A DNA stretch of 56,465 nt from the NCBI GenBank assembly GCA_944324315.1, contig CALUVW010000012.1:1-56465 (forward strand). Reading direction: 5' to 3'. Positions 1 through 56,465 of this stretch are shown here, piece after piece. The stretch is from Candidatus Gastranaerophilales bacterium (GTDB lineage Bacteria > Cyanobacteriota > Vampirovibrionia > Gastranaerophilales > Gastranaerophilaceae). The notes below the pieces were generated by a model. That model saw nothing but the letters and a program-made list of their open reading frames with translations, had not been told where the DNA came from and did not search any database. Position 1 is the stretch's first letter; the number at the start of each line of letters is the position of its first letter. The position numbers and the translations under genes were made by a program.

Positions 1-776
1 TTACACGTTCAGAGAACGCAGCACATGTTGATACCAGTAACAAGAAACGTAAAGCAGCATTTACTCTGGCGGAAGTTCTTATCGCCCTCGGCATAATCGG
101 TGTAGTTGCTGCTTTGACAATGCCTTCTGTAATAAATGATTATAAAAAACAAGAAACAGCATCAAAATTGAGTCATACTTATTCTCTATTATCTCAGGCT
201 CTGGTTATGGCTCAAGCAGAACATGGTGATCAATCTACCTGGAAATTAGGTTTTACTTATGGTGCCAGTACAACTACAGGCAGCGAGGAAGATATATTGG
301 ATGAATTTCTTAATACATATTTGTTCCCGTATATAAAAATAATAAAAAATTACGGGTATATTAATGGTTCTGATTCTAGTCTTAAAGTTGGTTACAATGG
401 ACCTTATAAACCTTTATCAAAGCAATCTGCAGGCTTAAATCATGGTTATTATTTTATATTAGCGGACGGGACTTTGATTAACGCTTTTGTAGGTAATGAC
501 TGTAAAACTACGGATGCTGACGGTAATTGTACCGAAAGAGTGTTTGCATATATTACATTCGGTGTTGATATAAACGGTACTAAAGGTACTAATATAATGG
601 GTAAAGAATATTTTTTAATGTTCTATAATAACAGTCGTATGTTAATGTATGGTGTGAATCCGAATTTTGATAGAGAAACTATAAAGAATAATTGTGCAAG
701 TGATTCGGCGCTTTCATGCGGCGGACTTATACAACGTGACGGTTGGAAAGTAAGAGAAGATTATCCGTGGTTTTAA
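1..776 (+). CDS. Pseudopilin-like protein, prepilin-type N-terminus (5' partial)
   Basis: The reading frame is open from base 3, so the gene starts before the window. Codons at 48-110 encode KRKAAFTLAEVLIALGIIG, a class III (prepilin-type) signal: basic residues, a cleavage point before Phe with Ala rather than Gly at -1, then a hydrophobic helix with Glu at +5. The rest is a polar globular domain with Cys residues and a Gly/Asn-rich middle, ending in a GWKVREDYPWF tail also seen in the gene at 11034. A type II secretion or type IV pilus-like export system would be expected to process it. The exact role is unknown. It ends against the convergent PHP gene with a shared TTAA stop. Confidence 0.85.
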   Translation, partial: TRSENAAHVDTSNKKRKAAFTLAEVLIALGIIGVVAALTMPSVINDYKKQETASKLSHTYSLLSQALVMAQAEHGDQSTWKLGFTYGASTTTGSEEDILDEFLNTYLFPYIKIIKNYGYINGSDSSLKVGYNGPYKPLSKQSAGLNHGYYFILADGTLINAFVGNDCKTTDADGNCTERVFAYITFGVDINGTKGTNIMGKEYFLMFYNNSRMLMYGVNPNFDRETIKNNCASDSALSCGGLIQRDGWKVREDYPWF

Positions 777-1381
777 TCAAGCTCTTTAGTATGTAAATCA
801 GTACCGCCTGTTTTTATAAGGTTATATTTATCTGCGATTTTTTCAATTGTAGATGCTTTATGAAATTTAATAACACTTCTGTGCCGCTTATAGGGGTAAT
901 AAACCTCAAGCCCGTCAAGTCCGTAAGAAATTAATTTTTTTATAAATCTTTCAAGATTTATTGCCCAACAGCAGGCAGGATGAGCAAGTACAGCTTTCCC
1001 GCCTGCATTATGTATAGCTTTAATAAGTTTCTTTATATCTCTTTTTGCGAAAATACGTACTATATCAAGTTCTGTTTCTTTTTTTGATTTTGCGCATAAA
1101 GATAAAAGCTCTTTATTTTTAATATCAATATCGTATGCAAGTAAATGCATAAAAACATACCCGCACCATACATCAAATTCAACAGCAGGAATCAGTATTT
1201 CATCTTGAATTATTTTATGCGCTTCAATTGTGTTGTGGTCGCAAATGGCTATCTTTTTGTAGCCTTTTTCTTTTGCTTGTTTGAGTATCTCAGCAGGTTC
1301 TGCCTCCCCGTCCGAGTATACAGTGTGAATATGTAAATTTACTTTTTTATTTATATAATCTTCTTTTGTGTAATTTTCCAT
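773..1381 (-). CDS. PHP-domain metal-dependent phosphoesterase
   Basis: The protein carries the PHP-domain metal-binding motifs in order: HIHTVYSDG near the N-terminus, DHNT, then AVLAHPA in the middle and GGTDLH near the C-terminus. This is the arrangement of TrpH/YciV-like phosphoesterases, which hydrolyse nucleotide or oligonucleotide phosphates. At about 200 residues it is shorter than the usual 280, so it may be a minimal form. An in-frame ATG at 1405 lies upstream of a TATAAT box (1402-1397 on this strand). The ATG at 1381, about 9 bases after the expected transcription start, is therefore the better start. The substrate cannot be told from sequence. Confidence 0.75.
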   Translation of the reverse strand: MENYTKEDYINKKVNLHIHTVYSDGEAEPAEILKQAKEKGYKKIAICDHNTIEAHKIIQDEILIPAVEFDVWCGYVFMHLLAYDIDIKNKELLSLCAKSKKETELDIVRIFAKRDIKKLIKAIHNAGGKAVLAHPACCWAINLERFIKKLISYGLDGLEVYYPYKRHRSVIKFHKASTIEKIADKYNLIKTGGTDLHTKELD

Positions 1382-1427
1382 ATTTGTAATAAAATTATTA
1401 TACAATAAAATTATATATAGGAGAGAT

Positions 1428-2420
1428 ATGTCAAGAGAAGATAAAAGTGTTTGGCTTATATTTTTTGAAGGTATAAAAATTTATGCATTAAATATTCATA
1501 AATTTTTACTTTATATGAGTTTTCCTGTATTAGGACAAATTTTGGGTCTTTTTATGATTTTTGGCTTGACATGGTGGTATACGCAAAATTATCAGGAATT
1601 AGTCGTTAGATATCCGGCCTTAAATGATTTTTCTACAATGATTTTGTGTGTAGTTCTAACTATTATCCCGGGGCTTTTAATATTTGTAAGGGCTTTTTGG
1701 GATTATCTTGTCGCTTTTGGTGCTTTAAATTCAATGACAGACGGGTATTTGAATACGGGAAGAGTGTACGATTTCCGCGCTCATAACAGTGTTGTTACTA
1801 GAAAAACATTTTCTTTTATAGCGATATGGCTTCTTATCAGCATATTTACTATAGTTGCTGTGATTCCGGTTTTTTGGATTTTTGGCATTGTTCTTTTTAT
1901 ATATTTTATACTTGTGTTTCAAGTTTTTACTTTTGAAAACGGACATTCGCCTTTTGGTTATTTTAAAAGAAGTTTATATTTAATAAAAGGCAAGTTTGCA
2001 AGAACATTTCTTCTGATGACAATACTTACAGTGTTTACCTATTATTTGTTAACAGCAGGATTGGGCGTTTTATTTGATTCTTTTAATCTATCAGGATATT
2101 TAGCAAAGATATTTGAGTATTGGGCTTACTCTCTTCCTCTGGAAGCTGTTGAGCGTTTTAATATAACTCCTGCCTTAATCGGGGCAGAGCTTGTTAAACA
2201 GGTTGTGTTTTTCCTGGTTGTCGGTTATACTCTGCCGATAAGGAGTATATGCTGGACATTGTGGTATAAAAATCTTTTTGACGGTGATATTCTTGATGAT
2301 AAGCCTAAAAAACAAAAATCATCTTCAAAGAAAATTAAAGCAAAAACTTTTAAAATAGAAAAACGAGGAATTGATCCTGAAATTATCAGACGTGCAAGAC
2401 TCGAAGATGATGAGTATTAA
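1428..2420 (+). CDS. Multi-pass membrane protein of unknown function
   Basis: I do not recognise the family. The protein has about six strongly hydrophobic segments between residues 20 and 275, with large aromatic content. A soluble basic tail of about 50 residues (Lys-rich, KKQKSSSKKIK) follows and ends in acidic residues. A strong ribosome binding site (AGGAGAG) lies 5 bases before the ATG. The next gene starts 3 bases after the stop, so they are probably co-transcribed with the zinc-ribbon protein and RNase PH. The overall look resembles the two membrane proteins at 53459-54971, but I cannot show homology. Confidence 0.7.
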   Translation: MSREDKSVWLIFFEGIKIYALNIHKFLLYMSFPVLGQILGLFMIFGLTWWYTQNYQELVVRYPALNDFSTMILCVVLTIIPGLLIFVRAFWDYLVAFGALNSMTDGYLNTGRVYDFRAHNSVVTRKTFSFIAIWLLISIFTIVAVIPVFWIFGIVLFIYFILVFQVFTFENGHSPFGYFKRSLYLIKGKFARTFLLMTILTVFTYYLLTAGLGVLFDSFNLSGYLAKIFEYWAYSLPLEAVERFNITPALIGAELVKQVVFFLVVGYTLPIRSICWTLWYKNLFDGDILDDKPKKQKSSSKKIKAKTFKIEKRGIDPEIIRRARLEDDEY

Positions 2421-2423
2421 GAT

Positions 2424-2639
2424 ATGTTTATTTGTAAAAATTGCAAATCAGTAGATAAATTTGAATTAATGTTTTCACCCGACTACCGTGGAGAAAAAAG
2501 TTTTAAGCAGGAATATAACAAAGACGGTGATATAGAAATAACTGTTGATGGTTATAAATTTATCCCGGATTTGCAGTTTATGAATGATCATGCTGTATGC
2601 AGATATTGCGGACAAATTTATATGTGGGATTACGAATAA
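2424..2639 (+). CDS. Small zinc-ribbon protein
   Basis: A 71-residue protein with two Cys-x2-Cys knuckles, CKNC at residues 4-7 and CRYC near residue 59, separated by a beta-rich linker. This is the layout of a single zinc ribbon. It sits between a membrane protein (3 bases upstream) and RNase PH (start 11 bases after the stop), which suggests one transcript. No catalytic residues are visible, so it may bind nucleic acid or a partner protein. Function unknown. Confidence 0.6.
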   Translation: MFICKNCKSVDKFELMFSPDYRGEKSFKQEYNKDGDIEITVDGYKFIPDLQFMNDHAVCRYCGQIYMWDYE

Positions 2640-2650
2640 CGAGGATAAAT

Positions 2651-3355
2651 ATGAAAAGAGAAGGAAGAAAAAATAACGAAACACGTGAAATAAAATTTAT
2701 TAAAGATTACACAAAACATGCATTAGGTTCAGTACTTGTAGAATTTGGCGACACAAGAGTTTTAACAACGGCGTCGGTTGAAGAAGGCAAACCAAAATGG
2801 ATGACTAAAGATGATCCTCGTGGCTGGCTTACGGCGGAATATTCTCTGCTGCCTTCCGCTCCTAATACCAGATGCCAGAGAGAAAGAACGAAAATTTCAG
2901 GCAGAACTCAGGAAATTCAGCGTCTTATCGGAAGAAGTCTTAGAGCCTGTATTGATTTAGAAAAAATCCCTGATTTGACTATAACAATTGACGCCGATGT
3001 TATTCAAGCTGACGGTGGAACCAGAACTGCGAGCATCTGCGGCGGTTTTCTTGCCTTGAAACTCGCTGTTGAAAAACTCCTTAAAAACGGAACATTGAAA
3101 GAAAATCCTATAATTGAGCCTGTTGCTGCAATATCTGCAGGTATAGTTGACGGAGAAGTCAGGCTTGATTTGGATTATGAAGAGGATTCGCACGCTCAGG
3201 TTGACAGCAATGTTGTTTTAACTAAAAGCGGTAAAATTATTGAATTTCAAACTACTGCTGAGGGCGAACCTTATGAAAAAGCTCAAATGATTGAAATTTT
3301 TAATATTGCAGAACAAGGAATAAAAAAAATAGTTGATATGTACGATTTTATTTAG
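2651..3355 (+). CDS. rph: Ribonuclease PH
   Basis: Phosphate-dependent 3'-5' exoribonuclease that trims the 3' ends of tRNA precursors. The 234-residue length and motifs fit the family: KHALGSVLVEFGDTRVLTTASVE at the N-terminus, RGWLTAEYSLLPSA, the arginine-rich RQRERTKISGRTQEIQRLIGRSLR-like segment that binds phosphate and RNA (here CQRERTKISGRTQEIQ), and DADVIQADGGTRTASI. An in-frame start exists at 2597 inside the preceding gene. The ATG at 2651 has a purine-rich site (GAGGA) at the right distance and matches the family N-terminus, so it is chosen. Confidence 0.95.
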   Translation: MKREGRKNNETREIKFIKDYTKHALGSVLVEFGDTRVLTTASVEEGKPKWMTKDDPRGWLTAEYSLLPSAPNTRCQRERTKISGRTQEIQRLIGRSLRACIDLEKIPDLTITIDADVIQADGGTRTASICGGFLALKLAVEKLLKNGTLKENPIIEPVAAISAGIVDGEVRLDLDYEEDSHAQVDSNVVLTKSGKIIEFQTTAEGEPYEKAQMIEIFNIAEQGIKKIVDMYDFI

Positions 3356-3388
3356 TATAATATTTTTTATAAAAAAGGAGAGTGTATT

Positions 3389-3715
3389 ATGAAAAAATTA
3401 TTGATTGCATCATTAGTGTTAGTTATGACAGGCGCTGCAGCTGTTTATGCAGCTGATTCTGAACCTTCAACTTACACAGAAAGATTTATTCAAAAACACA
3501 CCCAGAAAATAGTTGACAAAGAAAAAGAATTGCAGCAGCAGCAAAAAGCAAGAGAAGAAGCTATGGAAAAACAACGTCAGGAACGTCTTGAAAGACAAGA
3601 AGCTTTCCAGAAAAAAATAGAAGCTGACAAAAAAGCTCGTGAAGATGCACAAAAAGCAAGGCAGCAAAAATTTGAAAAGAAAAAACAGTTGTGGAATGAG
3701 TTAATCTCAGAATAG
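3389..3715 (+). CDS. Secreted basic coiled-coil protein A
   Basis: Residues 1-21 form a Sec signal peptide (MKKLLIASLVLVMTGAAAVYA, here split as a basic start, hydrophobic core and AxA-type cleavage before ADSEPS). The mature part is almost entirely a Lys/Glu/Gln/Arg-rich helix with predicted coiled coil and ends in KKKQLWNELISE. A TATAAT lies over the stop of rph and a strong AAAGGAG ribosome site precedes the ATG, so it probably has its own promoter. It is a tandem paralogue of the next gene. Location is periplasm or cell envelope. Function unknown. Confidence 0.7.
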   Translation: MKKLLIASLVLVMTGAAAVYAADSEPSTYTERFIQKHTQKIVDKEKELQQQQKAREEAMEKQRQERLERQEAFQKKIEADKKAREDAQKARQQKFEKKKQLWNELISE

Positions 3716-3739
3716 TAAAATTTTGAAAGCGAGGTTTCT

Positions 3740-4063
3740 ATGAAGAAAAAATTAGCAGCTCTTATGGCAGTTGCAGTGTTGAGTATGTCCTCTGTTTATG
3801 CGGCAGAAGCGCAAGGACCAGTATCAAGATGGCTTGATAATTTAACAAGTAAAGTTGCAAAGAAAGAACAATCAGCTTATCAAAAACAACAGGCTAAACA
3901 GCAAAAACTTGCAGAAAAAAAGAAAAAAAGAGAACAAAAGCTTGCAAAGAAAAGAGCTAAAGCAAAACAAAAACAGTTAGAAAGACAAAAAAAAGCTCAA
4001 GAGCATCAGCAAAAAGTCCAAAAGAAAAGATCATTATTGAAAGAATTATTCTCAGATGATTAA
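3740..4063 (+). CDS. Secreted basic coiled-coil protein B
   Basis: Same design as the gene 24 bases upstream: a 22-residue signal peptide ending SSVYA, then a short Ser/Trp-containing linker, then a Lys/Gln/Arg-rich helix in which about half the residues are basic. It ends KKRSLLKELFSDD, similar to the partner's KKKQLWNELISE. The strong positive charge and lack of any domain suggest an envelope protein that binds acidic polymers, but this is inference. The pair ends at a strong terminator at 4072-4098. Confidence 0.7.
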   Translation: MKKKLAALMAVAVLSMSSVYAAEAQGPVSRWLDNLTSKVAKKEQSAYQKQQAKQQKLAEKKKKREQKLAKKRAKAKQKQLERQKKAQEHQQKVQKKRSLLKELFSDD

Positions 4064-4071
4064 GTAATAAG

Positions 4072-4098
4072 AAAGATGTCTTTTTAGACATCTTTTTT
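4072..4098 (+). terminator. Rho-independent terminator after the coiled-coil pair
   Basis: A hairpin with arms AAAGATGTC and GACATCTTT and a six-base loop is followed by a T run. Confidence 0.85.
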
Positions 4099-4100
4099 AT

Positions 4101-4129
4101 TTGTATAAAATATTTCTCTGTGCTAAAAT
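4101..4129 (+). promoter_or_regulatory. Promoter of acetolactate synthase gene
   Basis: TTGTAT, a 17-base spacer and TAAAAT preceded by TG (extended -10) give a near-consensus housekeeping promoter. Transcription should begin near 4136, which rules out the upstream in-frame start at 4120. Confidence 0.7.
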
Positions 4130-4155
4130 CCATTTATAAAAAATGGAGTTCTTAT

Positions 4156-5796
4156 ATGCAAATTTTAACGAAAACTCTTACAGGAGCTCAAATTCTTGTA
4201 GAAACTTTAAAAAAGCTAGGGGTTGATACAATTTTTGGTTACCCCGGTGGAATTGTGCTAAATGTTTATGATGAACTCTTTAAACAAAATGACATAAAAC
4301 ATTATCTTGTACGTCATGAGCAGGCAGCTGTTCACGCTGCAGAAGGTTATGCAAGAGTATCAGGCAAGTGCGGGGTTGTTCTTGTAACATCTGGACCCGG
4401 GGCAACTAATACTGTTACAGGTATTGCAGATGCATATCTTGACGGTACTCCTCTTCTTGTTTTAACTGGTCAAGTAATGGCTGATTTATTGCATCAGGAT
4501 GCTTTTCAAGAAGTTGATATTTTAAGTATTACAAAATCCTGTACAAAGAAAAATTATCAGGTAAAGGATGCAAAAAATCTTGAACGAACGTTGACAGAAG
4601 CGTTTAAAACTGCAATGTCTGGCAGGCAGGGGCCTGTTCTTGTTGATATAACAAAGAATGTTTTTGCTGAAAACTATGAATTTTACCCTGATATTTGTTA
4701 TGACTCAGCTGAAAATAAAGAAATTGCATCTAATGATGTTAAAGAGGCTTTGGGTGCTTTGTGCAGAGCCGAGCGTCCTTTAATTATAGCCGGCGGCGGG
4801 GTAATTCAGGCAAATGCTTCTGAACAATTAATTGAGTTTGCTCATCTTTTAAATATCCCTGTTGTGTGTTCAATGATGGGACTTGGAGGTTTTCCCGCAG
4901 ATGATGAAAATTATGCCGGTATGATTGGAATTTTTGGCCATTCTTCGGCAAATAAAGCCTTAAAAGAGAGCGATCTTGTCCTTGCTGTCGGGACAAGATT
5001 TAATGATAGAATAAGATGTTGTTTTGCGAAAGATGATTTGTCTAAAAAACTTATTCACCTTGACATAAGCAAAAAAGAAATCTCAAGAGTAATTCCTGCT
5101 GCAATAGAACTTGTAGGGGATGCGAAAGAAATTCTATCTATAATGATTGATAGTTATAAAAAGCGAAATTATAATGCTTCGACAAATCATAGCTGGTGTG
5201 ATTATTTGCATGAATTAAAAAAACACAACCCATCTCCTGTAAAAAAATCCGATAAACTTCATTCGTTTGAAGTTATGCAGGAAATTCGAAATTGTCTGGA
5301 GGGTAAAAATCCTGTTATCTCGACTGAAGTCGGACAGCATCAGGTCTGGGCTGCAAGATATTTAAAATTTAATCAGCCGCGTAAATTTTTAACCTCCGGC
5401 GGACTTGGCACAATGGGATTTGGTTTGCCTGCGGCAATAGGTGCATCTGTTGCATTGGGCGGACAGCCTGTTGTCTGCATAGCAGGCGACGGTTCCTTTC
5501 AGATGAATATGCAGGAGCTTGCAACATGCGCGGACTACAATGTTCCTGTGAAGATTTTCATAATCAATAACGGCTATCTTGGCATGGTAAGACAATTTCA
5601 GGAAAAAAGCTGTAATGAAAGGTATTTTGCGACTCAAATTTCAAATCCTGATTATATAAAGCTGGCGGAAAGCTACGGGATAAAATGTATAAGAGTTGAA
5701 AAATTTGAGGATATAAAACCTGCTGTTGAACAGGCGTATAATTCACAATCGCCTTTTATTGTAGACTTTGTTGTAGAACCTATGGAAATATTATAA
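4156..5796 (+). CDS. ilvB: Acetolactate synthase large subunit
   Basis: Thiamine-diphosphate enzyme that condenses two pyruvates, or pyruvate and 2-oxobutyrate, at the start of branched-chain amino acid synthesis. Visible are the catalytic Glu in RHEQAAVHAAEGYAR, the GPGATN segment, the HQDAFQE loop, the central FAD-type domain with GTRFNDR, and the ThDP site GDGSFQMNMQEL ending in NNGYLG. The start at 4156 follows a TGGAG site and lies downstream of the promoter. The usually conserved Trp after GMVRQ is Phe here. No regulatory subunit gene (ilvN) is adjacent, so either it is elsewhere or the enzyme works alone. Confidence 0.92.
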   Translation: MQILTKTLTGAQILVETLKKLGVDTIFGYPGGIVLNVYDELFKQNDIKHYLVRHEQAAVHAAEGYARVSGKCGVVLVTSGPGATNTVTGIADAYLDGTPLLVLTGQVMADLLHQDAFQEVDILSITKSCTKKNYQVKDAKNLERTLTEAFKTAMSGRQGPVLVDITKNVFAENYEFYPDICYDSAENKEIASNDVKEALGALCRAERPLIIAGGGVIQANASEQLIEFAHLLNIPVVCSMMGLGGFPADDENYAGMIGIFGHSSANKALKESDLVLAVGTRFNDRIRCCFAKDDLSKKLIHLDISKKEISRVIPAAIELVGDAKEILSIMIDSYKKRNYNASTNHSWCDYLHELKKHNPSPVKKSDKLHSFEVMQEIRNCLEGKNPVISTEVGQHQVWAARYLKFNQPRKFLTSGGLGTMGFGLPAAIGASVALGGQPVVCIAGDGSFQMNMQELATCADYNVPVKIFIINNGYLGMVRQFQEKSCNERYFATQISNPDYIKLAESYGIKCIRVEKFEDIKPAVEQAYNSQSPFIVDFVVEPMEIL

Positions 5797-5798
5797 AA

Positions 5799-6398
5799 CT
5801 AATCCATCTGTGAATAAACTCTTTTAATTTCTTGAATATCATGCCACATAAGCCATTTTGGGCTGCCTTTTTCTCGAGAATCATTTCGCAAAAGATATGA
5901 CGGGTGAAAAATTGGCATCATCTTTGACATATAAGGTCCTTCAAACCATTTGCCTCTGAGTTTTGTAATTCCTTGTGTTGTTTCAATAAAAGAGTGTACG
6001 GCAACTCGTCCGCAAAGAAGAATTATACGTGGTTTTAAAATTTCTATTTGTGCCTCAAGATATTCTCTGCAAGCGGCTTTTTCTTCCGGTAGAGGGTCAC
6101 GGTTATCAGGCGGACGGCATTTTAGGGTATTACAGATGTAAACATCTTTTTGTCTTGATAAACCCACTGACGCAAATATTTTGTCCAAAAGCTGTCCCGC
6201 TTTCCCGACAAACGGCTCGCCTTTTTGATCTTCATAGTATCCCGGAGCTTCCCCGATAAGCATAAGTTTGTGATTTGGCAGACCGCCTGAAAAAACAATA
6301 TTTGTTCTGCTTTTTCCAAGCGGACATTTATGGCAGGAAAGACATTTTTCTCTGACTTTGTCAAGTTGTTCAATTTCAATTGTTGTAGCTTCTTGCAT
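5799..6398 (-). CDS. Uracil-DNA glycosylase, family 4 (iron-sulfur type)
   Basis: Removes uracil from DNA. Motifs of the family 4 enzymes are clear: the cysteine pair CLSCHKCPLG near the N-terminus, GEAPGYYEDQKGEPFVGKAG (motif 1), CNTLKCRPPDNRDP, and the C-terminal HPSYLLR. The four cysteines ligating a 4Fe-4S cluster can be assigned to these segments plus the downstream CREYLE and LLCGR. In-frame ATGs at 6434 and 6428 lie inside or upstream of a good promoter (TTGAAA, 17 bases, TATAAT). The ATG at 6398, seven bases after the -10 box, is the likely leaderless start. Length 199 residues. Confidence 0.9.
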   Translation of the reverse strand: MQEATTIEIEQLDKVREKCLSCHKCPLGKSRTNIVFSGGLPNHKLMLIGEAPGYYEDQKGEPFVGKAGQLLDKIFASVGLSRQKDVYICNTLKCRPPDNRDPLPEEKAACREYLEAQIEILKPRIILLCGRVAVHSFIETTQGITKLRGKWFEGPYMSKMMPIFHPSYLLRNDSREKGSPKWLMWHDIQEIKRVYSQMD

Positions 6399-6405
6399 TA
6401 ATGAA

Positions 6406-6434
6406 ATTATACTCCCAATATATATCATTTTCAA
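6406..6434 (-). promoter_or_regulatory. Promoter giving a leaderless uracil-DNA glycosylase mRNA
   Basis: On the minus strand TTGAAA (6434-6429), a 17-base spacer and TATAAT (6411-6406) are followed after seven bases by the ATG at 6398, so transcription should start at or next to the start codon. Confidence 0.7.
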
Positions 6435-6449
6435 AGGAATACGAGAATA

Positions 6450-6680
6450 TTAGATATTTTTCTCTCCGATATTTTTGAATAAATCTTCAACAGGAATTTT
6501 AAGAGCATTCGCAGTATCAAATACAATAAATGCAGATGGAGTTTGCCGTGCCTGTTCTATCTGGCAAATTGTGTTATAGCTTACTCCGACTGAAAATGCC
6601 AGTTCGGTTTGTGACATACCTTTTCTTACTCTTTCTGCTTTTATGTTTTTGGCTAAAATCTTCAGTCTTTCGTCTCTCAT
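6450..6680 (-). CDS. Small HTH-XRE transcriptional regulator
   Basis: A 76-residue Cro/C1-type helix-turn-helix protein: IKAERVRKGMSQTELAFSVGVSYNTICQIEQARQ-like core (split here as KGMSQTELAFSVGVSYNTI and CQIEQARQTPS), followed by the usual ALKIPVEDLF tail. There is no extra effector domain. An in-frame upstream ATG at 6707 lies before the -10 box. The ATG at 6680 is six bases after a TATAAT, so a leaderless start is likely. It is divergent from the small gene at 6778 and a perfect inverted repeat lies between them, so autoregulation and control of that neighbour are plausible. Confidence 0.85.
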   Translation of the reverse strand: MRDERLKILAKNIKAERVRKGMSQTELAFSVGVSYNTICQIEQARQTPSAFIVFDTANALKIPVEDLFKNIGEKNI

Positions 6681-6686
6681 TCTATA

Positions 6687-6714
6687 ATTATATAAGTTGA
6701 CAAACAAATAACAA
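6687..6714 (-). promoter_or_regulatory. Promoter of the HTH regulator (leaderless)
   Basis: TTGTTA (6714-6709), 16 bases, TATAAT (6692-6687), then six bases to the ATG at 6680. It overlaps the opposing promoter of the next gene. Confidence 0.6.
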
Positions 6715-6725
6715 TCAGATATACT
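6697..6725 (+). promoter_or_regulatory. Promoter of the small gene at 6778
   Basis: Consensus TTGACA (6697-6702), exactly 17 bases, TATACT (6720-6725). The predicted start of transcription near 6732 lies inside the inverted repeat at 6721-6743. Confidence 0.75.
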
Positions 6726-6743
6726 ACTAATTACTAGTAGTAT
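6721..6743. promoter_or_regulatory. Putative operator: 9-bp perfect inverted repeat
   Basis: Arms ATACTACTA and TAGTAGTAT flank a five-base spacer. The repeat covers the -10 box and the start of transcription of the rightward promoter, the typical place for repressor binding. The adjacent HTH protein is the obvious candidate ligand. Confidence 0.55.
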
Positions 6744-6777
6744 AATAGTAGTTATTATTAAAAAAGGAATAGTATAG

Positions 6778-6993
6778 ATGATTGATGCAGATACAATTGA
6801 AGAAATAGATATATTAAAAAATATGATAAGCGAAGTGATTAATCTTTCAATTGTAAATGAAGATTCAGTTATTCATCGTAACAAATCAGGGCTTGATAAT
6901 CCTCATATAATTTCTCTTGTGCATATTATTATTCAGAAACTTTATGTTATTCAAAATCAGGTTGATTATTTAAGCAGAAGGTTCGAGGAGTGA
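6778..6993 (+). CDS. Small protein of unknown function
   Basis: A 71-residue acidic, mostly helical protein with no recognised domain. An AAAAAGGAA ribosome site lies 8 bases before the ATG and a consensus promoter plus putative operator precede it, which supports a real gene. It is divergent from the HTH regulator and overlaps the end of the convergent M16 protease gene by 24 bases. HTH gene, operator and small helical protein together resemble a regulated two-gene module, though I see no toxin motif. Confidence 0.55.
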   Translation: MIDADTIEEIDILKNMISEVINLSIVNEDSVIHRNKSGLDNPHIISLVHIIIQKLYVIQNQVDYLSRRFEE

Positions 6994-8298
6994 TATAACT
7001 GCATTATTAAGACTTAAATATTTTTTTATTGTATTTTCAAGGTTATCAATCGTTATATCTTCAACATCTTTGAGATAATTTTCAATTAGTTTCAAATCTT
7101 CGCAAACTGTCATATAGTATCCGATTGTTTCACCGATTTCAGAAACAGTTTCTGCAGAAAATGCAAAACGTGATTTGATTTTTTTCTTTGCTTTTTCGAG
7201 TTCTTCTTCTGTTATTTTGTTTGTTAAAAGATTTTCTATTTCTTTTTTTACAAGTTCTATTGCCTTATCCCGTTTTTCCGGTTTGAAGTTTGCCTGAACA
7301 AAAAAATTGTTGCCGTCTTTAAACTGATAATGTTCCGCACTAACCATATTAAAAATAGGCTCTTTTTGTTTTTCTATCAGGTGCTGGTACAGTCTTGAAC
7401 TTGTGCTTTCTCCTAAAATTATGCTTATTATATCAAGTTCAATATTCTCTTTTAATTGATTGGCTTTTGGGCCCAAAAATCCTAGCATAAGATAAGACGT
7501 ATTTGATTTGCCTGTATTTTCGACAACAATTGTATGATCTGTCGGAGTATCAAGTTCATTAATTCTTTTAGGAGTATTTTCTCTGCCTTTGAAATCGAAC
7601 TCTTTTTCAACTTTTTCTAGAATTTTTTCTTTGTCAAAATCTCCGACAATAATTGTTGTCATATTTTCGGGGGTATAGAATGTTTTGTAATAATTCATTA
7701 TTTCATCGCGTGTAACACGTGAAATTATTTCAGGTGTACCTATAACATCGCGTTTGTACGGATGTTTTTTGTACATATTAAAGTTGCAGGCATTGTAAAC
7801 TTTTGTCCAGTTTTGATCTTTGCGCATTCTGATTTCTTCTATTACAACGTGGCGTTCGCGCTTGTCAGTAACTTTCGGGTTGTTAAGATCAAACGGAGCG
7901 CCTATTTCATCTTCCGGTAGAACCGGATCAAGCATCATATCAGCATGAAGTTCTATTGCAAGGTTTAAATCGCAATTTTGAGGCCCTTTGGGCAGAGTTA
8001 CATAGTAGAATGTATAATCTTTCCAGGTTGCGGCATTTACTATTGCGCCTTTTGCTTCAAGAGTTTTGTCAAAGTATCCTGCTTTATGCTTATGTGTACC
8101 TTTAAACATCAAGTGTTCCAAAAAGTGAGAAATCCCGTTATTTGTATCATCTTCATTTATTGAACCTGTTTTGACCCATGTACTGACATTTACAAGTTCG
8201 CCTTCTTTATGTGCAAGTACGATTTTATGCCCGTTCTCTCTTTCGTAAATCTCTACATCTTCTGTAAGGTACGGATATTTGACAGTTGTTTTTTTCAT
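6970..8298 (-). CDS. M16 family zinc protease (pitrilysin-like)
   Basis: The inverted zinc motif HFLEH occupies residues 58-62 and the distal Glu pair lies near residues 154-155 (VVIEEIRMRK), with the family segment NAATWKDYTFYYVTLP between. A second M16 half-domain follows (residues 220-440), giving the 442-residue length of processing-peptidase-like members. No signal peptide is visible, so it is probably cytosolic. A GGGAGAA site precedes the ATG. The metal ligands are intact, so it should be active. The substrate is unknown. Confidence 0.9.
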   Translation of the reverse strand: MKKTTVKYPYLTEDVEIYERENGHKIVLAHKEGELVNVSTWVKTGSINEDDTNNGISHFLEHLMFKGTHKHKAGYFDKTLEAKGAIVNAATWKDYTFYYVTLPKGPQNCDLNLAIELHADMMLDPVLPEDEIGAPFDLNNPKVTDKRERHVVIEEIRMRKDQNWTKVYNACNFNMYKKHPYKRDVIGTPEIISRVTRDEIMNYYKTFYTPENMTTIIVGDFDKEKILEKVEKEFDFKGRENTPKRINELDTPTDHTIVVENTGKSNTSYLMLGFLGPKANQLKENIELDIISIILGESTSSRLYQHLIEKQKEPIFNMVSAEHYQFKDGNNFFVQANFKPEKRDKAIELVKKEIENLLTNKITEEELEKAKKKIKSRFAFSAETVSEIGETIGYYMTVCEDLKLIENYLKDVEDITIDNLENTIKKYLSLNNAVISLLEPSA

Positions 8299-8358
8299 TT
8301 TTTCTCCCTTGAATATAATTCTTTGTATTTATTATAACTCAAATAAAAATTTTTAATG

Positions 8359-8364
8359 TATAAT
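8359..8364 (+). promoter_or_regulatory. -10 box of leaderless nanE
   Basis: A perfect TATAAT lies six bases before the ATG at 8371 and no Shine-Dalgarno sequence is present. No good -35 box can be seen. Confidence 0.55.
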
Positions 8365-8370
8365 ACATTT

Positions 8371-9054
8371 ATGAATATAATTAATCGTTTAAAGGGAAAA
8401 GTAGTGGTTTCTTGTCAGGCAATGCCGTCTGAACCTTTGTATCTTGAAAAATGCATGGTCGCAATGATGAAATCCGTTGTAAAAGGCGGAGCGGGCGGTT
8501 TGCGTGTCGCAGGTGTCAGAGATGTTAAGAATGCCAAACATCTTTTTGATATCCCTGTTATCGGAATTACTAAACCTGATATAATTCCTTCAAACTGGCA
8601 GGAAATTGTTTATATAACTCCTACTTTAAAGGAAGTCATTGAACTTGTTGAAGCCGGTGCTGATATTATAGCATTTGACGGTACAATGAGGGAAAGACCA
8701 AATGGCGCAAAGCTTGAGGAACTTATTAAATATGTAAGAATTAATAATCGTGTTTCTATGGCAGATATTTCGACTCTGGAAGAAGGCTTAAATGCAGAAA
8801 AACTCGGAGCAAATATCCTGTCAACAACACTTTCAGGCTATACACAGTTTTCGCAAAACCGCGGTTCTGGACCTGATTTTGAACTTTTAAAAGAACTTGT
8901 TGATAATGTCAATATTCCTGTAGTTCTTGAAGGCCGTATCTGGGAGCCTGAAGAAGTTGATAAAGCATTTGAAATCGGGGCTCACTGTGTTGTTATTGGT
9001 TCTGCCATAACAAGACCGCAGCTGATTACTAAAAGATTTGTACAGAGAGGGTAA
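8371..9054 (+). CDS. nanE: N-acetylmannosamine-6-phosphate 2-epimerase
   Basis: Interconverts ManNAc-6-phosphate and GlcNAc-6-phosphate. The TIM-barrel sequence fits NanE throughout: SCQAMPSEPL at the phosphate-binding start, GGAGGLRVAGVRDV, PVIGITKPD with the catalytic Lys, ADIIAFDGTMRERPNG, and EGRIWEPEEVDKAFEIGAHCVVIGSAITRP. An in-frame ATG at 8356 overlaps the -10 box and is rejected. The ROK kinase gene follows with a 5-base gap, so ManNAc phosphorylation and epimerisation are probably coupled. No sialic-acid lyase is in the window. Confidence 0.93.
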   Translation: MNIINRLKGKVVVSCQAMPSEPLYLEKCMVAMMKSVVKGGAGGLRVAGVRDVKNAKHLFDIPVIGITKPDIIPSNWQEIVYITPTLKEVIELVEAGADIIAFDGTMRERPNGAKLEELIKYVRINNRVSMADISTLEEGLNAEKLGANILSTTLSGYTQFSQNRGSGPDFELLKELVDNVNIPVVLEGRIWEPEEVDKAFEIGAHCVVIGSAITRPQLITKRFVQRG

Positions 9055-9058
9055 GATT

Positions 9059-9931
9059 ATGTCTTTAAAATGTGCGCTTGCTATTGATGTCGGCGGAACA
9101 AAGATTTATAACGCAATAGTTAATGAAAAGGGAGAAATTATTTCAGATGTGGAAAAGCACTCTACTCCCAAAACTTTTAATGAAATAAAAGCTCTTTTTG
9201 AAGAAATTATTGCGAAATATGAACGTCAGGCAGATGTTATTGCCTTTTCCACATGCGGTGCTGTAAATAATGGTAATGACAGAATTTTAGGATCAACCGG
9301 CAATATCGCAAAAGAATATCCTTCAATGGATTTTAAGAGTTTGAGTAAAAAGCCTGTTTTTGTTGAAAATGATGCAAATGCTGCTGCTTGGGCTGAACAT
9401 ATAATTGGTTCGTCAAAGGGAATGCCTTATTCTGTTATGCTTACTCTCGGTACTGGAGTCGGGGGCGGAATTATTCTTGATAATAAACTTTATAAAGGCA
9501 AAAACGGCGCGGCAGGCGAGATGCATTTTAAAATGCGAACTGATAAACACAGAAAATGCACCTGTGGCAGTTACGACTGTTTTGAGGCTTACGCGTCCGG
9601 TACAGGGTTGAAAAAGACTGCTGAAGAAATATCCGGCGATCCTGAAATTACAACTTATGATGTTGTTGAAAATAAAGACAGGCCTTTGATGAAAAAAATT
9701 CTTGAAAAGTGGCAGAATGATATTTTAGAAGGAATAATAGGGTTAGCAAATATTTTCGACCCTGATTGCATAGTTCTTTCAGGTTCTATGGCAGAATTTG
9801 TTGATATTGAATATCTGGAAACACAGGCTAATAAAGAAATTGTTACAACACCATTTAAGGTTGTGAAGGCTTCAGCGGGAAACTATTCCGGGATGATTGG
9901 AGCCGCCCTGTTGGCTCTGGGGGTAAAATAA
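9059..9931 (+). CDS. ROK family sugar kinase, probable N-acetylmannosamine kinase
   Basis: ATP-dependent sugar kinase. The N-terminal phosphate loop AIDVGGTKI, the catalytic ENDANAAAW segment, LGTGVGGGII and the ROK signature with a zinc site (CTCGSYDCFEAYASGTGL) are all present. The ATG at 9059 follows AGAGAGGG at the right distance. Position directly after nanE favours ManNAc (or GlcNAc) as substrate, but the family also includes glucokinases and the sequence alone does not decide. Confidence 0.85.
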   Translation: MSLKCALAIDVGGTKIYNAIVNEKGEIISDVEKHSTPKTFNEIKALFEEIIAKYERQADVIAFSTCGAVNNGNDRILGSTGNIAKEYPSMDFKSLSKKPVFVENDANAAAWAEHIIGSSKGMPYSVMLTLGTGVGGGIILDNKLYKGKNGAAGEMHFKMRTDKHRKCTCGSYDCFEAYASGTGLKKTAEEISGDPEITTYDVVENKDRPLMKKILEKWQNDILEGIIGLANIFDPDCIVLSGSMAEFVDIEYLETQANKEIVTTPFKVVKASAGNYSGMIGAALLALGVK

Positions 9932-9933
9932 CC

Positions 9934-10152
9934 GTGGGCAAGTCTAAAAAGAGAATTATTAATAAAGGAAAAAATCAACAGTTTGCTAATCTTACACGTG
10001 AAGAAGCTGTTAAGACTGTTGCAAAGCATCTTAAATCAGACTGTAAAGAAGCTTATTCTTTAATAACTCTTTTCGGGCTTACAGCAGAAGAAATTCTCGA
10101 AGCCGGTGCAAGTTATGAAGACGTAAAGGGAATGGAAAATATTTTAGGATGA
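9934..10152 (+). CDS. Small basic protein of unknown function
   Basis: A 72-residue protein with a very basic N-terminus (MGKSKKRIINKGKNQ) followed by a helical, more acidic part. It starts with GTG two bases after the kinase stop, with a GGGGGT site just before. The UbiA-family gene overlaps its stop by ATGA, so it is embedded in the operon and translationally coupled. No known domain. Confidence 0.6.
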   Translation: MGKSKKRIINKGKNQQFANLTREEAVKTVAKHLKSDCKEAYSLITLFGLTAEEILEAGASYEDVKGMENILG

Positions 10153-11024
10153 TTAAAACTGTTTTGTTTTGGCTTGAGAATTCAAGAATTTTTTCTTTGC
10201 CTATGACGTTGTTGTCCTGGCTTGTGATTTTTGTGTATTCTTTGAAAGATGGCGGTAGTATTTTGAATGGTATTATTTCATTAATTGGTATTGCCTTTGC
10301 TCATCTGGCTACAAATTTATTTGATGATTATGTTGATTATAAAAAACTTACTGACAATTCTCAAAAATGTAAGTGTGCTTATATAAAGGACGGCAAAGCA
10401 GCTTTAAAAGATGTTTTGACAGTTGTTGTAATTTATTGTGCAGCAGCCTCTATTGCAGGATTTTTTCTCCTTTTGAGATGCGGTTTGCCTGTTTTGTGGC
10501 TCGGGCTGCTTGGCGCTATTATTACTTTGCTTTATGCAAAACTTTCGCAGAAAGGATTGAGCGAAATCGCTGTGGGAATAGCTTTCGGGCCTTTGCTTTT
10601 TGAAGGCGTTTATTTTGTGATGACAGGTAAATTTTCATTCGTTGTTTTTATGATGTCGCTTGCTGTTGTTATGTTTACAGTCGGGCTTTTGTATGTTCAC
10701 ACATTGCTTGATTTTGAAGGCGATATGGCATCTCATAAAAAAACTCTTGTCTGCCGTATTGGAAGCAAAAGAAAGGCATTAAAAGGTGTTTTTATAGTTT
10801 ACGGGTTGGGGTATTTATTTACGCTGCTTCTTGCTTTTATGTTGAAAAATTATTTTATTTTAGTCACATTTGTTCTTGTCCCGTTTGTATTTGATATTTA
10901 TAACTCCTTAAAAACCTTTACTTGCGGCGAAGATACAAAGGAATTTTACTTCAGGCTTTTAAAAGCAAGAAATCTTATGGTTTATTATTCATTAATTCTT
11001 TGTTTACTTATCGTTATTAGTTAA
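10149..11024 (+). CDS. UbiA-family membrane prenyltransferase
   Basis: Integral membrane enzyme with about eight hydrophobic segments and the two Asp-rich motifs of the family: NLFDDYVDYKK (NxxxDxxxD type) near residue 57 and LLDFEGDMASHKK (DxxxD) near residue 190. These bind prenyl diphosphate through Mg ions. MenA-like 1,4-dihydroxy-2-naphthoate transferases are the closest match in style, but the acceptor is uncertain and no other quinone genes are nearby. Starts inside the previous stop codon (ATGA overlap). Confidence 0.8.
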   Translation: MIKTVLFWLENSRIFSLPMTLLSWLVIFVYSLKDGGSILNGIISLIGIAFAHLATNLFDDYVDYKKLTDNSQKCKCAYIKDGKAALKDVLTVVVIYCAAASIAGFFLLLRCGLPVLWLGLLGAIITLLYAKLSQKGLSEIAVGIAFGPLLFEGVYFVMTGKFSFVVFMMSLAVVMFTVGLLYVHTLLDFEGDMASHKKTLVCRIGSKRKALKGVFIVYGLGYLFTLLLAFMLKNYFILVTFVLVPFVFDIYNSLKTFTCGEDTKEFYFRLLKARNLMVYYSLILCLLIVIS

Positions 11025-11033
11025 TTTTAAATA

Positions 11034-11816
11034 TCAGCGCCACGGATAGTCATCTTTAATTTCCCAGTTGTCATATTGTATCAAGGCTCCGCAATTCCAT
11101 CGCAATTTTCTGTCTATGTTTTCATTACATCCGAATTTTGCTTGATTTTTAAGTTTATCGCGATCCACATTGGTGAAATTGGAAGAATTATCCTGCCATG
11201 TAAAAAATCTGACTTTTGTATCATTTGATTTTATAGGTATTACCATCATAACATCGTGCCTTGCATAATCTCTGGATTCATCATTATAAATTGATTTATT
11301 TCCGTTAAAACTTGCTGTGATGTATAGAGTATCTGGTGTATAGATATTATTTTCTGTATTACCATCGGTCATAAATGTTAATACTGTACCATTGCTTAAA
11401 ATAAGGTAAGGACTTCTTGTTCCTTCTATCCCGCTTTCAACTACTTTAAAATATGGCGCAAAATATTTGTCTATCATCTTTTTGACATGTTCTGGGTTAT
11501 TGATATCTGCAGTCCCGTCATTTGTGACACTTTGCCCGTAATCCCAGTTTTTGGGAGTTTCGTTTTCGGCAATAGAGGATAATAAGGCATTAGATACAAG
11601 ACTGTATGTCTGCTTAACTTTGGTTGCAAAAACTTTTTTCTGATGCTGCATTATAAGTGTCGGCATCGTCATCGCCGCAACGACACCGATTATACCGAGG
11701 GTGATGAGAACTTCTGCCAGAGTAAAAGCTGGTCGACGAATATTTCCAGAGGTGTCTATTAGTGTATCACTCTCCCTAATAAGGGAGGGTCGGGGTGGGT
11801 ATGGATTTGTTCCCAT
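11034..11816 (-). CDS. Pseudopilin-like protein with prepilin-type signal
   Basis: The core is RRPAFTLAEVLITLGIIGVVAAMTMP: cleavage expected between Ala and Phe, Glu at +5, hydrophobic helix. The globular part contains a conserved GTVLTFMTDG-like beta strand and ends CGALIQYDNWEIKDDYPWR, related to the tail of the gene at 1. The ATG at 11816 has no good ribosome site. The frame continues open upstream through the C10 tract at 11907-11916 if one more C is present, giving a 303-residue protein from the ATG at 11944, which has a strong AAAGGAG. The true N-terminus is therefore likely longer than shown. Confidence 0.8.
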   Translation of the reverse strand: MGTNPYPPRPSLIRESDTLIDTSGNIRRPAFTLAEVLITLGIIGVVAAMTMPTLIMQHQKKVFATKVKQTYSLVSNALLSSIAENETPKNWDYGQSVTNDGTADINNPEHVKKMIDKYFAPYFKVVESGIEGTRSPYLILSNGTVLTFMTDGNTENNIYTPDTLYITASFNGNKSIYNDESRDYARHDVMMVIPIKSNDTKVRFFTWQDNSSNFTNVDRDKLKNQAKFGCNENIDRKLRWNCGALIQYDNWEIKDDYPWR

Positions 11817-11850
11817 CCTCTTATCCTTCCCTAAAAAGGGAAGGAAGATA
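11812..11850 (-). repeat. Leader repeat module (LGKDKRMG-coding), copy 1
   Basis: On the minus strand this stretch nearly matches 48724-48761, including an internal palindrome (CTTCCCTT...AAGGGAAG). In both places it encodes LP(F/L)LGKDKRMG in frame with the downstream pseudopilin. The adjacent stretch 11771-11801 is a second module encoding YPPRPSLIRE. Confidence 0.75.
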
Positions 11851-11896
11851 TTAAAACAAAAATAATTTCTAAAATTTCTGAAAAATGTGATTATAC

Positions 11897-11944
11897 TTAA
11901 CTTTTCGGGGGGGGGGCAATCCTGAAAGCATCTTCTCTATTCAT
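11897..11944 (-). CDS. Short leader ORF with C10 tract upstream of pseudopilin
   Basis: Encodes MNREDAFRIAPPPKS and stops. An AAAGGAG site lies 7 bases before the ATG. The C10 tract (11916-11907) sits between Ile and Lys codons. One extra C would shift translation into the open frame that leads to the prepilin motif 73 residues from the start. Here the coding strand carries C, whereas the four other loci carry G. Confidence 0.6.
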   Translation of the reverse strand: MNREDAFRIAPPPKS

Positions 11945-12025
11945 TTTCAAACTCCTTTTCTTCTTAACTAAATTTATTATTTACGATTTTTCGGAATTTG
12001 TCAATAGTTGTTATAAAATTCATGT

Positions 12026-12031
12026 TATAAT
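12026..12031 (+). promoter_or_regulatory. Extended -10 box of gatD
   Basis: TGTTATAAT ends nine bases before the ATG at 12041, so the mRNA leader can be only two or three bases long. Confidence 0.5.
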
Positions 12032-12040
12032 AATTACAGC

Positions 12041-12775
12041 ATGGAAGAGAGTAAATTAAAATTATCTATCGCTCATTTGTACCCGAAACTTTTAAATCTT
12101 TACGGTGATATGGGCAATATTATAACACTAATGAAGCGCTGCGAGTGGCGCGGAATTACCGTTGAATATCGTGAAGTAAATGTTGGCGATAATATAAAAG
12201 AGAATGATTTATATTTTATAGGAGGCGGTCAGGATAAACAGCAGCAGGATGTTGCAGCTGAACTTTATAAAAATAAAGATTTTTTGCACAATGAGCGTGA
12301 CAATGGTGCTGTTTTTCTTGGAATTTGCGGAGGCTATCAGCTTTTTGGGCATTATTATCAGCCATTTGAAGGTGAAAAATTAGCAGGTATAAGTCTTATG
12401 GATGCTTATACTGTTGCAGGTAAAAAAAGATTTATCGGAAATGTTACTGTTGAAACAGAATTTTTAAATCCAAATACTCTGGTTGGATTTGAAAATCACA
12501 GCGGTTTGACATATCTTCAAGGCGACACAAAACCTATCGGTAAAATAATTGTCGGCAGCGGTAATAATGGTGAAGATGGAACTGAAGGCGCAAGGTACAA
12601 AAATGTGTTCGGAACATATCTTCATGGCTCACTTCTGCCTAAAAATCCGCATTTCGCTGATTATTTAATTGAATTGGCGCTTGAAAAACGTTATGGTGAA
12701 AGATTTAAGTTAGCGAACTTAGATGATTCTTTAGAATTTCAAACTCACAAATCATTAGTTGGAAAGGCATATTAA
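12041..12775 (+). CDS. gatD: Lipid II isoglutaminyl synthase glutaminase subunit GatD
   Basis: Class I glutamine amidotransferase that supplies ammonia to MurT for amidation of D-Glu in the peptidoglycan stem peptide. The nucleophile is Cys96 in FLGICGGYQ and the His is in GTYLHGSLLPKNP (His195). The N-terminus (LSIAHLYPKLLNLYGDMGN) and FIGGGQDKQQ are typical of GatD rather than cobyric acid synthase. The partner gene murT, usually directly upstream, is not in the window. The GtrA gene overlaps its stop by one base (TAATG). Confidence 0.85.
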   Translation: MEESKLKLSIAHLYPKLLNLYGDMGNIITLMKRCEWRGITVEYREVNVGDNIKENDLYFIGGGQDKQQQDVAAELYKNKDFLHNERDNGAVFLGICGGYQLFGHYYQPFEGEKLAGISLMDAYTVAGKKRFIGNVTVETEFLNPNTLVGFENHSGLTYLQGDTKPIGKIIVGSGNNGEDGTEGARYKNVFGTYLHGSLLPKNPHFADYLIELALEKRYGERFKLANLDDSLEFQTHKSLVGKAY

Positions 12776-13200
12776 TGAGTAGAGAAGCTGTAATTGCTGT
12801 ATATAATAAATGGTGTACAATTCCTGATAAAATCAGATTTTTACTTGTTGGAGGATGGAATGCAGCTTTTTCTTATGTGATATTTTCGATAGCCTTGTAT
12901 ATTATCGGGCAGCAAAATTATCAAATATGTGTTGCTTTACAATGGATTATTTCATCAGTTTTTTCATTCGTAAATCAAAAAGTTTTTGTTTTTTGTACTA
13001 AAGGGCACTGGTTTAAAGAATATTTCAAATGTTGTACAACTTGGGTTGTGAGTTATATTTGTAATGCAATAATATTAGAAGTGATTGTAAGGTTTATAAC
13101 GAAAAATGTTTATGTAGGACAATTATTTTCCATATTAATGGCGTCTGTTGTGACTTACATTTTATTTAAGTATTTTGCATTTAGGCATCACAAAAAATAG
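12775..13200 (+). CDS. GtrA family membrane protein
   Basis: 141 residues with four transmembrane helices and the family pattern IRFLLVGGWNAAFSYVIF at the start, SSVFSFVNQKVFVF in the middle and YILFKYFAFRHHKK at the end. GtrA-like proteins are thought to flip or position undecaprenyl-phosphate-linked sugars for cell-surface polysaccharides. Translation is coupled to gatD, so the pair may act on lipid-linked envelope precursors. A hairpin follows directly. Confidence 0.85.
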   Translation: MSREAVIAVYNKWCTIPDKIRFLLVGGWNAAFSYVIFSIALYIIGQQNYQICVALQWIISSVFSFVNQKVFVFCTKGHWFKEYFKCCTTWVVSYICNAIILEVIVRFITKNVYVGQLFSILMASVVTYILFKYFAFRHHKK

Positions 13201-13208
13201 GTTTTTAA

Positions 13209-13234
13209 AAAGCGGTTAATTACTTAACCGCTTT
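13209..13234. terminator. Bidirectional terminator between gtrA and proS
   Basis: Arms AAAGCGGTTAA and TTAACCGCTTT with a four-base loop. The stop codon of proS (13220-13222) lies inside the hairpin, so it serves both convergent genes. Confidence 0.75.
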
Positions 13235-14956
13235 AATTATTTCTACAAGTTTTTGAGTTGTTTCATCAGGAGTATATTTTTCCTGTTCACCTGTTTCCCT
13301 GACTTTGTATTCAACAAAGCCGTCATTAATTGTCTTGCCTACTGTTACTCTGAAAGGAAATCCGATTAAATCAGCATCTTTAAATTTTACGCCTGCTCTT
13401 TCGTCTCTGTCGTCAAGAACGACTTCAACCCCTGCGGATTTCAAATCTTCATACATTTTATTTGCAACTTTCATCTGTAGTTCGTCATTAATATTAACAG
13501 GAACTATTACAACATGATAAGGTGCAATTGCAATCGGCCATTTTATTCCGTGTTCATCGTAATGTGCTTCAACGGCAGCGGCAGCGGTTCTTGAAATTCC
13601 TATTCCGTAGCATCCCATTACATAAGGATGAGTTTTTCCGTTTATATCAGTATAGACAGCATTCATCGGTTTTGAATATTTTGTTCCTAATTTGAATATG
13701 TTGCCAACCTCAATACCTTTAGTTACGGATAACGGTTTTCCGCATTGCGGGCAAAGTTCTCCGCGTTGAACAAGTCTTATATCAGTATATTTGATATTTT
13801 CTATTCCTAAATCCGAAATATTTGCCCCTACCATGTGTTTGTCGGTTTGGTTTATTCCGACAACAAAGTTTTTCATATCACGGACTGTTTCATCAGCAAT
13901 TATTTGAATATTTTTCATTCCTCTAGGTCCGATAAAACCGGGTACGGCATCAAATCCGTTTTCAGCCATAAGTTCTGCAATTTCTGCGGATGATGCTATT
14001 CTTATTTCAATTCCTCCTGCAGCGTTCATTAATTTTGTTTCTTCAACAGCCTTATCTGCTCTAATTAATGCAAGAACAGGCTTTTTATCTATAATGTAGA
14101 CAAGTGTTTTTAAAATTAATGTGTCAGGTATATTTAAAAATTTGCTTAATTCTTCAATAGAATGAGTGTTTGGCGTATCAATTATTTGTGTTTCTTTAAA
14201 ATAGTCTTTTCCGTCAATCAAAGCTTCCGTCAGATTTGAAACAGCATGATTTGAGTTTGCGGAATAGTCGCATTCATTGCAGTAGAATACATCATTTTCA
14301 CCGGCGTCAGTGTCTGTAATAACCATAAATTCATGTGATACGCTTCCGCCTATTGCACCGGAATCTGATTGAACCATTTTGGTTTCAAGCCCGCATCTTT
14401 CAAAAATCTTTTTGTAAGCACGTGCCATATTTTGATATTCTTTGTCAAGACCGGCTTCATCAAGATCAAAGCTGTAGGCGTCTTTCATGATAAATTCGCG
14501 TCCTCTCAAAAGACCGTATCTCGGTCTTATTTCATCTCTGAATTTTGATTGAATCTGATACAGATTGACCGGCAATTGCTTATACGATTTTAGTACATCT
14601 CTTGTTACAGAAGTTATAATTTCTTCATGTGTCGGTCCGAGGCACATATCTCTGTCGTGTCTATCCTTTAGACGCATTAATTCACGTCCGTAAACTTCCC
14701 ATCTGCCTGATTCTTCCCAGAGTTCTTTGGGTTGAACAAAAGGCATCAAAAGCTCTTGGGCGTCTGCATTATCCATTTCTTGTCGTACTATATTTTCAAT
14801 CTTTTTTAAAACTCTCCACATTAATGGCATAAATGTATATATACCAGGTGCAAGTTTTTTTATGTATCCTGCTCTTCCGAGCATTTTATGAGAAATAACT
14901 TCCGCATCTGACGGAAATTCTCTCAAGGTCTGTACAAACATTTTTGACATTTTCAT
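13220..14956 (-). CDS. proS: Prolyl-tRNA synthetase
   Basis: Charges tRNA-Pro. The 578-residue length is that of the bacterial type with an editing (INS) insertion. Class II motifs are present: motif 2 (FRDEIRPRYGLLRGREFIMKDAYSF), motif 3 (MGCYGIGISRTAAAAVEAH), plus the LGPTHEE segment. The insertion domain (about residues 230-390) should clear Ala-tRNA-Pro. The C-terminal anticodon domain carries VVLDDRDERAGVKFKDADLIG. The ATG at 14956 has a GAGGAAT site. Confidence 0.96.
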   Translation of the reverse strand: MKMSKMFVQTLREFPSDAEVISHKMLGRAGYIKKLAPGIYTFMPLMWRVLKKIENIVRQEMDNADAQELLMPFVQPKELWEESGRWEVYGRELMRLKDRHDRDMCLGPTHEEIITSVTRDVLKSYKQLPVNLYQIQSKFRDEIRPRYGLLRGREFIMKDAYSFDLDEAGLDKEYQNMARAYKKIFERCGLETKMVQSDSGAIGGSVSHEFMVITDTDAGENDVFYCNECDYSANSNHAVSNLTEALIDGKDYFKETQIIDTPNTHSIEELSKFLNIPDTLILKTLVYIIDKKPVLALIRADKAVEETKLMNAAGGIEIRIASSAEIAELMAENGFDAVPGFIGPRGMKNIQIIADETVRDMKNFVVGINQTDKHMVGANISDLGIENIKYTDIRLVQRGELCPQCGKPLSVTKGIEVGNIFKLGTKYSKPMNAVYTDINGKTHPYVMGCYGIGISRTAAAAVEAHYDEHGIKWPIAIAPYHVVIVPVNINDELQMKVANKMYEDLKSAGVEVVLDDRDERAGVKFKDADLIGFPFRVTVGKTINDGFVEYKVRETGEQEKYTPDETTQKLVEIIKAVK

Positions 14957-15085
14957 AAAACTAATTCCTCACATCCATTTCTTTTCGCATATATTTTATC
15001 ATAAAAAAAGATAAGTATTGAATTATATCAAAATATAGTTTATAATAGTAAATGAGATTTTGTAAACAAAAGAAAGGAATGATGT

Positions 15086-15139
15086 ATGAAGAGATTAAAT
15101 ATGTTTGAAACCCTCGGGGGGGGGGCGTATCTAGGCTAA
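15086..15139 (+). CDS. Short leader ORF with G10 tract upstream of pseudopilin
   Basis: Encodes MKRLNMFETLGGGAYLG and stops. An AGAAAGGA site precedes the ATG and a TATAAT lies about 45 bases upstream. The ten G at 15116-15125 encode the three Gly and the first base of the Ala codon. With eleven G the frame would continue without a stop to the pseudopilin ending at 16161 (358 residues in total). Confidence 0.6.
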   Translation: MKRLNMFETLGGGAYLG

Positions 15140-15180
15140 ATAGAGGTCCGGAAGTCAAGAAGTCAAGCAAGTTTAAAAAA

Positions 15181-15206
15181 GTCATCCTGAACGTGTTTCA
15201 GGAACT
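15181..15206 (+). repeat. REP-like palindrome in pseudopilin leader, copy 1
   Basis: A 26-base imperfect palindrome (ATCCTGAA...TTTCAGGA core). Near-identical copies lie at 24425, 48610 and 56341, each at the same place between a G10 tract and a pseudopilin gene. A degenerate copy in reverse orientation lies at 31310-31335. Confidence 0.8.
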
Positions 15207-16161
15207 CATTTTTAGATGCGAAGAAGCCAAGATGAATAGATGCGAAGCTTTTATCAAAAATGAATTTCGTTGCAATTTTACCAAAATAGCTAAAAATGAA
15301 AATAATCTGCCTTCCTGCCCTCCGGTCTTCTGTTCTTCTGACAGTTACCCACCCCAACCTTCCCTAATCAGTGAGGGGAAATCAGATACTATCCCTTCAC
15401 TCAACAAAAAACGCAAAGCAGCCTTTACTTTGGCAGAGGTTCTCATCACGCTTGGAGTCATTGGTGTAGTTGCGGCTTTAACAATGCCCTCATTAATAGC
15501 ACATTACCAGAAGAAAGTTCTAGTTGGTCAGATAAAGAAAGCATATTCTACCATAAATGAAGGTTTTCGACAGATAATGGTAAATGATGGGTGTACAGAT
15601 TATGCTTGTGCAGGTTTTTGGGGAAAAGATTATGCGGGAAGGTTTAGTGAAACAAATAGTAATAAAATAATAAACACATTTAAATTATCTTCTGTGTTTG
15701 TGGATAGTGGTTTAGAACCATCTTTTATTCCTAGTCATTATATGTACAATATAACGTATTTAAAGTATGAGCAATCTTTACCTTTTGCTTATTTACTTGG
15801 TACTTCAGGTGGCGGTGGTATCTTGGGTACATGTCCGGATGGTATGATTTTGTGGATTTCTAATAACCGCATTGGTATATCTGATTATTATGCGATGTCA
15901 ATCTTGTTTGATGTCAATGGTGAAAAAGGTCCTAATGTTGTGGGCAGAGATATTCATGAGTTATTATTAATAGAAAATGTCATTACGACTAAATATACCC
16001 AGACTTATAGAAATACATTTAAACGACTTAACCCGGGTTTATCCTTTGCTATCGCTCTTCAAACTGATATTGAAAAAAACTGTTCAAAAGAAGAAACAGA
16101 ATCATCTGGTTCATCTTGTCTTACTAAAATTATAAACGAAGGCTGGCAGATGAATTATTAA
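15193..16161 (+). CDS. Pseudopilin-like protein with long repeat-built leader
   Basis: The prepilin-type segment KRKAAFTLAEVLITLGVIG begins about 77 residues after the first in-frame GTG. Before it come repeat-coded stretches (QELIFRCEEAKMNRCEA and YPPQPSLISEG) shared with sister genes. The globular domain has a Gly-rich strand (GTSGGGGILGTCPDGMILW), GEKGPNVVGRD and a Cys-containing end, and closes with GWQMNY as does the gene at 48712. No ribosome site fits the GTG at 15193, so initiation probably occurs at 15086 when the G tract is in the right length. Unit is closed by a terminator at 16167. Confidence 0.8.
   Translation: MFQELIFRCEEAKMNRCEAFIKNEFRCNFTKIAKNENNLPSCPPVFCSSDSYPPQPSLISEGKSDTIPSLNKKRKAAFTLAEVLITLGVIGVVAALTMPSLIAHYQKKVLVGQIKKAYSTINEGFRQIMVNDGCTDYACAGFWGKDYAGRFSETNSNKIINTFKLSSVFVDSGLEPSFIPSHYMYNITYLKYEQSLPFAYLLGTSGGGGILGTCPDGMILWISNNRIGISDYYAMSILFDVNGEKGPNVVGRDIHELLLIENVITTKYTQTYRNTFKRLNPGLSFAIALQTDIEKNCSKEETESSGSSCLTKIINEGWQMNY
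15346..15380 (+). repeat. Leader repeat module (YPPQPSLI-coding)
   Basis: A C-rich module also found at 48772-48804 and, reversed, at 11771-11801. In all three it is read in the same frame as YPP(Q/R)PS(L/P)I just upstream of the prepilin motif. Confidence 0.65.
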
Positions 16162-16166
16162 AACTT

Positions 16167-16205
16167 ATCCCGCCTCTTTTATCTAAGCAGGCGGGATATT
16201 TATTT
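16167..16205 (+). terminator. Terminator after the pseudopilin gene
   Basis: Arms ATCCCGCCT and AGGCGGGAT with a 13-base loop, followed by a T-rich stretch. Confidence 0.75.
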
Positions 16206-16215
16206 TAAATCTATA

Positions 16216-16476
16216 AAAACCGTGCCACTGTCTATCGAAACCGTTAAATAAAATCTTCAAATAAAATTATCTCTTTTTACGGAATACGACACCCGCAAGG
16301 GTTGCCTTAGTGCTGCTATGTTTCCATCCTGACACGGTTCAGCAGCTTGCGCCGCCATATCCGTAAACGTCATCAATAATTCATTTGTCAAAGTTATCTA
16401 CCGGCTCCTCACAACAGGCTCTGCACCCCGCATAGGCTTCGGGTCGAGGGATTGCAATTCCCCGTGGAGCACGGTT
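16216..16476 (-). ncRNA. ffs: Signal recognition particle RNA, large (Alu-containing) type
   Basis: On the minus strand the conserved Ffh-binding hairpin is visible (GTCAGGATGGAAACATAGCA around 16338-16319, followed by GCACTAAGG). The 5' end AACCGTGC pairs with GCACGGTT near the 3' end, closing helix 1, and a T run follows. The length of about 261 bases matches the Bacillus-like SRP RNA with Alu domain rather than the 4.5S form of E. coli. A consensus promoter precedes it. The RNA joins Ffh to target membrane and secreted proteins. The ends are estimated from the promoter and the closing helix. Confidence 0.85.
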
Positions 16477-16482
16477 ATTTGA

Positions 16483-16511
16483 ATTTTACCTTTAAAAAAA
16501 TCTTTTTTCAA
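16483..16511 (-). promoter_or_regulatory. Promoter of SRP RNA
   Basis: TTGAAA (16511-16506), a 17-base spacer and TAAAAT (16488-16483) predict transcription from about 16476. Confidence 0.7.
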
Positions 16512-16603
16512 GCGTTTTTATTGAAATTATCCGAAATATTTTAGCCATAAGGTTAATGCAAAAATTTTCGCAAATAAGATAATAATATTTGAAAGGAGAT
16601 ACG

Positions 16604-16996
16604 ATGGAACGCTTAGATTTATATAAATGCGACATTTGCGGAAATCTTGTCGAAGTGTTTATTGCTGGCGGCGGAGAACTCGTATGCTGCGGACAGCCGA
16701 TGCATAAACTTGAGCCTAAAATAAAGGAAGATGCTGCTCTTGAAAAACACGTCCCTGTTTTTACAAAACTTGATAACGGTAAGGATGTCGTGAGAGTTGG
16801 AGAAGTTTTGCATCCTATGATTGACGAACATTATATTGTTTTTATTGAATCTGTTTCCGAAGATAAAAATAGTGTTCAGCTTAAATTTTTGCATCCTGGC
16901 GAAAAACCTGAAATGATACTTGAACAAGTTTCAGGTAAAAATATGGCCAGAGAATTATGTAACATACACGGTTTATGGGAGGGGCAAAGTGATTAA
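16604..16996 (+). CDS. dfx: Desulfoferrodoxin / superoxide reductase
   Basis: Reduces superoxide to hydrogen peroxide in anaerobes. The N-terminal desulforedoxin-like centre has CDIC (residues 9-12) and VCCGQPM. The catalytic iron site is formed by EKHVP, HPMIDEH and the C-terminal CNIHGLW, all intact. An AAAGGAG site precedes the ATG at 16604, so the upstream in-frame start at 16589 is not used. Ferritin overlaps its end, forming an oxidative-stress and iron-storage operon. Confidence 0.95.
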   Translation: MERLDLYKCDICGNLVEVFIAGGGELVCCGQPMHKLEPKIKEDAALEKHVPVFTKLDNGKDVVRVGEVLHPMIDEHYIVFIESVSEDKNSVQLKFLHPGEKPEMILEQVSGKNMARELCNIHGLWEGQSD

Positions 16997-17501
16997 CGAA
17001 AAGGTAGAAAATGTACTTAATTCACAGATTAACAAGGAATTTTATTCCGCTTATTTATATCTTGCTATGTCTGCTTATTTTGACGAAATTGGTCTTTACG
17101 GTTTTTCCAATTGGACTAAAGTTCAAGCAAGGGAAGAAGTAGATCATGGTATGATTTTATTTGATTATATTATTGAACGTGACGGAACCGTTAAATTGAC
17201 TCAAATTGAAGCACCTGATAAGGATTTCCAAAACCCGGTTCAAGTATTTGAAAAGATATTAGAACATGAAAAATATGTTACGGAAAGCATAAATTGTGTT
17301 GCTTCAATGAGTGAAGATGAATGTGATCTTGCTACCCGTCATTTTATCAACTGGTATATATCAGAACAGGTAGAAGAAGAAGCCAATGCAAGAGATGTTA
17401 TTACAAAATTAAAAATGTTTGGGGATGAAAAGTCCTCTCTGTTCCATCTGGATCAGGAATTAGGTAAAAGAGAGTATAAAGCTCATTCTTATAAAAATTA
17501 G
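16989..17501 (+). CDS. ftnA: Ferritin
   Basis: Iron-storage protein of the non-haem bacterial ferritin group. Ferroxidase residues are recognisable in INKEFYSAYLYLAMSAYF (Glu), REEVDHGMILFDYI (Glu, His) and EQVEEEANARDV. The GTG at 16989, which overlaps the end of dfx by eight bases, fits the family N-terminus, with GAGGGG as ribosome site. The longer in-frame start at 16920 lies within dfx and is rejected. 170 residues, usual for the family. A terminator follows. Confidence 0.93.
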   Translation: MINEKVENVLNSQINKEFYSAYLYLAMSAYFDEIGLYGFSNWTKVQAREEVDHGMILFDYIIERDGTVKLTQIEAPDKDFQNPVQVFEKILEHEKYVTESINCVASMSEDECDLATRHFINWYISEQVEEEANARDVITKLKMFGDEKSSLFHLDQELGKREYKAHSYKN

Positions 17502-17524
17502 ATTTTAAATTTTTAATATAAAAG

Positions 17525-17552
17525 CAGGGGATAGTTTAATCCCCTGTTTTTT
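17525..17552 (+). terminator. Terminator after ferritin
   Basis: Arms CAGGGGAT and ATCCCCTG with a six-base loop, then a run of six T. Confidence 0.85.
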
Positions 17553-17576
17553 AATTATTGCAATTTTGTAAACAAC

Positions 17577-17605
17577 TTGTCCGGATATAAAAAATAGCTT
17601 ATTAT
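17577..17605 (+). promoter_or_regulatory. Promoter giving a leaderless sensor kinase mRNA
   Basis: TTGTCC, 17 bases and TATTAT, then six bases to the ATG at 17612. No ribosome binding site is present. Confidence 0.6.
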
Positions 17606-17611
17606 ATAAGT

Positions 17612-19216
17612 ATGAATTACGGTAAGATTGTAGTAGTCGATGATGAAAAGATGGTTACCTCAGCTTTTAAGACATTGTTTAAAGTGGAGGGATATTCTGA
17701 TATACATTTATTTAATAATCCTGAAGAAGCGGTTGAATTTTTAAAAGAAAATACTCCGGATTTAATTATTTCAGACTTTATTATGCCAGAGATGAACGGT
17801 CTTGAATTTTTGAGAGAAGCCAAAAAACTTTATCCGGAAGTCAGTATGATTTTATTAACAGGTTATGCAGATAAAGAAAATGCAATAAAAGCAATTAACG
17901 AGATAGGTTTATATAAGTATATTGAAAAACCGTGGGATAATGATGATTTAATCGTTAATATTAGAAACGGTATTGAAAGAAGCCATTTGCTTGAAAATTT
18001 GAGAAATAAAATAAATGAATTAGAAGAGGCAAAAAAGAAACTTCAGGACTATTCAACAAATCTTGAAAAAATTGTTGCCGAGCGGACAGCGGATTTATTA
18101 GAGGCAAATAAAAAATTATCGGGAATAATCAACTATTGTGCTGACGGAATTATTATAGTAAATTCAGACGGAAAAATAGAACAGGTTAATCCTGCTTGTG
18201 AAAATATGGTAGGGCTATCGGCTCAGGCGCTGTGCAAAAAGAAATTTCAAGAAATAGCATATTCAAATCTTAAAGAATTAAATTCTTCAAAAAATAATAA
18301 GTCTGGAGGGATTTTCGGACTAGGTGAAGAAAATTCCGAAATTATTTTGCGTGATTACTACATTGTTAATTCATTAAGCGGTATACATACGCCCGTTGAG
18401 ATAAGTTTTGCGGCTGTGTCAAAAGATGATGACAGCAATTTTGATAAGTTTGTGGGGGTAATAAGAGATGTAAGTGTTCAAAAAGAAACAGAACGTTTAA
18501 GAGATGATTTTATTGCAACACTAACTCATGATATGAGAACCCCTCTGCTTGCAGCGATACAGACCTTGAAATTTTTCCTTGAAGGTGCGATTGGTGAACT
18601 TGATGAAAAACAGAAAGTTCTTTTGTCAACAATGCTTCATAGTAATGAAGATTTGTTAGGACTTGTTAATGCTCTGCTTGAAGTTTACAGATTTGAAAGC
18701 GGAAAATTAACTCTGTGTAAAACAGTATTCCCGGTTAAAGATCTTGTAGAACAATGCTATTCCGAATTAACACCGCTGGCAGAAAAGAAAAATCTTAATT
18801 TTACATTGAAATTTGAACTGCCTGATGATTTGCATATAACGGCAGACAGAGGTGAAATAAAACGTGTTATAACAAATTTATGCGGAAATGCTCTAAATTA
18901 TACGAATAAAGGCGGAGAAATAAAAGTACTTGCAAAAGCTCAAAATGGTGATTTTATATTCTCTGTTTCTGATAACGGCAACGGTATTCCAAAATCAGAT
19001 ATTCCTAATCTGTTTAAAAGATTTTCTCAAGGAACTGCGATGAAACGCTCAACCGGTACAGGATTAGGATTATATCTGTCAAGGCAGATTATAGAAGCAC
19101 ATAACGGTAAAATTTGGGTTGACAGTAAAGTGGATAAAGGCAGTGAATTTACTTTTCTTCTGACTGACGTTGTTACGGATGGAAAAATTAAAGAAAGACA
19201 GGTTTCCAATGGCTAA
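17612..19216 (+). CDS. Receiver-PAS-histidine kinase hybrid sensor
   Basis: Soluble two-component sensor. An N-terminal receiver domain (residues 1-120) carries the phosphoacceptor Asp55 in IISDFIMPEMNG and Lys106 in YIEKPW. A coiled coil (about 120-165), a PAS domain (165-290) and a histidine kinase follow with His306 in LTHDMRTPL. The ATPase boxes are RVITNLCGNALNYT, DNGNGIP and GTGLGLYLS. There is no transmembrane segment, so the input is cytosolic or arrives by phosphotransfer to the receiver. The response regulator gene overlaps its end by eight bases. Confidence 0.92.
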   Translation: MNYGKIVVVDDEKMVTSAFKTLFKVEGYSDIHLFNNPEEAVEFLKENTPDLIISDFIMPEMNGLEFLREAKKLYPEVSMILLTGYADKENAIKAINEIGLYKYIEKPWDNDDLIVNIRNGIERSHLLENLRNKINELEEAKKKLQDYSTNLEKIVAERTADLLEANKKLSGIINYCADGIIIVNSDGKIEQVNPACENMVGLSAQALCKKKFQEIAYSNLKELNSSKNNKSGGIFGLGEENSEIILRDYYIVNSLSGIHTPVEISFAAVSKDDDSNFDKFVGVIRDVSVQKETERLRDDFIATLTHDMRTPLLAAIQTLKFFLEGAIGELDEKQKVLLSTMLHSNEDLLGLVNALLEVYRFESGKLTLCKTVFPVKDLVEQCYSELTPLAEKKNLNFTLKFELPDDLHITADRGEIKRVITNLCGNALNYTNKGGEIKVLAKAQNGDFIFSVSDNGNGIPKSDIPNLFKRFSQGTAMKRSTGTGLGLYLSRQIIEAHNGKIWVDSKVDKGSEFTFLLTDVVTDGKIKERQVSNG

Positions 19217-19883
19217 AAACATAAAGGTTTTAATAGTTGAAGATCATGATATGGCACGTATGGGACTTTCGGTTATTCTCGGGAGTAATCCTAATATTGA
19301 AATTGCCGGCATGTGTTCTGACGGACAGGAAGGTGTTGATAAAGCTTTTGAAATTATTCCGGATGTTGTTGTTATGGATATAGGACTGCCTACAATTGAC
19401 GGAATTGAAGCAACAAAAAGGATAAAAGCAGAAAATCCTAATATAAAGGTATTAATGTATACTTCCCGTGAATCTGAAGATGATATATTTGATTCTTTTC
19501 AGGCAGGCGCAGACGGTTATATTACAAAAGGTGCAACATCAGAACAAACTATTTCAGCAGTAATAGCTGTATCTGAAGGCGCCGGCTGGCTTGATCCTGC
19601 AATTGCAAAAGTTGTTTTGACAAATATTCGCAGAGGTAATGATTTTACTGAAAAAAGAGGGGAAATTAACTATAAACTCGGGAAAAATTTATATGGATTG
19701 ACAGAAAGAGAAATGGAAGTTCTGGCTTTAATTGTTGATGGTTTAACAAACCCGCAAATTGCAGAAAAACTTGTTATTACAATTTCGACAACAAAGACTC
19801 ATGTTCATAGTATTTTGCAAAAATTATATGTAAATTCGCGCTCTAAGGCAATATCAATGGCTATGAAGGAAGGCCTGGTCTAA
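19209..19883 (+). CDS. NarL/LuxR-type response regulator
   Basis: The receiver domain has acidic residues VEDHD at the start, Asp57 as phosphorylation site in VVVMDIGLPTIDG and the conserved Lys in GYITKGAT. The C-terminal LuxR-type helix-turn-helix starts at LTEREMEVLALIVDGLTNPQIAEKL and ends with QKLYVNSRSKA. The overlap with the kinase gene shows they form a cognate pair. The protein should bind DNA as a dimer when phosphorylated. The target genes are unknown. Confidence 0.92.
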   Translation: MAKNIKVLIVEDHDMARMGLSVILGSNPNIEIAGMCSDGQEGVDKAFEIIPDVVVMDIGLPTIDGIEATKRIKAENPNIKVLMYTSRESEDDIFDSFQAGADGYITKGATSEQTISAVIAVSEGAGWLDPAIAKVVLTNIRRGNDFTEKRGEINYKLGKNLYGLTEREMEVLALIVDGLTNPQIAEKLVITISTTKTHVHSILQKLYVNSRSKAISMAMKEGLV

Positions 19884-19884
19884 T

Positions 19885-21270
19885 ATGCTTTATGCTGTGT
19901 TTGGCGTTATTGCAGCATTTTGTGCATTTATTCAGTGGGGAGATCAAATTCCTCTGCCTCAGCAAAAAGACATTAATATAAAAGAGGCAAAATATATCCA
20001 TGAAGTTAATAAACAAGAAGAAAAAGAAAAATTCGAACGTAATAAATATGACAAACACCCTTCCGGTTTTATGACTGTAGAGGAGTATGAATTAGTATCA
20101 GCTCCAAAAGACAGAATGAAGGAAGAAATTGAAATCCCTAAAATTCCAACCCCTGCTGATATGGTTTATGTTCCGCAACCGACATATAAAATTGTCAGGT
20201 ATAACAATCCGCCGGGAAGTCCGGAAATTTCTATAAATAAAACTTTATATCAAAGACGTCAGCAAAATGCTCAGGGGATAGTTTCTCCTGATTTTACGAA
20301 ATTAGTTTATCCTTCTGTCTACTATTATCCGGAAAACGGTTCTACGGCTTGTGATTTATTTGTAATAAATTTAGAAGAAGCAAAGTCAAATTTGAATAAA
20401 ATTTTAACGGCAAATGTTATTCACAGACTTTCGGAACCTATTTTAACGACAGATAAAAAAATTGATAATTATTATACATTCAGAACACTTACGCCGGTTG
20501 ATTTTTCTTCGGATGGCACTAAACTTCTGGTTAAAGAAAAAATCGGAAACACTAAAGACGGAATTTGGAAAACTACTCCTGTTGTTTATGATTTTTCAAA
20601 TTCTGTCTCTTACAGTCTGCAAGAAGTGCGGGACGCCATTGTGTACTATTGGAAAGAAAAAAATGGTATAAACCTTGATGATAAAAGATGGGATGTTTAT
20701 CCTCTCGGCTTTTCTTCTGATAATCCTGATTGGGTTGTTGTGAATGCTCTTGCATATACAGGTGATGTGCCGGTTAATCTTGGTACCTGGGCAATAAATT
20801 CAAAAGGCGAGCAATCAAGATTGGTTTCTCTAAAAAACAGCAGTGTTCAAGTTAGTATGAACGGTTTTAAGCTTGTAAAAGACGGGGTAGTGTCTCCTTC
20901 AATTACAGAGCAGGAAGAAAAACAGTTAAAACGTATCGAAAAAGAAAATAAAAAAATAGAAAAACAAAAAGAAAAAGAACGTTTAAAAGAACTTGAAAAA
21001 TCTTATAAGGCAAAAATTAAGCAAATGGATGAGGAATTTAAAGAAACTCAAAAAGATTACAAATTGAGGAAGAGAATTCAGGGTTCAACATCTGACGATG
21101 AAATCCTTACTAAATATAAGGAAATAAAGGCGGAACAAGAACGCAAAAAACAGGAAAAACTTCAAAAGCTTAAAGAAAAAGAATTGAAAGAGCTGGAAAA
21201 ACAAAAATCTAAGCAAGAAAACCAAAGCTCTGGTGATACTGAAAATTCAAATAATTCAGATAATTTGTGA
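19885..21270 (+). CDS. Anchored or secreted protein with C-terminal coiled coil
   Basis: 461 residues. The first 18 residues (MLYAVFGVIAAFCAFIQW) form a signal peptide or membrane anchor. The centre (about 100-310) is a beta-rich region without a known domain, containing repeated statements such as DFSSDGTKLLVKEK, reminiscent of WD/TolB-like propeller blades. Residues 320-460 are a very Lys/Glu-rich coiled coil ending in a Ser/Asn tail. It starts two bases after the response regulator, so it belongs to that operon and may be its envelope partner. Function unknown. Confidence 0.6.
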   Translation: MLYAVFGVIAAFCAFIQWGDQIPLPQQKDINIKEAKYIHEVNKQEEKEKFERNKYDKHPSGFMTVEEYELVSAPKDRMKEEIEIPKIPTPADMVYVPQPTYKIVRYNNPPGSPEISINKTLYQRRQQNAQGIVSPDFTKLVYPSVYYYPENGSTACDLFVINLEEAKSNLNKILTANVIHRLSEPILTTDKKIDNYYTFRTLTPVDFSSDGTKLLVKEKIGNTKDGIWKTTPVVYDFSNSVSYSLQEVRDAIVYYWKEKNGINLDDKRWDVYPLGFSSDNPDWVVVNALAYTGDVPVNLGTWAINSKGEQSRLVSLKNSSVQVSMNGFKLVKDGVVSPSITEQEEKQLKRIEKENKKIEKQKEKERLKELEKSYKAKIKQMDEEFKETQKDYKLRKRIQGSTSDDEILTKYKEIKAEQERKKQEKLQKLKEKELKELEKQKSKQENQSSGDTENSNNSDNL

Positions 21271-21291
21271 TTTAAGTTGTATTTTTGAATT

Positions 21292-21588
21292 TTAAAAATG
21301 CATATCAAAAGACGGCGGCATACCGTTAATTTTTTCATCTTCCATACGCATAGCAGAACCTATTGTAAAGCTTTCTGCAAAAAGTTTATTTATTTTATAA
21401 TTTATGTCTCCTGTAAATACTTCTTCGTTTTCTTCAAGAAATTTAAACAGAGGTTCTGCAGGAGATTTTACTATATTACCTAATGTGTCTCCGGCCTGTT
21501 TTAAAGTCCTTTCGCCAATTTCCGGAACTTTTACATTCATTCCGAACGGTTTATATGGTCTGTTAAATGAAGCACCTGTATCTGCCAT
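21292..21588 (-). CDS. Conserved-looking small protein of unknown function
   Basis: 98 residues starting MADTGASFNRPYKPFG, with an AAGGAAG ribosome site before the ATG at 21588. The longer in-frame start at 21615 lacks such a site. It has an amphipathic helical middle and a C-terminus rich in Met. No membrane segment or known motif. It stands alone between two divergent or same-strand units. Confidence 0.5.
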   Translation of the reverse strand: MADTGASFNRPYKPFGMNVKVPEIGERTLKQAGDTLGNIVKSPAEPLFKFLEENEEVFTGDINYKINKLFAESFTIGSAMRMEDEKINGMPPSFDMHF

Positions 21589-21685
21589 TTTAAACTTCCT
21601 TATAACTAAATACATTTAGTATGTCGGCAGGTTTTTAAAAAATATTTAATTTTTATAATAATTTTTTTACATTTATTAATATTTT

Positions 21686-23188
21686 TTATATAGAATCAGA
21701 ATTTTTTAATGCAGAGGAATCTATTTTAATATTACATTGACCTTTAAAAACTTCAAGCATTCCCTTAACATCTTCCGGCAAAAAGTACCCTTCATTTGCT
21801 AAGCTGATGATTTCTTTCCAATAGTTAGGGGCATTGTTTTTATCAAAGTTTTTAAAATATTCATTCATATCATAGTGTTGTCTAGTATTATTGCAGCGTT
21901 TACAACTGATAGCCCAGTCTGTTATAAAGTCAGGGACATAAGTGGGTTGTGTACTTGATTTTTGATTGTTTTTGGAGACAGCTAATTTTATATAATAGCG
22001 TGGATTCATGTGTTCAATTGTGACCTTAGAAGGATCAAGCATGTTCACTGCAATTGTTTCTGATGATGCATTATCGTGTTTGGTTATGAATGCATGGATA
22101 TTGTCTTCTGATGAAGGCAATTTTTCAGCTATTTTGTGTAGTTTGATTATTAAATTTTTATTGTTACAACCTTCGAGTGCTTCTTCCAGATCATAAAGGA
22201 AAGATTTGTTACTGAATTTTCCGATAATTGGCATTCCCTGCAAGCATTTTTCACCTTCCTGACAGAGTTTTACAATATCATTTCTTTTCGTTTTTTCAGC
22301 TTCGTATCTTATTGCCAATAGTATAGCACTGTACAATTTTTTTCTTGCATGATGAGTTGTAACACCAATATGAAGATTTTCTATATCGGAATTTGTATAA
22401 ATATTATTTTTTATTCTTTCTATAATACTTGCATCTAGCGGGGTATTGCGTTCTTTCAGTTCTGGAACCGTTAAAAGAGCTGCAAGACGTTTAATTTTAT
22501 CAGCGGATTTTAGGTTGCTTACTGTTTTTGCCAGCTTTTTTATTTTATAGCTTGTTTCTTTTCCGCTAAATTCTTCAATATGAGGAATCCTTTTTAATCT
22601 GTAATGACTTTTTTGGATAAGTTCAAACAGCTTGTATTGATTTTCTACTGGTAATCCCTTTGATGTTTTTATAAGTGCATCAAATATAGGTTTTTGAGCT
22701 TTTAATAATTCTTTATTAGAATGAACAGAGAGAACTTTTATTATTGAATCCATTTTTTGAGCAGGGTTGGTTTTTGCATAGTATTCAAAAATTTTAAAAA
22801 CTTCTGCTTCTGTTTTGTGAAGGCTTTCTTTATACGGCGTAATTGTTTTTACAAAAGTTTCAACTGAACCGGAAAATAGTCCTTGTTCTTTCCATTTATC
22901 AACCATGCCGTCGTTGTAAGACAATTTTCTCCCGCAATAAAGGCATGGTATCTGTTTTTTTACAGCAAGGTCTTTAAAGTCTTTTTTTGATCTGACAATT
23001 TTTCTTATAAAATCAGGTTTGCCGTTAAAAGCTATATTTGAGGATGCTAAAAAGACGTCTTTAGCAGGTTGCGACGTGTTTACAGGAGACCTGTAAACAG
23101 AATAATCTGAAAGATTATTCTTAAAATCTATTTTCTGCTGAAAAAGTTTTGTTGTTATAGGTGTAATAATCACAATATTAGAATACAC
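21686..23188 (-). CDS. HNH-like protein with large central insertion, paralogue 1
   Basis: 500 residues. A first Cys-x2-Cys knuckle (PCLYCGRKLSYNDG, about residue 80) is followed by about 300 mostly helical residues. Then come EHMNPRYYIK and, 40 residues later, SCKRCNNTRQHYDMNEYF. The second half reads like an HNH nuclease core (xHxxP, then CxxCN), with the usual first Cys pair moved far upstream. The start is a GTG with a weak ribosome site. The gene upstream at 23237 has the same layout in shorter form. A nuclease activity is inferred, not shown. Confidence 0.55.
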   Translation of the reverse strand: MYSNIVIITPITTKLFQQKIDFKNNLSDYSVYRSPVNTSQPAKDVFLASSNIAFNGKPDFIRKIVRSKKDFKDLAVKKQIPCLYCGRKLSYNDGMVDKWKEQGLFSGSVETFVKTITPYKESLHKTEAEVFKIFEYYAKTNPAQKMDSIIKVLSVHSNKELLKAQKPIFDALIKTSKGLPVENQYKLFELIQKSHYRLKRIPHIEEFSGKETSYKIKKLAKTVSNLKSADKIKRLAALLTVPELKERNTPLDASIIERIKNNIYTNSDIENLHIGVTTHHARKKLYSAILLAIRYEAEKTKRNDIVKLCQEGEKCLQGMPIIGKFSNKSFLYDLEEALEGCNNKNLIIKLHKIAEKLPSSEDNIHAFITKHDNASSETIAVNMLDPSKVTIEHMNPRYYIKLAVSKNNQKSSTQPTYVPDFITDWAISCKRCNNTRQHYDMNEYFKNFDKNNAPNYWKEIISLANEGYFLPEDVKGMLEVFKGQCNIKIDSSALKNSDSI

Positions 23189-23236
23189 CTGATAAATATT
23201 TTTTGCTTTAATGTAACGAAAGTGTAACTATTAATG

Positions 23237-24199
23237 TCACATTTCGTAAAGTTTAGTTATATCAAGATCTATCTGCTGGCTTGATAAAATAAACAATACA
23301 TTTTTTAGATTTTCAATGTAAGCTTTTTTACAGATTTCTTTTTTTGATAAATTTATCAGTTTATCTGTTTGTTTTTGTGCATTTTCAGGCATGTAAGGAT
23401 TTTCTTCTATTTGTACGGAAATAGGATAATGATGCCGTGAATTGTTACAATAAGCGCATTCAAGCGCGAAATTAAGAGAATTATTCATCCCGTTTAAACT
23501 TTTGGGCTGAAGATGTTCAAAGGTGCCGATTGAAGGATGAATAAGGTTAAGTGCAATAACTTCCGGTCTTTTTCTCGTGTTTTTAACAACAAAAGCGCAT
23601 ACTTCATCGCTTGAACGCGGGAGTCTGCGTGCTATTTCTATTATTTCTTCTTTAATTTTCCTGTTTTCAAGATTTTTTATAATATTTTTTAGTTTGTGAA
23701 TGAATATCCGTCTGGAAAACGGTTTATGTGGTTCCGGGTCAAATATAATATCATTTGTTTTTATCATTAGTTTTCTCAATTGTCTTGCCATTTTTTTAGG
23801 AAGTATTCGTCTGTAAAAACTAACTTTATTAAATATTGAGCTTTGAATTTTGACAAGCGCGAGTTCATGAATATCTTTTTTCATTTCAAGCAGTTCTTTT
23901 AAATTTTTATCCGGATACTTTACGGACATTGTTTTAAACATGTTAAATACCTGTCTTTCAACAGGATGCATAATATTTTCGAACGGCTCAAGAATTTTTA
24001 TAACATCTGATGCTTTTCCTCCAAGTTCTTTTCTTTCCATCAGGTGCATATAAATATCTGGGTGCAGCATTTCATAACCGCAGCAAAGGCATGGTATACG
24101 ATAATTAAACAAGTTTTTTAATTCTTTTCTTGTCAGGGGAATTTGAATCTCCTTACATCTAAAAGATTGAGTTTTGTATTTACGAACTTTTTTCTCCAT
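23237..24199 (-). CDS. HNH-like protein with large central insertion, paralogue 2
   Basis: 320 residues with the same order of motifs as the neighbour: PCLCCGYEMLHPDIY near residue 36, a helical insert of about 180 residues, then TFEHLQPKSLNG and LECAYCNNSRHHYPI. Both proteins also share the phrase (F/V)RRxxR...RRLP/KLPSS(S)DE/N before the HNH half and a statement VIALNLIHPS / TIAVNMLDPS. An AAGGAA site precedes the ATG. The two genes are 48 bases apart in the same direction, so they are a tandem duplication with divergence. Confidence 0.55.
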   Translation of the reverse strand: MEKKVRKYKTQSFRCKEIQIPLTRKELKNLFNYRIPCLCCGYEMLHPDIYMHLMERKELGGKASDVIKILEPFENIMHPVERQVFNMFKTMSVKYPDKNLKELLEMKKDIHELALVKIQSSIFNKVSFYRRILPKKMARQLRKLMIKTNDIIFDPEPHKPFSRRIFIHKLKNIIKNLENRKIKEEIIEIARRLPRSSDEVCAFVVKNTRKRPEVIALNLIHPSIGTFEHLQPKSLNGMNNSLNFALECAYCNNSRHHYPISVQIEENPYMPENAQKQTDKLINLSKKEICKKAYIENLKNVLFILSSQQIDLDITKLYEM

Positions 24200-24320
24200 A
24201 CTGATAGTTCCTTACTATCTATTATTCCCACAATACTTGCTTTTTAAGCATTTAGTATTGCAAAATGGATAATTATTTGTTAAAATACAGATATAATTAA
24301 AAAGAAGAAAGGAATGATGT

Positions 24321-24377
24321 ATGAAGAGATTAAATATGCCTGAAACACGCGGGGGGGGGGCGATTCCCAGCTATTAG
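24321..24377 (+). CDS. Short leader ORF with G10 tract upstream of pseudopilin
   Basis: Encodes MKRLNMPETRGGGAIPSY and stops. The sequence from AAGAAAGGAATGATGT through the first six codons is the same as at 15086. The tract occupies 24351-24360. One extra G connects it to the pseudopilin ending at 25333 (337 residues in total). Confidence 0.6.
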   Translation: MKRLNMPETRGGGAIPSY

Positions 24378-24424
24378 AGAATAATTTATCTAAGAGGTCA
24401 AGAAGTCAAGCAAGTTTAAAAAAT

Positions 24425-24450
24425 GTCATCCTGAACTTGTTTCAGGATCT
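24425..24450 (+). repeat. REP-like palindrome in pseudopilin leader, copy 2
   Basis: Perfect-looking copy of the palindrome (GTCATCCTGAAC...TTTCAGGATCT), read in frame as NLFQDL. It is followed by direct repeats of GATGCGAAG. Confidence 0.8.
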
Positions 24451-25333
24451 GGTAATTAGATGCGAAGAAGCCAAGAGGCATAGATGCGAAGCTAGTATCG
24501 TAAAAATTTCCCCTCTCTCGGAAGAGGGCGAGAAATATGTCGGGTGCACCCCTCATCCGGTACTTTGTACCACCTTCTCCCACACAGTGGAGAAGGAAGA
24601 AATAGACGCTTCACACTTCACTCATCACCTTTCACTTAAAAAGCGAGCCGCCTTTACTCTTGCAGAGGTATTAATCACACTTGGCATCATTGGAGTAGTA
24701 GCTGCTATGACAATGCCTTCTTTGATAAACAAGTATCAAATGAAATCTTATGAAGTAGCTTTTAAAAAGCAATATTCTGTTTTACAAAATGCAATAAACT
24801 ATCTTGTATTAGATAGCAATATTTCCGCCTGTTATATATATTACCCAAGTGGTCAAATGAGTTATTCAATGGTTAGAGATGATTGTCAGGCTCTTCAAGA
24901 TTCTTTGGTATCACAATTAAACCTTACAAAAATTCCCAGAGATCCGGATTATACGTTTGCTAAAAAAACTGATGTACTTGCAAACGGCGGTAAAACTGTA
25001 AACATTAACTGTTCTTATGACGCAGCGGCTCAAGGTTCACCTATTTATTCAACAAAGGATGGTGCAATAATTATTTTTACAGATATAGGAACTTCTAATC
25101 AGCCGTTTATTATAACAGATGTAAATGGCAAAAAAGGACCTAATAAATGGGGATATGATGTATTTTTTATGACACTCTCTAAAAAGGACCGAAATGATTC
25201 TTCTACTGAGGAAAGAATATTTTTGACAGATGAGTATTGTTCAATAGTAGAAAAAGGCGGACGTTTGCCAAGAACTATTTTACAGAATAAAGAAAAAACA
25301 GAGGATAGTGATTTTAATATATTATGGGATTAA
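24437..25333 (+). CDS. Pseudopilin-like protein with long repeat-built leader
   Basis: Prepilin-type segment KKRAAFTLAEVLITLGIIG, about 72 residues after the first in-frame TTG, then NKYQMKSYEVAFKKQYSVLQNAI. The globular domain has four Cys and a strand DGAIIIFTDIG, then DVNGKKGPNKWGYDVF, the pattern found in all members here. The leader includes FQDLVIRCEEAKRHRCEA and another repeat-like stretch rich in Pro and Thr. It ends convergent to tsaB with a shared TTAA stop. As at 15193, the likely true start is the upstream leader ATG (24321). Confidence 0.8.
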   Translation: MFQDLVIRCEEAKRHRCEASIVKISPLSEEGEKYVGCTPHPVLCTTFSHTVEKEEIDASHFTHHLSLKKRAAFTLAEVLITLGIIGVVAAMTMPSLINKYQMKSYEVAFKKQYSVLQNAINYLVLDSNISACYIYYPSGQMSYSMVRDDCQALQDSLVSQLNLTKIPRDPDYTFAKKTDVLANGGKTVNINCSYDAAAQGSPIYSTKDGAIIIFTDIGTSNQPFIITDVNGKKGPNKWGYDVFFMTLSKKDRNDSSTEERIFLTDEYCSIVEKGGRLPRTILQNKEKTEDSDFNILWD

Positions 25334-25938
25334 CTTCCCATCGGAGGTGGCTGAATATAAAGAGGTTTTAATTTTCTCCAGTTTCCTTCATCATCTTTTT
25401 GCTCTGCAAGTTCAGCAAGAATTTCTCCAAGCGGATAAGAGTTTTCCTGATATGAAGTCCCGCCTAAAATCGGTTTTAATTTGTCATCGGTAATTACAGT
25501 AAAGTTGCCAGATGTAATAATTTCTTTAACTTCATCAACAGGAACTGCTCCTTTAATCTCTTTGTTGTAATAAAGGTATGCGCAGCTTTTTCTTGCATCT
25601 AGCGCAACAAGCGGATTGTTATCGGAAATTTTTGAAAGAATTTCAAGTGATGATACCCCAACAGCACGACAGTTGAGCTGTTGAGCCATAACACGAGCAA
25701 CAGTTACACAGGCTCTTATACCTGTAAAGCTGCCGGGGCCTATATTTACCCCGATTAAATCAACATCTTGCGGTTTAATATTATTTTCGCTCATAATCTC
25801 CTGTAAAGTTGAGATTAAAAAAGCCGAATGGTATTTGTTGTCTTTGTTTTCAACAATACGTGAAGAAAGTATTTCCCCATCTTTTTTTATTACTGCGTAC
25901 ATTTTGTCAAGACAGGTATCAAAAGCCAGTGTAATCAT
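25330..25938 (-). CDS. tsaB: tRNA threonylcarbamoyladenosine biosynthesis protein TsaB
   Basis: Needed with TsaD and TsaE for t6A37 in ANN-decoding tRNAs. The ASKHA-fold N-terminus (ITLAFDTCLDKMYAVIKKDG), the helical YHSAFLISTLQEIM and the hallmark IGVNIGPGSFTGIRACVTVAR are typical. 202 residues, slightly shorter than E. coli TsaB. Its start overlaps the tsaE stop by four bases, so the two are coupled. TsaD is not in the window. Confidence 0.93.
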   Translation of the reverse strand: MITLAFDTCLDKMYAVIKKDGEILSSRIVENKDNKYHSAFLISTLQEIMSENNIKPQDVDLIGVNIGPGSFTGIRACVTVARVMAQQLNCRAVGVSSLEILSKISDNNPLVALDARKSCAYLYYNKEIKGAVPVDEVKEIITSGNFTVITDDKLKPILGGTSYQENSYPLGEILAELAEQKDDEGNWRKLKPLYIQPPPMGS

Positions 25939-26387
25939 TTTTCTAATCCCTCTATTATTTCATCTTTCCCGCAGGAGATAAATTCATAAATTCTTGATTC
26001 GTCATCTGAGTATGTAACATTAATTTTTATATGATTAAAAGGTGCTTCATTTTGATTAAATTCCGCCCATTCAACGAATGTAACCTGCTTGCCTTCAGAA
26101 TATTCCCGCAGTTCATCATAAATTGTTTTTATCCCCTCATTTTCAAGCCTGTAAAGGTCAAAGTGGTAAATCGGAATTGAACCTGTGTGGTATTCATTTA
26201 AAATTACAAAACTCGGGCTTGTAACTTTTTCTTTTACATCAAGCGCATCTGCAACAAGTTTTACAAAGGCGGTTTTACCTGCTCCTATTTCTCCGTAAAG
26301 GTTTATAAAACATCCGTCTTTAATTAATCCTGCAAATTTTTCTGCTAATTTTTTTGTATCATCAAGTGATTTACATATTACTTTCAA
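25935..26387 (-). CDS. tsaE: tRNA threonylcarbamoyladenosine biosynthesis ATPase TsaE
   Basis: P-loop ATPase that regenerates the TsaBD complex. The Walker A motif is GEIGAGKTAFVK, followed by VTSPSFVILNEY and YHFDLYRLE, and FVEWAEF (Walker B-like WxE). 150 residues, normal for the family. The N-terminus overlaps the upstream diguanylate cyclase gene by 17 bases, so translation is probably coupled. Confidence 0.93.
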   Translation of the reverse strand: MKVICKSLDDTKKLAEKFAGLIKDGCFINLYGEIGAGKTAFVKLVADALDVKEKVTSPSFVILNEYHTGSIPIYHFDLYRLENEGIKTIYDELREYSEGKQVTFVEWAEFNQNEAPFNHIKINVTYSDDESRIYEFISCGKDEIIEGLEK

Positions 26388-27687
26388 TTACTGCCACCTT
26401 GTTTCTTCCTGTTTCTTTTGCGATATATAAAGCTTTGTCAGCATTTCTTATAAGAGTTTTTTCATAATCTTCTTTGTGATATTCGTAAACTCCAAGACTT
26501 ATTGTAACATTAATTTTTTTATCTTTTGCATCAGGATTAACTTTTGTAATATCAATTTGTGTATTTTCTACAGCTTTTCTTAATCGTTCAGCAACTATTT
26601 TAGCTTCTTCAAGTCTTGTATAAGGCAGCATAATTACAAATTCTTCTCCGCCGTATCTGCCTGCAATATCGTAATCTCTTAATTGTAATTTTATTACTCT
26701 CGCAACAGTTTTTAAAACTAAATCTCCAACTGCATGCCCGTATGTGTCATTGACACTTTTGAAGAAATCAATATCTGTCATGATTGCACATAAATTTCTT
26801 TTTTGACGTTTTGCACTTGAAACTTCCTGTTTGAGACGTTCTTCGAGCTGCCTTCTGTTATAAAATCCTGTCAGAGCATCAAGTGTTGCATGTTTTAAAA
26901 TTTCAGCATAAACATTTGCTCTGTTAATAGTTGTGGCTGCCTGATTGGTAAGTTGTTCAAGGTATTCTATTTCTTTTTCACTTAATTCGTTATCCGTACT
27001 TTTGGTAACAATACAGCCCAGAAGTTTACTTTCACTTATAAGCGGAAATAGTCCGATTTTTTTATCCGGAGTTAAAATATACTCGGAATTGTTTCTAAGG
27101 CATTTTATAAGCTCAAATATTTTGCTATCGTTGCAGGCTGCCGGCCAAACAAGTTTATTATCTATAAATATGTAAACCAGATGGTCAGAAACGAATTTGT
27201 CAATCATTTCTCCGATTATCGGTACTATGTAGCTTGTTTCATATTGAGTTTCTATAATTTTAGCTATATTTTTCATTGCATCATGAAAATCAATATTTTT
27301 TTGCATTCGTTCAATTAAAATGATATTTTGAATTTTTAGCGAAATAGGATATATAGAAAGTTCTAAAAATTCAAGTAATTTGCTATGCAATTTTTCATGA
27401 AATTCAAGCATTCCTATAATTTTCTTGTTGTTATATAAAGCATAATAAGATTTTGAACCTTCTGATATATATTTTTCATTTCCAGTTTCAAGTTTTCTGA
27501 AAATATTATTTAATTCTTTTGATTTAATAAACATCCAGCTTTTTGAAAAATCTCTTAATGAAGATGTTGTTGTATCATAAATGTATATTGCAGAAAGCGG
27601 AAAAACATCCCCAATAACACTTACTGTACTCTGTACATTGTAAGCGTTGTCAAGAAATGAAAATAATTGTTTGAGGTTATCAATCAT
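26371..27687 (-). CDS. GAF-like / GGDEF diguanylate cyclase
   Basis: Makes cyclic di-GMP. The C-terminal domain (about 265-438) has DALTGFYNRRQLEERL, the active site GRYGGEEFVIMLP, and an RxxD inhibitory site five residues before it (RDYD), so product inhibition is expected. Residues 1-255 look like two GAF-like sensor folds without membrane segments. The gene lies one base after yebC and overlaps tsaE, so a signalling enzyme is built into an essential tRNA-modification operon. Confidence 0.9.
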   Translation of the reverse strand: MIDNLKQLFSFLDNAYNVQSTVSVIGDVFPLSAIYIYDTTTSSLRDFSKSWMFIKSKELNNIFRKLETGNEKYISEGSKSYYALYNNKKIIGMLEFHEKLHSKLLEFLELSIYPISLKIQNIILIERMQKNIDFHDAMKNIAKIIETQYETSYIVPIIGEMIDKFVSDHLVYIFIDNKLVWPAACNDSKIFELIKCLRNNSEYILTPDKKIGLFPLISESKLLGCIVTKSTDNELSEKEIEYLEQLTNQAATTINRANVYAEILKHATLDALTGFYNRRQLEERLKQEVSSAKRQKRNLCAIMTDIDFFKSVNDTYGHAVGDLVLKTVARVIKLQLRDYDIAGRYGGEEFVIMLPYTRLEEAKIVAERLRKAVENTQIDITKVNPDAKDKKINVTISLGVYEYHKEDYEKTLIRNADKALYIAKETGRNKVAVIESNM

Positions 27688-27688
27688 A

Positions 27689-28438
27689 TTAGTTTTCTAA
27701 TTTTTGTAAGATATCGTCTGGTATATCACAGTTTGCATAAACATTTTGAACATCGTCATGTTCTTCCAGTTTGTCTAAGAGTTTCAAAATCTGGTCTGCA
27801 GTTTTTTCATCGGTTATTTCAACTGTGTTTTGCGGAATTCTTACAAGTTCTGCCGATTGAGCTTTGAAACCTTCTTTTTCCAAACCTTCAACAACTGATT
27901 GAAAACTTTCCGGAGTTGTTAAAACTTTATAAGTGTCGTCTTCTTCTGTGACATCAAGTGCATCAATATTAATTGCAGCTTCAAAAAGTTTATCAAAATC
28001 AACGTTTTCATCAAAAGTTATAACTCCGCGTTGATCGAACATCCAGCCGACACAGCCTGTAGCTCCCAGACTTCCGTTGTATTTGGTGAAAAAACTTCTT
28101 ATATCGCCTGCAGTTCTGTTTCTGTTATCTGTCATGGCTTCTACAACAACAGCAACTCCGCCTGCAGCATAACCTTCATAGATGAGTTCTTCGTAATTTT
28201 CAGATGCTCCTGCACCTGCTCCTTTTTCTATGGCGCGTTTAATGTTGTCGTTCGGCAGTCCTGCTGCTTTTGCTTTTTCAATTGCAGTTCTTAATCTGAA
28301 GTTCCCTGCAGGATCAGGCCCGCCGAGTCTTGCAGATACTATTAATTCTCTTGAATATTTCTGAAACACAACTGCACGCTGCGAATCTACTTTTGCTTTT
28401 TTATGTTTAATGGTTGACCATTTTGAGTGTCCTGACAT
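27689..28438 (-). CDS. YebC/PmpR/TACO1 family protein
   Basis: The sequence MSGHSKWSTIKHKKAKVD at the start and GPDPAGNFRLRTAIEKAKAAGLPNDNIKRAIEKG are hallmarks of the family. Members act as transcription regulators or help ribosomes through difficult sequences such as polyproline. 249 residues, full length. It is the first gene of the yebC-DGC-tsaE-tsaB unit. The start ATG has an AAAGAGG site. Confidence 0.95.
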   Translation of the reverse strand: MSGHSKWSTIKHKKAKVDSQRAVVFQKYSRELIVSARLGGPDPAGNFRLRTAIEKAKAAGLPNDNIKRAIEKGAGAGASENYEELIYEGYAAGGVAVVVEAMTDNRNRTAGDIRSFFTKYNGSLGATGCVGWMFDQRGVITFDENVDFDKLFEAAINIDALDVTEEDDTYKVLTTPESFQSVVEGLEKEGFKAQSAELVRIPQNTVEITDEKTADQILKLLDKLEEHDDVQNVYANCDIPDDILQKLEN

Positions 28439-28578
28439 AAGTTTATACCTCTTTCTGTTGTTTTAATTTAAGTTTAGCATAAAAAAATATAAGTAACTAT
28501 TTAATTAATGCGCACTTTACATTCTGCTTTGACAAATTATAATTGTTGTAAGGGAAAAAGATATAAAAAGGACAGAGA

Positions 28579-30624
28579 ATGAGTAAATATTTATTGGAAG
28601 TCGGATGTGAAGAATTACCTTATAAATTTATCCCATCTGCAATTCAACAATTGAAATCAGGTTTTGAAAACTTTTTAAATTCAAATAAAGTAGAATTTGA
28701 AGATGTTAAAGTATATGCGACACCAAGACGTCTTGCCGTTATTGTGTCAGGTCTGGAAAAAGAAAGCAAAGACGAAGTAAAAATTGTAAAAGGGCCTATT
28801 AAAAAAGTTGCTTACGATGAGCAGGGCAATTTGACAAAGGCCGGCGAAGGTTTTTGCCGCAAAAACGGTCTTAATCCCGAAGATTTGTATATAGAAGATG
28901 ACTATATTCACGCAAAAGTGACTATTAAAGGAAAATCTATAGTTGAACTGTTGCAGGAAAATGTCCCGTCAATTGTATTGAAACTTCAAGGTTCGCATTT
29001 TATGCGCTGGGCTGACAATGATGAAAAATTTTCCCGTCCGATAAGATGGATTGTTTCTATTCTTGATAGAGATGAAGTTAAAATAAAAATTATAGATAAA
29101 GAATCATCAAATGTTACGCGCGGACATAGATTTGCTCAGCAGAATGTTTATATTAATAATCCTGATGACTATGTTGAAATTATGCGCAACTGTTGTGTAA
29201 TTGTTGATCAGGATGAACGCAAACAAAGAATTATAGATAAGGCGCGTGAAGAAGCTGATAAACTCGGTGTAACGCCTTATTATACAGATGATTTACTTGA
29301 AGAAGTTACATTTATTACAGAATATCCTGTGCCTGCGGTATGTGAATTTTCTGAGGAATATTTGAAACTCCCTGAAGAACTTGTTGTCACTGTAATGGCA
29401 GTTCATCAAAGATATTTTGCACTGTATAAAGACGGTAAACTAATTAACAAATTTATAACAATGACAAATTATATCGGCGACGAGTTTGAAAATATTAAAG
29501 CGGGTAATGTCCGCGTTATAAAAGCCCGTCTTGATGATGCTGTATTTTTCTTTAATGAAGATACTAAAAAGCCTCTGGCTGATTATGTCGAAGATTTAAA
29601 AGGTATCACCTTCCAAAAAGGCATGGGAACAATGTATGACAAGGCTCAAAGACTTGTTATGCTGTCAAAACTTATTGCAGGCAATGACCCTATGATTGAA
29701 CGTACAGCGCTGCTTGCAAAAGCTGATTTGACAACAAGTCTTGTGTTTGAATTTACTGAACTGCAAGGATTTATTGGCGCTGATTATGCAAGAGTTTCAG
29801 GGGAGCCTGAATGCGTTTGTGAAGGTATAAAGGAACACTATTTCCCTCTTAATGCTGACAGTGAAATTGCAAAAACTAAAGAAGGCCAAATTGTTGGTAT
29901 AGCAGATAAGATAGATAATATCTGTGCTGTATTTGCAGAAGGGAAAAAACCGACCGGTTCATCAGACCCGTTAGGTGTACGTCGTGCTGCTCTTGGTATT
30001 ATAAGAACAATTCTTGCAAATAATTTGAAGATTGATTTAACACAGCTAATCAACGAAACACTATTATTGCTTCCGGTTGCAGGTGAAGGCAAAAATGTTT
30101 TAGATAAAGTTAAAAACTTCGCAGGTTCTTGTACTGACAGACTTTCAGGTAAAGTTACAGATGAAATTTATGAATTTTTTATTCAAAGATTGATAATTTT
30201 CTTGTCTGACAAATATCCTAAAAATGTTTTGGAAGCTTGTGCTGCAAATGCCAATCCGCTTGTTGATCTGACAGATTACGTAAAACGTGTTGAAGTTGTA
30301 TCAAAACTCAATTCTCCCGCAATGTTGGAAAGCGCTAACAGAGTATTGAGAATATTGAAAGAAGATTCTAAAAAGCAGGTTAATAAAAATCTGTTCAGAG
30401 AACCTGCAGAAGCCATGCTTTTGGAACAAATTAATACTTTGACCGATGATATGGATTATGAAGCTTATTTAAAACAGCTTGAAGAAATTAATCCGTCGGT
30501 TGAAAAGTTCTTTAATGATGTTCTTGTCATGGACAAGGATGAAAATGTTAAAGAAAACAGACTGGCACTTTTAACTCTTTTAAAATCTAAATATAACCGC
30601 CTTGCGGATTTTAGCAAATTATAA
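28579..30624 (+). CDS. glyS: Glycyl-tRNA synthetase beta subunit
   Basis: The 681 residues cover the whole beta subunit: LLEVGCEELPYKFIPSA at the N-terminus, RWADNDEKFSRPIRWIV, the HD-type domain region (PLADYVEDLKGITFQKGMGTMYDK), and KPTGSSDPLGVRRAALGIIR. It works as an alpha2beta2 enzyme with GlyQ. The glyQ gene, often immediately upstream, is not in the window. An AAAGGACAG site precedes the ATG. Confidence 0.95.
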   Translation: MSKYLLEVGCEELPYKFIPSAIQQLKSGFENFLNSNKVEFEDVKVYATPRRLAVIVSGLEKESKDEVKIVKGPIKKVAYDEQGNLTKAGEGFCRKNGLNPEDLYIEDDYIHAKVTIKGKSIVELLQENVPSIVLKLQGSHFMRWADNDEKFSRPIRWIVSILDRDEVKIKIIDKESSNVTRGHRFAQQNVYINNPDDYVEIMRNCCVIVDQDERKQRIIDKAREEADKLGVTPYYTDDLLEEVTFITEYPVPAVCEFSEEYLKLPEELVVTVMAVHQRYFALYKDGKLINKFITMTNYIGDEFENIKAGNVRVIKARLDDAVFFFNEDTKKPLADYVEDLKGITFQKGMGTMYDKAQRLVMLSKLIAGNDPMIERTALLAKADLTTSLVFEFTELQGFIGADYARVSGEPECVCEGIKEHYFPLNADSEIAKTKEGQIVGIADKIDNICAVFAEGKKPTGSSDPLGVRRAALGIIRTILANNLKIDLTQLINETLLLLPVAGEGKNVLDKVKNFAGSCTDRLSGKVTDEIYEFFIQRLIIFLSDKYPKNVLEACAANANPLVDLTDYVKRVEVVSKLNSPAMLESANRVLRILKEDSKKQVNKNLFREPAEAMLLEQINTLTDDMDYEAYLKQLEEINPSVEKFFNDVLVMDKDENVKENRLALLTLLKSKYNRLADFSKL

Positions 30625-30736
30625 AGAATTGTAAACAATCTTTGTAAAAAAGTAAATTATTTTTTTCAGGATACTTTAAAATAATACAAAGAAGGTAATT
30701 CAATTTTTAACAATAAAGTATGGTAGGAGTCAACAA

Positions 30737-31051
30737 ATGCTAAACCGATTTAAAAATTTAAAGATTGTGAAAACTTTAAAGCAACAGCTTAGTCCGAAAT
30801 TGCGTTGGTTAAATTTCATGAATCACAATATTGATAAATCATCTCCGGATTATGTAAGGTTGATTAGCGGAGTTGACGAATTGAAATCAAGTTCTGACGA
30901 ACGTAAGCTGGAAGCAATGGTCAGAGAACAACTCAAAGAAGAATTCCCGAATATCGAGAATATGAAATCTTATGAGCTTCTTGTAGATGCGGTAATCCAC
31001 AATTACAAGAAAAAACAGCTTCAAGCTATGGATGAGCAAGAAAATAATTAA
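30737..31051 (+). CDS. Small helical protein of unknown function
   Basis: 104 residues, basic N-terminal half (MLNRFKNLKIVKTLKQQLSPKL) and acidic helical C-terminal half, no membrane segment or known motif. A TAGGAG ribosome site precedes the ATG and a strong terminator follows, so it is very likely a real single gene. Confidence 0.6.
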   Translation: MLNRFKNLKIVKTLKQQLSPKLRWLNFMNHNIDKSSPDYVRLISGVDELKSSSDERKLEAMVREQLKEEFPNIENMKSYELLVDAVIHNYKKKQLQAMDEQENN

Positions 31052-31075
31052 TAACTCATCAAAATTAATAAAAGG

Positions 31076-31106
31076 TAACACCCGATTGCGGGTGTTATTT
31101 TTTTTA
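31076..31106 (+). terminator. Terminator after the small helical protein gene
   Basis: Arms TAACACCCG and CGGGTGTTA with an ATTG loop, then nine or more T. Confidence 0.9.
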
Positions 31107-31137
31107 TAAGTTTTTATTATTTTAATGTGTACATTGA

Positions 31138-31493
31138 CATAAGATGTGTTATCGGAAGTGAATAAGTAAATAGGTAAATAAGAGAATAAATCTTTAAGGT
31201 GGCGAAGCTCACGAAAAATAGAAAAAACAATCCGGCATTTAATGTAGTGAACAATCAATGTTTGCGAAACAACGACAAAGCCGGCTATTGTCTGAGCGTA
31301 AAATTAATTAGACCCTGAAACAAGTTCATGGTGACTTATAAGCGAGTTTAGCCGGCTTGAGTTGAGCAATTACAATTGATTAGTGAACGGAGTGACTGCC
31401 GGGAGCTTCTTTGCGGTACTTTCTTGTCGGTACAAGAAAGTACCAACAAGGTAGCTTTAGTAGATTGTTTTACTTCCGATAACACATCTTATG
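31138..31493. mobile_element. MITE-like element, copy 1 (356 bp)
   Basis: Perfect 22-base terminal inverted repeats (31138-31159 and 31472-31493, beginning CATAAGATGTGTTATC) bound a stretch without a convincing gene. Inside are a 13-bp hairpin (31415-31444, arms GGTACTTTCTTGT and ACAAGAAAGTACC), several segments shared with the element at 41125 in reverse orientation, and a degenerate REP-like palindrome at 31310-31335. It fills most of the gap between two genes and ends 15 bases before the next start codon, so it could affect that gene's expression. No transposase is encoded. Confidence 0.75.
31310..31335 (-). repeat. Degenerate REP-like palindrome
   Basis: Read on the minus strand it differs at only a few positions from the palindrome in the pseudopilin leaders, but lies inside the MITE-like element. 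Confidence 0.6.
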
Positions 31494-31508
31494 CAGAAAG
31501 GAGTAAAT

Positions 31509-31742
31509 ATGACAACAATAATTGGTGTGGCATTGGAAAATCGTCTTGAAACATCTCTTGAATTCCAAAAAATAGTGACAGATTTTGGCTGTGAAATTAG
31601 AACACGTATCGGTTTGCATCCTTCAAAAGAACAGATTTGCCTTAACAGAGGAATTGTACTTCTTGAAGTTACCGGGGATGCGGAACTTTTGAAATTGGAA
31701 CTTTCAAAACACTGGCAAATTCAGATTATGGAATTTGAATAA
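31509..31742 (+). CDS. Small ACT/TM1266-like protein, possible hydrogenase-associated regulator
   Basis: 77 residues that fit the short ferredoxin-like fold of TM1266-type proteins: an N-terminal strand IGVALENRLETSLEFQKIV, then GCEIRTRIGLHPSKE and a strand NRGIVLLEVTGDAELLKLELS. In other bacteria such proteins occur with [FeFe]-hydrogenase maturation genes, and hydG lies 14 kb away in this window. An AAAGGAG site precedes the ATG at 31509. The upstream in-frame ATG at 31491 lies in the terminal repeat of the MITE-like element. Assignment is tentative. Confidence 0.5.
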   Translation: MTTIIGVALENRLETSLEFQKIVTDFGCEIRTRIGLHPSKEQICLNRGIVLLEVTGDAELLKLELSKHWQIQIMEFE

Positions 31743-31798
31743 TAACTTTTGTAAACTATTTAATTTCGTAATAGCAAAAATTTTTTTCAGGGTGTTTC

Positions 31799-33364
31799 AT
31801 GCATAAGGGAACTAACCAGATGATAACGCCCATCAATGCTTCACAAACTAATTTAGTAAACCAGGCGCTTCTAAAAAAAACGTCTGACGGTAAAACAGAA
31901 GCTAATCAACCGGTGAGGGCGAGTATTTTTTATATAAATGATTTTCATGGAAAATCAATAAATATGGAAAGAGCAATTGCTGCGTCACGGATCTTTGATT
32001 CTTTCATTCCTTCTCAAAAAACTGATAAATTAAAATTTTCTTCAGGGGATATTCAGTTAGGAGAGCCGCTCAGCGCAAATAAGGTTATGGTAGAAGCTCA
32101 AAATATTATGGGAATTATGGCGTCTGCCATGGGAAATCATGAATATGATATGCCAAAACATATTTCTGAACTTATTCCTCACATGGGTTATAAGATGCTG
32201 GCGTGTAATATAAATATAAAACCTGATAATCCGCTTTACAATAAAATTCAGAAATCTTATATTCAGGAAGTTAACGGGCATAAATACGGTATAATAGGTA
32301 TCACTCCTGTTGATTTATTTTCACGTATTAAATACGGAAAAATATTTGAAGAATTAAAAGTAGACAGCATAAACAGCACAATAAAAGATGTTCAGAAAGA
32401 AGTTGATAATTTGAAAAAACAAGGTATAAATAAAATTATTCTTCTTTCCCATGTTGGATTCGGCTATGACCAGAAAATAGCACGCGAAACTGATGGTATT
32501 GATATAATTCTCGGAGGACATTCTCATAACCTTGTAATGGATGTTAAGCCGGGAATAAATTTATTTACTTCAAAGTCTGGTGCTCCTGTAGTTATAACTC
32601 AGGCCGGACGTGACGGCAGATATTTTGGAGTTCTGAATGCCGAATTTAACTCTGATGGAGTTTTAACAAAAATTCAGAATAATGTTACAAGTACGCGTGG
32701 TTTTAAACGAAATGCCCCTGCGAGATATGTATTTGAACAAATTCTCGGGAAACCAAGGACAATAGGCTATATAAAGTCTGCTCCTCCTCCGTTGAATAAC
32801 GATTTAACGGAACCGAGCGGACATGCAAATTTTATATGCGACTGTATGAAAGAAGAACTTGGCGCAGATGTTGCTTTGTTCGGTTCTGCTACAATCAGAG
32901 GTTTTTTTGAATCCGGGAAATTAGATAGCCGTTGGCTTGAGGATATTTCTCCGTTTAAAAATAAGTTAGTTGTAGTTAATTATTCAGAAAAAGAAATTGT
33001 AGAAGCTTTAAAAGTCGCTTCTAAATCTCTTGTAAATCCTAGTAATAAACCTGGTATAATTCATGTTTCAGGTTTAAAATACACAATAGATAAAAATGGT
33101 AATTTAAAAAATGCCTTTTATGTAAATAAAGAGGGTAAAGAAACAATTATTGATATTAATAATCCGCGAACTGATAAGTTTTATAAAACAGCATTAACCG
33201 ACTATTATGCACAAGGTCATGACGGCTTTACTATGCTGAAAAAATATGATATGGCAGAGAAAAAATTAGATTTTGATATATGTAAATGTATTGAAGATTA
33301 TTTCAAAAAACATTCAGAACCTGTTGTCATAAAAGATGATGGTAGAATAAAGATTGAAAATTAA
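31799..33364 (+). CDS. 5'-nucleotidase / UshA-like metallophosphatase
   Basis: Two-domain phosphoesterase. The calcineurin-like domain (about 40-300) shows YINDFHGK, SSGDIQLGEP, AMGNHEYD, LLSHVGFGYD and LGGHSHN, all metal ligands. The C-terminal substrate domain (about 320-520) has GHANFICDCMKEELGADVALFGSATIRG and YYAQGHDGFTML. Relatives are exported, but no signal peptide is visible here. The N-terminus is polar (MITPINASQTNLVNQ). An alternative ATG at 31820 has a better AAGGGA site than the one at 31799, so the start is uncertain. Confidence 0.85.
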   Translation: MHKGTNQMITPINASQTNLVNQALLKKTSDGKTEANQPVRASIFYINDFHGKSINMERAIAASRIFDSFIPSQKTDKLKFSSGDIQLGEPLSANKVMVEAQNIMGIMASAMGNHEYDMPKHISELIPHMGYKMLACNINIKPDNPLYNKIQKSYIQEVNGHKYGIIGITPVDLFSRIKYGKIFEELKVDSINSTIKDVQKEVDNLKKQGINKIILLSHVGFGYDQKIARETDGIDIILGGHSHNLVMDVKPGINLFTSKSGAPVVITQAGRDGRYFGVLNAEFNSDGVLTKIQNNVTSTRGFKRNAPARYVFEQILGKPRTIGYIKSAPPPLNNDLTEPSGHANFICDCMKEELGADVALFGSATIRGFFESGKLDSRWLEDISPFKNKLVVVNYSEKEIVEALKVASKSLVNPSNKPGIIHVSGLKYTIDKNGNLKNAFYVNKEGKETIIDINNPRTDKFYKTALTDYYAQGHDGFTMLKKYDMAEKKLDFDICKCIEDYFKKHSEPVVIKDDGRIKIEN

Positions 33365-33402
33365 TTTTTATAATTTTAAAGAACAAGTTTTCTCTTTTAA
33401 TG

Positions 33403-33435
33403 AAAATCCCTTAGTTTGTAAACTAAGGGATTTTT
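33403..33435. terminator. Bidirectional terminator between convergent genes
   Basis: A 15-bp stem (AAAATCCCTTAGTTT / AAACTAAGGGATTTT) with a two-base loop sits between the 5'-nucleotidase and the Pro/Gln-rich protein genes and has A/T tracts on both sides. Confidence 0.9.
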
Positions 33436-33461
33436 CTATATTCAAGAAAGAAATTATTCGA

Positions 33462-34604
33462 TTATGCTGCTTGTGCAACCTGTTGCTGAGGTTTTAGTTC
33501 AACCTGAGTCGTAGGTTGTTGAGCTTGTGCAGCCGGCATTTGTTCTAATTTAGCCAGTGCTGCTGTTGCTGCGTCTTGAACGTTTTTATCCTGATCGTTC
33601 TTAGCAATTGTGAATAAAGTTGTCAAGTCTTGCTTGTAAGCAGGTTGTTGTATATAACTTAATGCTTCAATTGCAGAAGTTCTGACCATCGGGTTCGGGT
33701 TGTTCTTTAATTGTTCAACGATAGTAACGGCACCCGGTAATTCAGTTAAAGGTACTGTTGAACCTGTTAATTTTGTTACTTCATCTCCATAAAGTTTTTG
33801 CATTATTGATGATGTAAACATTGCATAACTTTTGTTTCTTTCAGCTTGTTCCATCGGGGTTATTGTTGTAGCTAATTTTTTATCAGCATCTGACAATTGT
33901 TCACCCTTCATTAATTTTTCTCTTGCTGCAATTTGTTCAGCAGTAGGACCAGACAATTTGCTTGTGTCTGTATTAATAATTGTATTTAGAGCATTTACAA
34001 CTTTTTCATCTAATAATTCAGTTGCTTTTTGCGGCTGATCTTTTACCATATTTGCAATTTCTTCCATTGCATTTGCCTGAACTTCGAAGTCAGGGTTAGT
34101 TAATTTTGCAATAAATGAATTGATATCAACCTGTGGTGTCATTGGAACAGGTGCTTCTACTTCAACTTTGGGAGCAGCTTGTTCGGTTTGTGCAGGTGCC
34201 GGCTGAGTAATTACAGGAGCCGGAGCGTTAATATTTTGTTGTTGAATAACCGGTTGCGGAGCGACAGTTTGTGCTACAACAGGTTGTTGAGGTTGAGCCG
34301 GCTCCGGAGCTACGGGAGTTTGAGTTACAACCGGTTGTTGTGCAGGCATGTAATATGGTTGAGTTTGTGCCTGCGGATATTGGTATAATTGTGTTTGCGG
34401 GTATGAATAATAAGGCATTGTAGGCTGTGCATACTGTGGAGTATTCATAGCCTGCTGATTAAGACCCGGTGCAGTAACAGAAGGATTGTGAACATCAATC
34501 TTTACAGCATTGTAATTCGGTGCAGGAATAGGCTGTTGAGGCATATAAGCCTGCATCATTTGCGGCTGCATGTAAGGATTTACTAAATTTGGTGCTTGAA
34601 TCAT
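33462..34604 (-). CDS. Pro/Gln-rich protein with C-terminal HEAT-like domain
   Basis: 380 residues. The first 165 are a low-complexity region of Pro, Gln, Ala, Tyr and Val, with repeats of the type QPVV and YPQ. Residues 165-360 are helical with HEAT/armadillo-like pairs (MEEIANMVKDQPQKATELLDEKVV; NPMVRTSAIEALSYIQ; DKNVQDAATAALAKLEQ). It ends in another Gln-rich tail. There is no signal peptide. It may be a scaffold that holds partners through its repeats and flexible arm, but no family is recognised. An AGGAAG site precedes the ATG. Confidence 0.6.
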   Translation of the reverse strand: MIQAPNLVNPYMQPQMMQAYMPQQPIPAPNYNAVKIDVHNPSVTAPGLNQQAMNTPQYAQPTMPYYSYPQTQLYQYPQAQTQPYYMPAQQPVVTQTPVAPEPAQPQQPVVAQTVAPQPVIQQQNINAPAPVITQPAPAQTEQAAPKVEVEAPVPMTPQVDINSFIAKLTNPDFEVQANAMEEIANMVKDQPQKATELLDEKVVNALNTIINTDTSKLSGPTAEQIAAREKLMKGEQLSDADKKLATTITPMEQAERNKSYAMFTSSIMQKLYGDEVTKLTGSTVPLTELPGAVTIVEQLKNNPNPMVRTSAIEALSYIQQPAYKQDLTTLFTIAKNDQDKNVQDAATAALAKLEQMPAAQAQQPTTQVELKPQQQVAQAA

Positions 34605-34802
34605 TTAATTTCTTCCTTTCGATAAAATATCTTCCATATTTTTATTCTACTGTTTAAATATCCCTCAAGATAGAAAATTGCTAAAAATTTTTTTTTTTTT
34701 AATAATTCTTAACAAATATTTTTTTTATATAACCTCTGTTTTCTATTATTTTTGTTTATGCTATAATAGTGTTGGACTTGTTTAAACAGGATTTTTATTT
34801 AT

Positions 34803-35765
34803 ATGAATATTGATACAAATAATAGAAAATCTATAAGATCAGTTTTTGGAAGAATACTTGCAGAGTTAGGTAAAACTAACCAGAATATTGTTGTTTTAGA
34901 TGCAGATTTGTCATGCTCTACTCAAACACAGTTGTTTGCAAAAGAATTTCCTGACAGATTTTTTGATGTCGGAATTTCTGAACAGGATATGATTGCAACT
35001 GCTGCAGGTCTTGCTTCTGTCGGTAAAATTCCATTTGCAGCCAGTTTTGCAGTATTTGCAACCGGCAGAGCTTATGATCAAATAAGAAATTCTGTTTGTT
35101 ATCCTGAATTTAATGTAAAAATTGTAGGTACGCACGGCGGAGTAACAGTTGGAGAGGATGGTGCAAGCCATCAGGCATTAGAAGATATTTCGTTAATGCG
35201 TGGTATTCCGAATATGTCGATAATGGTTCCGGCTGACTGTAGAGAGTGTGAGCAGATTGTAAAATTTGCTGCTGAAAATTATGGTCCTATGTACATCAGA
35301 ATTCCAAGAACAAATGTTTGTGATATTTTTGGTGAAGATTATAAATTTGACTTTTGTAGTGCAAGAGTTTTGGAGCAAGGCGATGATGTAACAGTTATTA
35401 CAAATGGAGAAACTCTCTCAGAAGTATTAATAGCCTGTGAAAATTTGAAACAACAAGGATATAATGCACAGGTAATACATGTTCCTGTTGTAAAACCGCT
35501 TGATGGAGCAACAATTATTGATGAAGTGAAAAAGACAAAGTTTGTAATAACTGTTGAAAATCATTCTATTATAGGTGGACTTGGAAGTGCTGTTTGCGAG
35601 TTACTTTCAGAGTACTATCCGGTGCCTGTTCACAGAATTGGTATTAATGATACTTTCGGTCAAAGCGGAAAATGGGATTTACTATTGGACTATTACGGTC
35701 TAAGTTCAAATAAATTAGAGATAAGTATTAAGCGTTTTGTTGATAAATACCGTCTCGTAAAATAA
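34803..35765 (+). CDS. Transketolase C-terminal subunit
   Basis: 320 residues covering the pyrimidine-binding and C-terminal domains of a split transketolase: DADLSCST, the catalytic Glu in DVGISEQDMIATAAGLAS, AASFAVFATGRAYDQIRN, GTHGGVTVGEDGASHQALED and YIRIPR. The N-terminal (pyrophosphate-binding) half is needed for activity and is normally the preceding gene, but the upstream neighbour here is unrelated. The partner must be elsewhere. An extended -10 (TGCTATAAT) lies about 35 bases before the ATG. FtsE follows after 13 bases. Confidence 0.88.
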   Translation: MNIDTNNRKSIRSVFGRILAELGKTNQNIVVLDADLSCSTQTQLFAKEFPDRFFDVGISEQDMIATAAGLASVGKIPFAASFAVFATGRAYDQIRNSVCYPEFNVKIVGTHGGVTVGEDGASHQALEDISLMRGIPNMSIMVPADCRECEQIVKFAAENYGPMYIRIPRTNVCDIFGEDYKFDFCSARVLEQGDDVTVITNGETLSEVLIACENLKQQGYNAQVIHVPVVKPLDGATIIDEVKKTKFVITVENHSIIGGLGSAVCELLSEYYPVPVHRIGINDTFGQSGKWDLLLDYYGLSSNKLEISIKRFVDKYRLVK

Positions 35766-35778
35766 ATAAGGATATACT

Positions 35779-36456
35779 ATGATTCAATTCAGAGCAGTTA
35801 CAAAAAAATACAAAAATGATAATTATGCATTGAAAAATGTAAATCTTGACATAATGTCAGGAGAGTTCGTATTTATCGTTGGGGCATCAGGCGCAGGAAA
35901 ATCTACACTGATGAAGCTTTTGTACAATGAAGAAAGACCAACCAGCGGGACAGTTACTATTGGCGGTATAAATATCGCGAATCTGTCAAATGATAAAATT
36001 CCTAATTTACGAAGATGTATGGGAATTGTATTTCAGGATTATAAACTATTACAAAATCAAAGTGTATATGACAATGTAGCTTATGTTATCAGAACTCTCG
36101 GAATAAGTTCAAGAGAAATAAATGCAAGAGTTTCAGGGGCTTTAAAAATAGTAGGACTTTATGACAAAATGAATGCTTTTCCATCTGAATTATCAGGCGG
36201 TGAACAGCAAAGAGTAGGTATTGCCCGTGCTATAGTAAACGGCCCACCGCTTTTAATTGCCGATGAACCTACAGGTAATTTGGATCCTAAAAATTCCATG
36301 GAGATTATGCAGATTCTGGATCAGATTAATCAGCGCGGAATTACAGTTATTGTGTCAACACATGATAATGCCATGGTAGATTATTTTAGAAAAAGAGTTA
36401 TTACATTAGATAAAGGTGAAATTGTAAGGGATATACAAGCAGGTACGTATGAATAG
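35779..36456 (+). CDS. ftsE: Cell-division ATP-binding protein FtsE
   Basis: ABC-type ATPase that with FtsX controls peptidoglycan hydrolases at the septum. Walker A is GASGAGKST, the Q-loop VFQDYKLL, the signature LSGGEQQRVGIARA and Walker B LLIADEPTGN, with His in STHDNA. 225 residues, full length. The ftsX gene overlaps its end by eight bases. Confidence 0.95.
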   Translation: MIQFRAVTKKYKNDNYALKNVNLDIMSGEFVFIVGASGAGKSTLMKLLYNEERPTSGTVTIGGINIANLSNDKIPNLRRCMGIVFQDYKLLQNQSVYDNVAYVIRTLGISSREINARVSGALKIVGLYDKMNAFPSELSGGEQQRVGIARAIVNGPPLLIADEPTGNLDPKNSMEIMQILDQINQRGITVIVSTHDNAMVDYFRKRVITLDKGEIVRDIQAGTYE

Positions 36457-37357
36457 TTCAAGAACAAGAATAAAAAAAGAAGTAAAAAAACATATACCAA
36501 AAGATTGGCTGTGTGAATTAAGAATTTTATACAGATTAACAAAGCAGACAGTACATGACATTCACAGAACAGGTGTTGTTAACCTTGTTATTATAACTAC
36601 TATGGCAGCAATTTTGACAATTTTTGCTTCTTTTTTCAGATCAGCACTGTCAATCTCTGCTTTTGCGCATGAACTTGGAAATGTTTTGGAAATTTCTGTT
36701 TATTTAAAAGAAAATGCGGATGTGAACCTTGCAAAATCTCGAATTAAAGAATTTGAGCATGTTGAAAATGTTACAATCATTCCAAAAGCTTCTTCGTGGG
36801 CTAATCTGAAACGAGAAATGGATTTGCCTGATATTGATAACCCGCTGCCTGATACTTTGCATGTAAAAGTTGACAAGCCTGAAAATATTGAGGGAGTATT
36901 TAACAATGTTAAACAGTTAAGTTCTGTTGAAGATATGAGTTACGCACAAGACCTTGCAAAAAAAATTGAAGCTTTAAACAGAATTGTTAACACTATTACT
37001 GTATTTGTTGTTATAATAATGGCTATTTTGACTATAACTATTATAAATAATACTATCCAGCTTGTTATTCAATCGCGGAAAGAAGAAATTGAAATAATGA
37101 GACTTATGGGAGTTTCTAACTGGTATATAAGATTTCCTCTTATTATGCAGGGAGCGTTTTACGGTTTTTCTGGAGCTGTAATTGCGTTATTGCCTCTTAA
37201 TTTTGTCCAAAACGGCTTGACTCATATGCACCAATTTTTTATGGTACCGACTCCTTTGTATGCACAAAATTTTGTTATCACCGTAATGTTTGCTATGGCA
37301 ATACTTTTTGGAGCCGGAGGAAGTTTCCTCTGTATAAAAAAACATTTGCAGGTATAG
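36449..37357 (+). CDS. ftsX: Cell-division membrane protein FtsX
   Basis: Four transmembrane helices, one near residue 45 and three after residue 185, bracket an extracytoplasmic domain (about 75-180) that begins EISVYLKENADVNLAKSRI, typical of FtsX. 302 residues. It couples the ATPase FtsE to extracellular amidase regulators such as EnvC or PcsB. The start overlaps ftsE. The next gene begins 5 bases after its stop. Confidence 0.92.
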   Translation: MNSSRTRIKKEVKKHIPKDWLCELRILYRLTKQTVHDIHRTGVVNLVIITTMAAILTIFASFFRSALSISAFAHELGNVLEISVYLKENADVNLAKSRIKEFEHVENVTIIPKASSWANLKREMDLPDIDNPLPDTLHVKVDKPENIEGVFNNVKQLSSVEDMSYAQDLAKKIEALNRIVNTITVFVVIIMAILTITIINNTIQLVIQSRKEEIEIMRLMGVSNWYIRFPLIMQGAFYGFSGAVIALLPLNFVQNGLTHMHQFFMVPTPLYAQNFVITVMFAMAILFGAGGSFLCIKKHLQV

Positions 37358-37362
37358 TTTAA

Positions 37363-38595
37363 ATGAATACTAAAAACAGTATACTTTTAATTTCTGATGA
37401 TAAAGAGTTTTTAACAACTGCGGAACAAAAACTGATTTTTCTGCGGAATAGTGATGCTGTTGTTTGTTCTGATTATAAAAATGCAGAAATTAATGTTGAA
37501 CTAAGTGCTGCAAATATTATTTTAATTCATGAAAATCAAGATAAGAGAAAAACTCTTGAAATAATAAATTCTTTAAAAGAAAATCCAGGATTGACACTTA
37601 TGCTTGTTGTCAGCAGTTATGATAAAGAATTTATATTGCAGGCTTATGATGCAGGTATGGATGATTTCATTCTGGCTGTTGATGACGATTTTGAATATGT
37701 TATAAGAGTTGTTAATAATATCAAATACAAATCTTTAAAATTTGATGATTTCAGAAATATAAAACTTCTTATGCAGTTAAATGTTATTGATAAAGTTACG
37801 GGTTTGTATAATTATCAGTATGCATCTCAAGTAATTGAAAATGTTATATTTGATAATTTATTGGATAGCGGTGTTTTTTTAGCTGTTTCACCTGCTGAGG
37901 AGTGCAAAATCAATTTTTCTTTTGAAAAATTGGCTGATGCAATAAAACATTCTGTAAGAATAGATGATGTTGTTACTCTTGCTCAAGGTGCTAAATTTTA
38001 TATTCTGCTGCCTAAAACAGAATTTAGCGGTGCACTGGCTGTCTTAAATAAGATAAATGAAAATTATGGTGAAAATTTTAAAATTTGCGCAGGGATATCA
38101 AGTATAGAAAACAGATCTTTTAAAGAAATGGAATCTGCCTCACTGCATGCTTTATCTGATGCTTTAGCAACACATGCCGCATATATTTTTGCGGAAAACA
38201 AACCTGATACTCTTGATGAATGGCTTGAAAATGAGAATGAAGAACCTAAAAATTATAAAATTTTCAGGCAAGTTTTTAATAAAAAAATGGATAAGGTTAT
38301 TGCACCTGTGTTTTACAGATTGCAAAAAAAATGGGAAGAAAAACTGTTTAAGACAAAAATTGAGCAATATACAAATGAAGAAGAATGCGTATTTCACTTG
38401 AAAAATGACAGACAGGATAGTATGTTGCGTATTGTATATCCCGGTTTTTCAAAAATTATTATTTATGTTAATCATGAAGGTTTGGACAGTCCTGAAAATA
38501 ATGAAATACATTTAGCGTTAAATAAGATTTCTCAAAAAGAGTTAGTAGAGATAGTGGAAAATTTTATAAAAGAATTTAAGTATACATCACAGTAA
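37363..38595 (+). CDS. Degenerate receiver / GGDEF-like protein in the ftsEX operon
   Basis: 410 residues. Residues 1-120 look like a receiver domain: SILLISDDKEFL at the start and GMDDFILAVDDDF near the end. The phosphoacceptor position reads ILIHENQD, so the Asp is missing. Residues 140-290 align in style with a GGDEF domain (DKVTGLYNYQYASQVIE), but the active site is replaced by LAQGAKFYILLPKTEF, so cyclase activity is unlikely. The C-terminal 110 residues are unrelated. A non-catalytic regulator of FtsEX or division is a reasonable guess. Confidence 0.65.
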   Translation: MNTKNSILLISDDKEFLTTAEQKLIFLRNSDAVVCSDYKNAEINVELSAANIILIHENQDKRKTLEIINSLKENPGLTLMLVVSSYDKEFILQAYDAGMDDFILAVDDDFEYVIRVVNNIKYKSLKFDDFRNIKLLMQLNVIDKVTGLYNYQYASQVIENVIFDNLLDSGVFLAVSPAEECKINFSFEKLADAIKHSVRIDDVVTLAQGAKFYILLPKTEFSGALAVLNKINENYGENFKICAGISSIENRSFKEMESASLHALSDALATHAAYIFAENKPDTLDEWLENENEEPKNYKIFRQVFNKKMDKVIAPVFYRLQKKWEEKLFKTKIEQYTNEEECVFHLKNDRQDSMLRIVYPGFSKIIIYVNHEGLDSPENNEIHLALNKISQKELVEIVENFIKEFKYTSQ

Positions 38596-38609
38596 GTTAA
38601 AGGAGATAT

Positions 38610-39155
38610 ATGAATACATTATCAGCAGAAAACAGTCTGGTTCTAATTATAGATATACAAGAAAGATTAGTTGCGGCGTTAAACAAAGATACAATTATTG
38701 CAAATGCCGTTAAAGTTGCGAGTGCCGCCAAGTTTTTGAATATTCCCGTATTGTTAACTGAGCAGTATCCGAAGGGGCTCGGGCATACTGTTAAATCTTT
38801 ATGTGATGTTATACCGGAAGGCAGCGAAGTTGTTGAAAAAACTTATTTCAATGCTTTATTAGAAGATGGTATGCTTGATAAAATTAAATCATACGGAAAA
38901 AAACAAATTGTGATTTTTGGTATAGAAACTCATATTTGTGTTCATCAAACTGCTTCTGCTTTAGTTGAAGCGGGGTTTGATGTATATGTAATAAAAGATG
39001 CGTGTGCTAGCAGGAATAAATATGAGTTTAAGCAGGGAATAGATGCAATGATGGCTAATGGTGTAAAAATTTCCTGTATTGAAATCGCATTGTTTGAATG
39101 GTTAAAAGGAGCTAAAAATCCAAAATTTAAAGAAGTTCAAGCTTTAATCAAATAA
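38610..39155 (+). CDS. Isochorismatase-family cysteine hydrolase
   Basis: 181 residues. The catalytic triad is visible as Asp15 (LIIDIQERL), Lys77 (EKTYF) and Cys110 (ETHICVHQTA), with the cis-peptide segment GIETHIC. The family includes nicotinamidases and isochorismatases. This short form, close to YcaC, has unknown substrate. It starts 14 bases after the preceding stop with an AAAGGAG site and ends the tkt-ftsEX unit. Confidence 0.85.
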   Translation: MNTLSAENSLVLIIDIQERLVAALNKDTIIANAVKVASAAKFLNIPVLLTEQYPKGLGHTVKSLCDVIPEGSEVVEKTYFNALLEDGMLDKIKSYGKKQIVIFGIETHICVHQTASALVEAGFDVYVIKDACASRNKYEFKQGIDAMMANGVKISCIEIALFEWLKGAKNPKFKEVQALIK

Positions 39156-39221
39156 CCTGCTTTATTGTTGCAGGAGACGCAACTTTGAATGTATTGTATA
39201 AGAGCATATACACATATACAT

Positions 39222-41021
39222 TTAATTATAAATCTTTTTGGTTAAATCAGCTTTCCTTATTCTAACATTTTGCGGAGTAATTTCAACTAATTCATCATCG
39301 CCAATGTATTCCATGCATTCTTCAAGAGTCATTTCTTTATGAGCCTGAAGAGTGACCATAACATCTGCCGTTGCACTTCTCATATTAGTTAATTTTTTTG
39401 TTTTGCAGATATTTACTACAATATCCTGAGGTTTGTTACATTCTCCGATAATCATGCCGCGATATACTTTTGTTTTCGGGGTTACAAAGAATACGCCTCT
39501 GTCCTCATATTGCGCGAGTGCATAAGGAATTGCTTCTCCCTGTTCGTGAGCAATAATTGAACCGTTTCTCTGACGCGGAATGTCGCCTGCGTAAGGTCTG
39601 TATTCTAGATAAGTGTGATACATAATACCTTCACCGCGGGTCATTCTTATAAATTCGCTTCTGAATCCGATAAGTCCGCGCGCAGGAATATGGAAAACCA
39701 TAACGGTTCTTCCTTTGTTGTTATTCATTTCTTTCATTTCGGCTTTTCTTCCGGAAAGTCTGTCTATACAGCTTCCCGCGTAACCTTCCGGAACATCTAC
39801 AACGAGATTTTCAAAAGGTTCACACTGCACACCGTCAATTGTTTTATAAATAACTTCCGGTTTGGAAACCTGAAATTCGTAGCCTTCACGACGCATTGTT
39901 TCGATTAAAATCCCTAAGTGGAGTTCGCCTCTGCCTGAAACTCTGAAAACATCAGTTGAATCTGTATCTTCTACACGCAGGCTGACATTTTTTTCAAGTT
40001 CATCATACAATCTTTTTCTTAACTGTCTTGATGTCACAAATTTCCCCTCAGTTCCGGCAAACGGGCTGTCGTTTACAGAAAAGTTCATCTGCAAAGTCGG
40101 TTCATCAACCTTAATAAGAGGCAGCGGCTGAGGATTTGATAAAGAGCAGATGCTTTCGCCGATTTGAATATCTGAAAATCCTGCAATGCCGACAATATCG
40201 CCTGCAAATGCTTCTTCTATTTCAACACGCCCTAAATCGTGGAACCCGAAAAGTTTTGTAATTTTCCCTTTTTCCTGGCTTCCGTCTGCGTGCACTACAC
40301 AAACCTGTTCCTGGGATTTAACTTTTCCATTTTCTATTCTTCCGATTACAATTCTGCCTACGTAATCATTGTAATCCAGTGTTGTAGCTCTGAACTGGAA
40401 CGGTTTTTCTGCATCGCCTTTTGGCGGTTTAATGTTTTCTAAGATGCAATCCAGAAGCGGTATCATATCTTTTCTTTCATCATCCAAATCTTTTATTGCA
40501 AAGCCGTTTAAGCTGCTTGCAAAAATGAATGGAAAATCAATCAAATCTTCTCTGTCTGTTAATTCCGTAAACAAATCAAAAACTTTATCCAGAGCAGTTA
40601 GAGGTTCTGCTGCCGGCTTATCAATCTTATTTATTACAACAATTATTTTTAATCCTAATTCCAACGCTTTTGCTAAAACAAATCTTGTCTGCGGCATCGG
40701 GCCTTCTGCAGCATCAACGATTAATAGCGCTCCGTCAACCATCCCGAGTACACGTTCTACTTCTCCGCCGAAATCCGCGTGACCGGGTGTGTCAACAACG
40801 TTAATTTTAGTATTTTTATAGTTAATTGAAATATTTTTTGAAAGAATTGTAATTCCGCGTTCTCTTTCCAGATCATTGCTGTCCAAAACTCTTTCCTGCA
40901 CGTGTTGATTAGCCCTGAAAGCTCCTGCCTGACGTAAAAGACAATCTACAAGTGTAGTTTTTCCGTGGTCAACGTGAGCAATAATTGCTATATTTCTAAT
41001 ATTTTCATTTTGATTAGTCAT
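39222..41021 (-). CDS. typA: Ribosome-associated GTPase TypA/BipA
   Basis: Translational GTPase that aids ribosome assembly under stress. G1 is AHVDHGKTT, G3 DTPGHADFGGEVER, G4 NKIDKPAA. The EF-G-like domains III and V follow (SGRGELHLGILIETMRREGYE) and the C-terminal TypA domain ends in the basic RIRKADLTKKIYN. 599 residues, full length. A GGCAGGGAAT site lies before the ATG, and upstream a TATAAT gives a leader of about 40 bases. Confidence 0.96.
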   Translation of the reverse strand: MTNQNENIRNIAIIAHVDHGKTTLVDCLLRQAGAFRANQHVQERVLDSNDLERERGITILSKNISINYKNTKINVVDTPGHADFGGEVERVLGMVDGALLIVDAAEGPMPQTRFVLAKALELGLKIIVVINKIDKPAAEPLTALDKVFDLFTELTDREDLIDFPFIFASSLNGFAIKDLDDERKDMIPLLDCILENIKPPKGDAEKPFQFRATTLDYNDYVGRIVIGRIENGKVKSQEQVCVVHADGSQEKGKITKLFGFHDLGRVEIEEAFAGDIVGIAGFSDIQIGESICSLSNPQPLPLIKVDEPTLQMNFSVNDSPFAGTEGKFVTSRQLRKRLYDELEKNVSLRVEDTDSTDVFRVSGRGELHLGILIETMRREGYEFQVSKPEVIYKTIDGVQCEPFENLVVDVPEGYAGSCIDRLSGRKAEMKEMNNNKGRTVMVFHIPARGLIGFRSEFIRMTRGEGIMYHTYLEYRPYAGDIPRQRNGSIIAHEQGEAIPYALAQYEDRGVFFVTPKTKVYRGMIIGECNKPQDIVVNICKTKKLTNMRSATADVMVTLQAHKEMTLEECMEYIGDDELVEITPQNVRIRKADLTKKIYN

Positions 41022-41124
41022 AATTCCCTGCCATTTATAAGTTGTTTAGTGTAAATATTACACTTTTATATTATATCAGTGATAATTTATTTGCAAGTTA
41101 AGAGTTTGTAAAGATAGAAAGTTA

Positions 41125-41600
41125 CATAAACTATATTATTAGAAACAAAACAATCTGCTAAAGACACCTTGTTGGTACTTTCTTGTGCCGACAAGAAAGT
41201 ACCGCAAAGAAGCTCCCGGCTTTCACTCCGTTCACAAATCAATTGTAATTGCTCAACCTGAGGTGAGCTAACTCGCTATCGCTCAAACAACGCTCACCTT
41301 GTTATTGTTTCGCAAACATTGATTGTTCACTACGTTAACAGCCGAACTTTGCATTTGCAGGGCGGCGATAGTGTAACGAGCAATAATCACAGGCGATGCA
41401 GATGTCAAAGACGTGTATTGTTTGAGTGAAACGAGTTTACACGCCTTAAAGCAGAGCCTTTGTGGATTATTAGCGAGTGAAGCGTGTCCGCTGGTTTGCG
41501 TCGCTTTTCCATAAAAGCGACCGCCGTGCGCGCAGCACCTGCCGGAGGCTACGAAATTAAAATTAGTTTGTGTTTTTTGCTTCCAATAATATAGTTTATA
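41125..41600. mobile_element. MITE-like element, copy 2 (476 bp)
   Basis: Terminal inverted repeats of 22 bases (41125-41146 and 41579-41600) match at 19 of 22 positions and resemble those at 31138. The interior shares, in opposite orientation, the 13-bp hairpin (41174-41203), the stretch GCAAAGAAGCTCCCGGC, the stretch with ATCAATTGTAATTGCTCAA, and the sequence around TTCGCAAACATTGATTGTTC. It is longer than copy 1 and carries a GC-rich part (41480-41560) that copy 1 lacks. No credible gene lies in it. It fills the gap between typA and the MFS gene and overlaps the end of the latter. Confidence 0.7.
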
Positions 41601-42996
41601 CAGAGAATTTATCGTTTTTATAGGCAATAAACGCAAATGTCAGGCAGCAAAGCCCGAAAAATATCCCGAAGCACATTGTTGTTCTATATGCGGTTAAAAA
41701 TGCTGTATCATAAACTTGTCCTGCTTCAAGAAAAATGTTTCTGAATGTTTCAAATAAGGTAATTGTTACGGCTACGCCCAAAATGTTTCCCATATTTCTT
41801 GAAAGCGCCAGAATTCCTGATGCAAGCCCTACATGTCCGTGTTCAACACTTGTCATAATTGCGTTATTGGAAGGCGATTGAAATAAACCGTTTCCTATTC
41901 CCATTATTCCTGATGCAAGTACAATCTGCCACATTGCTGCGTTTTTATCATACAACGTGAACATTAGAAGCGCTATGCAGTAAATAACAGGCCCTGCAAG
42001 GGTTAAATATCTGCTTCCGTATTTTCCTGATAATCTTCCCGCAACAGGTGCAATAAATGAAAGCGTCAGAGAATACGGCAGAATTAAAAGCCCTGTTACA
42101 AGCGGATTGTATTTTAATATTTCCTGCAAAAAGAACGGCAAAAGTATGCTGTTTGTGTACATTGCCATATATGAAGTCATTACGCCGAGATTTCCAAATG
42201 TAAAAGTTCTTATCTTGAAAAGCGAAAAATCAATAAGCGGATAATTAATGCGGTGATCTCTGATATAGAAAAGAACTCCAAAAATCAGTGTAATTATTCC
42301 GAGAACAATAATTTTCAGCGAATTCCACCCCCAGCTGTGTCCTTCTGATATTGCAAGCAAAAGAGCAAATAAGCTTACTGTAAAATAAAAAAATCCTCTG
42401 TAGTCGAATTTAAAATTATTTTGTTCTTTTACAGCGTGGTGCGGAAGAACTTTATAAGCATAGTAAGCTCCTGCAAGAGCGACAGGGATACAAGGGATAA
42501 ATACAGAGTGCCAGCCGAAATAATTCAGTAAAATTCCGCCGAGCGCAGGCCCGCTCATTCCTCCGATTGCAACTAAGCAGCCGTTTAATCCGAGTGCTTT
42601 CCCTCGGCGTTCGTTTTTAAATATTGTCGCAATAATTGCCTGCGCGTTTGAAAGCATTATAGAAGCTCCAAGAGCTTCAAGACATCTATATGCAATTAAA
42701 AGCCCAAAACTATGAGCTGTTGTATTTAAGAAAGCTCCAATAGCGAATAATGAAAAACCTGTTGTATAAAGTTTGTTTTTCGGAAAAATATCGCCGAGCT
42801 TGCCGAAAAACGGCAAAAATACTGTTAAAACAAGCATATATGCAATCATAACCCATTGTATCTGCCCCATTGTTACGTGCAAATCAACGGACATGGGGTA
42901 TAATGCAAGATTTACTGTTGTAGAATCAAGCATGGCTATAAAATTGCCGACTGCTGTGATTACAAACATTGTCCATTTTATTTCTTTGGTTGTCAT
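41596..42996 (-). CDS. MFS drug-efflux-type transporter (DHA2, EmrB/QacA-like)
   Basis: 466 residues with about fourteen hydrophobic segments. The N-terminal signature LDSTTVNLALYPMSVDLH and GKLGDIFPKNKLYTTGF identify the drug:H+ antiporter-2 family, along with GGMSGPALGGILLNYFGWHSVF (motif C). The substrate is unknown. The gene begins two bases after glmU. Its last codons and stop lie in the terminal repeat of the MITE-like element, so the insertion may have trimmed or replaced the original C-terminus. Confidence 0.9.
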   Translation of the reverse strand: MTTKEIKWTMFVITAVGNFIAMLDSTTVNLALYPMSVDLHVTMGQIQWVMIAYMLVLTVFLPFFGKLGDIFPKNKLYTTGFSLFAIGAFLNTTAHSFGLLIAYRCLEALGASIMLSNAQAIIATIFKNERRGKALGLNGCLVAIGGMSGPALGGILLNYFGWHSVFIPCIPVALAGAYYAYKVLPHHAVKEQNNFKFDYRGFFYFTVSLFALLLAISEGHSWGWNSLKIIVLGIITLIFGVLFYIRDHRINYPLIDFSLFKIRTFTFGNLGVMTSYMAMYTNSILLPFFLQEILKYNPLVTGLLILPYSLTLSFIAPVAGRLSGKYGSRYLTLAGPVIYCIALLMFTLYDKNAAMWQIVLASGIMGIGNGLFQSPSNNAIMTSVEHGHVGLASGILALSRNMGNILGVAVTITLFETFRNIFLEAGQVYDTAFLTAYRTTMCFGIFFGLCCLTFAFIAYKNDKFSV

Positions 42997-42998
42997 AG

Positions 42999-44273
42999 CT
43001 AGTGTTTTACCCAGTTCTCAATAATTCTTAGCGGAGCGCGGGTTAAGCCGAGTGCCCATTCGCCTATGCTTTTTGTGATTACGCTTCCGGCTCCGATATT
43101 TGTACCTTCGCCAATCTCAACAGGCGCTACAAGTACGGTATTTGAACCGATTTTCACATTATCTTTAAGTACTGTTTTGCTTTTAGTCTTTGAAATCGGA
43201 TCATAATTAGCGGTAATTGTACCTGCTCCGATATTTATGTGTGCACCGAGTTCTGCATCTCCGATATAGCTTAGGTGACCGGCATTTGTGTTATGGCCTA
43301 TTTTGGCCTTTTTAACTTCTACAAAATTCCCTATTTTGCAGTTGTCGTCAATTTCAACGTCGCCGCGTAAATGTGCGCAAGGGCCTATTTTACAATTTTT
43401 ACCGATTTTGTTTTTGCCTTCAATATAAGTTGACGGGTAAATTACGGTATCTTCCCCGATTTCTGTATCTTCTGAAATCCATGTAGATGCAGGATCAACA
43501 ATTGTAACCCCGTTATCCATCAATGAATTCAGTTTTCTTTCATTCATAACTTTTGTAGCATAAGCAAGGTCTTTGCGAGAATTTATTCCGTAGCTTTCAT
43601 CACTGTTTTCAAGTATGTAGGCGTGGACATTTAGGTTATTTTTTTTACTCCAGCCGATAATATCTGTCAGGTAATATTCCCCCTGCGCATTGTTTGTTGT
43701 TAATTGGGAGAATGCAGGTTTAATTTTGCTCCAGTTAAGCAGGTAGACTCCGACATTAATTTCCTTAACGGAGATTTCTTCAGGTGTGGCATCTTTTGCT
43801 TCCACAATACATTTTAAAGAATCATCTTTTTCTCTGATAACTCTTCCATAACTTGCAGGATCATCAAGAATTGTACTCATTATTGTTAGATCAGAATTCT
43901 TAGAATTATGATATTCAATAAATTTTTTGATGCTTTCTTCTGTCATTAACGGCAAATCCCCGTTAAGTATAATCACCTGTCCGTCAAAGTTTTCAAGATA
44001 CGGACAAGCCATTGAAACTGCATGACCTGTCCCTAATTGCGGTGACTGCAGAATTGTTTTAGCGTTATTGTAATTTTTTTCTACAAATTCGGTAACCTCT
44101 TTTGCATGATGTCCTACAATTACAAAAGATTTGCTTACGATATTTTTTGAATTCTCTAAAACATATCCAAGGATTGGTTTTTCAAAAATCTTGTGCAAAA
44201 CTTTAGATGTATTTGATTTCATTCTGGTGCCTTTTCCGGCTGCAAGAATTACTGATTTAATTTCGTTATTCAT
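42999..44273 (-). CDS. glmU: Bifunctional GlmU: GlcNAc-1-P uridyltransferase / GlcN-1-P acetyltransferase
   Basis: Makes UDP-GlcNAc for peptidoglycan and lipopolysaccharide. The nucleotidyltransferase domain starts VILAAGKGTRMKS and has LGTGHAVSMA and ILNGDLPLM. The left-handed beta-helix begins around residue 245 (DPASTWISEDTEIGEDTVIYP) with hexapeptide repeats and NAGHLSYIGDAELGAHINIGAGTITANYD, the acetyltransferase site. 424 residues, slightly short of the usual 450 at the C-terminus. A GGAGAG site precedes the ATG. Confidence 0.94.
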   Translation of the reverse strand: MNNEIKSVILAAGKGTRMKSNTSKVLHKIFEKPILGYVLENSKNIVSKSFVIVGHHAKEVTEFVEKNYNNAKTILQSPQLGTGHAVSMACPYLENFDGQVIILNGDLPLMTEESIKKFIEYHNSKNSDLTIMSTILDDPASYGRVIREKDDSLKCIVEAKDATPEEISVKEINVGVYLLNWSKIKPAFSQLTTNNAQGEYYLTDIIGWSKKNNLNVHAYILENSDESYGINSRKDLAYATKVMNERKLNSLMDNGVTIVDPASTWISEDTEIGEDTVIYPSTYIEGKNKIGKNCKIGPCAHLRGDVEIDDNCKIGNFVEVKKAKIGHNTNAGHLSYIGDAELGAHINIGAGTITANYDPISKTKSKTVLKDNVKIGSNTVLVAPVEIGEGTNIGAGSVITKSIGEWALGLTRAPLRIIENWVKH

Positions 44274-44369
44274 TTTTCTCTCCTTTGTTTTTATTTTACT
44301 ATAAAAATGAGCGTGCCGCTCAACCCGCGAAATTAGTTTTTGTATATTTTGTGCTGATTTTCGTTGTTA

Positions 44370-44378
44370 TGCTATAAT
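44370..44378 (+). promoter_or_regulatory. Extended -10 box of leaderless mnmA
   Basis: TGCTATAAT, six bases, then the ATG at 44385. A TTGTGC about 18 bases upstream could serve as -35. There is no ribosome site. Confidence 0.6.
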
Positions 44379-44384
44379 CTCTAT

Positions 44385-45434
44385 ATGGAAAAACGTAAAA
44401 AAGCGGTTGTTGCATTGAGCGGCGGGGTTGACAGCTCTGTTGCAGCACTTTTATTGAAACAACAAGGTTACAAGGTTATTGGTTTGACAGGAAAAATGAT
44501 TAATTCCTCTTCTGCACAAACAGTAATCGATAATGCAAAAAAAGTTGCAGACAGCCTCGGAATTGAACATTATGTATGTGATGTTACAGAATTGTTCAAA
44601 GAAAAAGTTATCCATTATTTCGAAAATTCTTATAAATACGGTAAAACGCCAAATCCCTGTATTATGTGCAATCAGTTTATAAAGTGGGGCTTTTTGTTTG
44701 ATTATGCTATGAAAGAATTAAATGCAGATATTTTTGCAACCGGACATTATGCAGATATAAGATGTGTTGACGGTGTTTATAAGCTTTATCCGGCAAAAGA
44801 CGAGCATAAAGACCAGTTATATTTTCTTTACCGGCTCGGACAAAAACAGTTGTCAAAAACGGTTTTTCCCCTCTATAAGTACAGCAAAGAAGAGGTAAGA
44901 CAAATGGCTGTTGATTTTAACCTTCCGCCAAAAGATTCTAAAGACAGTCAGGATATCTGCTTTATTCAAAAGCCGGTTACTGCAAAAAAATACTTGATTG
45001 ATAAATTTGGGTGTAAGAAAGGCGATTTTATAGATATTCTGACAGGTAAAAAATGGGGTGAGCATCAAGGATGTTACCAGTACACAATAGGACAGAGAAA
45101 AGGTATAGGAATTGCTGCTCCGTATCCTCTTTATGTAATAGATATTGATGCTGAAAAAAATATTGTTTACGTTGGGCGTGAAGAGGATAATTATAAACAA
45201 AGCCTTAGAGCTTATGATTTGAATTTTTCTTATCCATTAAAGGAGGATGAGTTTGATGCTATGGTTAAAATCCGTTATAATATGCACCCTAAAAAGGCTC
45301 ATGTCCAAATTATCAATGAATGTGCTGATGTAAGTTTTTATGAACCTGTAAATTCTGTTACCTCAGGCCAGTCGTGTGTATTTTATGATTTAAATGACCT
45401 GCATTTAATCGGCGGCGGAATTGTCGGAAGATAA
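44385..45434 (+). CDS. mnmA: tRNA 2-thiouridylase MnmA
   Basis: Thiolates U34 in tRNA-Lys, -Glu and -Gln. The PP-loop ALSGGVDSSVAALLL, the first catalytic Cys in TPNPCIMCNQFIKWG and the second in DSQDICFIQ are intact, as is ATGHYADI. 349 residues. An in-frame ATG at 44364 lies before the -10 box, so the start at 44385 (MEKRKKAVVALSG) is preferred and its mRNA would have no leader. Confidence 0.95.
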   Translation: MEKRKKAVVALSGGVDSSVAALLLKQQGYKVIGLTGKMINSSSAQTVIDNAKKVADSLGIEHYVCDVTELFKEKVIHYFENSYKYGKTPNPCIMCNQFIKWGFLFDYAMKELNADIFATGHYADIRCVDGVYKLYPAKDEHKDQLYFLYRLGQKQLSKTVFPLYKYSKEEVRQMAVDFNLPPKDSKDSQDICFIQKPVTAKKYLIDKFGCKKGDFIDILTGKKWGEHQGCYQYTIGQRKGIGIAAPYPLYVIDIDAEKNIVYVGREEDNYKQSLRAYDLNFSYPLKEDEFDAMVKIRYNMHPKKAHVQIINECADVSFYEPVNSVTSGQSCVFYDLNDLHLIGGGIVGR

Positions 45435-45487
45435 CTTTACTTTTATTTTTTACGGCAGTATCATGGTTTTGCTTAGGGAGGGGAATT

Positions 45488-46909
45488 ATGTATAATCCGA
45501 AATCACACAATGCTGATGAATTTATTTCGCATCAAGAAATTCTTGATACTTTGAAATACGCTGATCAAAATAAAAATAATATTGAATTAATTGATAAAAT
45601 TTTAGAAAAAGCAAAGCTTGGGAAAGGCTTAACTCACAGGGAAGCATCTGTTCTTCTTGCATGTGATATTAAAGAAAAGAATGAAGAAATCTTTTCGCTT
45701 GCAAAAAAGATTAAGCAGGATTATTACGGAAACAGAATTGTTCTTTTTGCCCCTCTTTATTTATCAAATTACTGTGTAAACGGATGTGTATATTGCCCAT
45801 ATCATGCGAAAAATAAACATATTCCGCGCAGAAAACTAACGCAGGAAGAGATTAGAAACGAAGTTATAGCGCTTCAGGATATGGGGCACAAAAGACTTGC
45901 AATAGAAGCAGGCGAAGACCCTGTTAATAACCCTCTTGAATATATTCTGGAATCCATAAAGACAATTTACGGGATAAAACACAAAAACGGCTCAATAAGG
46001 CGTGTAAATGTTAATATTGCAGCTACTACCGTTGAAAATTACAAAAAACTTCACGAGGCAGGCATCGGAACTTATATTCTGTTTCAAGAAACTTATAATA
46101 AGGAAAGTTATGAAAAACTTCACCCGACAGGCCCAAAACACAATTACAAATATCATACGGAAGCTATGGATAGAGCAATGCAGGGCGGTATTGACGATGT
46201 AGGTCTCGGGGTTCTTTTCGGCCTTGAATCTTACAGGTATGAGTTTGCAGGACTTTTAATGCATGCAGAACATTTAGAGGCTGTATTTGGCGTTGGACCG
46301 CATACGATCAGTGTCCCGAGAATCAGAAGAGCTGATGATATCGACCCTGAAACTTTTGACAACGGTATTGATGATGATACGTTTGCAAAAATTGTCGCCT
46401 GCATAAGAATTGCAGTGCCTTATACAGGCATGATTGTTTCTACAAGAGAAACTGCCGAATGCAGAAAACGTGTATTGGAACTGGGGATTTCTCAAATTTC
46501 AGGCGGTTCTAAAACAAGTGTAGGCGGGTATTTTAATCCAATGCCTGAAAAAGATGATTCTGCGCAGTTTGACGTTTCCGACAGACGCCCGCTTGATGAA
46601 GTTATTAAATGGCTTATGGAGCTGGGATATCTTCCGAGCTTCTGTACTGCCTGCTACAGAAACGGCAGAACAGGCGACAGATTTATGGAGATTTGCAAAG
46701 AAAAACAAATTCATAACTTCTGCCATCCGAATGCTATTTTAACTTTGAAAGAATATTTAGAAGATTATGCTTCAGAAGAAACAAAGCGTGTTGGAGAAGC
46801 TTTAATTGAAAAAGAAGTAAAAATTCTTGAATGCCCGGAATGCGTAAGAGCAAAAGTCGCGGAAGATTTAGGAAAAATTGAAGCAGGCGGAAGAGATTAT
46901 AATTTCTAG
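45488..46909 (+). CDS. hydG: [FeFe]-hydrogenase maturase HydG (radical SAM tyrosine lyase)
   Basis: Cleaves tyrosine to give the CO and CN ligands of the H-cluster. The radical SAM cluster motif is CVNGCVYC, and the C-terminal domain carries CTACYRNGRTGDRFM and CHPNA, which bind the second iron-sulfur cluster and are specific to HydG as opposed to ThiH. 473 residues, full length. HydE, HydF and the hydrogenase are not in the window. GGGAGGGGAA lies before the ATG. It ends against the convergent gene with a shared CTAG stop. Confidence 0.95.
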   Translation: MYNPKSHNADEFISHQEILDTLKYADQNKNNIELIDKILEKAKLGKGLTHREASVLLACDIKEKNEEIFSLAKKIKQDYYGNRIVLFAPLYLSNYCVNGCVYCPYHAKNKHIPRRKLTQEEIRNEVIALQDMGHKRLAIEAGEDPVNNPLEYILESIKTIYGIKHKNGSIRRVNVNIAATTVENYKKLHEAGIGTYILFQETYNKESYEKLHPTGPKHNYKYHTEAMDRAMQGGIDDVGLGVLFGLESYRYEFAGLLMHAEHLEAVFGVGPHTISVPRIRRADDIDPETFDNGIDDDTFAKIVACIRIAVPYTGMIVSTRETAECRKRVLELGISQISGGSKTSVGGYFNPMPEKDDSAQFDVSDRRPLDEVIKWLMELGYLPSFCTACYRNGRTGDRFMEICKEKQIHNFCHPNAILTLKEYLEDYASEETKRVGEALIEKEVKILECPECVRAKVAEDLGKIEAGGRDYNF

Positions 46910-47880
46910 AGTATATTTTTTATAAACATCATTGTAAACGGTTTATTGAAAAATCCGTAAAGATAAACGCCTGTCATTTTTAAAGATTTCCAATCCTGAC
47001 ACATTACAGTAATTGAACGGGATTTATAATTGGTATTTATTATATCTCCGATTTTTGGATGTGAGATTTTATTTTTTTTGAGAATTTTTTCAGTATGTTC
47101 TTCATCAAGAATCCTTAGTTTGTAAGGATTTGGAATAAAGTATTTATTTTTATAAGTAACATAACAGGGCATCCATGGATGAAATGCACGTATTCTTGCT
47201 TGAATTTCTTCTGCATTTTCTTTTTTAAAGTCAAGCATCATATCTTCTGGTTTTACGTTTGGGTAGTACGTCGCATCTTTTTCATTCTGATTCACCGGAA
47301 TAATTATTCCTTCATTGAGTTTGTTTAAAATTTCTGTGCACATTTGCCTTGCACGATAGACAGTTCTTTCTTTTAATTCTTTGCCGGTATCGCCTGGAAA
47401 AATTTCTATTTCTTGTTGTGCAAGTATTGTACCTTTATCAAAATCTTCGTTGATAAGATGAAATGTTATGCCTGATTTATTTTCTCTGTGCAAAATGCTT
47501 TGTAAATAAGGATTTGGGCCTCTGTATCTGGGAAGAAAAGACGGATGTACATTTACCGAAGCTATTACAGGGAGATCAATAATTTCTTTTTTCAATTTTT
47601 CATGCCATGTGCCGACAAGAATTATGTCTGCATTGAGCTTTAAAACTTCATTCTTAAATTTTTCAGAATTTGCGGAGCTGCATTTAATTTCGTGAAGCTT
47701 ATTTTGTTTAATCAATGTTACATCAGGAGAACTTTTGAAAAAATCTCTTATCGCAAGCAAAACAGGAGGCATTGAAGTCCTTTCATACCTGAAAACTCCG
47801 GCAATATTACATCCCGCATCAATAGTCCCTTCTATCAGATTAGAGAGCATTTCTCCTTTGCCTAAAATTACAACCTTCAT
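46906..47880 (-). CDS. Formyltransferase-family protein (Fmt/ArnA-like)
   Basis: 324 residues with a formyltransferase fold: the catalytic segment NVHPSFLPRYRGPNPYLQ carries the Asn and His, and NEDFDKGTILAQQEI the Asp. The N-terminal KVVILGKGEM is the nucleotide-like loop. The last 80 residues resemble the C-terminal subdomain of methionyl-tRNA formyltransferase, but the overall sequence is distant. The substrate could be Met-tRNA or a sugar amine. It follows smpB with a 16-base gap. Confidence 0.7.
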   Translation of the reverse strand: MKVVILGKGEMLSNLIEGTIDAGCNIAGVFRYERTSMPPVLLAIRDFFKSSPDVTLIKQNKLHEIKCSSANSEKFKNEVLKLNADIILVGTWHEKLKKEIIDLPVIASVNVHPSFLPRYRGPNPYLQSILHRENKSGITFHLINEDFDKGTILAQQEIEIFPGDTGKELKERTVYRARQMCTEILNKLNEGIIIPVNQNEKDATYYPNVKPEDMMLDFKKENAEEIQARIRAFHPWMPCYVTYKNKYFIPNPYKLRILDEEHTEKILKKNKISHPKIGDIINTNYKSRSITVMCQDWKSLKMTGVYLYGFFNKPFTMMFIKNIL

Positions 47881-47896
47881 ACTTACTTCTCCGAAT

Positions 47897-48349
47897 TTAA
47901 TACCTGATTTTGGATGCTCTGTCCATTTCGCGCTTCATATCTTTTCTTGCTATATCTTCACGTTTATCGTGAACTTTTTTACCTTTTGCAAGTCCGATTT
48001 CCACTTTTGCAAAACCGTGTGATAAAAATACTTCAAGCGGAACAATTGTGTAGTTATCCTGTTTGACTTTGGTCTGCATTTTCAGGATTTCTTTTTTATT
48101 AAGTAAAAGTTTTCTGACACGTTCAGCATCATGGTTAAATCTGTTGCCTTGTTCATACGGTGAAATATGGCATTTATACAGGAAAATTTCATTATCTTCT
48201 ATTTTGCAGAAACTGTCTTTTAAATTAATTGCATTTTTCCTTATTGATTTAATTTCAGTTCCGGTCAGCACAATTCCGGCTACATATTTTTCTAGAATAT
48301 TGTAGTCATGAAAGGCTTTTCTGTTAGTTGTTACAATTTTTCTGTCCAT
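47897..48349 (-). CDS. smpB: SsrA-binding protein SmpB
   Basis: Binds tmRNA and rescues stalled ribosomes. The beta-barrel core has NRKAFHDYNILEKYVAGIVLTGTEIKSIR and the segment HISPYEQGNRFNHDAERVRKLLL, and the basic C-terminal tail KGKKVHDKREDIARKDMKRE. 150 residues, full length. The mRNA appears leaderless: TATAAT at 48361-48356, six bases, then the ATG. The tmRNA gene itself is not in the window. Confidence 0.96.
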   Translation of the reverse strand: MDRKIVTTNRKAFHDYNILEKYVAGIVLTGTEIKSIRKNAINLKDSFCKIEDNEIFLYKCHISPYEQGNRFNHDAERVRKLLLNKKEILKMQTKVKQDNYTIVPLEVFLSHGFAKVEIGLAKGKKVHDKREDIARKDMKREMDRASKIRY

Positions 48350-48355
48350 AAAGTT

Positions 48356-48361
48356 ATTATA
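48356..48361 (-). promoter_or_regulatory. Extended -10 box of leaderless smpB
   Basis: TGATATAAT on the minus strand ends six bases before the ATG at 48349, with no Shine-Dalgarno sequence between. Confidence 0.6.
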
Positions 48362-48448
48362 TCACAGATTTTATTCAGTCAGCAGTTGAAAAATTTTTAA
48401 AAATATTTTATAATTATAGTGTAATATTTAAAGGAAAGGAAAGAGCGT

Positions 48449-48562
48449 ATGAAAAGATTTATTATGTCAGAGGAGCTGCCGGCAGAATTAAAGCAAACTC
48501 AACCATGTGTTGATGCAGCTATGCCTGAAACTCTCGGGGGGGGGGCGATTCCGAGCTTTTAG
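48449..48562 (+). CDS. Leader ORF with G10 tract upstream of pseudopilin
   Basis: 37 residues ending MPETLGGGAIPSF. AAGGAAAGGAA lies before the ATG and a TATAAT about 40 bases upstream. It is longer than the forms at 15086 and 24321 but has the same end. The tract is at 48536-48545. One extra G fuses it to the pseudopilin ending at 49647 (399 residues in total). Confidence 0.6.
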   Translation: MKRFIMSEELPAELKQTQPCVDAAMPETLGGGAIPSF

Positions 48563-48609
48563 AAAACAGTTTAGCTAAGAGGTCAAGAAGTCAAGCAAGT
48601 TTAAACACT

Positions 48610-48635
48610 GTCATCCTGAATTTATTTCAGGATCT
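48610..48635 (+). repeat. REP-like palindrome in pseudopilin leader, copy 3
   Basis: Same 26-base palindrome as at 15181 and 24425, with a change in the loop (TTTA), read in frame as NLFQDL. Confidence 0.75.
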
Positions 48636-48711
48636 GTTAATTAGAAGCGAAGATTCAAAGAAGCATAGAAGCAAAGCAAATTTAGAAGGTAGGATAAGAA
48701 ATGATAGCAGG

Positions 48712-49647
48712 TTGTTAACTCCAATCTTCCTTCCCTTATTAGGGAAGGATAAGAGGATGGGTGATAATCAATACCCACCCCAACCCTCTCCCATAGGAGA
48801 AGGAAGAAATGCCGCTTCACCCTTCACTCTTCACTTTTCTCTTAAACAACGGGTAGCATTTACTTTGGCAGAGGTTCTCATTACCCTTGGAGTCATAGGT
48901 GTAGTTGCTGCTTTGACAATGCCTTCATTAATTGCTAATTACCAGAAAAAAGTCTGGGTAAATCAATTAAAAAAAACTTATGCAACATTAAATGAGGGAT
49001 TCAGACAAATAATGGCAAAAGAGGTGTGTACAGATTTACGCTGTGCAGGTATAGCCGCAGCAGTTGGACCAAATGATATGTATTATTACACTGATGACTA
49101 TATTGATTTTTTTAAAAACAAAATGATTGAGACATTTAAACTTTCTAATGTTGAAAATTTGAGCGCTTCAAATTCCTCAAATAATTATTCTTATACAGTA
49201 AAAACAGGCAAATCAACGTATACTTTCAATAATTTATTGCCGTTGTTAAATGATACTTCTGGTTATAGCAATAAGCATTTTTTAGGGACAACTCCTGATG
49301 GTTCAGTTTTAGCTTTTAGTATTCAAAATAATAATTCTCTTAATGAAGGACCTTATATTATAGTTGATATAAATGGTCAAAAGGGACCTAATACTGCAGG
49401 AAGAGATATTTTTTTGTTAATGTTAGGGAATAACAATCAGGTTGTAATATACGGCAGTAAACTTTATTGGGATTCTTGCGGCGGTAGTGAAAGATTCAAT
49501 AATCCAAACCATGTAAGACCAACTTTTCCATCATATGAAGAATTTTATGAAATGATTAAACAATCTTGTTTAGCTGATGACATTCCAGGTGCTGGTATGA
49601 CTTGTGCAGCTGTGATTGAACATGATGGCTGGCAGATGAATTATTAA
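48712..49647 (+). CDS. Pseudopilin-like protein with long repeat-built leader
   Basis: Prepilin-type segment KQRVAFTLAEVLITLGVIG about 49 residues after the first in-frame TTG. The leader includes LPLLGKDKRMG and YPPQPSPIGEG, the same modules as at 11816. The body has NYQKKVWVNQLKKTYATLNEGFRQIM, almost the same as the gene at 15193 (YQKKVLVGQIKKAYSTINEGFRQIM), DINGQKGPNTAGRDIF and the same C-terminal GWQMNY. The two are therefore close paralogues with different mid regions. A terminator follows at 49654. Confidence 0.82.
   Translation: MLTPIFLPLLGKDKRMGDNQYPPQPSPIGEGRNAASPFTLHFSLKQRVAFTLAEVLITLGVIGVVAALTMPSLIANYQKKVWVNQLKKTYATLNEGFRQIMAKEVCTDLRCAGIAAAVGPNDMYYYTDDYIDFFKNKMIETFKLSNVENLSASNSSNNYSYTVKTGKSTYTFNNLLPLLNDTSGYSNKHFLGTTPDGSVLAFSIQNNNSLNEGPYIIVDINGQKGPNTAGRDIFLLMLGNNNQVVIYGSKLYWDSCGGSERFNNPNHVRPTFPSYEEFYEMIKQSCLADDIPGAGMTCAAVIEHDGWQMNY
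48724..48761 (+). repeat. Leader repeat module (LGKDKRMG-coding), copy 2
   Basis: Nearly the same as the minus-strand stretch at 11850-11812, in the same frame relative to the pseudopilin. The YPPQPSPI-coding module follows at 48772-48804. Confidence 0.75.
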
Positions 49648-49653
49648 AACAAT

Positions 49654-49685
49654 AAAAAGGCTGACTTTTATTGTCAGCCTTTTTA
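49654..49685 (+). terminator. Terminator after the pseudopilin gene, probably bidirectional
   Basis: Arms AAAAAGGCTGAC and GTCAGCCTTTTT with a seven-base loop, placed between two convergent genes. Confidence 0.88.
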
Positions 49686-49694
49686 TTACTTGGT

Positions 49695-51959
49695 TTAGAA
49701 TGTATATTTGGGAATTACAAACGGTTCATTATTCGCATCTTTATCAACGAATTTTAAATAGTAATCCATTGCTTTTTCTTTTGTTGCATTATAGAAATCA
49801 TCGTTTATAAACTTTTTATGCAAGTCGGTTCTGTCGCCCGAATAATTTCCGAGATTGTTTGCATACGTTTCAATGACAGCTTTGTCAGAACCTCCGCCGT
49901 AAGCTTTTGTTTTTGCGTCTGTTCCTGACGGTCTGATTTCAATGTATTTGTCTGTAAACTCTAAATATGTGCCGTCTCCGACAAACTTTATTGATGTAAG
50001 ATTATCAAAAATCAGACTCTTAAATGAATCATTGAGTACTTCTTTTACGTCATCAAGAGTCATTTCACCTTCTTTTACAGCCATTGCCATTGAGAGGTAA
50101 AATAAATCATTTTTTGTCCTTTTTGCTTCCCCTGCAATTTTAGCTTCTTTTAGTTTATTTATATCAGGTTCTGATTCATTGTAATAAGCGATATCAACTC
50201 GTGTATCAAATCTGCCGGTAATATTATTTTCTTCGAAAATTTTAGTCAAATATTCTGATAATGATACCTGCTTTCTTTGAAGAAGAGAAATAAGCGCTGA
50301 TGCTACAATAATTGCTTCCGTTGCACTTTTTTCTCTCATGGCAATTGCAAACCTTCCGGCATTTGATTTTATGAGATCTTCAGTTCCCATAATCATGCCG
50401 CCTGATTCTTCCCCGCCGAAAAGTAATCTTGGATTTACTCCTAAATTTATTGAATTGCCGAATACATCATCTATTATGACCTCTTTTTCAGGAGCTTTTT
50501 TGAGTTTTAATTCAACTTTTTTCATAATATTTGCGATTTCTTTAAAGCCTACAGGGACATTAACAACTTTTATGCCTTGTTTTTTAGCCCATTCATCCCA
50601 AGAAATAGCAGAGGCTGTTGTTTTGATAATAAATCTCGGGTGATTGTTCCAGAGATTTTGTGCTTTTAACTGTTTCGACCAGAAATCCATAAGCATTAAA
50701 AATGCCTGATTTGCCGTAAAAATAGTCAAAATTATATTTTCATTGAGTCTTATATAATCTATACCTGCTTTTTCAAGTTCCGGAATTGTACAGGCATATT
50801 CCGTCTGAGCAATTGTAAGTCTGTCATGATCCGGATCGGTTATTAAAACTGCAGTTCCAACAGGCAAATCTGCTAATTTTTTATCATAATGCATGGTTTC
50901 AATAACAGGAAAGAACTTTTCATCATTATGACGCTTAGCAATAACAGTGGCGTCAACCGAATAGTCATAAAACGCTTTTTCTCCTTTTGGTGTATGATCA
51001 TATTTTCCGATAGAATGGAAAAACGGATCTTCTTCAATATTGAACCATGTAAATTTGTCTGAAATATCCAGCTTTTTTAGAACTCTGCTCAATGTTCTGT
51101 ATGCAGAGCCGCCAACGTTCTCAATAACGATTTTGTCTTTTATCTGTTTAATTAAATCAAGGTTAATTTTTTGTGCAACACCTGATTTTAGATATTCAAC
51201 GTATAAATCGACACCGTCATCAAGATTTCCTAGAACTTTTTCATCAATAAGCGGATTATTTTTTGCGGCTATTTTTATTTCATAAGCTCCTTTTTTTTCT
51301 GTTTCATCGAAAATTTCGCGGATTTTTTTTACAAACTCCATGGATTCTTCGGGTAAATATTGACTACCCTGTGAATTTAAGTCTTTTGTTGCATTTTTAA
51401 CAGAAATCCCATGGCTTGATGTAATATATTCTCCGCCAAGCAAATCGAGTTTGAATGCCAGAAAAGAAGCCAGCCAGATAGGAATGGTTTTTCTATCTTT
51501 CGGTACAAGTGTTCTAATTCCGTTTGCCGCTTGAATCCTTGCTATGGCATCAAGAAATAATTCTGAATTGTATCTTACTTCTCTGCCTGCAACTTTGACA
51601 ATCTCTTTGTCTTTGTATTTTTCTTTTGCTACAAGCGCTTTTGCCAGTGTTGCCAGAACTATTCCTACAAGGTTAATCGGGAATCTTGTATCCTGCGGGT
51701 ACAAAATGTTTTGCGGTCCTCTGATGCCGGCTGTAGAAACTTTAGCTTCTTTGGCATAGTTTGCAAACCATTCCTCAAGATTGAGCCCTTGAGGATTTTT
51801 ATCTTTATCGTACGGTTTCAAATGTTCTTTTTTTAAAGTGAATGTAAATTCTCCTTCATCAGAAAAATCCATGAGATTTAGCTGTTTGATATAGTCGGGA
51901 GTTTTGTCATATACACTTTTGAATAATTCGTTTTCTAACTCTATATTTGAGGTTTTCAT
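49695..51959 (-). CDS. Large phosphohexomutase-superfamily protein
   Basis: 754 residues, much longer than the usual 450-580. The four functional parts of alpha-D-phosphohexomutases can be placed: catalytic loop GEYITSSHGISVKN (about 185), metal loop ITDPDHDRLTI (about 395), sugar loop FGGEESGGMI (about 535), and phosphate loop EIRPSGTDAKTKAYGGG (about 690). The catalytic loop reads TSSHGIS instead of the common TxSHNP. An insertion of about 100 residues lies between the first two loops. It is probably a phosphoglucomutase or related enzyme, but the substrate is open. Confidence 0.8.
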   Translation of the reverse strand: MKTSNIELENELFKSVYDKTPDYIKQLNLMDFSDEGEFTFTLKKEHLKPYDKDKNPQGLNLEEWFANYAKEAKVSTAGIRGPQNILYPQDTRFPINLVGIVLATLAKALVAKEKYKDKEIVKVAGREVRYNSELFLDAIARIQAANGIRTLVPKDRKTIPIWLASFLAFKLDLLGGEYITSSHGISVKNATKDLNSQGSQYLPEESMEFVKKIREIFDETEKKGAYEIKIAAKNNPLIDEKVLGNLDDGVDLYVEYLKSGVAQKINLDLIKQIKDKIVIENVGGSAYRTLSRVLKKLDISDKFTWFNIEEDPFFHSIGKYDHTPKGEKAFYDYSVDATVIAKRHNDEKFFPVIETMHYDKKLADLPVGTAVLITDPDHDRLTIAQTEYACTIPELEKAGIDYIRLNENIILTIFTANQAFLMLMDFWSKQLKAQNLWNNHPRFIIKTTASAISWDEWAKKQGIKVVNVPVGFKEIANIMKKVELKLKKAPEKEVIIDDVFGNSINLGVNPRLLFGGEESGGMIMGTEDLIKSNAGRFAIAMREKSATEAIIVASALISLLQRKQVSLSEYLTKIFEENNITGRFDTRVDIAYYNESEPDINKLKEAKIAGEAKRTKNDLFYLSMAMAVKEGEMTLDDVKEVLNDSFKSLIFDNLTSIKFVGDGTYLEFTDKYIEIRPSGTDAKTKAYGGGSDKAVIETYANNLGNYSGDRTDLHKKFINDDFYNATKEKAMDYYLKFVDKDANNEPFVIPKYTF

Positions 51960-52060
51960 ACTTCTCTCCTTAAATCTTATTTATAATATATATGAAAAAC
52001 TTGTAATGTGCAATGTTTGAATATATAATTATATTATAATTGATTTTTAAGGAGAAATTT

Positions 52061-52771
52061 ATGTTCTGGGACAAAGATAAGAACTACACCAAAAGAAAAG
52101 CATCAGAATTTAACGCCTGGCGGACATTTCTTCAAATTCTTGTTTGTAAATATTTTTATGGCATAAGATTGAAACTTGTTTACAGGATTGAAGTTCACGG
52201 GCTTGAAAATGTCCCGAAAGACAATGCATACATTGTTTGCCCTAATCATTTATCTACTCTGGATCCCCCGATGCTTGCTGCTGTTTTGCCCAGAAGAATT
52301 TCTTTTATGGCAAAAAAAGAATTATTTGATATTCCATTTATAAGATGGTGGCTTGACTGGCTCGGTGCATTTGCGGTAAACAGAGAAAGTCTAGGTCCGT
52401 CTACTATTAAAACTGTTATGGAAATTAAAAAAAGTTCATGGGTTTTTGGAATATTCCCTCAAGGAACTAGAGGCGAGTACGGGACTATTTCTTCTGTGAC
52501 AAAGGGATTTGCTGGACTTGCAAAAATTACTAAGTGTGCTGTACTCCCTGTCGGGCTGGTTGGTACTCAAGAAGTTAAAAGGTGGCCGTTTTCAGGAAAA
52601 ATTATTGTAAGAATAGGAAAACCGATACCATATAGTGACAATCCTGACGAAGTTGTAGAAAAATGGATAGATGCTATTCAAGAATTAACTGGTTTTAAAT
52701 ATATACCGGCGAATGATGATGTAAAAAATTTAGGAGTTAAGAATGACGAAGAAGGCAAGAAATTACAATAG
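52061..52771 (+). CDS. 1-acyl-glycerol-3-phosphate acyltransferase (PlsC-like) 1
   Basis: Adds the second acyl chain to lysophosphatidic acid in phospholipid synthesis. Motif I is NHLSTLDPPM (HxxxxD), motif III FPQGTRGEYG with Gln in place of the usual Glu, and motif IV VLPVGLVG. The ATG at 52061 has an AAGGAG site. The in-frame ATG at 52040 lies too far upstream. The next gene overlaps its end by 29 bases, and both encode PlsC-like enzymes, so they may act at different steps or on different acyl groups. Confidence 0.9.
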   Translation: MFWDKDKNYTKRKASEFNAWRTFLQILVCKYFYGIRLKLVYRIEVHGLENVPKDNAYIVCPNHLSTLDPPMLAAVLPRRISFMAKKELFDIPFIRWWLDWLGAFAVNRESLGPSTIKTVMEIKKSSWVFGIFPQGTRGEYGTISSVTKGFAGLAKITKCAVLPVGLVGTQEVKRWPFSGKIIVRIGKPIPYSDNPDEVVEKWIDAIQELTGFKYIPANDDVKNLGVKNDEEGKKLQ

Positions 52772-53450
52772 AAGATATCCTTATGAGTATAATATATTCA
52801 GGACTATATTTTATATGTCGTTTTTGTATGTTGTGGTTATTCCTTTTATGAAAATATTCTACAACTATACTATTACGGGTCGAGAAAATCTTCCGACAAA
52901 AGCCAAAAGCGGTAAATTCATTTATACCGCAAACCATGTTTCGCATTTTGATCCTCCTATGGTGACTATGGCTTGCGGACGGCCTATTGCTTACATGGCT
53001 AAAAAAGAGTTGTTTGAAAAAGGCGACAAATTCGAGTGGCTTGTTAAAAGATTAGGGGCTTTTGCTGTTGATAGAACAAAACCTGAAATCGCTACTTTTA
53101 AAACAGTAAAAGATATTTTGTCAACAAGCTGGTCATTAGGAGTTTTTCCGCAGGGTGGAATAAGACCTTACGGTTCGGAACTGGGTGATTTGAAAAAAGG
53201 CTTCATTGTAATAGCTAAAAATGCTAAGGCTGACATAGTTCCGGTTGCTGTTGGAGGTTTTACCGGATATCCGAAATTGAAACCCTTTACAAGACGTGAA
53301 GTTCATTTGCATGTAGGCAAACCCATATCTTATAAATTGAGTGAAGAAGAAATTATCTATGAATGGTGCAAACAAATTTCAGAACATGCTGACTATATAA
53401 ATACAGCACCTGTTCCTGAATCATATAAAGAAAAACAAACAGTATCTTAA
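52743..53450 (+). CDS. PlsC-like acyltransferase 2
   Basis: 235 residues with NHVSHFDPPMV (HxxxxD) and FPQGGIRPYGSELG at the place of FPEGTR, so the third motif is altered by one extra residue. It also shares the phrase MAKKELFEKGDKFEWLVKRLGAFAVDR with the partner (MAKKELFDIPFIRWWLDWLGAFAVNR). An AGGAGTT site precedes the ATG, inside the end of the first gene. Likely a membrane-surface enzyme of phospholipid or lipid A-like acylation. Confidence 0.88.
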   Translation: MTKKARNYNRRYPYEYNIFRTIFYMSFLYVVVIPFMKIFYNYTITGRENLPTKAKSGKFIYTANHVSHFDPPMVTMACGRPIAYMAKKELFEKGDKFEWLVKRLGAFAVDRTKPEIATFKTVKDILSTSWSLGVFPQGGIRPYGSELGDLKKGFIVIAKNAKADIVPVAVGGFTGYPKLKPFTRREVHLHVGKPISYKLSEEEIIYEWCKQISEHADYINTAPVPESYKEKQTVS

Positions 53451-53458
53451 ATATTTTA

Positions 53459-54208
53459 TTATACGTGTTTTTCAGCTGTTTTCACTACTTCATAATCCCA
53501 GACGAGTGTTCCTATGCTTGTTGTGTAAGTCAGCAAAATAAGTAAAATATAAGTTGATAACTTCATTATTACTGTTTGTTGTGATGAAATGAGCATTCCT
53601 AATGAACTAATGTCCCATTTATATGCGTATGAAGCAACAAAACCTATTATAAAAAATGTTATAAATAAAAGTAAAAAACTTGTTATATAGCACAAAACAG
53701 TAATCCATAATCTTTTTAAAAGAAGAAAAAAATAATCCTTTATTTTAAATATCTTGAATAATTTGTTGTAATCTTTGTCATCAAATGAGTAAGAAAATCC
53801 TGCTTGTATTATTGTTAATGGTATTGCAATTATAGTTTCTATACAAAATACTGAATACTGATACTTTGTAAATAAACTTATCAGATAAAGAGGTATACCG
53901 ATTAAAAATACAATGACCGGAATTCTGTGAATAAAGAGCTTAAAACATTCAAAATCAATTTCAGGTAATTGTCTTGAGTGCATAAAGATAGTTTCATATC
54001 CTATAAGAAACATAGAAAATATTATCAAAATAGCCGGTAAAAGAATTTTTTGTAATAATGTTACCTCATTTATATCTTCAATAATACCAAGTGATAAATA
54101 TGCATTTAACAGTCCTGCTATTCCGCATACAGAAAATAAAGTGACTTGCTTAAAGAAGGTATTTTGTCCGGAAAATAATATTTTTAGGCCATTAATCATT
54201 TGAGACAT
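53459..54208 (-). CDS. Multi-pass membrane protein of unknown function
   Basis: About 249 residues with six hydrophobic segments and only short loops. The chosen start (MSQMINGLKILFSG) has an AGAGGAA site. It overlaps the end of the gene before it by 17 bases, so the pair is translationally coupled. Both proteins begin with a short amphipathic stretch followed by a helix starting near residue 20. No transporter motif is seen. Confidence 0.65.
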   Translation of the reverse strand: MSQMINGLKILFSGQNTFFKQVTLFSVCGIAGLLNAYLSLGIIEDINEVTLLQKILLPAILIIFSMFLIGYETIFMHSRQLPEIDFECFKLFIHRIPVIVFLIGIPLYLISLFTKYQYSVFCIETIIAIPLTIIQAGFSYSFDDKDYNKLFKIFKIKDYFFLLLKRLWITVLCYITSFLLLFITFFIIGFVASYAYKWDISSLGMLISSQQTVIMKLSTYILLILLTYTTSIGTLVWDYEVVKTAEKHV

Positions 54209-54971
54209 TATCAAATTCCTCTCTAAGTAAAGGACTTATTTTTTCGCGATAAACATTAATCAAAGAATAAGGAAAAGCAAGATACCATGTTATTATAAGA
54301 AAATAGCAGGATATAACGTCAATAATGCTGTCAAGTATATAATAATCTTTCGCAATCATGCCTATTGTATTTAAGTTGGTTAAAGTTGCGATTAAATAAA
54401 TTAAAACTATTATTGCAACCAGTGCCAGACTGATTAACATAAATAATAAGAATTTTATATATGTTTGTTTAATTGCAGGTTTTATAAATTTGAAAATCAA
54501 TGCTATATTTAAAAGGTTTTTAAATGTAAATTGTTCGGCAAAAGCAAGGTAAATATAGTTAATGAAAGGAGAAAGAAAAAGTATTGCAATTATAACAATT
54601 ATTGGTACAGCTATAGTGTGCGTTGCAAAGTATAAAATTACCGATAACATAATTATAACAGCAGCGTAAAATCCCCATACAAGGTTTATAACTATCATGC
54701 CGCCGAGAACTTTACCGCTTAATTCTTTAAAAGAAGGCAATACTCCTAGATTTATATCGTTTAAAGCATTATGCAAAAATTGCAGGCTGTATACTCCCAT
54801 TAAAAGATTAAAAATTAGATCAACAGGGTTTTGTTTGATATTTTCAGGTTTTCCTGATGCAATATCAAATAAAGTCGAAAGTATAGTCCATATAAGTGCT
54901 ATTAAAAAAAGTGTTATATGAGCACCTTTATTCTCAAAGATTTTTTTATAACTTGCAACTATACCTGCCAT
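54192..54971 (-). CDS. Multi-pass membrane protein of unknown function
   Basis: 259 residues starting MAGIVASYKKIFENKGAHI, with an AAGGAGAG site that favours 54971 over the in-frame ATG at 54992. Six hydrophobic segments, with the second loop (about 55-95) polar and the last residues acidic. The N-terminal pattern (short helix, then kinked membrane helix) and size resemble the partner at 53459, so they may form a heteromeric membrane complex. No recognised family. Confidence 0.65.
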   Translation of the reverse strand: MAGIVASYKKIFENKGAHITLFLIALIWTILSTLFDIASGKPENIKQNPVDLIFNLLMGVYSLQFLHNALNDINLGVLPSFKELSGKVLGGMIVINLVWGFYAAVIIMLSVILYFATHTIAVPIIVIIAILFLSPFINYIYLAFAEQFTFKNLLNIALIFKFIKPAIKQTYIKFLLFMLISLALVAIIVLIYLIATLTNLNTIGMIAKDYYILDSIIDVISCYFLIITWYLAFPYSLINVYREKISPLLREEFDNVSND

Positions 54972-55043
54972 AATTCTCTCCTTATATATCAAATTAATTA
55001 TAGCAGTTTTTACACTAATTGCAAGAATATATTTTTTTTATTG

Positions 55044-55049
55044 TACAAT
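55044..55049 (+). promoter_or_regulatory. -10 box of leaderless prfB
   Basis: TACAAT, six bases, then the ATG at 55056. TTGCAA about 19 bases upstream may be the -35 box. Confidence 0.5.
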
Positions 55050-55055
55050 TTAATT

Positions 55056-56136
55056 ATGGACATAGAAGTTAAACAAAAGTTGAATGAACTAAAATCTCGT
55101 TTTAACAAAATAAAGGAGTGTCTTTGACCTTGAAGTATTGAAAGCAGATTTATTAAAGCTGGAGACAGAACTTCAATCTCCTGCAGTCTGGGCTGATCAA
55201 AAAAAAGCTTCTTCATTAGGCAGCAAGGTAAGAGATATAAAAGATAATATTGTTTTTATTGAAAAATATCAGGCTGTTCTAGATGATACAAGCGTAGCTC
55301 TTGAATTAGACGATGCTGATTTGGTTAATGAATGTGCAATGCACTTATCTGAAATGGAAAAAGCCCTTGATAAATATGAAATTAAACAAATGCTAAGCGG
55401 AGAATATGATGAAGCTGATGCAATTTTAACTATTAATTCAGGTGCCGGCGGAACTGATGCTCAAGATTGGGCAAGCTTATTGTTAAGAATGTATACAAGA
55501 TGGGCAGAACGTAAAGGCTGGCAGGTTGAGCTTTTAGATAAATTAGACGGAGACGAGGCCGGTATTAAATCTGCAACGATTAAAATTACTGGTAAATACG
55601 CCTTTGGTTACGCAAAGGCTGAAAAAGGCGTTCATCGTCTGGTTCGGATTTCTCCTTTTAACGCAAACGGGAAAAGACAGACAAGTTTTGCCTCTGTAGA
55701 AGTTTCTCCGATTATTGAGGATTTTGAGAAAACTATAGTTATACCACCGGAAGAGTTAGAGATAGATACAATGCGTTCTGGCGGTGCCGGAGGTCAAAAT
55801 GTTAACAAAGTAGAAACTGCTGTAAGAATTTTGCATAAACCTACAGGAATTGTAGTAAAGTGCCAGCAAGAGCGTTCTCAGTTGCAAAACAAAGAAAATG
55901 CCATGCAGATTCTGGCATCTAAACTTCTAGCAATACGTCAGGCTGAGCACGAAAAAAAGCTTGCTGAGTTAAAAGGGGAGACTTCAGATATAAATTTTGG
56001 TTCTCAAATCCGTTCGTATGTATTTCATCCTTATAAGATGGTTAAGGATCATCGTACTAATTATGAAACAGCTAACGTTGACGCTGTTATGGACGGGGAT
56101 TTAGATCCTTTCATAGAAGCGTTTCTAAGAAAGTAA
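55056..56136 (+). CDS. prfB: Peptide chain release factor 2 with programmed +1 frameshift
   Basis: Recognises UGA and UAA. The SPF tripeptide ([16 protein letters not shown]) marks RF2, and GGQ is in [14 protein letters not shown]. Translation starts at 55056 ([16 protein letters not shown]) and reaches an in-frame TGA at 55125-55127. The site has the classic parts: a Shine-Dalgarno-like AAGGAG at 55113-55118, then CTT TGA C at 55122-55128. A +1 shift skips T55125 and joins codon 23 to the main frame ([12 protein letters not shown]), giving 359 residues. Low RF2 raises frameshifting, so the protein controls its own level. It is not a pseudogene. Confidence 0.95.
55113..55128 (+). promoter_or_regulatory. 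prfB programmed frameshift site
   Basis: Internal Shine-Dalgarno-like AAGGAG three bases before CTTTGAC, the conserved RF2 frameshift element. Confidence 0.93.
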
Positions 56137-56197
56137 GGCTTGATTTATCAAAAAAAATAATTTATAATAAAAAATAATTAAGAAAGGAGTCAGATTT

Positions 56198-56290
56198 ATG
56201 AGAAGATTTGTAATTAAAGAGCAGCAAGCCGAATGCTGTGATACAGTAGTTATGCCTGAAACCATCGGGGGGGGGGCGATTCAGGGCTAA
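56198..56290 (+). CDS. Leader ORF with G10 tract at window end
   Basis: 30 residues ending MPETIGGGAIQG, after an AAGAAAGGAG ribosome site and a TATAAT about 35 bases upstream. The tract is at 56267-56276. With one extra G the frame stays open through the REP-like palindrome (56341-56366) to the end of the window (about 63 further codons), so a pseudopilin gene should follow beyond it. Confidence 0.6.
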   Translation: MRRFVIKEQQAECCDTVVMPETIGGGAIQG

Positions 56291-56340
56291 CAAGAGGCCA
56301 TGAAGTCCAGAGGTCAAGAAGTCAAGCAAGTTTACAAAAT

Positions 56341-56366
56341 GTCATCCCGAACTTGTTTCGGGATCT
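56341..56366 (+). repeat. REP-like palindrome in pseudopilin leader, copy 4
   Basis: Copy with paired changes in both arms (ATCCCGAAC...TTTCGGGAT): the C in the left arm is matched by G in the right arm, so the hairpin is kept by compensatory change. It is followed by ATTAGATGCAAAGAGGC and GATGCGAAG as in the other copies. Confidence 0.8.
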
Positions 56367-56465
56367 CAAAATTAGATGCAAAGAGGCAAAGAAGCATAGA
56401 TGCGAAGTCTTTAACGTAGAAAAGATAAACAATTTAAGTATTTTGTATGGAACGGCTACGTTCCC

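Follow-up and report, generated by a model that had tools for sequence, protein, structure and literature searches.

The locus at 15074-16161 raises the question of how a long leader made of repeats can stay open in exactly one reading frame ahead of a pseudopilin-like gene. It lies in a stretch of 56,465 nt from a Candidatus Gastranaerophilales bacterium, the whole of which is called the window in the following. An earlier note on this DNA had taken the open leader as evidence that the region is translated and that repeats were recruited into a pre-sequence. It overlooked the run of ten G at 15116-15125, the feature that explains the open leader.

Anatomy of the tract-pilin loci

All elements of the locus lie on the plus strand. 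An AAGGA that resembles a Shine-Dalgarno (SD) sequence (15074-15078; identified from the sequence and a start scan) is placed 7 nt ahead of an ATG, and the ATG with its ten codons (MKRLNMFETL, 15086-15115) precedes the G10 tract (15116-15125), the putative slip site. The tract is followed by a repeat-mosaic leader (15126-15423), which ends at the Ala of the prepilin cleavage site A|F (15421-15426), and by the pseudopilin body (15424-16161), with which the gene ends. The body carries the prepilin motif FTLAEVLITLGVIGVVAA. The prepilin peptidase motif [AG]|FxxxE and its hydrophobic helix are present as AFTLAEVLITLGVIGVVAA, and both PF07963 (N_methyl, across 15193-16158) and TIGR02532 score over their cut-offs. 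Only the pilin frame is open in the leader, and it is open from just 5' of the G10 tract through the A|F site.

The sole good start for this leader is the pair of SD (15074-15078) and ATG (15086), 30 nt upstream of the tract. With ten G, the frame of this ATG is closed by a TAA at 15137-15139 and gives a product of 17 aa; a tract of G11 (or G8) is needed for it to join the pilin frame. Because the start is 5' of the G10 or C10 tract and off the pilin frame by one base, the leader can be read only after a +1 slip. The claim that the region is translated thus needs qualification: the pilin frame is indeed open, but most loci have no start after the tract, and their upstream start is one base off.

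In the ON state the pre-sequence would span 15086-15423 and comprise 113 residues. Type IV prepilin leaders are short and positively charged as a rule, if not without exception, and the leaders of tract-less paralogues are mostly short, while the one described here is not of this kind. Because of this 113-residue pre-sequence, we term the product of 15424-16161 pseudopilin-like and make no claim of a working pilus or secretion system. Directly past the gene, on the minus strand, lies a bacterial large SRP RNA (Rfam RF01854, 16220-16474). It is the single Rfam match in the window, and none was found in the leaders.

The window comprises four complete tract-pilin genes, a fifth that is truncated at the contig end and, at the opposite end, a pilin gene that is likewise incomplete. 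At the second locus (plus strand), the ATG and N-terminal codons (24321-24350) are followed by a G10 tract that requires +1 (24351-24360) and by leader (to 24652) and pilin body (24361-25333). The third, on the same strand, comprises an ATG with 29 N-terminal codons (48449-48535), again a G10 tract requiring +1 (48536-48545), and a leader (to 48858) with REP, LGKDKRMG and YPPQPS modules ahead of its pilin body (48546-49647). On the minus strand, an ATG with N-terminal codons (11917-11944) precedes a C10 tract (G10 on the plus strand; 11907-11916), which likewise requires +1 and so shows the identical off-by-one with the other base; its leader with LGKDKRMG and YPPRPS (to 11727) and its pilin body occupy 11034-11906. 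The fifth locus (56198-56465, plus strand) has its G10 at 56267-56276 and a leader that is open until the contig end, where the pilin is missing. Both ends of the window, which are contig ends, sit inside pilin genes (1-776 and 56198-56465), and several tracts of 11-12 nt are likewise found at contig ends. Consequently, longer tracts may be under-assembled.

Open leaders built from repeats

Most of the modules that had been reported for 15126-15420 were recovered there: the REP-like palindrome (15181-15206, translated as VILNVFQEL), both copies of the direct repeat TAGATGCGAAG (15213-15223 and 15237-15247) and the C-rich module encoding YPPQPS (15346-15363). The exception is LGKDKRMG, which is absent from this leader and sits in the neighbouring leaders at 48546-48858 (plus strand) and 11906-11727 (minus strand).

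Among 98 leaders of at least 30 codons (8,110 codons), the pilin frame contains 0 stops, while the +1 and +2 frames contain 606 and 734. Base shuffles gave an expectation of 1.45 open leaders out of 98. As this set was picked as open, closed loci were counted separately as the denominator: in the genome from which the window comes (own genome), one tract locus with a downstream pilin is closed (L170, by an in-frame TGA) against 77 open ones, and in its congeners three tract-pilin loci are closed against 133 open. The earlier note had looked to stop depletion and to substitution patterns as signs of coding. Stop depletion is pronounced, and stops in homologous leaders are rare rather than frequent. 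The substitution pattern points in the same direction, with pN/pS lowest in the pilin frame (independent pairs: 0.665, compared with 0.90 and 0.75 for the other two frames), but this signal is weak. Openness is thus not the same as strong conservation, as pN/pS in the pilin frame is just mildly under that of the other frames.

That the modules are kept in one reading frame, as had been proposed, is borne out by alignments between leaders: of 1,133 ungapped matches of at least 45 nt, many of them of common ancestry, 1,119 preserve the codon phase. Inside the own genome, the common frame is in part a matter of duplication of whole 5' ends. The REP palindrome occurs in 117 copies genome-wide at up to 3 mismatches (reversed control: 0), which excludes it as a leader-only module. 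In the leaders of own and congeneric genomes together, all 53 copies fall in the three stop-free readings (VILNLFQD 44, HPELVSGS 3, ILKQVQDD 6) and none in the three closed ones. What is found is therefore a genome-wide palindromic repeat inside ORFs, inserted with the frame open.

Taken together, the leaders retain an open pilin frame under weak constraint on their amino acids. Stop depletion, phase-keeping matches and the modest pN/pS make it very probable that they are translated as a pre-sequence. However, to call the repeats recruited is too strong, given this weak constraint and the three different open REP readings that congeners use. For the same two reasons the leaders look like a tolerated spacer, in which any stop-free insertion appears acceptable.

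Frame state and tract length in the genus

The own genome (1.88 Mb) contains 123 prepilin motif sites, very many for its size; the DNA analysed consisted of stretches around pilin genes and tracts, in which 104 of these sites were examined. We found 77 pilin-type loci in which a G/C tract of at least 9 nt follows a start codon; this is an ATG preceded by an SD in nearly every case. The start finder was blind to the pilin frame, and some start assignments are predictions; L110 and L034 were scored as requiring +1 using a better SD-spaced ATG, which in L110 lies 4 nt upstream. Of these 77 loci, 67 need +1, 9 need -1 and one is in frame. The congeners (Candidatus Gastranaerophilales, 133 loci) gave a similar picture, with 121, 7 and 5. 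Hence, 6 of 210 loci are in frame where one third would be expected (P about 2e-28, relatedness ignored), although P values indicate scale only, given the non-independence of related loci. This count excludes random phase variation in which a third of the loci would be ON. Past the tract, the ATG frame meets a stop after a median of 3.7 codons. Among tract-less pilins of the own genome whose upstream region was covered, in contrast, 19 of 23 have an SD-preceded ATG in frame, mostly near the motif.

A single inherited frame can be dismissed as the source of this pattern, because many loci differ in the phase from ATG to tract and the pilin frame shifts accordingly. Across own and related genomes, the loci that need +1 are distributed over the three start-to-tract phases as 121, 21 and 19 for G tracts, and 27 further ones have C tracts; 18 C10 loci belong to the own genome. 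Since all three phases and the C tracts obey it, the +1 rule has been kept through several frame changes.

The relatives were sampled from patterns with at least 7 G after ATGAARAGATT, so that length beyond 7 was unselected while this 5' family was selected; the contig scan of relatives demanded at least 10 G, and the tract-11 sets were chosen for 11 G. An unselected length spectrum is thus given only by the own-genome census and the counts of exact 9-, 10- and 11-nt tracts on both strands, which are 9/97/9 in the own genome, 2/73/1 in the relative G007 and 0/169/6 in the relative G026. At the pilin loci of the own genome, the tract is exactly 10 nt long in 66 of 77. Outside the genus, G/C tracts of these lengths are rare or absent, with sporadic occurrences in a few other genera of the family.

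Tracts of other lengths behave differently. Among pilin-type loci with an 11-nt tract, about 16 of 25 are in frame (six relatives, chosen for 11 G), while 10-nt loci almost never are. Judged by these sequences, natural ON alleles exist at tract length 11. The orthologues L044 and L087, whose bodies are 99% identical, have G10 and G9, respectively; they are the only near-identical pair in the two sister species compared, and they indicate that tract length changes faster than sequence. Two features of slipped-strand phase-variable genes are thus seen here, a long homopolymer between start and body and lengths that differ at homologous loci with both ON and OFF frames. At L100 the homopolymer is interrupted (G7-A-G3) and the gene is in frame; L144 and L149 have substituted tracts and retain the +1 state. 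Of 19 genus genomes scanned, 18 have an intact MutS1 that scores over the family cut-off, and the tracts may thus be fairly stable.

Two individual cases deserve mention. In the own census the only clearly in-frame pilin-type tract gene is L036 (G11; contig C1 of genome G000, about 57200-57400, minus strand), whose product of about 500 or more residues has YadA-like GNNTAIG head repeats behind a prepilin-type motif. The near-identical pilin paralogues L334 and L335 (genome G034, genus g3) both have G11, but their upstream A-runs differ in length by one base, so that only one of the two is in frame. This indicates a second slippery run in the same gene.

Besides pilins, six other tract genes of the own genome are mixed in state. 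Glycosyltransferases of the GT2 type with tracts are typical phase-variable surface-sugar genes, and two of them (L037 on contig C2, L076 on C8) have G10/C10 tracts and are in frame at 10, as is a third ORF. This is expected if the lengths are real and the state is set gene by gene. Two further non-pilin ORFs (L291 on C1 and L296 on C25, one EF-hand-like) have C10/G10 after the ATG and need +1. Finally, a choline-kinase/APH-like gene (L298 on C45) is split by C11 and out of frame, while C10 would be in frame, as in a LicA-like switch. The bias of pilins toward OFF against these six genes (Fisher P about 0.0008) comes from a small comparison that was made post hoc.

Proposed slippage at the tract, and related systems

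G/C tracts of about this size are classic contingency tracts, and we consider it probable, on the sequence evidence presented here, that these loci make up a pseudopilin set of unusual size that varies in phase by slipped-strand mispairing, with OFF, one base short, as the default state and with open, repeat-mosaic pre-sequences past the switch. Dozens of loci in the genome share one build: SD and ATG, a short N-terminus, a homopolymer of G or C that in most cases is exactly 10 nt long, a spacer that stays open up to the prepilin cleavage motif and is a repeat mosaic in many loci, and the pilin body. At 10 nt the gene would be OFF, as the ATG frame terminates a few codons past the tract. Slipped-strand mispairing during replication in living cells would add one base (10 to 11) and link the ATG to leader and pilin, and contraction of the tract would switch the gene OFF again. 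The ON product would be made and displayed after a prepilin peptidase had removed the pre-sequence (113 residues at the 15086 locus) at A|F, and the benefit may be bet-hedging of surface pili. With the switch on its 5' side and the cleavage site on its 3' side, the leader would tolerate inserted palindromic repeats provided that the pilin frame stays open. A possible reason for +1 rather than -1 is that stability is lower at an ON length of 11 nt than at 9 nt, which would keep ON brief.

However, two observations do not sit easily with slipped-strand switching: length 10 is sharper than freely varying tracts would give (9/97/9; 0/169/6), and OFF is near-universal, which plain random switching does not predict. 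Given so uniform a length, slippage at the RNA level is possible, if rather doubtful. RNA polymerase would add one G (or C) at a fixed 10-nt tract in some transcripts, every cell would make low pilin levels, and the DNA would stay unchanged. The tract would then be a fixed genus-wide code, with homopolymer length instead of promoter strength setting pilin expression, a scenario to which we assign a minor chance. A uniform 10 with a constant +1, in all start-to-tract phases and with both bases, suits a polymerase with a 9-10 bp hybrid. In bacteria, runs of 9 A or T are known to permit slippage (PMC5009743), the tract is hardly ever interrupted by synonymous changes, and MutS1 is present. Yet the efficient cases that are documented concern A/T runs, and T5C5 requires a stimulatory structure (PMC5009743), whereas no RNA structure was found adjoining the tracts (mean z between -0.39 and 0.00). 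The in-frame tract-11 alleles argue against it as well, as do the glycosyltransferases of the own genome, whose frame is intact with a 10-nt tract. Programmed -1 ribosomal frameshifting at GGG or CCC codons would fit the slippery codons in every phase of a 10-nt run and the early stop of the ATG frame (median 3.7 codons). We nevertheless regard it as improbable, because ON alleles occur at 11, a downstream structure was not found, and C tracts require the same shift as G tracts despite different decoding tRNAs; the 18 C10 loci act like G10 loci, by which a codon-specific ribosomal slippery site is ruled out.

It could also be argued that the true tracts are 11 nt long and in frame, and that short-read assemblies give 10. 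The named genomes do look like short-read MAGs, tract errors grow with length (PMC4965091), and several 11-12 nt tracts sit at contig ends. However, Illumina sequencing of a synthetic C11 template gave the correct read in about 94% of families (PMC9187656), and contigs with SPAdes-style, MEGAHIT-style and older scaffold names concur. Furthermore, lengths of 9, 11 and 16 are reported in the same genome set, both glycosyltransferases of the same assembly have their frame intact with a 10-nt tract, and the substituted tracts (L144, L149) still need +1. Thus, a sequencing artefact is an unlikely source of the off-by-one, and we give this explanation little weight. Least credible of all is that the leaders are non-coding 5' regions with repeats and that the pilin start is internal, near the motif. 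Some leaders do contain an internal ATG or GTG (GTG 15193 in the 15126 leader), but the 8,110 leader codons are free of stops in the pilin frame and in no other, short leaders such as GGGRNLGSAPAFTLAEVL lack an ATG start, and the strong SD precedes the upstream ATG, all of which speaks against this view.

If slipped-strand switching is true, these uncultured gut relatives of cyanobacteria own a very large phase-variable surface set, with at least 77 pilin-type switches in 1.88 Mb, almost every one resting one base below ON, and a relative of 2.2 Mb has up to 169 exact-10 G/C tracts. Since gene callers will miss their starts, tract pilins are probably annotated as truncated or overlooked. With their uniform length and direction, the tracts would allow one to test cleanly how the resting state of contingency loci is set by selection, and to tell slippage at the DNA level from slippage at the RNA level. 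In addition, the leaders illustrate how palindromic repeats may become part of proteins through insertion between a switch and a cleavage site.

Both homopolymer phase variation and in-frame palindromic repeats are already known, and our literature search found no paper combining Gastranaerophilales with phase variation. The novelty seems to lie in the scale reached within a single pilin family, in the near-uniform rest state one base short with G as well as C, and in pre-sequences built from repeats between switch and cleavage site. The closest parallel is Bifidobacterium breve, where a G-tract splits signal and pilin ORFs, the reference is out of frame, replication slippage joins them, and the joined form is enriched in mice (PMC9187656). 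The sortase-dependent pilus loci bbr_0113 and bbr_1889 of strain UCC2003 share with our loci the intragenic G-tract, the out-of-frame reference and the gut commensal host. However, they represent two sortase-pilus clusters with mixed G11/G12, while here type IV-like pseudopilins occupy tens of loci per genome and nearly all tracts, of G or C, are exactly 10 and one base short (PMC9187656). In Neisseria, pilC and the wider phasome likewise have a homopolymer within the frame of a type IV pilus gene that switches translation ON and OFF, but PilC is a pilus-associated protein, the tracts are G9-20 with about 15-20 poly-G tracts per genome, and a repeat-mosaic leader is lacking (PMC5953494). The polyG contingency loci of Campylobacter jejuni resemble ours as many G/C tracts in surface-related genes with translational ON/OFF states; strain NCTC11168 has 29 loci with tracts of at least 7 in mixed lengths and states, in contrast to 97 of exactly 10 here and one family that is near-uniformly OFF (PMC4965091). 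Rickettsia palindromic elements, finally, are in-frame palindromic repeats in coding sequence as well, a likeness by description. While those reside in unrelated metabolic genes, the REP-like modules described here are stacked in a cleavable pre-sequence past a switch tract (PMC10969869).
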